Positions 1 to 32,928 of a DNA stretch of 32,928 nt are shown here, piece by piece (position 1 is the first letter of the stretch; each line of letters begins with the position of its first letter). Source of the stretch: Rhodospirillales bacterium. GTDB taxonomy: Bacteria; Pseudomonadota; Alphaproteobacteria; Reyranellales; Reyranellaceae. A model generated the notes under the pieces. The model searched no databases, was not told where the DNA came from, and saw only the letters and a list, made by a program, of their open reading frames with translations. The translations under genes and the position numbers were made by a program. The stretch spans positions 1-32,928 of the forward strand of contig JABMNB010000397.1 of the NCBI GenBank assembly GCA_013205335.1, given 5' to 3'.

Positions 1-1452
1 ATCATGGTCAACTGCAATCCCGAGACGGTGTCGACCGACTACGACACGGCGGACCGGCTCTACTTCGAGCCGCTGACTGCCGAGGACGTGATCGAGCTGG
101 TCGAGGTCGAGCGCCGCAACGGCGAGCTGCTGGGCCTGATCGTGCAGTTCGGTGGCCAGACGCCGCTCAAGCTCGCCAAGCCTCTGGAAGCCGCGGGGAT
201 TCCGATCCTGGGCACCTCGCCCGACGCCATCGACCTCGCCGAGGACCGCGAGCGCTTCCAGAAGCTGATCCACGAGCTCAAACTGCGCCAGCCCGACAAC
301 GGCACGGCGACAACGCAGGAGAAGGCGATCGAGATCGCCGAGAAGATCGGCTATCCGGTCGTCATCCGCCCGTCCTACGTGCTGGGCGGGCGCGCGATGC
401 AGATCGTCTACGATCGCGCCGCCATTGAGCGCTACATGCGCGATGCCGTGAAGGTCTCGGGCAGCAATCCGGTGCTGATCGACTCCTATCTGCGCGACGC
501 CATCGAGGTAGATGTCGACGCCCTGGCCGACAAGGACCAGAACGTCTTCGTCGCCGGCATCATGGAACATATCGAGGAGGCGGGAATCCATTCCGGCGAC
601 TCGGCCTGCTCGCTGCCGCCGTATTCGCTGTCGGCCAAGATCCTGGCCGAGATCGAGCGCCAGACCGAGGCGATGGCCAAGGCTCTCCATGTCGTTGGCC
701 TGATGAATGTGCAGTTCGCCGTCAAGGACGGCGAAGTCTACGTGCTGGAGGTCAATCCACGCGCCAGCCGCACGGTGCCGTTCGTCGCCAAGGCGACCGG
801 GCAACCGATCGCCAAGTTCGCGGCCCGCTTGATGGCCGGCGAAGCGCTGAAGTCGCTCGGAATCAAGAAGGCGAGGGGCAAGCATATCGCCGTCAAGGAG
901 GCGGTATTCCCCTTCGCCCGCTTCCCCGGTGTCGACATCATCCTGGGCCCGGAGATGCGCTCGACCGGCGAGGTCATGGGCCTCGACATGGATTTCGGGC
1001 GCGCCTTCGCCAAGTCGCAGCTCGGCGCCGGCAGTAAGGTGCCAGTCGAGGGCGCAGTGTTCGTCTCGGTCAAGGACCAGGACAAGCCGGCGATGGTGAA
1101 ACCTCTGAAGCGGCTGATCGAACTGGGCTTCAAGGTCGTCGCGACTCGCGGCACGGCGGAGTTCCTGCGCAAGCATTCGATCGAGGCGCAGCAGGTCAAC
1201 AAGGTGCTGGAAGGCCGGCCGCACATCGTCGACCTGATGAAGGACGGCAAGGTGCAACTCGTCTTCAATACGGTCGATGGCGCGAGCGCCCTGACCGACA
1301 GCTTCACGCTCCGGCGCACCGCCCTGATGCACAAGATCGCCTATTACACGACGGTCGCCGGTGCCAAGGCGGCGGTCGAGGGCATTGCCGCGGTCAAGCA
1401 AGGCGGGCTCGACGTGGCGCCCCTGCAATCCTACTTCACGACCGCTTTCTAG
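1..1452 (+). CDS. carB: Carbamoyl-phosphate synthase large subunit, 3' portion (5' truncated by window edge)
   Basis: Translation contains [51 protein letters not shown] and a C-terminal MGS-like domain ([17 protein letters not shown]); reading frame is open to the window start. Confidence 0.97.
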
Positions 1453-1541
1453 GCGGTCTTTCCTGCAACGTGCCGGATTGCAACCCGTTTTGGGGTGCGT
1501 TCGGCGTTGACGCCGCACGATTGATCAAGGACGATTTGGCG

Positions 1542-2015
1542 ATGGAACGTATTCCGATGACGGCCGAGGGGCTTCAGCGCCTCGAAGGCGAACTGAAAGT
1601 GCTGAAGAGCGTCGAGCGCCCGGCGATCATCAAGGCGATCGCGACGGCGCGTGAGCACGGTGATCTCTCCGAGAACGCCGAATACACGTCCGCGCGCGAA
1701 AAACAGAGCTTCATCGAGGGACGCATCGCCGAGCTCGAGGACATAATCTCCCGGACCGAGGTGATCGACTTCTCCAAGCTGACCGGCAAGGTCGTCAAGT
1801 TCGGCGCCATCGTGCGCCTGGCCGACGAGGACACCGAAGAGAAGGTGAAGTACCAGATCGTCGGTCCCTACGAGGCCGACCTCGCCAAGGGTCGTATCTC
1901 CGTCACGTCGCCGATCGGGCGGGCGTTGATCGGCAAGACGGTGGGCGACCGGGTCGAGGTCCAGACGCCGCGCGGCGGCAAGTCCTACGAAGTGGTGGGC
2001 GTGCAGTTCAACTAG
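1542..2015 (+). CDS. greA: Transcription elongation factor GreA
   Basis: [62 protein letters not shown] is a classic GreA N-terminus; 157 aa from ATG at 1542 rather than the longer ORF start. Confidence 0.97.
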
Positions 2016-2574
2016 CCGCCATCATGGCGCGCGCCCGGCGGATGCCGGTCGACTTCATGATCGCGTACTGGAACCCGAACAGGCCGACCTTGCTGCCGAT
2101 CGCCCAGACCGACTTCACGGCCGCCCAACTCGTGACATCGAGCGTCAGGGCGAGCGCTATGTTCAGCAGGGCCGAGAAGAACATCAGCCCGGCCCACACA
2201 TAGCCGAAGGTGATGGCGAGGTCGGGCACGGTCGCCTGCGCAATCGGCGGCAGGTAGCGGGTCATCCAGCCGCGTCTCAGCATCACCAGGCCGACGATGA
2301 CGTAGACGATGCTGGCCTTCAGCATGATGAAGAGCGGATCGTCGGTCAGGAAGGTCGCCGTGCCCGACGCGAAGATGATGACGAGGCTGAGCCATTGCAG
2401 CGCTTCGACGGGCTGCTTGCGGCCGAGTTGCCATGCGATCTGGCCGATGCCCAGCGCAATGCCGAGCGCCACTGCGAGGAAAAGATTGTCGGAGAGCACG
2501 TAGACGGCGAGGAAGAGCAGCGTCGACGCCAGGTCGAGCAGCAGGACCTTGAACGCCTGGAAGAGATTCCTCAT
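2008..2574 (-). CDS. YciB/IspZ-like septation protein A family inner-membrane protein
   Basis: 188 aa multi-TM protein with YciB-like layout ([49 protein letters not shown]); 3' end overlaps greA tail to tail. Confidence 0.7.
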
Positions 2575-2688
2575 GGCCCGCGACCTTCAGTCTTTATGAC
2601 AACGCCGTGTATTTAAACAACGCTATCAATACACTGCGTTCCCCGCAAGGGGCGTTCGACCTTCAGACGGCGGCTTTTGTGCCCGGCG

Positions 2689-3075
2689 TCAGGCGACGAC
2701 CTTGATATAGGTGTCCTTCATGACGATAAGGCCGCGGCGAAAGGTGTAGAGATCGCAGCCCAGCCATTCCTGGCGCTCGCCGGTGTGCAGAGTTGCGGTC
2801 CGGTGCCATTCGGTCACCGCCCGGTCGCCGCAGATGAATTCCTTCGTGTGGTTCCACTTCACATCGCCGGTGTTTGCGAACAGCGGCTCGAAGTACCTGC
2901 GGATCGCCGCCTTGCCCTTGAAGCTCTGGCCCCAATAGTCGGGACCCTTGGCGTTGCGGAATTCACCGTCCTCGGCAAAGGAATTGACGATCCCGTCGAC
3001 GTCGCGGCGGGCAAAGGCGTCGGCGATCTCATGCAGGCGCTCCAGCGTGACGTCGGGTGAGGTGCTGCCGTCCAT
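2689..3075 (-). CDS. SnoaL-like / NTF2-like polyketide cyclase-family protein
   Basis: MDGSTSPDVTLERLHEIADAFARRDVDGIVNSFAEDGEFRNAKGPDYWGQSFKGKAAIRRYFEPLF; start assigned to ATG at 3075, upstream extension of the ORF is low-complexity Arg-rich. Confidence 0.8.
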   Translation of the reverse strand: MDGSTSPDVTLERLHEIADAFARRDVDGIVNSFAEDGEFRNAKGPDYWGQSFKGKAAIRRYFEPLFANTGDVKWNHTKEFICGDRAVTEWHRTATLHTGERQEWLGCDLYTFRRGLIVMKDTYIKVVA

Positions 3076-3095
3076 GGTCCGTCCTCCTTTTCGAT

Positions 3096-3572
3096 CTACT
3101 CGGTGGTGATGGGCACGCCGGGGACCTCTTTGGCGGTGCGGAACACCATCATGGATTTCACATGACTGACATTGGGCGCCGAGGTGAGGCGGGTGGTCAG
3201 GAATTTCTGATAGTCGTCCCAAGTCTCTGCCACAATCTTGAGCAGGAAGTCGGCTTCGCCGGCCAGCATGTGGCACTCGCGGACCTCGTCCCACTTGGCA
3301 ATCAGATCCTCGAACGACTTGAGGTCGGCCTCGGCCTGGCTGTTCAGTCCCACCAGGGCGAACACCGACACGCTGTAGCCCAGCGCCTCGGGGCTCAGTT
3401 CGGCGTGATAGCCCTTGATGATGCCGGCCCGCTCCAGGGCGCGCACCCGGCGCAGACAGGGGGGCGCTGAAATACCGGCACGTTCGGCCAGTTCCACATT
3501 TGTCATGCGTCCATTGGACTGCAGGTCGCTTAGAATTCGCCGGTCAATTCGATCGAGCTTTGCCCGAGCCAT
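3096..3572 (-). CDS. Lrp/AsnC family transcriptional regulator
   Basis: LDRIDRRILSDLQSNGRMTNVELAERAGISAPPCLRRVRALERAGIIKGYHA HTH plus AsnC ligand-binding domain. Confidence 0.95.
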   Translation of the reverse strand: MARAKLDRIDRRILSDLQSNGRMTNVELAERAGISAPPCLRRVRALERAGIIKGYHAELSPEALGYSVSVFALVGLNSQAEADLKSFEDLIAKWDEVRECHMLAGEADFLLKIVAETWDDYQKFLTTRLTSAPNVSHVKSMMVFRTAKEVPGVPITTE

Positions 3573-3643
3573 CAGTCTTCCTCCGTTGGCCGCGGTCTAT
3601 GCCAGAACCGTGCCGGGCGCGCAATAAAGTTGCGAGAATGCGC

Positions 3644-3663
3644 CAATTGTCTGTGAACAATTG
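3644..3663. promoter_or_regulatory. Candidate operator palindrome CAATTGT-N6-ACAATTG in the Lrp/trxB divergent spacer
   Basis: Perfect 7-bp inverted repeat read directly between the divergently transcribed lrp-like gene and trxB. Confidence 0.45.
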
Positions 3664-3749
3664 CGTGTGAAATCGACATCTGCCCGTGCAACTCCGTTGA
3701 GGTTTGCATATATGTCGAAGATATGCGGTTGGCGGGATGCGGAGCGGAC

Positions 3750-4721
3750 ATGGCAGAAACTCACCGAAGCAAAGTAATGATTCTCGGCTCCGGACCGGCT
3801 GGTTACACGGCGGCTATCTATGCCGCCCGCGCCAGCCTGAAGCCCATGCTGGTGCAGGGCATCCAGCCCGGCGGACAGCTCACGATCACGACCGATGTGG
3901 AGAACTATCCGGGCTTCGCGGACGTGATCCAGGGGCCGTGGCTGATGGAGCAGATGCAGAAGCAGGCCGAACATGTCGGCACGCAGCTGTTCTTCGACAC
4001 CATCGTGGACGTCGACATGACCCGGCGGCCGTTCGTATGTGTGGGCGATTCCGGCGATCACTATGAGGCCGACTCTCTCATCATCGCGACCGGCGCCACG
4101 GCGAAGTGGCTGGGCCTGCCGAGCGAGGAGACGTTCCGCGGCGGCGGCGTCTCGGCCTGTGCGACCTGCGACGGCTTCTTCTTCCGCAACAAGGAAGTGG
4201 TCGTGGTCGGTGGCGGCAATACGGCCGTGGAAGAGGCGCTATACCTGACGCACCATGCCTCGAAGGTGACGGTGGTCCATCGCCGCGACAGTTTCAGGGC
4301 CGAGAAGATCCTCCAGGATCGCCTGTTCAAGAATCCGAAGGTCTCCGTGTTGTGGGACCACACGGTGGAAGAGGTGCTGGGCGAGAAGACGCCGGCGCCG
4401 CTGGTCAAGGGCGTGCTCCTTCGCAATTTGAAGACCGGCGCGCAGCTCGAGATCGAAACCGACGGCTTCTTCGTGGCGATCGGCCACTCACCCAACACCG
4501 AGCTGTTCAAGGGCAAGCTCGAGATGGACGGCGAGGGCTACCTGATCACCAAGCCGGATTCGACCGCGACAAACATCGAGGGCGTCTATGCGGCCGGAGA
4601 CGTGCAGGACAAGGTCTTCCGGCAGGCCGTGACGGCCGCCGGTACGGGCTGCATGGCCGCGCTCGAGGCCGAGAAGTGGTTGGCAGGGCAGGAGGCGCGC
4701 CACGCCGAGGCAGCCGATTAA
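3750..4721 (+). CDS. trxB: Thioredoxin-disulfide reductase
   Basis: ILGSGPAGYTAAIYAARA FAD motif, CATCDG redox motif (SACATCDGFFF), NADPH GGGNTAVEEALYL; alternative in-frame ATG at 3723. Confidence 0.95.
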   Translation: MAETHRSKVMILGSGPAGYTAAIYAARASLKPMLVQGIQPGGQLTITTDVENYPGFADVIQGPWLMEQMQKQAEHVGTQLFFDTIVDVDMTRRPFVCVGDSGDHYEADSLIIATGATAKWLGLPSEETFRGGGVSACATCDGFFFRNKEVVVVGGGNTAVEEALYLTHHASKVTVVHRRDSFRAEKILQDRLFKNPKVSVLWDHTVEEVLGEKTPAPLVKGVLLRNLKTGAQLEIETDGFFVAIGHSPNTELFKGKLEMDGEGYLITKPDSTATNIEGVYAAGDVQDKVFRQAVTAAGTGCMAALEAEKWLAGQEARHAEAAD

Positions 4722-4750
4722 GCAGCAGACGCGGACAGGGAGTCATTTAA

Positions 4751-5641
4751 ATGGACTGGGACAAGCTGCGGATTTTCCAGGCCGTGGCAGATGCGGGCAG
4801 CTTCACGCATGCGGGCGAATCACTGAAGCTCAGCCAGTCGGCGATCTCGCGCCAGATCGGCGCGCTCGAAGAACAACTCGGCGTCATGCTGTTCCATCGC
4901 CATGCACGTGGCCTCATCCTCACGGAGCAGGGTGAGCTGCTCTATCGCACTGCGCGCGACATGGCCGCCAAGGTCAACACCGCCGAGGCGCTGTTGCGCG
5001 CCAACCAGGACAAGCCGGCCGGGCGGCTCAAGATCCACGCCACGGTCGGGTTCGGGTCGACCTGGCTCACCGCCCAGATGCACGAGTTCATCGCGCTCTA
5101 TCCCGAGATCGACGTCAGCCTTGTCCTGTCCGACAATGAACTCGACCTCGGCATGCGCGAGGCCGACGTGGCCATCCGCATGGTCATGCCGCGCCAGCCG
5201 GGACTGGTTCAGCGACATCTGCTGACGGTTCGCAGTCACGTCTATGCGTCGCACGGCTACGTGCAGAAGTACGGCAAGCCCAACACGGTCGACGAACTCG
5301 ACCAGCATCGTCTCATCATTTTCGGTGAGGATGCGCGTGCACCCGTGCAGGACGTGAACTGGCTGCTTCGCGAGGGTAACGCCGATCAGAACCCGCGGCT
5401 CGTGGTGCTGAGGGTCAACAACACCTATGGCATCTTCCGCGCCGTCGAATCGGGTCTGGGCATCGCCTCGCTGCCGGATTATCTCGCGCGCGAATCGACC
5501 AAGCTCGAGATGCTGCTGCCCGACCTCAATGTCCGGACGACGGATGTGTACTTCACATACCCTGAAGAGCTGCGTCACTCCAAGCGCATCGCCGTTTTCC
5601 GGGATTTCTTGCTGCGGAAGGTTGCGGAGACACGGTTTTGA
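4751..5641 (+). CDS. LysR-family transcriptional regulator, LsrB/VtlR-like by context
   Basis: MDWDKLRIFQAVADAGSFTHAGESLKLSQSAISRQIGALEEQLGVMLFHRHARGLILTEQG HTH; lies directly downstream of trxB as lsrB does in rhizobia. Confidence 0.9.
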   Translation: MDWDKLRIFQAVADAGSFTHAGESLKLSQSAISRQIGALEEQLGVMLFHRHARGLILTEQGELLYRTARDMAAKVNTAEALLRANQDKPAGRLKIHATVGFGSTWLTAQMHEFIALYPEIDVSLVLSDNELDLGMREADVAIRMVMPRQPGLVQRHLLTVRSHVYASHGYVQKYGKPNTVDELDQHRLIIFGEDARAPVQDVNWLLREGNADQNPRLVVLRVNNTYGIFRAVESGLGIASLPDYLARESTKLEMLLPDLNVRTTDVYFTYPEELRHSKRIAVFRDFLLRKVAETRF

Positions 5642-5754
5642 TCACTGAGACCTGCAGGATTGCATAGTTGGTGAAAGGCATGCACATGCCGCATGCCAGT
5701 GTCCAAAACTTCACCACTACCAATCCCGTCCATGAGGCATAGGTTAGGTACAGG

Positions 5755-5877
5755 TTTTCGACACGAGCGGTTTCGGCTGGTCGGTTCGAAGCTCGGGATC
5801 CTCTTGATCCCACGTCTCCCAGACGTGAAGCCTCCCTGTTTGACTCGCCGGGCCCTTGGGCCCGGCGTTTTTTTGTT
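5755..5877 (+). ncRNA. AbcR / alpha-r15-like trans-acting sRNA (5' end approximate)
   Basis: Successive hairpins GGGATC-CTCTT-GATCCC (5795-5811) and ACGTC-TCCCA-GACGT (5812-5826), a single-stranded AAGCCTCCCTGTTTGACT with anti-SD character, then a Rho-independent terminator. Located immediately downstream of an LsrB-like gene. Confidence 0.65.
5846..5874 (+). terminator. Strong intrinsic terminator CGCCGGGCC-CTTG-GGCCCGGCG-TTTTTTT
   Basis: GC-rich 9-10 bp stem followed by seven T residues. Confidence 0.93.
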
Positions 5878-6104
5878 CACCGGCAGGGCGGCCTGGTGTC
5901 CTTGTATATGCCGCTCGACCCGGAAAGCCGCGACAAGACCTGCCTCTCGACCAGCGTGGGATTGGTGCCGGCGCTCCGCGTCTTTGCCGAGCGTGCCAGT
6001 GGGCTTCCTGGCCTGCTGCTCTCGATTCCCGCGCCAGGGTCGGGATGGTCGTTCTGCCGGGGCAGGTCGGAGCGGCATCGGGGCTCCCGGACCGCCGGCC
6101 CGTG

Positions 6105-6152
6105 CCAGAAAATCACCCCCGAATGTGGGTCGATGTGCCGCTGATTTTCTGG
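6105..6152. repeat. Intergenic inverted repeat CCAGAAAATCA-N26-TGATTTTCTGG
   Basis: Perfect 11-bp arms at 6105-6115 and 6142-6152 upstream of the DUF6492-like gene. Confidence 0.7.
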
Positions 6153-6208
6153 GGGCATTGCCTATCGATTGATATGGAGTCGCTCGACCCCCATATATAG
6201 TCTCAGGG

Positions 6209-7096
6209 TTGCCCGGCATGTTCTCTGAAATCAGACAAGGAATACTTCCTCTCGCTCTGCGCAAGGTCAAGCGCGTGGGCGACCTCGAGCGTGCGGGTCT
6301 TCTGATCGAGTCCCTGGCGAAGCACTGGCGGGACACGAAGCCTTTCGAGCTCCTGATCATCGCCCCCAACCGCGATGCGGACTTGTTGCGCTCCAACCTT
6401 CCGCGCTTTCCCAACATCGAGGTGTCCGTTCGCCGAGAGCGCGATTTCTTCCCGGCCTTCAGTCCTTTCTATTTGATGACCGGTTGGTACCGGCAACAGA
6501 TCGTGAAGCTGCATGTGCCGGCGGTATTGGGTTTCGGTGGCTTTTTTACCCTGGATTCCGATGTCTGCTGCGTCGGCGACTTCGATTCGAGGACCTTCGT
6601 GCAATATGACCGGGCCCTGTCGCGTTGGGAGCCCAAGAAGCATCACGACTGGTGGCAGAGCGCGTCGGAGGTGATCGGTATTCCCTACGATTCGAGATCG
6701 CACGGCCTCTCGGTCACGCCGAATATCCTGCATGGCGACCTGGCACGGCAGGCCTTGGACCAGCTGCGCGGACCCCGATTGAGTTCGATCACCTCGTTGC
6801 TTCTATGGAAGGCACGCAAACCGCTGCAGGTGCCGTGGACGGAGTATTCGCTCTACACCAGTGCGGCGGAGATCACCGGCAGGCTCTACGACTATCACGC
6901 CGAGTGGGACACCTGTTACACAGCCGAGGTCCAGCTGTTCTCCGAACAGTCCTGCGTCTGGGGCGCCGACGATTTCGAGCGCCTCGTCAGGTTGCCCAAC
7001 GGGACCGACCCCGGGGGCAAGTTCATCATCGTGCAGAGCCACGCGCGCATCCCGCTCCAGCAGGTGCGCGACTACTGCCTGAGCTTCGCCGGCTAG
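6209..7096 (+). CDS. DUF6492-like putative glycosyltransferase-fold protein
   Basis: 295 aa; ELLIIAPNRDADLLRSNL, WYRQQIVKLHVPAVLG, FFTLDSDVCCVGDFD (DxD-like) resemble DUF6492 proteins. Family call from memory. Confidence 0.55.
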   Translation: MPGMFSEIRQGILPLALRKVKRVGDLERAGLLIESLAKHWRDTKPFELLIIAPNRDADLLRSNLPRFPNIEVSVRRERDFFPAFSPFYLMTGWYRQQIVKLHVPAVLGFGGFFTLDSDVCCVGDFDSRTFVQYDRALSRWEPKKHHDWWQSASEVIGIPYDSRSHGLSVTPNILHGDLARQALDQLRGPRLSSITSLLLWKARKPLQVPWTEYSLYTSAAEITGRLYDYHAEWDTCYTAEVQLFSEQSCVWGADDFERLVRLPNGTDPGGKFIIVQSHARIPLQQVRDYCLSFAG

Positions 7097-7105
7097 CCTT
7101 TTCCG

Positions 7106-8245
7106 TCAGGCCTTTCCGTTGTGCTCGCCAATTTTCGGCGCCGTTTCCTGGCCTCCGGCCCGCGTGCCGTCGATGCTGAGCGGCAGGCCGTGGAAGAGGG
7201 CGGTCGAGCCGGCATAGGGCTGGACGAACATGGCGAGCGCCGCCACCTGAGCCAGTTCCATCACCTGCGGCACCGAGTTCAGGGGGCCATTGGGGACGCC
7301 CAGTGCGTCCAGCTTCGCCGACCAGTACGACCGCGTTTCCCGCTTCATGATGTCGGCGATCATGCCGAGCAACAGCTCGCGCCGCTCCGCGCGCTGGACG
7401 TTGGTCTTGAAGCGGTCCTCGTTCGGCCATTCGGGATGGCCCAGCGCCTCGGCGAACTTGCGCCATAGCCGGTCGTTGCCCGGACAGATCATCAGGGGGC
7501 CGTCGCTGCATTCGAACGCTTGATAGGGCGTCAGAGACGGATGGCCTGTTCCCTGGCGCGGCGGCATCTTGCCGGTCACCGACCAGCCCGCGACATGGTT
7601 GGAGGCCCACATCAATCCGCTCTCGAACAGCGACGTGTTGACCAGGCTGCCTTCGCCTGTGGCCGTGCGTTTGGCCAGCGCCGCCAGCACACCGATCGCC
7701 GTCCACATGCCGGTCGACAGATCGATGATCGAGACGCCAATGCGTGCCTCGGGGCCCGTCGGATCGCCATTGAGCGAGATGAGGCCGGCGACGGCCTGGA
7801 TGATCGGCTCGTAACCGGGTCGGTCCTTCCACGGCCCGGCATGGCCGAAGGCGCCGAGGTCGGCGTAGATCAGGCGCGGGAAGCGCCTGGTGAGCGTGGC
7901 CCCGTCGAAGCCGAACTTGGCCGGCACGTCGGCACGTAGATTGTGCACGAAGACATCGGCGGCCCCGATGCGCTCGATCAGCGCTTCGCGCTGCGTGGCG
8001 TCGGCGAGATCGCACGTGATCGACTTTTTGCCGCGGTTCAGTGCGATGAATCCCGTGGCGTCACCGTCGACGAAGGGAGGTCCCCATTTGCGTGCGTCGT
8101 CACCCTCCGGCCGCTCGACCTTGATCACCTCGGCGCCGAGGAAGGCCAGGATCTGCCCGCAATAGGGGCCGGCCAGGTTCTGGCCGAACTCGACGACCTT
8201 GAGGCCGGCGAGAGGTCCCGGCGCCTGTCCCGAGGCGGTGCTCAT
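7106..8245 (-). CDS. CaiB/BaiF family CoA-transferase
   Basis: PLAGLKVVEFGQNLAGPYCGQILAFLGAEVIKVERPEGDDARKWGPPF; start ATG at 8245 overlaps the preceding TGA (ATGA). Confidence 0.95.
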   Translation of the reverse strand: MSTASGQAPGPLAGLKVVEFGQNLAGPYCGQILAFLGAEVIKVERPEGDDARKWGPPFVDGDATGFIALNRGKKSITCDLADATQREALIERIGAADVFVHNLRADVPAKFGFDGATLTRRFPRLIYADLGAFGHAGPWKDRPGYEPIIQAVAGLISLNGDPTGPEARIGVSIIDLSTGMWTAIGVLAALAKRTATGEGSLVNTSLFESGLMWASNHVAGWSVTGKMPPRQGTGHPSLTPYQAFECSDGPLMICPGNDRLWRKFAEALGHPEWPNEDRFKTNVQRAERRELLLGMIADIMKRETRSYWSAKLDALGVPNGPLNSVPQVMELAQVAALAMFVQPYAGSTALFHGLPLSIDGTRAGGQETAPKIGEHNGKA

Positions 8246-9408
8246 CGCAGATTGCTCCCCAGGATCTCGCGCGCAATCACCATGCGTTGCACCTCGCTCG
8301 GGCCTTCGCCAACCCGGCGGATGCGCATCTCGCGATACCAGCGTTCCAGCGGCAGGTCCTTGGTCATGCCCATGCCGCCATGGATCTGCATCGACCGGTC
8401 GACCACGCGGCCGCCGCCTTCCGACGCGGTGAGCTTGGCAATCGAGGCCTCGATCTTGAAGGGCAGGCCACGCCGTGCCTTCTCCGCCGCCTCGAGTGTG
8501 AAGTGCCGAGCGGTGCGGATGTCGATCTCGTTGTCGACCAGCATCCATTGCACGGCCTGGCGGTTGGCGAGCTTCTCGCCGAAGGTCGAGCGCATCTTGG
8601 CCCACTCGATCGCCATTTCGTGCGCGGCGATGGCGACGCCGATGCATCCGGCAGCGTAGGGGATGCGCTGGCGGGTGAGCCGGTCGTTGGCGACGGCAAA
8701 GCCCTTGTTGACCTCGCCCAGCACCTGATGATCGGATACCCAGCAATCCTTGAATTCGAGTTCCGTCGCATAGTGCGAGGAGCGGAGCGTGTGCACGACG
8801 CGTCGTACGTGAAAGCCCGGCGTATCGGAATCGATCAGGAAGCAGGTGATGCCGGCGCGCCCCTTGGAAGCATCGGTGCGGGCGAAGACGATGCCGTACT
8901 GTGCGCGGTCGGCATTGGAGATGAAGATCTTGGCGCCGTTCAGTACCCAGCCGTTGTCTTTGCGCTCGGCCTTGGTCTGGATGGCGCGCGCCGGATCGCT
9001 GCCGCCCGATGGTTCGGTGAGGCCGAAGAACGCCTTCTTTTCGCCGCGCAGCGTCGGATAGAGGTAGCGCTCCTTCTGGTCTTCGTTGGCCTCGAAGATC
9101 TGCGCCAGGCCCGCGCCACCGAAAGTGCCGTAGCAGGGCACGTAGAGACCGGCACGGTGCTGGGCCATCTCGATGGCCAGCAGGACGCGCGTCACGATGT
9201 CGATGTCGGGTCCGCCGTATTCCTTCGGTATGTCGATCCCGAATAGGCCCATCGCCTTGGTCTTCTCGACCAGCCGCGCATGATCGGCGGGATCGAGTTC
9301 GGAAGCGTCGGGATCGAGCCCGGCTTCGAGCGGGATGATCTCCTCGCGCACGAAACGACGGACCTGGTCGATCAGCATCTGCTGTTCTTCGTTAGGCTCG
9401 AAATCCAT
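8242..9408 (-). CDS. Acyl-CoA dehydrogenase family protein
   Basis: LTEPSGGSDPARAIQTKAERKDNGWVLNGAKIFISNADRAQYGIVFARTD and MQIHGGMGMTKDLPLERWYREMRIRRVGEGPSEVQRMVIAREIL. Confidence 0.97.
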   Translation of the reverse strand: MDFEPNEEQQMLIDQVRRFVREEIIPLEAGLDPDASELDPADHARLVEKTKAMGLFGIDIPKEYGGPDIDIVTRVLLAIEMAQHRAGLYVPCYGTFGGAGLAQIFEANEDQKERYLYPTLRGEKKAFFGLTEPSGGSDPARAIQTKAERKDNGWVLNGAKIFISNADRAQYGIVFARTDASKGRAGITCFLIDSDTPGFHVRRVVHTLRSSHYATELEFKDCWVSDHQVLGEVNKGFAVANDRLTRQRIPYAAGCIGVAIAAHEMAIEWAKMRSTFGEKLANRQAVQWMLVDNEIDIRTARHFTLEAAEKARRGLPFKIEASIAKLTASEGGGRVVDRSMQIHGGMGMTKDLPLERWYREMRIRRVGEGPSEVQRMVIAREILGSNLR

Positions 9409-9427
9409 CTGGCTCTATCCTCTTATT

Positions 9428-9488
9428 CCTCACCCCCCGATCGGGGGAGAGGCCAGGTGAGGGGGAAGCGATGAGTGTAGCCCCCTCA
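9428..9488. repeat. Short intergenic palindromic element CCTCACCCCCCGATCGGGGGAGAGGCCAGGTGAGGGGG...CCCCCTCAC
   Basis: Contains perfect palindrome CCCCCGATCGGGGG (9434-9447) nested in CCTCAC/GTGAGG arms, with another CCCCTCAC copy at 9481-9488; resembles dispersed intergenic palindromes of alphaproteobacteria. Confidence 0.5.
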
Positions 9489-9824
9489 CGACGGGCTCAA
9501 CCGTCCCAGCGGGGGCGGGTTCTTGGCGTTGTCGGGCGGCAACTCGCCGTGGTCTGCCCTGTACACCATCAGCAGCTCGAACCAGCGCGTGCGGTACTGC
9601 ATGTTCACCTCGACGCGGAACTGATGGCCCGCGCCACGCTGGGCAAGCTCGCTCTGCAACTCGCTGCGCAGGCCGAAGGGCGCGCGCGCACCGGCCTGGC
9701 CGATGAAGAGGACGGCGCCCGCGCCATCGCCGACCTGGTAGACGCCGAGCTGACCGGGCAGGCGGGCGATCTCCTCGCCCGTCAAGGGCCGCCATGGCTT
9801 GTCGAGGCGGAGCCTGATCGACAT
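9486..9824 (-). CDS. Small protein with degenerate GIY-YIG-like N-terminus
   Basis: LPGQLGVYQVGDGAGAVLFIGQAGARAPFGLRSELQSEL: GVY...FIG spacing resembles GIY-YIG; in-operon orientation with acyl-CoA genes. Confidence 0.6.
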   Translation of the reverse strand: MSIRLRLDKPWRPLTGEEIARLPGQLGVYQVGDGAGAVLFIGQAGARAPFGLRSELQSELAQRGAGHQFRVEVNMQYRTRWFELLMVYRADHGELPPDNAKNPPPLGRLSPS

Positions 9825-9840
9825 GGCTATCTGCCCTCGT

Positions 9841-10602
9841 TCATTTGCCGGCGAATCTCGCGGTACGCTTCTCCAGCCGCGCCTTCATGCCTTCCTGTGC
9901 GTCCCGGCTCTTCATCGCCGCCTGGACGAGTGCGTCGACATCGGCGTGCTCGATACCGTCGCGGAACTCCAGCTGCTTCACCGTGAGCGCCTTCATGGCC
10001 TTCAAGGACAGTGGCGCATTGGCCGCCAGCCGGTCGACGACCTTCGATGCCTCGGCTTCGAGCTGGTCTGCCGGCACGCAGCGGGCGATCAGGCCCAGCG
10101 CGTGCAGCTTGGTCGCAGGCAGCGGATCGCCCAGCAGCAGCATCTCGCGAGTCGTCACCGGCCCCAGCACTTCCATGAGTTTCTTGGCCAGGAACCAGTT
10201 GGGGGCGAGGCCAACCTGGGCCAGCGACATGCCGAAGCGTGCCTTCTGGCTCGCCACCACGATATCGCAATGAAGCGCCAGCTCGTTGCCGCCGGCGATG
10301 GCATCGCCGTGGACGATGGCAACGACGGGCAGGGGGCAGAGTTCGACCGCGCGCAGCATCACCTCGATGCCGCTCGCGCTGCCGCTGCCGATGGTCTCGC
10401 GACGCTCGGCCATGTCGAGGCCGGCGCAGAACACGTCGCCCTTGCCACGGATCACCACGACACGATCGTCGGCCGCGACGGGCGCCCGCAGCGCGTCGAT
10501 CATCTCGTGGATCAGTTCGCTGTCGAGTGCGTTGCGCTTCTCCGGCCGGTTCATCCAGATGGTTTTGACCGGGCCGCTCTGCTCGATGATGACTTTGGTC
10601 AT
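9841..10602 (-). CDS. Enoyl-CoA hydratase/isomerase family protein
   Basis: MTKVIIEQSGPVKTIWMNRPEKRNALDSELIHEMIDAL, GDVFCAGLDMAE, AIVHGDAIAGGNELALHCDIVVAS. Confidence 0.96.
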   Translation of the reverse strand: MTKVIIEQSGPVKTIWMNRPEKRNALDSELIHEMIDALRAPVAADDRVVVIRGKGDVFCAGLDMAERRETIGSGSASGIEVMLRAVELCPLPVVAIVHGDAIAGGNELALHCDIVVASQKARFGMSLAQVGLAPNWFLAKKLMEVLGPVTTREMLLLGDPLPATKLHALGLIARCVPADQLEAEASKVVDRLAANAPLSLKAMKALTVKQLEFRDGIEHADVDALVQAAMKSRDAQEGMKARLEKRTARFAGK

Positions 10603-10607
10603 GTCGG

Positions 10608-11579
10608 TTACTCCGGCTCGATGCCGGCGGCCTTGATCTCCTTGGTCCACCAATCTGTTTCAGCCTTCACGTAGGCCGCGAACTCGTCGAGCGCGAGCGG
10701 CGCGATCTCCATTCGGCCCTGGGTCATCGCCTTGGCGGTGGCCGGGTCCTTCAGCGCCTCGGCGATCGCCTCGGCGAGGACCTTCTGGACGTCCTTGGGC
10801 GTCGCGGCCGGCGCGAACACGGCCAGCCAGTAGACCAGTGAATAGCCAGGCACGGCTTCGGCGATCGCGGGCAGGTTGGGGGTCACCGTCGTGCGCTTGG
10901 GGCCGGTGGTCGCGAGCCCGCGCACGCGGCCGGCCTCGATCTGGGTCAGCGCCTGCGGCAGGTCGGGGAACATCACCTGGACTTGGCCGGATGCGACTTC
11001 ACCCAGCGCCTGGGGGCTCGCCTTGTAGGGCACCCGCTCCATCTTCACGCCGGCGAGCTTGTTGAACATTTCGCCCGAGAGGCGCTGCGAGGCGCTGGCC
11101 TCGGCATAGTTGAGTTTGCCCGGGTTCTTCTTGGCGTACTCCACCAGCTCGGCGGTCGTCTTGACCGGCAGGTCGTTGTTCACGACCAGTGCGTTGACGC
11201 CCATCACGCAACGCATGATCGGCGCGAAATCCTTGTCGATGTCGTAGCTCAACTTCTTGAACAGGGCACCGTTGGCGGCGTTGGTCGTATTGGTGCCCAT
11301 CATCAGCGTGTAGCCGTCGGCCGGCGCGGTTGCGACGGCGGAGGCGCCGAGCTGTCCGCTGGCGCCCGGCTTGTTCTCGATGACGATCGGCTGCTTCAGG
11401 ATGTCCTGCAGCTTGGCGCCCAGGCCGCGCGCCGTCAGGTCGGTGGCGCTGCCGGCAGCGAAGGGCACGACGATCTTGATCGGCTTGGTGGGATACGCCT
11501 GGGCCAGAGCAGCCTTGGACAGCGAACCTGCGGCCAGCACGGCGGCGCCGGCCAGGGTCGTACGACGGTTGAGTTTCAC
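10608..11579 (-). CDS. Tripartite tricarboxylate transporter substrate-binding protein (Bug/TctC family)
   Basis: Signal peptide then AYPTKPIKIVVPFAAGSATDLTARGLGAKLQDILKQPIVIENKPGASGQLGASAVA. Confidence 0.95.
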   Translation of the reverse strand: MKLNRRTTLAGAAVLAAGSLSKAALAQAYPTKPIKIVVPFAAGSATDLTARGLGAKLQDILKQPIVIENKPGASGQLGASAVATAPADGYTLMMGTNTTNAANGALFKKLSYDIDKDFAPIMRCVMGVNALVVNNDLPVKTTAELVEYAKKNPGKLNYAEASASQRLSGEMFNKLAGVKMERVPYKASPQALGEVASGQVQVMFPDLPQALTQIEAGRVRGLATTGPKRTTVTPNLPAIAEAVPGYSLVYWLAVFAPAATPKDVQKVLAEAIAEALKDPATAKAMTQGRMEIAPLALDEFAAYVKAETDWWTKEIKAAGIEPE

Positions 11580-11651
11580 GTTTCCTCCTGAGGCCGTGTC
11601 CGGCCGGGTCCTGTTTTAGCGGCCCGGCGCGGCAAGGCAAAGGAGGGCAGG

Positions 11652-12626
11652 CTACATGAACAGCTTTTCCGCCTTGCGGTCAGCGTACAGCCCGGCCACG
11701 AACTCGGCGTAACCGTTGTAGAGCAGGGTCGGGATGCGCTCCTCGCTGCCCAGCGGCTTTTCCGTCGCCTGGCTCCAGCGGGGATGGGCGACCTGCGGGT
11801 TTACGTTGGCCCAGAAGCCGTATTCACTGGACTGCAGCCCTTCCCAGAACGTCTTGGGCTTCTTGTCGGTGAAGTCGACGCTGACGATCGACTTCACGTT
11901 CTTGAACCCGTACTTCCACGGCGCCACGAGGCGCAGCGGCGCGCCGTTCTGCTTGTGGATCGGCTTGCCGTAGAGGCCGGTTGCGATGAAGGCGAGATCG
12001 TTCATCGCCTCGTCCATCGCGAGGCCCTCGGTATAGGGCCACGGGTAGAGGAGATCGCGCTGCTCGCGCATCACCGAGGGCCTCGACAAGGTCTTCATGA
12101 CTATGAACTTGGCGCTGCCCAGCGGCTTGCAGAGCTCGACCAGCGAGCGCACCGGGAAGCCGCTCCACGGCACGATCATCGACCAGGTCTCGACGCAGCG
12201 GTGGCGGTAGACGCGCTCCTCGAGCTGAACCTTGGCCAGCAGGTCGTCGATGCCAATCTCGAAGGGCTTCTCGACCATGCCGCCGACCTTGATCGTCCAC
12301 GGCCTGACCTCGAGCTTCTGGGCATCGCGCCAGATGCTCTTGTCGGTGCCGAACTCGTAGAAGTTGTTGTATGTCGTCGCCAGCCGCTCGGTCGTCATCG
12401 GCGTTGGCACGCCGTATTTGTCGTTGCGCTTGGCAGGGTAGAGGCCGGCCGAAGGATCGGCCGTCTTGTCCTGCGCCATGACACTGCCGGGCAGGGTGAG
12501 GGACGCGGCACCCAATCCCGCCGCGAGCCCCATGGCCCGCACCATCTCACGCCGGTTGAGATAGTGGCTCTCCGATGTCGCCCTGGACTCCGGCAGTTCC
12601 CAGCCTCTCGTGCGCTTGATCAGCAT
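11652..12626 (-). CDS. msrP: Protein-methionine-sulfoxide reductase catalytic subunit MsrP (YedY), Tat-exported molybdoenzyme
   Basis: NRREMVRAMGLAAG Tat-like signal, YNNFYEFGTDKSIWRDAQKLEVRPWTIKVGGMVEKPFEIGIDDLL, EERVYRHRCVETWSMIVPWSGFPV. Confidence 0.95.
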   Translation of the reverse strand: MLIKRTRGWELPESRATSESHYLNRREMVRAMGLAAGLGAASLTLPGSVMAQDKTADPSAGLYPAKRNDKYGVPTPMTTERLATTYNNFYEFGTDKSIWRDAQKLEVRPWTIKVGGMVEKPFEIGIDDLLAKVQLEERVYRHRCVETWSMIVPWSGFPVRSLVELCKPLGSAKFIVMKTLSRPSVMREQRDLLYPWPYTEGLAMDEAMNDLAFIATGLYGKPIHKQNGAPLRLVAPWKYGFKNVKSIVSVDFTDKKPKTFWEGLQSSEYGFWANVNPQVAHPRWSQATEKPLGSEERIPTLLYNGYAEFVAGLYADRKAEKLFM

Positions 12627-12734
12627 GATCCAACTCCTGTTACGCTCTGGCTTTACATGACCCCGGAGCCAGGAGCCGGCAAATCAACCCTGCTCACTGC
12701 GCCGTGACGTGGTTGGCAGGATGGGTCACCGGCC

Positions 12735-13172
12735 CTAGGGCTTCGAATTGGTCACATCGAGCAGCGTCGGCCACATGACGTCGCGCCATGCGTTGTTGCC
12801 GACGGCGGTGAAGGTAATCTGGCCGTTCTGGACGAGAAAGAAACGCGGCGTCTCGGCACCCTGTTCGACCCCGACCTGGCTCATCAGGAACGCATCAAGA
12901 ACCCAGCGCAGATCGGAAGGCCAACTCTCGGGCTTCAACAGAAGTGCCGGCGTCTTGGGAAACACGACGCGGTAGTCGACTTTCTGGAAAACCGGAGCCT
13001 GCTTGAAAAGGGGCTCCCACTGCGTACGCCAGACCTTCGAGGCCTCTGACGTCTCGTCACCGGCAAAAACCAGGATGGGCTTCTTGACCCCTTGCGCGGC
13101 GGCGGTCCTGGCAACCATCGGCGCGGCGACAAGCGACAGTCCGCCCGCGATCACACTGCGTCTCTTGAACAT
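12735..13172 (-). CDS. Secreted thioredoxin-like protein, paralogue 1 (SxxS at the CxxC position, no Cys)
   Basis: 145 aa, MFKRRSVIAGGLSLVAAPMVARTAAAQG signal; KKPILVFAGDETSEASKVWRTQWEPLF ... ETPRFFLVQNGQITFTAVGNNAWRDVMWP; aligns full length with the ORF pair at 13242..13679. Confidence 0.75.
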   Translation of the reverse strand: MFKRRSVIAGGLSLVAAPMVARTAAAQGVKKPILVFAGDETSEASKVWRTQWEPLFKQAPVFQKVDYRVVFPKTPALLLKPESWPSDLRWVLDAFLMSQVGVEQGAETPRFFLVQNGQITFTAVGNNAWRDVMWPTLLDVTNSKP

Positions 13173-13186
13173 CGAAAAACTTCCCT

Positions 13187-13210
13187 CCTCGTGGATCAAG
13201 TTCCACGAGG
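13187..13210 (-). promoter_or_regulatory. 5' UTR hairpin of paralogue 1: CCTCGTGGA-N6-TCCACGAGG overlapping the SD region
   Basis: Perfect 9-bp inverted repeat directly upstream of ATG 13172; 3' arm runs into GAGGAGGGAAG. Confidence 0.65.
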
Positions 13211-13241
13211 GCAATATGGAGGAACGACGGCCGGCCGGAAA

Positions 13242-13679
13242 CTAGGCCTTGGTGGCGGTCACTTCCTGGATCATCGGCCACATCTTGTCTTTCCAGCCAC
13301 CGTTGCCGGTGACGGTGAGGGCGATCTTGCCGTCTTGAAACAGGATGAAGCGCGGCGTGGCGTTGGGGCTCTTCTTGCCCTCTTCGCTTGCAAGGAAAGC
13401 GGCCCGGACGGGCCTTGCTGGCGCGGGCCAGCTCTCTTCCACCATCACGAGGTCTCCACTGGCCGGATGGACGACCTGGTAGTCGAGTTTCTTGAAAGCG
13501 GCGGACTTGAGGAAATCAGGCTCGGACTGGGCACGCCAGATCTTGCAGCCGCCTCAAAGCTCGTGGCCGACAAACACCAGCGTCGGGCGCCCAGCCTGGG
13601 CATTCGCGACGCGGGTCAGTGACGAAGCGGCGGCCACCACCAGGCCACCCCCCATCATAGACCGTCTCTTCATCATCAT
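13242..13679 (-). CDS. Candidate selenocysteine-containing secreted thioredoxin-like protein, paralogue 2 (in-frame TGA; UxxC), or a nonsense pseudogene
   Basis: Reading through TGA at 13556-13554 gives MMMKRRSMMGGGLVVAAASSLTRVANAQAGRPTLVFVGHEL-U-GGCKIWRAQSEPDFLKSAAFKKLDYQVVHP...ATPRFILFQDGKIALTVTGNGGWKDKMWPMIQEVTATKA. Same 438 nt length as paralogue 1, no frameshift. Confidence 0.55.
13527..13539 (-). promoter_or_regulatory. Possible bacterial SECIS-type hairpin CUGG-CGUGC-CCAG, 14 nt after the UGA
   Basis: 4-bp stem, 5-nt loop with G at loop position 2, optionally flanked by an outer GGCU/AGCC pairing. Stem is disrupted in paralogue 1 (CUGG-CGUAC-GCAG). Confidence 0.35.
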
Positions 13680-13680
13680 G

Positions 13681-13713
13681 AGTTCTCCCGTGGATACATT
13701 CCACGGGAGAACT
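13681..13713 (-). promoter_or_regulatory. 5' UTR hairpin of paralogue 2: perfect 14-bp stem AGTTCTCCCGTGGA-N5-TCCACGGGAGAACT
   Basis: Sits 1 nt upstream of the first ATG; the presumptive SD (GGGAG) lies inside the stem's 3' arm. Confidence 0.8.
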
Positions 13714-13777
13714 ATGAGATGCCGCATTGCGGCTGAGAAGGGCTCGCGGCTCCGCTTCACTCCCTTGTGACCGGGGA

Positions 13778-15853
13778 TCAGGCCGCCTGACGCCTCCTGG
13801 TCTCCTCGACGATTCGTTCGGCCGTCCGTCCGGCGAGTTCCTGCAAGTGGTCGAACTCGGTCCTGAAGCTGCCGATGCCTTGGGTGACTGACCGGATTTC
13901 CACGATCAGGTCGGCGATCTCAGCCTCCGGCATCAGGGCCGAGACCTCGTCCCATCCCGGCCAGTCCGGACGGGCATCGTAGCCAAGGAGCTGGCCGCGG
14001 CGGCCCGAGATCAGCCGCTGCAATCGCGGCGTCGACTCAGCTGGCCCGGCCACCGTCACTCTCAGGATGGGTTCCAGCAGCACCGGTTTGCACTTGGACA
14101 TGGCCTCGCTCATGGCGATGCGCGCGGCCATCTTGAACGACATCTCTGAACTGTCGACGGCATGGTACTGGCCGTCGAACAGGGTCACTTCGAGATCGAC
14201 GACGGGTTGGCCGAGCGGCCCTTCCTTCAGGTATTCGAACACACCTTCTTCCACGGCGGGAATGAAGTTGCGCGGTACGACCCCGCCCACGACCTTATCG
14301 ACGAACCGAAAGCCCGACCCGCGCGGCAATGGCTTGATCTCGATCTTGACGTCCGCGAACTGGCCGTGGCCGCCGGTCTGCCGCTTGTAGCGCGCATGCT
14401 GGTGTGTGCAGGCCTGGATTGTCTCGCGATAGGCGACGCGCGGTGTCGTCATGTCGACGGCGACGTTGTACCGGCCGGCCAGCTTGTCGACGGCGACCTT
14501 CAGGTGCATTTCGCCCTGGCCCTTGAGCAGCAGCTCGTGGGTCTCGCCGCGGGCCTCGAAGGAAAGCGAGGGATCCTCCTCGACGAGCTTGTGCAGGGCG
14601 CCGGAGAGTTTCACCTCGTCGTTCCTGTTGCGAGCCGACAGGGCCAGGCCGAACACGGGGGCATCGGCTGCCGGAAAATCGGCCGATGCGGCGATGCCGG
14701 AAGGGCTGAGCGTCTGTCCCGACGACAGCGCTTCGACCTTGGCCAGCGCCACGATCTCGCCGGCGCGCGCCTCCGCGATCTTGTCGAGCCTCTGCCCGAA
14801 GGGGCGCAGGATCGTGCCGACCCGGTGGCCGCCGACAGATTGGCCCTCGCCCAGCGCGCCGGACCAGATGCGGCAGATCGAGAGCTTGCCGGCATGGCTC
14901 TGATGCAGAACCTTGAAGCACTCGGCCATGGGCGCGCCGTTCGAGGCCAGGGCGCGGCGCTTCGCCGTCACCTCGACGAATGGCGTATCGTGACGCAGCG
15001 CCTTGAGGAGGCGTCGCACGCCGTTCTCGCGGTCACCGGCGCCCAGCAGGACCTGCGCGATCTGATCCGAACCGAACTCTTCGTGAAGGTCGCGATAGAT
15101 CAGCGATTTCTCCGGCGCGATATCCTCGACCAGCTGTTCGAGCAGCGTGTCGTCGAACTCCGAGAGCGTTTCCAGCATGTCGCGTCGTGCCTCGGCCTCG
15201 CGCGGCAGCACCTCCGCCGGCATCTCGATCAGGTCGGACGCGCCACTGTTCTTGTAGCGATAGGCGAGCTCGCTCACGAGATCGACATAGCCCACGGTCT
15301 CCTCTCTGCCGTCGGCCGCGGGTCGGCGGACCGGCACCTGTCGCAGCAGCAGCTTCCGCCGCGACACCGACTGCAGCGCCGACAGCATGTCGCGCACGCG
15401 GACCTCGGCGGAGTCGATCTTGTTGACGAAGATGATGTGCGGGATGTGCCGGTCCTCAATGTATTTGAGGAGCGGCGTCAGCGCCATCACGCGCTCTGTC
15501 GAGGGCTCGCAGACCAGGACCGCCGCGTCGCACACCGCGAGGGCGGCGAAGGCATCATGTTGGAATTCGATCGAACCCGGCGCGTCGAGAAAGGTCCACT
15601 GGTCGCCGAGATAGTCGGCCGAGGCCACGTTGATCTCGGTGCCCATGCTGCGCTTGCGCGACTCAGCGGCTCCATCGCCAATCGAGGTGCCCGCGCGAGT
15701 AGACCCGCGCCGGCCGATGGCTCCCGTGGCGTAGAGAATGCTCTCGAGCAGGCTGGTCTTGCCTGACAGATACGGTCCGCACAGCGCCACCACGCGATGC
15801 GCACCGCTGCCTGGTCTGCCGCCGGTGATCGTCTCCGTTTTGAATTCGGCCAT
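13778..15853 (-). CDS. Elongation factor G-like translational GTPase
   Basis: GPYLSGKTSL (G1), GTEINVASADYLGDQWTFLDAPGS (G3), FVNKIDSAE (G4), C-terminal EF-G domains IV/V (GGHGQFADVKIEIKPLPRGSGFRFVDKVVGGVVPRNFIPAVEEG). Confidence 0.93.
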   Translation of the reverse strand: MAEFKTETITGGRPGSGAHRVVALCGPYLSGKTSLLESILYATGAIGRRGSTRAGTSIGDGAAESRKRSMGTEINVASADYLGDQWTFLDAPGSIEFQHDAFAALAVCDAAVLVCEPSTERVMALTPLLKYIEDRHIPHIIFVNKIDSAEVRVRDMLSALQSVSRRKLLLRQVPVRRPAADGREETVGYVDLVSELAYRYKNSGASDLIEMPAEVLPREAEARRDMLETLSEFDDTLLEQLVEDIAPEKSLIYRDLHEEFGSDQIAQVLLGAGDRENGVRRLLKALRHDTPFVEVTAKRRALASNGAPMAECFKVLHQSHAGKLSICRIWSGALGEGQSVGGHRVGTILRPFGQRLDKIAEARAGEIVALAKVEALSSGQTLSPSGIAASADFPAADAPVFGLALSARNRNDEVKLSGALHKLVEEDPSLSFEARGETHELLLKGQGEMHLKVAVDKLAGRYNVAVDMTTPRVAYRETIQACTHQHARYKRQTGGHGQFADVKIEIKPLPRGSGFRFVDKVVGGVVPRNFIPAVEEGVFEYLKEGPLGQPVVDLEVTLFDGQYHAVDSSEMSFKMAARIAMSEAMSKCKPVLLEPILRVTVAGPAESTPRLQRLISGRRGQLLGYDARPDWPGWDEVSALMPEAEIADLIVEIRSVTQGIGSFRTEFDHLQELAGRTAERIVEETRRRQAA

Positions 15854-15966
15854 GACAACGTCCTCCTTCTTCGCAAAAAGCGCAGAAGCTCCGGACGAAA
15901 GTCGCGGATAGAGGTAGCGCTACCGAACGTTCCGGACGGAGCGAAGCCTGTTTGTCATGAAAATGG

Positions 15967-16010
15967 TTTCATCCCCGCCCATGCGAGTCAAACACTGGGC
16001 GGGGACGAAA
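15967..16010 (-). terminator. Near-perfect 15-nt inverted repeat after the aminotransferase stop; possible terminator
   Basis: TTTCATCCCCGCCCA (15967-15981) and TGGGCGGGGACGAAA (15996-16010), one wobble position, 14-nt loop; U-tract is weak. Confidence 0.5.
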
Positions 16011-16024
16011 TAGGTCAGCAACGC

Positions 16025-17269
<1,245 letters not shown>

Positions 17270-17356
17270 CTAGTCGCGACGCAGGCTTTCCGCAAGGCAA
17301 CGGCCTCCTATTTCTCGTCAGGCGAGCCGTAGCGCTGCTAAGGCTGAGCGGGCGGC

Positions 17357-17560
17357 ATGCCGTTTCCGCCGGTTCCCTTCCGGCAGCTGATCTCGCCGGC
17401 CTTCATTGCCCTGGTGAACGTGCTCATCCTCTTTCCGATGGTGCTGACGATCATCGACCTGGCCGGCAGCGTGAACCGGCATGTCTTCGTCCTGACCCCC
17501 ACGCCGGCGGCGCGAGAACTTCGAGGAAAAGGCGGTCGCTTGAGCGGGACGGCTCGCTAG
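17357..17560 (+). CDS. Possible small membrane protein (67 aa)
   Basis: One hydrophobic segment FIALVNVLILFPMVLTIIDLAG with high-GC3 codons over its first two-thirds; no clear SD. Confidence 0.25.
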   Translation: MPFPPVPFRQLISPAFIALVNVLILFPMVLTIIDLAGSVNRHVFVLTPTPAARELRGKGGRLSGTAR

Positions 17561-18375
17561 TCGACGAGGCGTACCGCCGCCTCGACAGTCATCTTTGCGT
17601 CGCCGAAGCCGACGCGGCGTCCGCTGACCGGAGCAGCATCGCGGTAGTCGAGGCCAACGGCGACGCGAAGACTGTCGCCGCGCGGGCTGATGCCGTTGGC
17701 GGGATCGAAGCCGACCCATTCGAGGCCCGGCACCCAGGCTTCCGCCCAGGAGTGGCTGGTCTGGCCCACATGCAGTTCCGGATCGTCGTTGCGCAGATAG
17801 CCGCTGACGTAGCGGGCCGGCACGCCGAGCCGGCGGCAGCAGGCAATGAAGATGTGGGCCTCGTCCTGGGCTACGCCGGCGCCGCGGGTCAGCGCCTCGG
17901 CCGCCGACGTGTCCACCGTAGAAGCGCCGGTCCTGTAGGCCACGCGATCCGAAATGCGCGCCATCAACTCGTGCAGGACGGCGACACGGCGTTCCGGATC
18001 TGCGGCGCGCTCGGCAAGACCCGCGATCAAGGTGTCGAAGCTCGCATCGTGCCGCGCCAGGCCCGTATTGCGCAGCCAGAACGGTGCCGGGAGCGTTGGT
18101 TGCTCGACATAGCGCAGCCATTGATCGGCGCCGCTGTATTCGTAGATGCCGTTCACCACGATCTCGACGCTGTCGTGCTGTTGGGCGACCGAGAAGGTCG
18201 TCACCTGGTTGCCATGACCGTCCGTCCATTCGGAACGTTTGCCGGGACCGTCGATCCGCCAGGACACCAGGCGCTGCGCTGCCGCGGGCTTGGGCGTGAG
18301 CCGGACGTCGTGGATCGAATGGCCGGAGGGCTGGTCGAACTGGAAGCGCGTGGCATGGTGGACGGAGAAGCGCAT
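17557..18375 (-). CDS. Transglutaminase-like cysteine peptidase family protein
   Basis: MRFSVHHATRFQFDQPSGHSIHDVRLTPKP; GAGVAQDEAHIFIACCRRLGVPARYVSGYL; HSWAEAWVPGLEWVGFDPANGI. Confidence 0.93.
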   Translation of the reverse strand: MRFSVHHATRFQFDQPSGHSIHDVRLTPKPAAAQRLVSWRIDGPGKRSEWTDGHGNQVTTFSVAQQHDSVEIVVNGIYEYSGADQWLRYVEQPTLPAPFWLRNTGLARHDASFDTLIAGLAERAADPERRVAVLHELMARISDRVAYRTGASTVDTSAAEALTRGAGVAQDEAHIFIACCRRLGVPARYVSGYLRNDDPELHVGQTSHSWAEAWVPGLEWVGFDPANGISPRGDSLRVAVGLDYRDAAPVSGRRVGFGDAKMTVEAAVRLVD

Positions 18376-18383
18376 GATCCTGA

Positions 18384-19316
18384 TCAATCCAGAAGGAACT
18401 GTCGGCCGATTTCTTCCGACAGCGTGCTGATGTCGCCACGCAGCTGGCCCAGGAACGTCGCCAGGCCGATCTCAAAGACCCGATCGATGCGCGCATAGCG
18501 CAGCCGAGCATGCAACTCGCCCGCCAGCCGGTCTGCCTCGCCGCGCGTGCCGTAGGCATCGGCCAGTTCGCGCATGTTGAGGTCTACCATCCACAGACAG
18601 TGATGGACCGAGCGCGGCACGTCGCGCCGCAGCATCATCAGCTCCGCGACTTTCATGGGATTCAGCGAGCTGCGGTAGATGCGCCGATAGGTGCGCACGG
18701 CGCCAATGCAGGCCAGGAGTTCGGACCAGGCGAAGTAGTCGAGGCCCTCGGCGCTGGGATTGCCGTCCGGCCGCAGCAGATGGAACTTCACGTCGAGGAT
18801 GCGGCCGGTATTGTCGGCGCGCTCGAGGAAAGCCCCGAGCTGCAAGAAATTGTTGGCCTCGTCGCGCAGCAGCGTCACCTGCGCGGCGCCGAAGATCATC
18901 ACCGCCTGCTTCTTCACCGACTCGATCAGCGCACCGCGATCCAGGTTCGCCCGCTTGCCGCGCAGGCGGGCGCTCAGCTCCAGCCAGAGTGCGTTCAGGC
19001 TCTCCCACACGTCGACCGTGATGTTGTTGCGTTCTTCGCGGGCGTTGCGCCGCGCCGCGGCGATCGAATTGACGATCGAGGAAGGGTTGTTCTCGTCGAG
19101 CACCAGGAAGTCGATCAGGCTTGCGAGTCGCTGGCCCTGAGCCTGGCTCTGGCGGAACTCGTCCTCCATGCCGAAGATCGCCGCGACGCCCGCCGCCTCC
19201 TCGCCGCGCGACTGCAGGGCCATGCGCTGGGTCGCCTCGATCAGCCGCGCCGTCGACTTGGCGCGCTGCAGGTAGCGACCCATCCAGTAGAGATTCTTGG
19301 CAGTGCTGCTTAGCAT
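18384..19316 (-). CDS. Alpha-E domain-containing protein
   Basis: MLSSTAKNLYWMGRYLQRAKSTARLIEATQRM; position between ATP-grasp and transglutaminase. Confidence 0.92.
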   Translation of the reverse strand: MLSSTAKNLYWMGRYLQRAKSTARLIEATQRMALQSRGEEAAGVAAIFGMEDEFRQSQAQGQRLASLIDFLVLDENNPSSIVNSIAAARRNAREERNNITVDVWESLNALWLELSARLRGKRANLDRGALIESVKKQAVMIFGAAQVTLLRDEANNFLQLGAFLERADNTGRILDVKFHLLRPDGNPSAEGLDYFAWSELLACIGAVRTYRRIYRSSLNPMKVAELMMLRRDVPRSVHHCLWMVDLNMRELADAYGTRGEADRLAGELHARLRYARIDRVFEIGLATFLGQLRGDISTLSEEIGRQFLLD

Positions 19317-19324
19317 CGGCGGGC

Positions 19325-20761
19325 CTACCTGCCGTCCGCTTCGTCGGGGGCCAGTACCCAGGTGTCCTTGGTTCCGCCGCCCTGGCTCGAATTGACGACG
19401 AGAGACCCTTCCTTTAGGGCGACGCGGGTGAGGCCGCCCGGAACGATGGTGATCTTCTTGCCCGAGAGCACGAACGGGCGCAGATCGACATGCCGGGGCG
19501 CCACGCCCTGGTTCACGAAGGTCGGGCAGGTCGACAGGGCCAGCGTCGGCTGGGCGATATAGTTGTCCGGCCGCGCCTTCAGGAGCGCCGTGAATTCCTC
19601 GATCTCGGCCTTGCTCGAAGTCGGGCCGACCAGCATGCCCTTGCCACCCGATCCATGAATTTCCTTCACGACGATCTCGGACAGGTGTTCGAGCACGTAC
19701 TTGTAGTCGTCGGCCCGGTCGCATCGCCAGGTCGGCACGTTCTGCAGGATCGGCTCCTCGCCGAGATAGAAGCGGACCATCTCGGGGACATACGTATAAG
19801 TCGACTTGTCGTCGGCCACGCCGTTGCCCAGCGCATTCACGATGTTCACGCGGCCGGCGCGCAGCGCGCCCAGCAGGCCGGCGACGCCGAGGAACGAATC
19901 AGGTCGCATCGCCAGCGGATCGAGGAAGGCGTCGTCGACGCGACGGTAGATCACGTCGACGCGCTGGGGCCCGCGTGGCGTGCGCATGTAGACTCGGCTC
20001 TCGTCGACGAACAGGTCCGAGCCCTTCACCAGCTCGATGCCCATTTCATCGGCGAGGAAGGCATGCTCGAAATAGGCGCTGTTGTGATGGCCGGGCGTCA
20101 GCAGAACCACATTGGGTTCGTGGCCGTCGCTGAAGGACACCGACCTGAGCGTCGCCAGCAGTTCCTCGGAATAGTCGGCGACGGGCAGGACGCTCATCGC
20201 GGCGAAGAGCTCCGGCGCCAGCCGCATCATGACTTCGCGGTTTTCCAGGACGTAGGACACGCCGGACGGCGTGCGCACGTTGTCTTCGAGGACAAAGAAA
20301 TCCTTCTCGCCGACGCGGACGAGATCGATACCGGCGATATGCGCGTGCACGCCGCCCGGCAGTTGCAGGCCCTGCGCCATGGCGACGAACTCGCCATTCA
20401 TCAGGATTTGCTCTTCGGGGATCACGCCGGCGCGGCAGATATCGCGTTGGCCGTAGGCGTCGCTCAGGAAGGCGTTCAGGGCTCGGGCGCGCTGCGACAG
20501 GCCCTTGTGCAGGTACTGCCATTCGTCCCAGGCGATGACGCGCGGGATGATGTCGAAGGGGATCGTCGTTTCGGCACCCTCGGCCGCGCCGTAGGCACCG
20601 AAGGTGATGCCGTGCCGGCGGTAGAAGAGATCGACTTCGTTTCGCGTCGCCGCCACGCGTTCGGGCGAGGTGCGAGCCAGCCAGTCGGCGACACCGCGAT
20701 AGGGCTCTCGGATCGAACCGTCCGAGCCGGAATTCATCTCATCGAAGACCTTGGCTGCCAT
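19325..20761 (-). CDS. Circularly permuted ATP-grasp protein
   Basis: GITFGAYGAAEGAETTIPFDIIPRVI, EEQILMNGEFVAMAQGLQLPGGVHAHIAGIDLVR, VDVIYRRVDDAFLDPLAMRPDSFLGVAGLLGALRAGRVNIVNALGNGVADDKSTYTYVPEMVRFYLGEEPIL. Confidence 0.94.
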   Translation of the reverse strand: MAAKVFDEMNSGSDGSIREPYRGVADWLARTSPERVAATRNEVDLFYRRHGITFGAYGAAEGAETTIPFDIIPRVIAWDEWQYLHKGLSQRARALNAFLSDAYGQRDICRAGVIPEEQILMNGEFVAMAQGLQLPGGVHAHIAGIDLVRVGEKDFFVLEDNVRTPSGVSYVLENREVMMRLAPELFAAMSVLPVADYSEELLATLRSVSFSDGHEPNVVLLTPGHHNSAYFEHAFLADEMGIELVKGSDLFVDESRVYMRTPRGPQRVDVIYRRVDDAFLDPLAMRPDSFLGVAGLLGALRAGRVNIVNALGNGVADDKSTYTYVPEMVRFYLGEEPILQNVPTWRCDRADDYKYVLEHLSEIVVKEIHGSGGKGMLVGPTSSKAEIEEFTALLKARPDNYIAQPTLALSTCPTFVNQGVAPRHVDLRPFVLSGKKITIVPGGLTRVALKEGSLVVNSSQGGGTKDTWVLAPDEADGR

Positions 20762-20859
20762 CCGGCATTTCACCCCCTGTCGAATCATCTTATAAGCAAT
20801 CGACGGGCCAACAAAGTGCCCTTGTGAACATCCCTTGAGACATCGGGCGGAGGTGCGGC

Positions 20860-21849
20860 ATGAAGCAGGTGCTGATCGATCGGTACGGGACGCCGTGGGA
20901 CGTGGCGCGTTGCGCCGACGTGCCAGACGTGGGCGAACCGGCGGCCGACGAAGTCGTCTTCGACGTGCTGGCCTTCCCCATCAATCCCGCGGACATGTGG
21001 TTCTGCAAGGGGAGCTACCGGCTGAAGCCGCCCTTGCCGGCAACGCCCGGCGCGGAATGCGTCGGTCGGGTCGCGGCGGTCGGTTCGGCCGTGAAGCACG
21101 TTAAGACGGGCGATCTGGTGATCAACCTGCAGCGCGAAAACTGGACGCAGAGGCGCCGCGTGAAGGGCGACGACGCCATTCCGTTACCGTCGGGCATCGA
21201 TCTGCGACAGGCCGCGATGGTGCGCATCAACCCGCCGACGGCGCAGCTCATGCTGTCGGATTTCGTCGATCTCGGTGCCGGTGAATGGGTCATCCAGAAT
21301 GTGGCCAACTCCGCGGTCGGACGGTTGCTTATCGTGCAGGCCCACCAGCGCGGCCTGCGTACGGTGAATGTCGTGCGCCGCGCGGACCTCACGGACGAGC
21401 TGAAGACGTTGGGCGCGGATGTCGTCCTGGTCGATGGTGACGGTCTCGCCGAGCGCGTCGCTCAGGCGACGGGAAATGCGGCCATTCGGCTTGGCGTGGA
21501 GGCGGTCGGCGGCGCCGCAACGGGCCGCATCGTCGACTGCGTCGCGACCGAGGGCACCGTCGTTCATTACGGGTCGATGAGCGGCGAGGATCCCAAGGTA
21601 ACGCGCAGCAATTTCATCTATCGCGGGGTCAAGCTGACGGGGTTCATGCTGGGCCGGGGGCTCGCCAAGCGCAGCGCGGCCAAGATCCGAGAGATCTATG
21701 CCGGGTTGGCCACGCAAGTGATGGCGGGCACGCTTTACGCGCCTGTCGACACGGTCTATCCGATCGAGAAGATCAAGGATGCCCTGGCCCACGCCGACAG
21801 GGGCGGGCGCAACGGCAAGATCCTGGTGGCGCCCAACGGCGCGATTTGA
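20860..21849 (+). CDS. Zinc-independent medium-chain alcohol dehydrogenase / quinone or enoyl reductase family protein
   Basis: VLAFPINPADMWFCKGSYRLKPPLPATPGAECVGRVAAVGSAV and VIQNVANSAVGRLLIVQAHQRGLRTVNVVRR. Confidence 0.9.
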   Translation: MKQVLIDRYGTPWDVARCADVPDVGEPAADEVVFDVLAFPINPADMWFCKGSYRLKPPLPATPGAECVGRVAAVGSAVKHVKTGDLVINLQRENWTQRRRVKGDDAIPLPSGIDLRQAAMVRINPPTAQLMLSDFVDLGAGEWVIQNVANSAVGRLLIVQAHQRGLRTVNVVRRADLTDELKTLGADVVLVDGDGLAERVAQATGNAAIRLGVEAVGGAATGRIVDCVATEGTVVHYGSMSGEDPKVTRSNFIYRGVKLTGFMLGRGLAKRSAAKIREIYAGLATQVMAGTLYAPVDTVYPIEKIKDALAHADRGGRNGKILVAPNGAI

Positions 21850-21865
21850 ACGAGGGAGCAGGCAG

Positions 21866-22246
21866 ATGAATTCCGACGTCGCAGCGATCGAGAAGGTACT
21901 TCAGGTCTATTTCGACGGCCTGCACGAGGGCGACACGAAGAAGCTCGGCGAGGCGTTCCATCCTGCCTCGCACCTGTACAGCGCCGGCCCCGACGGAAAG
22001 GCCGCGGACATGCCGCTAGCCGATTGGTTCAAGATGGTGGAAGGCCGTCCGTCGGCCAAATCGAAGGGCAGCGCCCGGGCCGATCGCATCGTGTCGATCG
22101 ACTTTTCAGGCCCGGCGACCGCCTTTGCCAAGGTCGAGTGCCAGATCCCGCCGCGCTACTTCACGGACTATCTAACCCTGCTCAAGGTGGATGGCCGTTG
22201 GCAGGTCATTGCCAAGGCCTTCCACACGGTCACGCGCGACGCCTGA
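21866..22246 (+). CDS. NTF2-like / putative lumazine-binding family protein
   Basis: AIEKVLQVYFDGLHEGDTKKLGEAFHPASHLYSAGPDGKAADMPLADWFKMV ... DYLTLLKVDGRWQVIAKAFHTV; SD GGGAGCAGGCAG before ATG. Confidence 0.85.
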   Translation: MNSDVAAIEKVLQVYFDGLHEGDTKKLGEAFHPASHLYSAGPDGKAADMPLADWFKMVEGRPSAKSKGSARADRIVSIDFSGPATAFAKVECQIPPRYFTDYLTLLKVDGRWQVIAKAFHTVTRDA

Positions 22247-22419
22247 ACCTCGCGGACAACGGCGCCATGAAGCGTCCACCGGTGTGCGCAATCGGGATGC
22301 CGCCGGGGTCCAAGTCGAGCCGGAGCAGGGTGCTGCGACAGTGATGCTTGTCTTCGAGAATGCGACTCGGATGAGTGATGCGCCTGATGACGGACAAGCC
22401 GCCGACGATCGGGCAAGAA

Positions 22420-23325
22420 CTATTTGTCGAACCAGATCGGGTTGCTCCAGGCGCGGCGCCCTCGGTCGTCGACCACAACGATCCGCGCATGGCCACCGCG
22501 GCGCACGCGGTCGAGCGGCAGACGCGACTTCGTGAGGTCGATACCGATTTCATGGGCGGCCTTCGAGCCGCGACCAAGAACCATGATTGCGGCCGCCGGG
22601 CTGCATTCGATCTCGATCGCGTCACCGTCGTGGGCGATCGAGTGGAGGAGCGGCCCCTGGCTCGAGTAGTAGTGGCCGTGCTTGAGCGCATCGACGAGAG
22701 CATCGGGATCGCGCGAGGGCGCTCTGACCATGACCCAGCCGCCAAAAGCATCGTCGAAATGGAAATGCGCATCGTCGCTGGCGCAGCCGGTCAGGCGGCG
22801 GCCTTGGCTGAGGAGCTGATCGAGCAGGTTCCAACCGTCGCCGCGATCGTTCTTGATGGCGCTGGTGTGATTGTAGATCTCGACGGCGTGGGCGGCTTCG
22901 ATCGCGTCGGCATCGCCGACCGTCAGGCCATACCAGGCCGGGTGCACCAGGGTGACGAAGGCGCCGGAGGCAGCGCAGCGCGCGGCGATCTCGGACGCGC
23001 TCTCGCCGGGGAGGGTGGCGGTAAAGTCGAGCGGCAGGCCAGTTGCCAGGATGTGCCAGGTTTCGCCCAAGGCGGTGGCGGGGACATGCATCTCCGCGCC
23101 CAGGATCGTGGTGAATGCATCGGTCCGGAAGGGCCGCGTGTCGGTGACCGGAAAGTCGTAGATCGGGAGGAAGTGATCGGTCAGGGTGATGAAATCGTAG
23201 CCGGCCTCGCGGTAGGCAGCGCAAACGGCCTCGACGCCAAGTCGACCGTCAGACCGGGTGGAGTGGCAGTGGAGATTGCCACGGTAGAATTGCCCCGGCT
23301 GAGCGAATGTCTCGATTTCTCGCAC
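22420..23325 (-). CDS. PHP-domain / CehA-McbA-type metallohydrolase (GTG start)
   Basis: QFYRGNLHCHSTRSDGRLGVEAVCAAYREAGYDFITLTDHF; GTG at 23325 is preceded by AAAGGAG at good spacing. Confidence 0.88.
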   Translation of the reverse strand: MREIETFAQPGQFYRGNLHCHSTRSDGRLGVEAVCAAYREAGYDFITLTDHFLPIYDFPVTDTRPFRTDAFTTILGAEMHVPATALGETWHILATGLPLDFTATLPGESASEIAARCAASGAFVTLVHPAWYGLTVGDADAIEAAHAVEIYNHTSAIKNDRGDGWNLLDQLLSQGRRLTGCASDDAHFHFDDAFGGWVMVRAPSRDPDALVDALKHGHYYSSQGPLLHSIAHDGDAIEIECSPAAAIMVLGRGSKAAHEIGIDLTKSRLPLDRVRRGGHARIVVVDDRGRRAWSNPIWFDK

Positions 23326-23480
23326 GCTTCGACTCCTTTGATCGACTTGCCGCAGGCATCGCCAGAATCGACACTTGCTGATCACATATATAGAGTATAG
23401 TTATAGTAACTTATTTTAGTATTAATAATTATTATGAAATAATCATGACGAACTCAGCGCTTCGCTAGGAACTCCTTCAG

Positions 23481-23996
23481 ATTTTTGAAGCGCGTGCCAC
23501 GCGCCGTTATGGCTTGAACGACGTCAATCAGTTGCAGCACGCTTTGCAGGCCGCAGACTTGGCCATGAGGGCGGGTGAGCCGGCCAGCCTCGTGACGGCG
23601 GCTCTGCTGCATGACGTCGGTCATATGCTGCATGGCTTGGGTGAGAATCCGGCGGCAAACGGCATCGACGATCGTCACGAGGACGAGGGCGCGCGCTGGC
23701 TTGCGGAACGGTTCGGGCCCGAGGTCAGCGAACCGGTGCGCCTCCATGTGGCTGCCAAGCGCTACCTGGTGGCCACTGAACCCGGGTATGCCGGCCTGCT
23801 CTCCGAGGATTCCGTCCGTAGCCTCGCGCTGCAGGGTGGGCCGATGAGTGCAGAAGAAAGGGCAGCCTTCGAACGCGAGCCGTTCGCGGAAGCCGCCAGG
23901 AAGCTCCGTCGTTTCGACGAAGGAGCCAAGGATCCGCACGCGGTGGTACGGAGCTTCGAGCACTACCTGGAATACGCAGAGGCCTGCTGCCGCTAG
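23481..23996 (+). CDS. PhnZ-type HD-domain protein (phosphonate-degradation-associated HDIG family); 5' end uncertain
   Basis: GLNDVNQLQHALQAADLAMRAG...VTAALLHDVGHML...DDRHEDEGARWL...EPVRLHVAAKRYLVATEPGYAGLLSEDSVRSLALQGGPMS; upstream ATG 23445 in frame is separated by TAG 23466. Confidence 0.8.
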   Translation: MFEARATRRYGLNDVNQLQHALQAADLAMRAGEPASLVTAALLHDVGHMLHGLGENPAANGIDDRHEDEGARWLAERFGPEVSEPVRLHVAAKRYLVATEPGYAGLLSEDSVRSLALQGGPMSAEERAAFEREPFAEAARKLRRFDEGAKDPHAVVRSFEHYLEYAEACCR

Positions 23997-24919
23997 GGAC
24001 CTGCCGGGATGTGGTCGACGAAGGCACGGACGGCCGGTATCTCCAGCGACTCCTTTAGCGACACGGCGTAGACGCCGGTGCTGCAGGGCAGCGAAACGAA
24101 AGGCACGATCGCCAGGCGCGTGTCGTGTCCGGCCTCGCCTTCGAACAGGGCGCCCAGGCCAAGGCGCGCCGCCACTGCTTCTTTCATAGCCTCGCGACTG
24201 CCAAGTACCAGCCTGACATTGAGCGTTAGGCCTTCCGCGATGAAGGCGGCCTCAAGCACCTGACGGGTAAGCGAGCCTTCTTCGCGGAGGATGAACGCGC
24301 GCCCCGCCAGCTCTGATGCCCGCACGGCTGGTCGGGCCGCCATGGGATCGTCGCTGGGCAGACACACCGCGAGCCGCGGCGCTGCTATCAGTGTGCAGGC
24401 GAAAGGTGCCACCGGTCCGGTCAATGTCATCATGCCGATGTCGATGCGGCAGCGTGCAATGTCGTCCAGCAGCGTGGTCGTATTGCCGATTTTGGTCGTG
24501 ATGCTGACAGCCGGATATCTGGCCGTGAAGCCGGCGATCAGGGGCATGGCGACGTGCGGGGTCGACAGGCCGATTGACAGCCGGCCGCGCGAGACATCTC
24601 GCAACTCCAGCGCCGAGGCCTCGAACTCCGAGACTCGGCTGAGGATAAGTCGCGCCCGTACAAAGAGTTCCTGGCCGACCTCGGTGAGAACGAACTGAGG
24701 CTTGCGGCGAAAAAGCAGCACGCCGCAGGCCTGCTCCAGAGCCGCCAGTTGAATGGACACGCTCGGTTGGCTCACGCCTAGCAGGCGCGCCGCGCCCGAA
24801 ACGCTTTTCGCTTCGGCCACCGCTGCGAAGGCACGCAGCGACGACAGGGTGATTCCGCCTTCGCGACGAAGGGCTGTGGGCTGATCGCTGGAGTTCACAA
24901 TTGAGTCACTGTCTCTCAT
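23993..24919 (-). CDS. LysR-family transcriptional regulator
   Basis: ITLSSLRAFAAVAEAKSVSGAARLLGVSQPSVSIQLAALEQACGVLLFRRKPQFVLTEVGQ HTH plus LysR substrate-binding domain. Confidence 0.95.
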   Translation of the reverse strand: MRDSDSIVNSSDQPTALRREGGITLSSLRAFAAVAEAKSVSGAARLLGVSQPSVSIQLAALEQACGVLLFRRKPQFVLTEVGQELFVRARLILSRVSEFEASALELRDVSRGRLSIGLSTPHVAMPLIAGFTARYPAVSITTKIGNTTTLLDDIARCRIDIGMMTLTGPVAPFACTLIAAPRLAVCLPSDDPMAARPAVRASELAGRAFILREEGSLTRQVLEAAFIAEGLTLNVRLVLGSREAMKEAVAARLGLGALFEGEAGHDTRLAIVPFVSLPCSTGVYAVSLKESLEIPAVRAFVDHIPAGP

Positions 24920-24935
24920 TAAAATAGCGAAATAC

Positions 24936-24948
24936 TAACAGTGTGTTA
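24936..24948. promoter_or_regulatory. Candidate LysR operator TAACA-GTG-TGTTA
   Basis: Perfect 5-bp arms in the divergent LysR/binding-protein spacer. Confidence 0.35.
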
Positions 24949-24961
24949 ATAGATTTTGTCT

Positions 24962-26542
24962 ATGGAGGGTAATTTGACCCAGCCCACCCGCCGCGACACC
25001 CTCCGCCATGCGCTTGGCGGCGCCGCGGTCCTCGGCCTGATGGATCGTGCACTAATCGGTCCGGCCTCGGCGCAGGCCGCACCGAGGCGAGGCGGTACCT
25101 TGGTCTACGCCCAATGCTCGGGCAACCGTCGGGGCGGGGACGCCAGCAATACCCGCCACCCCTACTTCATGATCGATCTGATCACGCGCTCCGCCTACAA
25201 CACGCTCACCTGGGTCGACGAGGGCCTGAAAGTCGTCCCCGAACTGGCGACCAAGCTGGAGCCCGCTAGCGACAAGCTCGATGTCTGGGACGTGACGGTG
25301 CGCGAGGGCGTGCTGTTCCACGACGGCCGGGAGGTCACGGCCAAGGACTGGGCCGCATCGTTCGAGCTTCACCGCCGCCGCAACTTTGCTTCGCAGCAGA
25401 TCAAGTCCACCGAGGTCACGGGCAAGTATGGGCTGAGGTTTTTCCTCGACGCCGGCAACTCCGAGTTCCCTTACGTGCTGGCGGAGTACGACAACGTCGT
25501 CATGCCGGCCGACGACTGGGAGAAGATCGGCATGACGGGAGTGGGCACCGGCCCGTTCAAGATCGTGTCGGCCGACCCGCAGCGGCGCATGGTTTTCGAG
25601 CGCAATGAAAACTACTGGCGCAAGGACCAGCCCTACCTCGACAGGCTTGAGGTTGTGAATCGCGAAGGACAAATGGAATCGGCGATCAACGGCTTTCGCG
25701 CCCGCCAGTTCGACGCAGTGCTCAACATCGATCCGCGGCTCGTTCGCCAGCTACAAGGTGAGGCCGATACGGACGTCGTGCCGGCAACCTCCGGCGACCA
25801 GGCGGTCATCATCCTGCCCAAGCATCCGGGCTCGCCGTTCCTCGATGTGAGAATTCGTCGCGCGCTGGCCTACGCCATCGACCGCGAGGCGCTGCAGCGC
25901 ATCGTTTACGGCGGGTCGCGGTGGGGCTGGATCGGCAACGACAGCCATATGGCGGGTACCGATCCGATGTTCGTCGCCCGACCCGTCGGCCGCGACCTCG
26001 CCAAGGCCAAGGCATTGTTGGCCGAGGCCGGCTTCCCCAACGGCATTACACTGCCGACCCTTTATTATGCGCCGCAATGGCCCGAGATGGGGCGCTATTT
26101 CCAAGTCATCCAGGAGACCGTGAAGGAAGCTGGCATCACCCTGTCCATCGAGGAGCGGCCGAACGATGGATACCTCAAGTTCCGCCAAGGAGACGCCGAC
26201 GTCGCCAAGGGCAACTACCACAAGTTCGCCTACACCGCCGTCGGCCCGCGCAATCCCGGCATCAGCCTGTTCCGCATGCGCGGAGCCAACAACGAGTCCG
26301 GCTACTGGTCCGGTCCCGGCCATGACCGATACATGGAACTCTACCGCAAGGCCATGGTCACGCCCGACGCCGGCCAACGCAAGACGATCTACGCCGAGAT
26401 GCAGGGCATCTGCTACGACGAAGCCCCTGCAATCCTTCCGGCCGGCCGCAACAATATCCTCATAAAGAGGCCGACCGTTATGGGCCTGAAGAACCACCCA
26501 CAGCATTGGTCGGTCACCTGGGATGGCGTCTGGAAAGCCTGA
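24962..26542 (+). CDS. ABC transporter substrate-binding protein, family 5 (DppA/OppA-like), copy 1
   Basis: Tat-like RRDTLRHALGGAAVLG signal; DVTVREGVLFHDGREVTAKDWAASFELHRR; DVRIRRALAYAIDREALQRIVYGG. Confidence 0.93.
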   Translation: MEGNLTQPTRRDTLRHALGGAAVLGLMDRALIGPASAQAAPRRGGTLVYAQCSGNRRGGDASNTRHPYFMIDLITRSAYNTLTWVDEGLKVVPELATKLEPASDKLDVWDVTVREGVLFHDGREVTAKDWAASFELHRRRNFASQQIKSTEVTGKYGLRFFLDAGNSEFPYVLAEYDNVVMPADDWEKIGMTGVGTGPFKIVSADPQRRMVFERNENYWRKDQPYLDRLEVVNREGQMESAINGFRARQFDAVLNIDPRLVRQLQGEADTDVVPATSGDQAVIILPKHPGSPFLDVRIRRALAYAIDREALQRIVYGGSRWGWIGNDSHMAGTDPMFVARPVGRDLAKAKALLAEAGFPNGITLPTLYYAPQWPEMGRYFQVIQETVKEAGITLSIEERPNDGYLKFRQGDADVAKGNYHKFAYTAVGPRNPGISLFRMRGANNESGYWSGPGHDRYMELYRKAMVTPDAGQRKTIYAEMQGICYDEAPAILPAGRNNILIKRPTVMGLKNHPQHWSVTWDGVWKA

Positions 26543-26597
26543 CGCCGGGCTTTCTTCCGTCGGTCGATCTTCGAAGTCTTAGGATAGGGGGCAGCAC

Positions 26598-28166
26598 ATG
26601 CCTGCATTCAATCGCCGCACATTCATGAAAACGGGACTTGCCGGATCGGCCTTCCTTGCATCCCTCGATGTCGCCCTGCTCGGGTCGGCGGGGGCGCAGG
26701 ACGGAGCGCCGAAGAAGGGAGGTACGCTGTCCTACGCGCAGCTCTCGGCCAACCGTCGCTCGGCCGATGCCACGAACGCCCGGCATCCCTATTTCATCGT
26801 CGACGCCAATACGCGTCTTCAGTGGAATTGCCTGACCTGGGTCGATGAAAAGCTGGGCTGGCAGCTTGAGGCCGCCAGCAAGGTCGAACCCACTGACGAC
26901 AAGTTGAACGTGTGGGACGTGACGCTGCGCGAGGGCGTGCTGTTCCACAACGGCCGCGAGATGACGTCCGAGGACGTCGCATCCTCCTTCGCTTATCACC
27001 GGCTGAATGCGCCGTTTGCACGCCAGATCGTCAAGATCGAGCCGGTTTCGAAGTACGTTACCCGGTTTACGCTTGAGGGCGGCAATGCGGAATTCCCCTA
27101 TATCCTCGCCGAGTACAACAGCGTCATCATGCCGGCCGCCGACGCCAAGACCATCGGCATGGACGGCATCGGCAGCGGGCCCTTCCGGATCGTTGCCACT
27201 GACCCCAATCGCTCTGTGATCATGGAGCGGTTCGACGGCTATTGGCGCAAGGGACTGCCGCTGCTCGATCGTGTCGAAGTCCACAATCGTGAAGGCCAGC
27301 AGGAGTCGGCGTTGAACGGGCTGCGCTCGGGCCAGTTCGATGCAGTGCTCAACATCGACGCCCGTGCCGCAGCACAGTTCGCGTCCGATGCCGCCTACGA
27401 CATCGAGACCGCCAAGGGCGGCTACAGCTTCGTCATCCAGCTCCCCAAGCACCCGGGCTCGCCATTTCTCGACAAGCGCGTACGACAGGCATTCGCCTAC
27501 GCGATCGACCGCGACGCCATCGTGCGTATTGCCTATGGCGGCAAGTACGGCTGGGTTGGCAACGACAGCCACCTCATGGTTACCGACCCCGCCTATGTGG
27601 TCCGCCAGGGCGGTCGCGACATCGCGCGCGCCAGGAAGCTGCTGGCCGAAGCCGGCTATCCGAATGGCATCACCCTGCCGACGCTCTACTGGAGCCCGCA
27701 ACTGCCCGAGGCCGGCCGCTACTTTCAGGTGGTGCAGCAGTCTGCCAAGGAAGCCGGCATCGTATTTGCCATCGAGGAGCGGCCCAACGACGGCTACATT
27801 CAGTTCCGTACCGGCGACAACGACCTGTCGAAGGGCAACTTCCACAAGTTCGCGATGACCGCCGTCGGGTCGCGGAACCCTGGCATCTCGCTGTTCCGCA
27901 TGCGCGACGCCTTCGTCGAGAGTGGCCACTGGCGCGGCCCCGAGCACGACCAGTACATCGCGCTCTATCGGCAGGCGATGGTGACACCCGACGCCGGCAA
28001 GCGGAAGGCGATCTACGCCGAGATGCAGAAGATCCTGCACGAGGAGGTGCCGGCCATCCTGCCGGCCGGCGGCGACACCTTCCTGGTGAAGCGCAAGAAC
28101 ATCCGCAACATGCCCTACCATCCGCAGATCTGGTCGATCCGCTTCGACGAAGTCTGGAAGGCGTGA
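26598..28166 (+). CDS. ABC transporter substrate-binding protein, family 5, copy 2
   Basis: NRRTFMKTGLAGSAFLAS Tat signal; colinear with copy 1 across the whole length (DVTLREGVLFHNGREMTSEDVASSFAYHR). Confidence 0.95.
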   Translation: MPAFNRRTFMKTGLAGSAFLASLDVALLGSAGAQDGAPKKGGTLSYAQLSANRRSADATNARHPYFIVDANTRLQWNCLTWVDEKLGWQLEAASKVEPTDDKLNVWDVTLREGVLFHNGREMTSEDVASSFAYHRLNAPFARQIVKIEPVSKYVTRFTLEGGNAEFPYILAEYNSVIMPAADAKTIGMDGIGSGPFRIVATDPNRSVIMERFDGYWRKGLPLLDRVEVHNREGQQESALNGLRSGQFDAVLNIDARAAAQFASDAAYDIETAKGGYSFVIQLPKHPGSPFLDKRVRQAFAYAIDRDAIVRIAYGGKYGWVGNDSHLMVTDPAYVVRQGGRDIARARKLLAEAGYPNGITLPTLYWSPQLPEAGRYFQVVQQSAKEAGIVFAIEERPNDGYIQFRTGDNDLSKGNFHKFAMTAVGSRNPGISLFRMRDAFVESGHWRGPEHDQYIALYRQAMVTPDAGKRKAIYAEMQKILHEEVPAILPAGGDTFLVKRKNIRNMPYHPQIWSIRFDEVWKA

Positions 28167-28215
28167 CCGGGGCAATGGCCGCAGCACAGCACCTGGCAGT
28201 ACATGGGGCGGCGCC

Positions 28216-29169
28216 GTGCTGAGCGCAGTGTTACGTCGCGTTTTCCTGTCTCTGCTGACTCTCTTCTTTCTCGCGGCCTTCATCTTTGCCGCCACCGAAA
28301 TCCTGCCTGGCGACGCCCTCGACGTGACGCTGTCGGCAGACGAAATGGCCATGATGCCACCGGAGCGACTCGCCGAGATGAAGCGCGACCTCGGGCTCGA
28401 CCGGCCCGCGGTGGAGCGGCTCGGCGCTTTTCTTCTGGGCGTGGCGCAGCTCGATTTCGGCCGGACCATCATTTCGAGGGCGCCGGTCGTCGACATCGTC
28501 GCCTACCCGCTGCGCAACTCGCTGCTGCTCGCGGGGGCGGTGATCGTCACGGCGCTGCCGCTGGCGCTGATCCTCGGCGTGAGTGCGGCTAGGTGGTATC
28601 GCAGGCCGCTCGACAACGTGGTTTCGACGGGCGTCATCGTCGGCTACTCGGTGCCGGAGTTCGTCATCGGCACCTTCCTCGTGATGCTGTTCGCCGTGAC
28701 CTGGCCGCTGTTCCCGGCAACCATCACGGCCAGCACGCGCGACCCCGCGCTTACCCTGCTGGCTGCGGCGCCGTTGCCGGTCGCCACGATCCTGATCGGC
28801 TCGATCGCCTATCTCGCGCGCATCCTCCGCGTCGGCATGGTCGACGCCTTGGCCAGCGACTTCGTCGAGCGCTTGCGCCTGATGGGCGTGCCGGAGTGGC
28901 GCGTTCTGCTGCTGCATGCGTTGCCCGCGGCGGTGGTGCCCAGTCTCATGGCGACCGCGCTTTATGCCGCCGCCCTCGTCTCGGGCATCGTCGTCGTCGA
29001 ACTCGTCTTCGCCTATCCTGGGCTCGGCCAGGAACTGGTACGTGCCGTGACGCGGCGCGAGGTCCACGTCATCCAGGCGATCGCGCTGGCCTCGGCGGCG
29101 ATCGTTGTCGTCTTCAATCTGCTGGCCGACCTCGCGATCCTGGCCCTCGATCCCCGCACGAGGATGTAA
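28216..29169 (+). CDS. ABC transporter permease (DppB-type)
   Basis: RRVFLSLLTLFFLAAFIFAATEILPGDAL and EWRVLLLHALPAAVVPSLMATALYAAALVSGIVVVELVFAYPGLGQELVRAVTRRE. Confidence 0.95.
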   Translation: MLSAVLRRVFLSLLTLFFLAAFIFAATEILPGDALDVTLSADEMAMMPPERLAEMKRDLGLDRPAVERLGAFLLGVAQLDFGRTIISRAPVVDIVAYPLRNSLLLAGAVIVTALPLALILGVSAARWYRRPLDNVVSTGVIVGYSVPEFVIGTFLVMLFAVTWPLFPATITASTRDPALTLLAAAPLPVATILIGSIAYLARILRVGMVDALASDFVERLRLMGVPEWRVLLLHALPAAVVPSLMATALYAAALVSGIVVVELVFAYPGLGQELVRAVTRREVHVIQAIALASAAIVVVFNLLADLAILALDPRTRM

Positions 29170-30011
29170 TGGGGATCACGATCCGCAGACTGCTGCGCCG
29201 GCCGCTCACCGCCCTCGGCATCGTCCTGGTCTTGGTCCATCTTACCGTCGCGTTGATCGCCCCGTCGATCGTGCCCTTCGACCCGTTCAAGCTGCTCGAT
29301 GCGCCGCTTGAGCCGCCGGGCACCACCTACTGGCTGGGGACAGACGAACTCGGCCGCGATTTCCTGTCACGCCTGCTGATGGGCGGCAGAATCGCGATCG
29401 TGGCCTCCCTGGCCGCCGGCTTCATCGCCACGCTGGGCGGCGGCCTGCTGGGCCTTGCCATGGCCTACTATCGCGGCCCGTTCGACGACGTCGTCTCGCG
29501 CATCGTCGAGATGAAGCTCGCCATCCCGTCGATCCTCTTCGTCTCGCTGTTCGTCACCGGCTTCGGCCAGTCGCTCGCCGTGCTCGTCTTCGTCATGGCC
29601 GTCATCAAGATGATGGGGGTGATCCGCACCGTTCGCGCCCAGGGCATCGTGCTGATGGAGCAAGGCTACGTGAAGGTGGCCCAGATGCGCGGCGAGCACG
29701 GTCCCGCCATCATCCTGCGCGAGATGCTGCCCAACGTCGCCGATCTGCTGACCGTCGAGTTCGCGTTGCGCACTTCGAGCGCGTTGCTGCTCGTTTCCGC
29801 CCTGTCTTTCCTCGGTCTCGGCCTGTCGCCGCCGACCCCGGACTGGGGCCTGATGATCCACGACGGCCTGCAGTCGATCCGTTCCGAGCCGTGGCTCATC
29901 CTGGCGCCGGCGCTCTGCATCTCGACGCTCGTCATCGGTCTCAATTTCGCCACCGAGGGCATCGCCGACGCGGTCGGACTGGAGGCCGCCCGTGGCGTTG
30001 CCGGGCACTGA
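29169..30011 (+). CDS. ABC transporter permease (DppC-type)
   Basis: GTTYWLGTDELGRDFLSRLLMGGRIAIVASLAAG; ATG at 29169 overlaps previous TAA. Confidence 0.95.
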   Translation: MGITIRRLLRRPLTALGIVLVLVHLTVALIAPSIVPFDPFKLLDAPLEPPGTTYWLGTDELGRDFLSRLLMGGRIAIVASLAAGFIATLGGGLLGLAMAYYRGPFDDVVSRIVEMKLAIPSILFVSLFVTGFGQSLAVLVFVMAVIKMMGVIRTVRAQGIVLMEQGYVKVAQMRGEHGPAIILREMLPNVADLLTVEFALRTSSALLLVSALSFLGLGLSPPTPDWGLMIHDGLQSIRSEPWLILAPALCISTLVIGLNFATEGIADAVGLEAARGVAGH

Positions 30012-31632
30012 GCCGCTGGTCCGCTGCGAGAGCCTGTCGATCGGCTATGCCGACGCGGACGGCGGTCTGGTGCCGGTGGTTTCCGACGTGTCCTTCACCA
30101 TCGCGCCCGGCGAAGCGGTCGGCATCGTTGGCGAGTCGGGCTCCGGCAAGTCGACGCTGGCGCGTGCCTTGCTGGGCTACCGGCGTGCCGGCAGCGCCTT
30201 CCTGGGAGGACGCCTTTTCTATCGAGACACCGACATGGCGGCGGCCACGGTCACGCCGGCGGTGGTGGCGCTGCGTGGCACGGCGGTCGCCATGGTGCCG
30301 CAAAATCCACTCGCTTCGCTTACTTTCCACATGCCGGTCGGCCGCCAGGTCGTCGAGGTTCTGCGAACCCGCGCCGGCCTCGGTCGCGCTGCCGCCGGCG
30401 ACCGCATGCTCGAGCTGCTGCGTCGCACCGGCCTGCCCGAGCCGACCGAACTGGCCCGGCGCTATCCCCACCAGCTGTCCGGCGGCCAGCGCCAGCGCGT
30501 CGTCATCGCCGCGGCACTCGCCTGCAACCCCGACCTGCTGGTGCTCGACGAACCGACAACCGCTCTCGACAAGACGACGGAGGCCCAGGTTCTGGAACTC
30601 GTCGCCGACCTGCGCCGCGACAGCGGCGCGGCGCTGGTCCTGGTCACGCACGACCTCAATGTCGTGGCCCGCGTTTGCGAACGGGTCCTGGTGATGAAGG
30701 ACGGCCGGATCGTCGAGGACGGCCCGGTCGGCCGGGTTTTCAGCCGGCCGCGCACCGCCTACGCCCGCCAGCTCCTGGGGGCGGCGCTGCTGATCGATCC
30801 GCAACGTGCGCCGCAAGCGCGGCCAAGAACCGCCGAGCTGCTGTCGTTGCGCGACGTTGCCTTTTCGCATGCCCGCGCCGGCTGGTTCGGACGCGCGCCA
30901 GCGGTTCGCCGCACGCTCGACCAGATCAGTGTCGATGTCGGACGCGGCGAGGTTCTAGGCGTGATCGGCGAGTCGGGGTCGGGCAAGACCACGCTCGGGC
31001 TGCTGCTGGCTGGCATGCTGACCCCACAGGCCGGCGCCATCTGCTTCGAAGGCCACCCGCTGGCTCCGCACGTCGCCGACCGGACGCGCGACCAGCGCCG
31101 GCGCATCCAGATGGTTTTCCAGGACCCGCTCTCCTCGCTCAACCCCCGCCAGACCGTCGGCAGTGCGCTGATCCGGCCGCTTCGTCACTTCTTCGGCCTC
31201 GACTGCACGGCGGCGCACGAGCGCACCGCCGCCCTGCTCGCCAGGCTAGGCATGGGTCCCGAGTATCTCGACCGCTTCCCGCGCCAGCTGTCGGGGGGAC
31301 AGCAGCAGCGCGTGGCCATTGCGCGCGCCTTCGCCGCGGAGCCCGACCTGCTGATCTGCGACGAGATCACCTCTGCGCTCGACGCCTCCGTCCAGGCCCA
31401 GGTACTCGATCATCTGCTCGAGCTGCAGCGCGGTAGCGCTGCGGCCATGCTGGTGATCACCCACGACCTGTCGGTGATCTGGAAAGTTGCGCCGCGCGTC
31501 ATCGTGTTGAAGGACGGCCACATCGTCGAGCAGGGCGCGACCGAGGCGGTGTTCGGCCATCCCAAGGACCGTTACACCGCCGATCTGCTCGAGTCGGCGA
31601 CGCTTGCAGCACGCCTGGTTGCCACCGCCTGA
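29992..31632 (+). CDS. Dipeptide-type ABC transporter ATPase with two fused nucleotide-binding domains (GTG start)
   Basis: Two Walker A motifs (GESGSGKSTLA, GESGSGKTTLG) and two signature motifs (LSGGQRQRV, LSGGQQQRV). Confidence 0.96.
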   Translation: MALPGTEPLVRCESLSIGYADADGGLVPVVSDVSFTIAPGEAVGIVGESGSGKSTLARALLGYRRAGSAFLGGRLFYRDTDMAAATVTPAVVALRGTAVAMVPQNPLASLTFHMPVGRQVVEVLRTRAGLGRAAAGDRMLELLRRTGLPEPTELARRYPHQLSGGQRQRVVIAAALACNPDLLVLDEPTTALDKTTEAQVLELVADLRRDSGAALVLVTHDLNVVARVCERVLVMKDGRIVEDGPVGRVFSRPRTAYARQLLGAALLIDPQRAPQARPRTAELLSLRDVAFSHARAGWFGRAPAVRRTLDQISVDVGRGEVLGVIGESGSGKTTLGLLLAGMLTPQAGAICFEGHPLAPHVADRTRDQRRRIQMVFQDPLSSLNPRQTVGSALIRPLRHFFGLDCTAAHERTAALLARLGMGPEYLDRFPRQLSGGQQQRVAIARAFAAEPDLLICDEITSALDASVQAQVLDHLLELQRGSAAAMLVITHDLSVIWKVAPRVIVLKDGHIVEQGATEAVFGHPKDRYTADLLESATLAARLVATA

Positions 31633-31743
31633 CCTGTACGGGAGCGCTGGCAAGGTGGTCGTGTCAGAAAAGAAGGTCGGCGTGGTCTGCTCGACTACGA
31701 GGTGACCCGAGGCCAAGCCCCCGCAGCGATGACTTTGCCGCCG

Positions 31744-32286
31744 CTACTTGGCGTCGGCCGCGACCTGGACCTTGATCATCTTGTCCGGCGGGGCGGACAC
31801 GGCGCCCGAGCCCGGGGCGCCCTTCTTGATCTTGTCGACGAATTCCATGCCGGACGTGACCTTGCCCCACACGGTGTACTGGCCGTCGAGGAAGTTCGAG
31901 TCCTTGAGGACGATGAAGAACTGGCTGCGGGCGCTGTTCGGATCGTTGGTGCGGGCCATCGAGACCACGCCGCGCGCGTGCGGCTCCTTGGAGAATTCGG
32001 CCTTGAGCAACTCGCCCATGCCGCCGCTGCCGGTGCCCTGCGGGTCGCCGGTCTGCGCCATGAAGCCGTCGATCACGCGGTGGAAGACCACGCCGTCATA
32101 CTTGCCCTCGCGCGCCAGCTTCTTGATCTGGGCGACATGCTTGGGGGCGAGGTCGGGGCGCATCTCGATGACGACGCGACCGTCCTTCAGGTCGATGTAG
32201 AGGGTATTTTCCTTATCCATGGCGGAGGCTGCTCCTGCGAACATAAGAATGACGGCGAGGACGGGCGTCAGAATGGCGAGCCGCAT
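31744..32286 (-). CDS. Peptidylprolyl isomerase, cyclophilin type, secreted
   Basis: Signal peptide; VVFHRVIDGFMAQTGDPQGTGSGG and SARSQFFIVLKDSNFLDGQYTVWGKVTSGMEFVDKI. Confidence 0.95.
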   Translation of the reverse strand: MRLAILTPVLAVILMFAGAASAMDKENTLYIDLKDGRVVIEMRPDLAPKHVAQIKKLAREGKYDGVVFHRVIDGFMAQTGDPQGTGSGGMGELLKAEFSKEPHARGVVSMARTNDPNSARSQFFIVLKDSNFLDGQYTVWGKVTSGMEFVDKIKKGAPGSGAVSAPPDKMIKVQVAADAK

Positions 32287-32606
32287 GACGGTTTCCTTCG
32301 GCGAGGTCCGCGGTCCTGCCGCGGCCGGCGGGACCTTAAAGACCGACAATCGAAAGACAAGCGGCAACTTCGGGGCGTTCTCGTCGCTGCCCGACGCCAT
32401 CGTCCAGGCGCCGAACGCCCGGCCTTCTCAAATCGTACCTGCGTCATATACTCCCGAAAGTGCGGCTGCGACTGGCCGCCACATACCGAGAGGGGGCGAA
32501 AACCCGTTACCACCCACGGCTATATCTGGTACTAACCCGCTTGAAATGCGGGGGATTTTGCGGGTCGGAAAACCCGTCGAGATCTAACCGGCGAGGGGAC
32601 GGATGC

Positions 32607-32928
32607 ATGGTCGGTAAGCGCGTATTGAGCGTTCTTGGACTAGTGGCGGCGGTAGCCGGTTTCGGCGTCGCCGCACCTGCTCAGGCGCAGAAGGTCATCG
32701 GTGTGCCGCACGATTGGCAGCTGAACTTCCCGCCGCCCTACACGCCGATCATGGAGCGGGTGGAATCGCTGCACGACCTGCTGCTGGTCATCATCACCGC
32801 GATTTGTATCTTCGTGTTGCTGCTGCTGGTTTACGCCGTCTGGCGCTTCCACGCTGATCGCAACCCGACGCCGACGACCGTGACCCATCATACGGGACTC
32901 GAGATCGCCTGGACGATCATTCCGATCC
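32607..32928 (+). CDS. coxB: Cytochrome c oxidase subunit II, 5' part (truncated by window edge)
   Basis: MVGKRVLSVLGLVAAVAGFGVAAPAQAQKVIGVPHDWQLNFPPPYTPIMERVESLHDLLLVIITAICIFVLLLLVYAVWRFHADRNPTPTTVTHHTGLEIAWTIIPI; ORF open to the window end, absent from the ORF track. Confidence 0.93.
   Translation, partial: MVGKRVLSVLGLVAAVAGFGVAAPAQAQKVIGVPHDWQLNFPPPYTPIMERVESLHDLLLVIITAICIFVLLLLVYAVWRFHADRNPTPTTVTHHTGLEIAWTIIPI

Follow-up and report, generated by a model that had tools for sequence, protein, structure and literature searches.

To our knowledge, a pair formed by an LsrB/VtlR-type regulator and a small RNA (sRNA) is known only from rhizobia. There the pair steers host interaction and nutrient uptake.

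Activation of an sRNA gene by LsrB/VtlR was shown experimentally only for abcR1 in rhizobia (PMC8844928, PMC7486931). The published LsrB/VtlR box is GCAT-N3-TG-N3-T (PMC7486931). In S. meliloti, LsrB binds this box at positions −61 to −49 of the abcR1 promoter, PabcR1, and abcR1 depends on LsrB (PMC8844928; also PMC7486931); tandem T-N11-A motifs are located upstream of the box, and removal of the box lowers the promoter >22-fold (PMC8844928). LsrB of A. tumefaciens was described as a thiol redox sensor acting via C144–C273; the same paper (of 2025) called LsrB unique to Rhizobiales, while its tree included two non-rhizobial alphaproteobacteria, C. crescentus and R. sphaeroides (PMC11975290). 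Two other sRNAs, SorX and SorY of Rhodobacter, target transporters (PMC9438474, PMC8307010); SorX derives from the 3′ UTR of an OmpR-type gene (PMC9438474).

We analysed a stretch of 32,928 nucleotides of a Reyranellaceae genome (contig JABMNB010000397.1), referred to as the window. Analysis of its sequence makes it probable that the window encodes a LysR-activated, Hfq-type, trans-acting sRNA with anti-Shine–Dalgarno (anti-SD) segments, a member of a class-wide family whose best-supported target is the lysR mRNA (negative feedback).

The sRNA gene and its operator

The first-pass annotation of the window had placed an AbcR-like sRNA gene at 5755–5877, behind trxB and an LsrB/VtlR-like LysR gene. 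The features of the locus are as follows (the basis of each is given in brackets).

3723–4721, + strand: trxB, thioredoxin reductase (NCBIfam TIGR01292, 412.9 bits, over the cut-off)
4735–4742, + strand: ACAGGGAG in the Shine–Dalgarno (SD) region of lysR, complementary over all 8 nt to CUCCCUGU of the sRNA (5832–5839); probable target site (complementarity counts)
4751–5641, + strand: LysR-type regulator, LsrB/VtlR orthologue with no cysteines (Pfam HTH_1 and LysR_substrate; PDB 9HH1; cysteine census)
5662–5673, + strand: GCAT-AGT-TG-GTG, possible second LsrB half-site, the published box minus its last base (sequence)
5680–5694, no strand: ATGC-N7-GCAT palindrome, predicted LsrB/VtlR-type operator; extended form GGCATGC...GCATGCC at 5678–5697 (sequence comparison)
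5740–5745, + strand: TAGGTT, candidate −10 element (suggested by its conserved T, A and TT)
5755–5874, + strand: predicted sRNA gene (sequence, BLASTN, fold, core-model matches, conservation profile)
5795–5811, + strand: hairpin 1, letters variable, pairing retained (fold of the upstream 42 nt, compensatory changes)
5812–5826, + strand: hairpin 2, near-invariant class-wide, with CUCCCA (5816–5821) extending into the loop (core alignment)
5830–5845, + strand: unpaired GCCUCCCUGUUUGACU, putative anti-SD seed (centroid fold and core alignment)
5846–5874, + strand: Rho-independent terminator with U run (terminator scan)

A conserved block, a stable fold and a terminator at 5755–5877 argue for a real sRNA gene. 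The fold of this region has −51.2 kcal/mol (z = −2.6), and none of 200 dinucleotide shuffles was equally stable. The architecture drawn by the first-pass annotation, two hairpins, unpaired CCUCCCUGUUUGACU and a terminator, was confirmed, all parts lying within 5795–5874. Hairpin 1 reads GGGATC (5795–5800), CTCTT, GATCCC (5806–5811) and hairpin 2 reads ACGTC (5812–5816), TCCCA, GACGT (5822–5826); the unpaired stretch at 5830–5845 is GCCTCCCTGTTTGACT. The terminator has a stem at 5846–5867 with nine G–C pairs, followed by a T run at 5868–5874. It is the single terminator-like site of the region and would form the 3′ end of the sRNA. Both anti-SD motifs are present as well: CUCCCA in the loop and the unpaired CCUCCCUGUU. 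Compensatory changes between families support hairpin 1 (5, 4, 3 and 3 pair types at pairs 1, 4, 5 and 6), and the 42 nt located 5′ of the core have a mean folding z of −3.3 in 34 loci outside the genus of the window. The ACGUC/GACGU stem of hairpin 2 is almost invariant across the loci compared, which makes covariation hardly informative on whether that stem forms.

BLASTN searches with 5755–5877 produced matches in 72 of 101 genomes; 57 of these belong to the window's genus, for which 61 genomes were searched, and the remaining 15 to other genera. An alignment of 32 loci from the genus shows a conserved block at ∼5750–5876, with a sharp drop after the terminator, and a second, separate conserved island at 5678–5700. 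Between families, hairpin 2 and the unpaired CCUCCCUGUU are near-invariant. Two members of the genus (L036 of genome G028 and L051 of G034) carry an sRNA with a diverged or truncated 5′ part; no LysR match was seen within the stretches fetched for these two loci.

The exact palindrome is present in nearly all loci of the window's genus. Among 206 LysR loci, many of them close relatives, 119 have an exact ATGC-N7-GCAT within 350 nt 3′ of the LysR gene, as compared with 0.6% of shuffled regions. Outside the genus and the rhizobia, an operator with at most one mismatch was found in 38 of 39 sRNA-bearing loci versus 9 of the 31 in which no sRNA was recognised; recognition of the sRNA relied here on a simple pattern, so diverged sRNAs could be present in some of the nine. 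The right half of the window palindrome is GCAT-GCC-AG-TGT, with AG where the published box has TG; the same one-letter departure occurs in some rhizobial loci (Pararhizobium, Hoeflea). The GCATA of the possible half-site at 5662 is conserved in the genus.

If the GCAT at 5691 is set at −61, the transcription start site (TSS) would fall at ∼5752, where the conserved block begins; the start at 5755 given by the first-pass annotation thus agrees with an independent estimate from operator geometry, and we predict the TSS near 5750–5755. A scan of the region for the sigma-70 consensus gave no good match.

Four other loci (L104, L106, L108 and L117) have an LsrB-type operator, exact or with one mismatch, 3′ of LysR and no core of the type described below; most of them carry other CUCCC-bearing hairpins and are candidates for further sRNA types in the same slot.

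Distribution of the sRNA and of its LysR neighbour

A covariance model built on the sRNA core (model R1) detected matches in 164 of 385 sampled alphaproteobacterial genomes, representing 116 of 276 genera (about two-fifths); E-values of the matches listed range from 1e-18 to ∼1e-9. RNAalifold omitted the terminator from R1, which therefore rests mainly on core sequence. Among the LysR-bearing genomes with a listed R1 match (n = 59), the sRNA is located 160–501 nt 3′ of the LysR match, on the same strand, in 48, at a distance of 1.9–5.7 kb from lysR in five and elsewhere in six. The lysR–sRNA linkage is well beyond mere co-occurrence within genomes. No Rfam 15 model reached its gathering score at the sRNA in a scan of the window, and searching the literature for CUCCCUGUU retrieved no paper on an sRNA. 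The sRNA is a class-wide alphaproteobacterial family without an Rfam entry of its own, and one worth having such an entry.

Several genomes depart from the one-copy arrangement. In L128 (genome G228), three tandem core copies follow one LysR gene (∼2596–2662, 2895–2960 and 3126–3190), reminiscent of tandem abcR1/abcR2. Genomes G295, G305 and G265 have four to six R1 matches each, several of them not mutually adjacent, which points to a possible multicopy sRNA. Lineages thus differ in how many anti-SD loops they carry: the extra hairpins that several families have 5′ of the core (L034, L040, L042, L043, L062, L140 and L148) likewise present CUCCC in the loop.

The assignment of the LysR gene to the LsrB/VtlR type stood: the best PDB match of its product is A. 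tumefaciens LsrB (9HH1) with 322 bits, versus 110 bits for the runner-up. So did the remark that the order trxB–lysR–sRNA, which is shared with Rhizobiaceae, is that of the abcR locus, in a genome that is not rhizobial. The trxB gene is directly upstream of lysR in all 36 loci from the genus and all 79 rhizobial loci (counting in both groups only loci with enough upstream sequence to judge) and in 65 of 81 loci of other alphaproteobacteria. Of the 190 class genomes sampled, 94 encode a protein of LsrB type (E ≤ 1e-75). LsrB is, contrary to the earlier statement (PMC11975290), not unique to Rhizobiales.

The window LysR has V and T at the positions of C144 and C273, and the 32 distinct LysR proteins of the genus have no cysteine at all. 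Both C144 and C273 are present in 76 of 76 distinct rhizobial proteins and in none of the 103 others aligned. As the window LysR is devoid of cysteine, the thiol switch of LsrB cannot apply to it, and the protein would have to respond to another signal, such as a small ligand.

Proposed circuit and candidate targets

In the circuit that we propose, an sRNA of ∼120 nt, acting in trans, would have a promoter of its own and be encoded between lysR (of lsrB/vtlR type) and the gene that follows. LysR protein would bind ATGC-N7-GCAT ∼60–70 bp upstream of the start and activate the sRNA, as the operator and its geometry suggest. The U run of the terminator would bind Hfq (an hfq gene, 113 bits, is present in the genome), while the CUCCCA loop and the unpaired CCUCCCUGUU would pair with SD regions and block translation; the C-rich unpaired anti-SD segments, the U-rich terminator and the hfq gene together point to Hfq-dependent translational repression. 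The sRNA is probably a translational repressor of mRNAs, and the mRNA of the neighbouring lysR is most likely one of them. In the window's genus this would make a negative feedback, LysR turning on the sRNA and the sRNA dampening LysR via lysR mRNA.

Any anti-SD segment pairs to some extent with any strong SD sequence. In the genus, 21 of the 28 distinct lysR leaders, which are related by descent, contain a 7–10 nt perfect complement to the unpaired segment (10 nt, ACAGGGAGGC, in six of them), versus 8 of 434 other genes of the window's genome with a complement of at least 7 nt, two of these having 8 nt. Leaders of the downstream DUF6492 gene contain such a complement in none of 26 cases. The lysR SD region in the genus is ACAGGGAGGC or parts of it, perfectly complementary to the invariant GCCUCCCUGU. 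An 8-nt complement was also found in the lysR leader of L070, which represents the other genus of the family. Complementarity to lysR is rare outside the family (4 of 69 loci of other alphaproteobacteria, L070 included, and 2 of 66 rhizobial loci), so the feedback would be a local trait. Judged by these complementary sequences, lysR mRNA is the best-supported candidate target in the window's genus.

Repression of ABC-transporter mRNAs, suggested by the first-pass annotation, received little or no support in silico, the pairing excess over other genes being weak or absent. Target prediction covered 435 genes of the window's genome, on contigs picked for ABC-transporter genes; the family 5 binding proteins of the window rank 306 and 384 of the 435 starts, and after SD strength was removed the starts of family 5 binding proteins gave p = 0.19. 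An apparent pairing excess at LivK-type starts (p = 0.004) was matched by the 16S anti-SD control (p = 0.005), so this signal mostly reflects strong SD sequences; after correction for SD strength p was 0.03 (uncorrected), with none of the 14 starts in the top 25. Parts of ABC transporters make up four of the eight other genes with a complement of at least 7 nt, a proportion from which nothing can be inferred given how the contigs were picked. The case for ABC-transporter targeting is weak.

The window itself contains, at 24956–31632, an operon for a dipeptide-type ABC transporter with two family 5 solute-binding proteins, a permease and a double ABC ATPase. The sRNA pairs in no special way with the SD region of either binding protein.

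Alternative explanations and comparison with known systems

The first-pass annotation had assigned the sRNA to the ar15/AbcR family, repressing ABC-transporter mRNAs. The locus is indeed the same as that of abcR1/2 (PMC7486931), the operator upstream is of LsrB type and the common CUCCCA is identical to the Brucella M1 motif (PMC5461406). Nevertheless, the ar15 covariance model (RF02345) gave no gathering match at the window sRNA, reached no score of 40 bits or more there and was not listed at E-values up to 10, though it works on true AbcR loci, with 61–121 bits just 3′ of lsrB in 11 of 11 named Rhizobiales loci scanned. This positive control was redone on named rhizobial loci because an ar15 search of 190 genomes of the class had returned no match, controls included, and was uninformative by itself. 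No ar15 match over the cut-off was found in the 38 genomes with an LsrB-type LysR but no listed core match. In the reverse direction, R1 scores at most 15 bits on AbcR loci and, as a negative control, had no match in 34 named rhizobial genomes. The two RNAs also arrange their parts differently. AbcR has the CUCCCA loop, then GUUCCCCUC, then the hairpin GGAGGUUU..ACCUUC, then the terminator, while the window sRNA has a variable hairpin, then the CUCCCA loop, then CCUCCCUGUU, then the terminator. Where AbcR carries M1 (CUCCCA) in the first hairpin and M2 (GUUCCC(CUC)) between the first and second hairpins, the window sRNA carries CUCCCA in the second hairpin and CCUCCCUGUU instead of GUUCCC. With the pairing statistics of family 5 and LivK-type starts given above also speaking against it, we regard membership in ar15/AbcR as unlikely: the window sRNA is the equivalent of AbcR by place and regulator, not a member of the family by sequence and structure.

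An RNA of SorX/SorY type, either induced by stress or released when the upstream mRNA is processed at its 3′ end, and lowering uptake by transporters (the targets known for SorX and SorY), is an explanation that we consider improbable while leaving it some weight. SorX (RF02784) is the nearest Rfam model (42.4 bits, E 4.3e-9), its alignment covering CCUCCCUGUU.GAC and the terminator, and in Rhodobacteraceae the RNA right after an LsrB-type LysR matches SorX above the cut-off (L120, 52.3 bits) or SorY (L119, 62.1 bits). Against this, the window sRNA stays below both curated cut-offs (46.6 bits for SorX; 28.9 bits versus 111 for SorY, RF02651), its 5′ half differs, its neighbour is a LysR gene rather than an OmpR-type gene, and the operator together with a conserved block at the expected start argues for a promoter of its own. 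SorX was rejected as a simple label, since the match is below the cut-off and spans only the 3′ half. The region might also be nothing but the terminator and 3′ UTR of a trxB–lysR operon with no activity in trans, given its same-strand position behind lysR and the strong terminator at its end. This we consider highly improbable: a terminator needs no invariant loop and 16-nt unpaired segment class-wide, copies exist away from lysR and in tandem (L128), and the operator is located between lysR and the RNA.

Returning to the proposed LysR-activated sRNA, we tentatively suggest, as a possibility that falls short of being probable, that an LsrB/VtlR operator with an anti-SD sRNA is an ancestral alphaproteobacterial circuit and that the window RNA is its old form. 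Under an unchanged regulator, single lineages would then have replaced this RNA or evolved a descendant of it, namely AbcR in rhizobia and RNAs of SorX/SorY type in Rhodobacteraceae, with feedback on the regulator mRNA in the window's family and the thiol redox switch of LsrB as a late rhizobial addition. LsrB-type proteins occur in about half of the sampled genomes of the class, and their genes are often followed by the same operator and an sRNA; this makes the origin of AbcR testable. The signal sensed outside rhizobia is predicted not to be thiol oxidation at C144/C273, and the predicted lysR feedback is a simple, checkable circuit.

The window sRNA is positionally equivalent to AbcR, with a 3′ half common to SorX/SorY. 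It resembles AbcR in lying after trxB–lsrB behind an LsrB-type operator, in presenting CUCCCA in a hairpin loop and another C-rich segment unpaired, and in its terminator and a length of ∼115–120 nt; both families have tandem copies in some genomes (L128 here). It differs in that AbcR is devoid of the CCUCCCUGUU segment and forms an extra hairpin after its second motif, ahead of the terminator, and in that rhizobial LsrB has C144/C273 whereas the window LysR has no cysteine. With SorX/SorY it shares CCUCCCUGUU-GAC followed by the terminator; the ACGUCUCCCAGACGU hairpin of the window sRNA is absent from SorX/SorY of Rhodobacter, and the source gene of SorX is of OmpR type while the neighbour here is LysR. 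MmgR (suhB, RF00519; 23.6 bits) and Atu_C7 (RF02501; 18.3 bits) show weak likeness in the C-rich segment and terminator, with the window far below their cut-offs (41 and 45 bits) and a different structure. The OxyR–OxyS pair is alike as a LysR-type regulator beside an sRNA that it activates (PMC11975290), activation being a prediction in our case, but the RNA is unrelated and the window LysR belongs to another subfamily, without redox cysteines. Different but similar anti-SD RNAs fill one regulatory slot behind the LsrB-type LysR.
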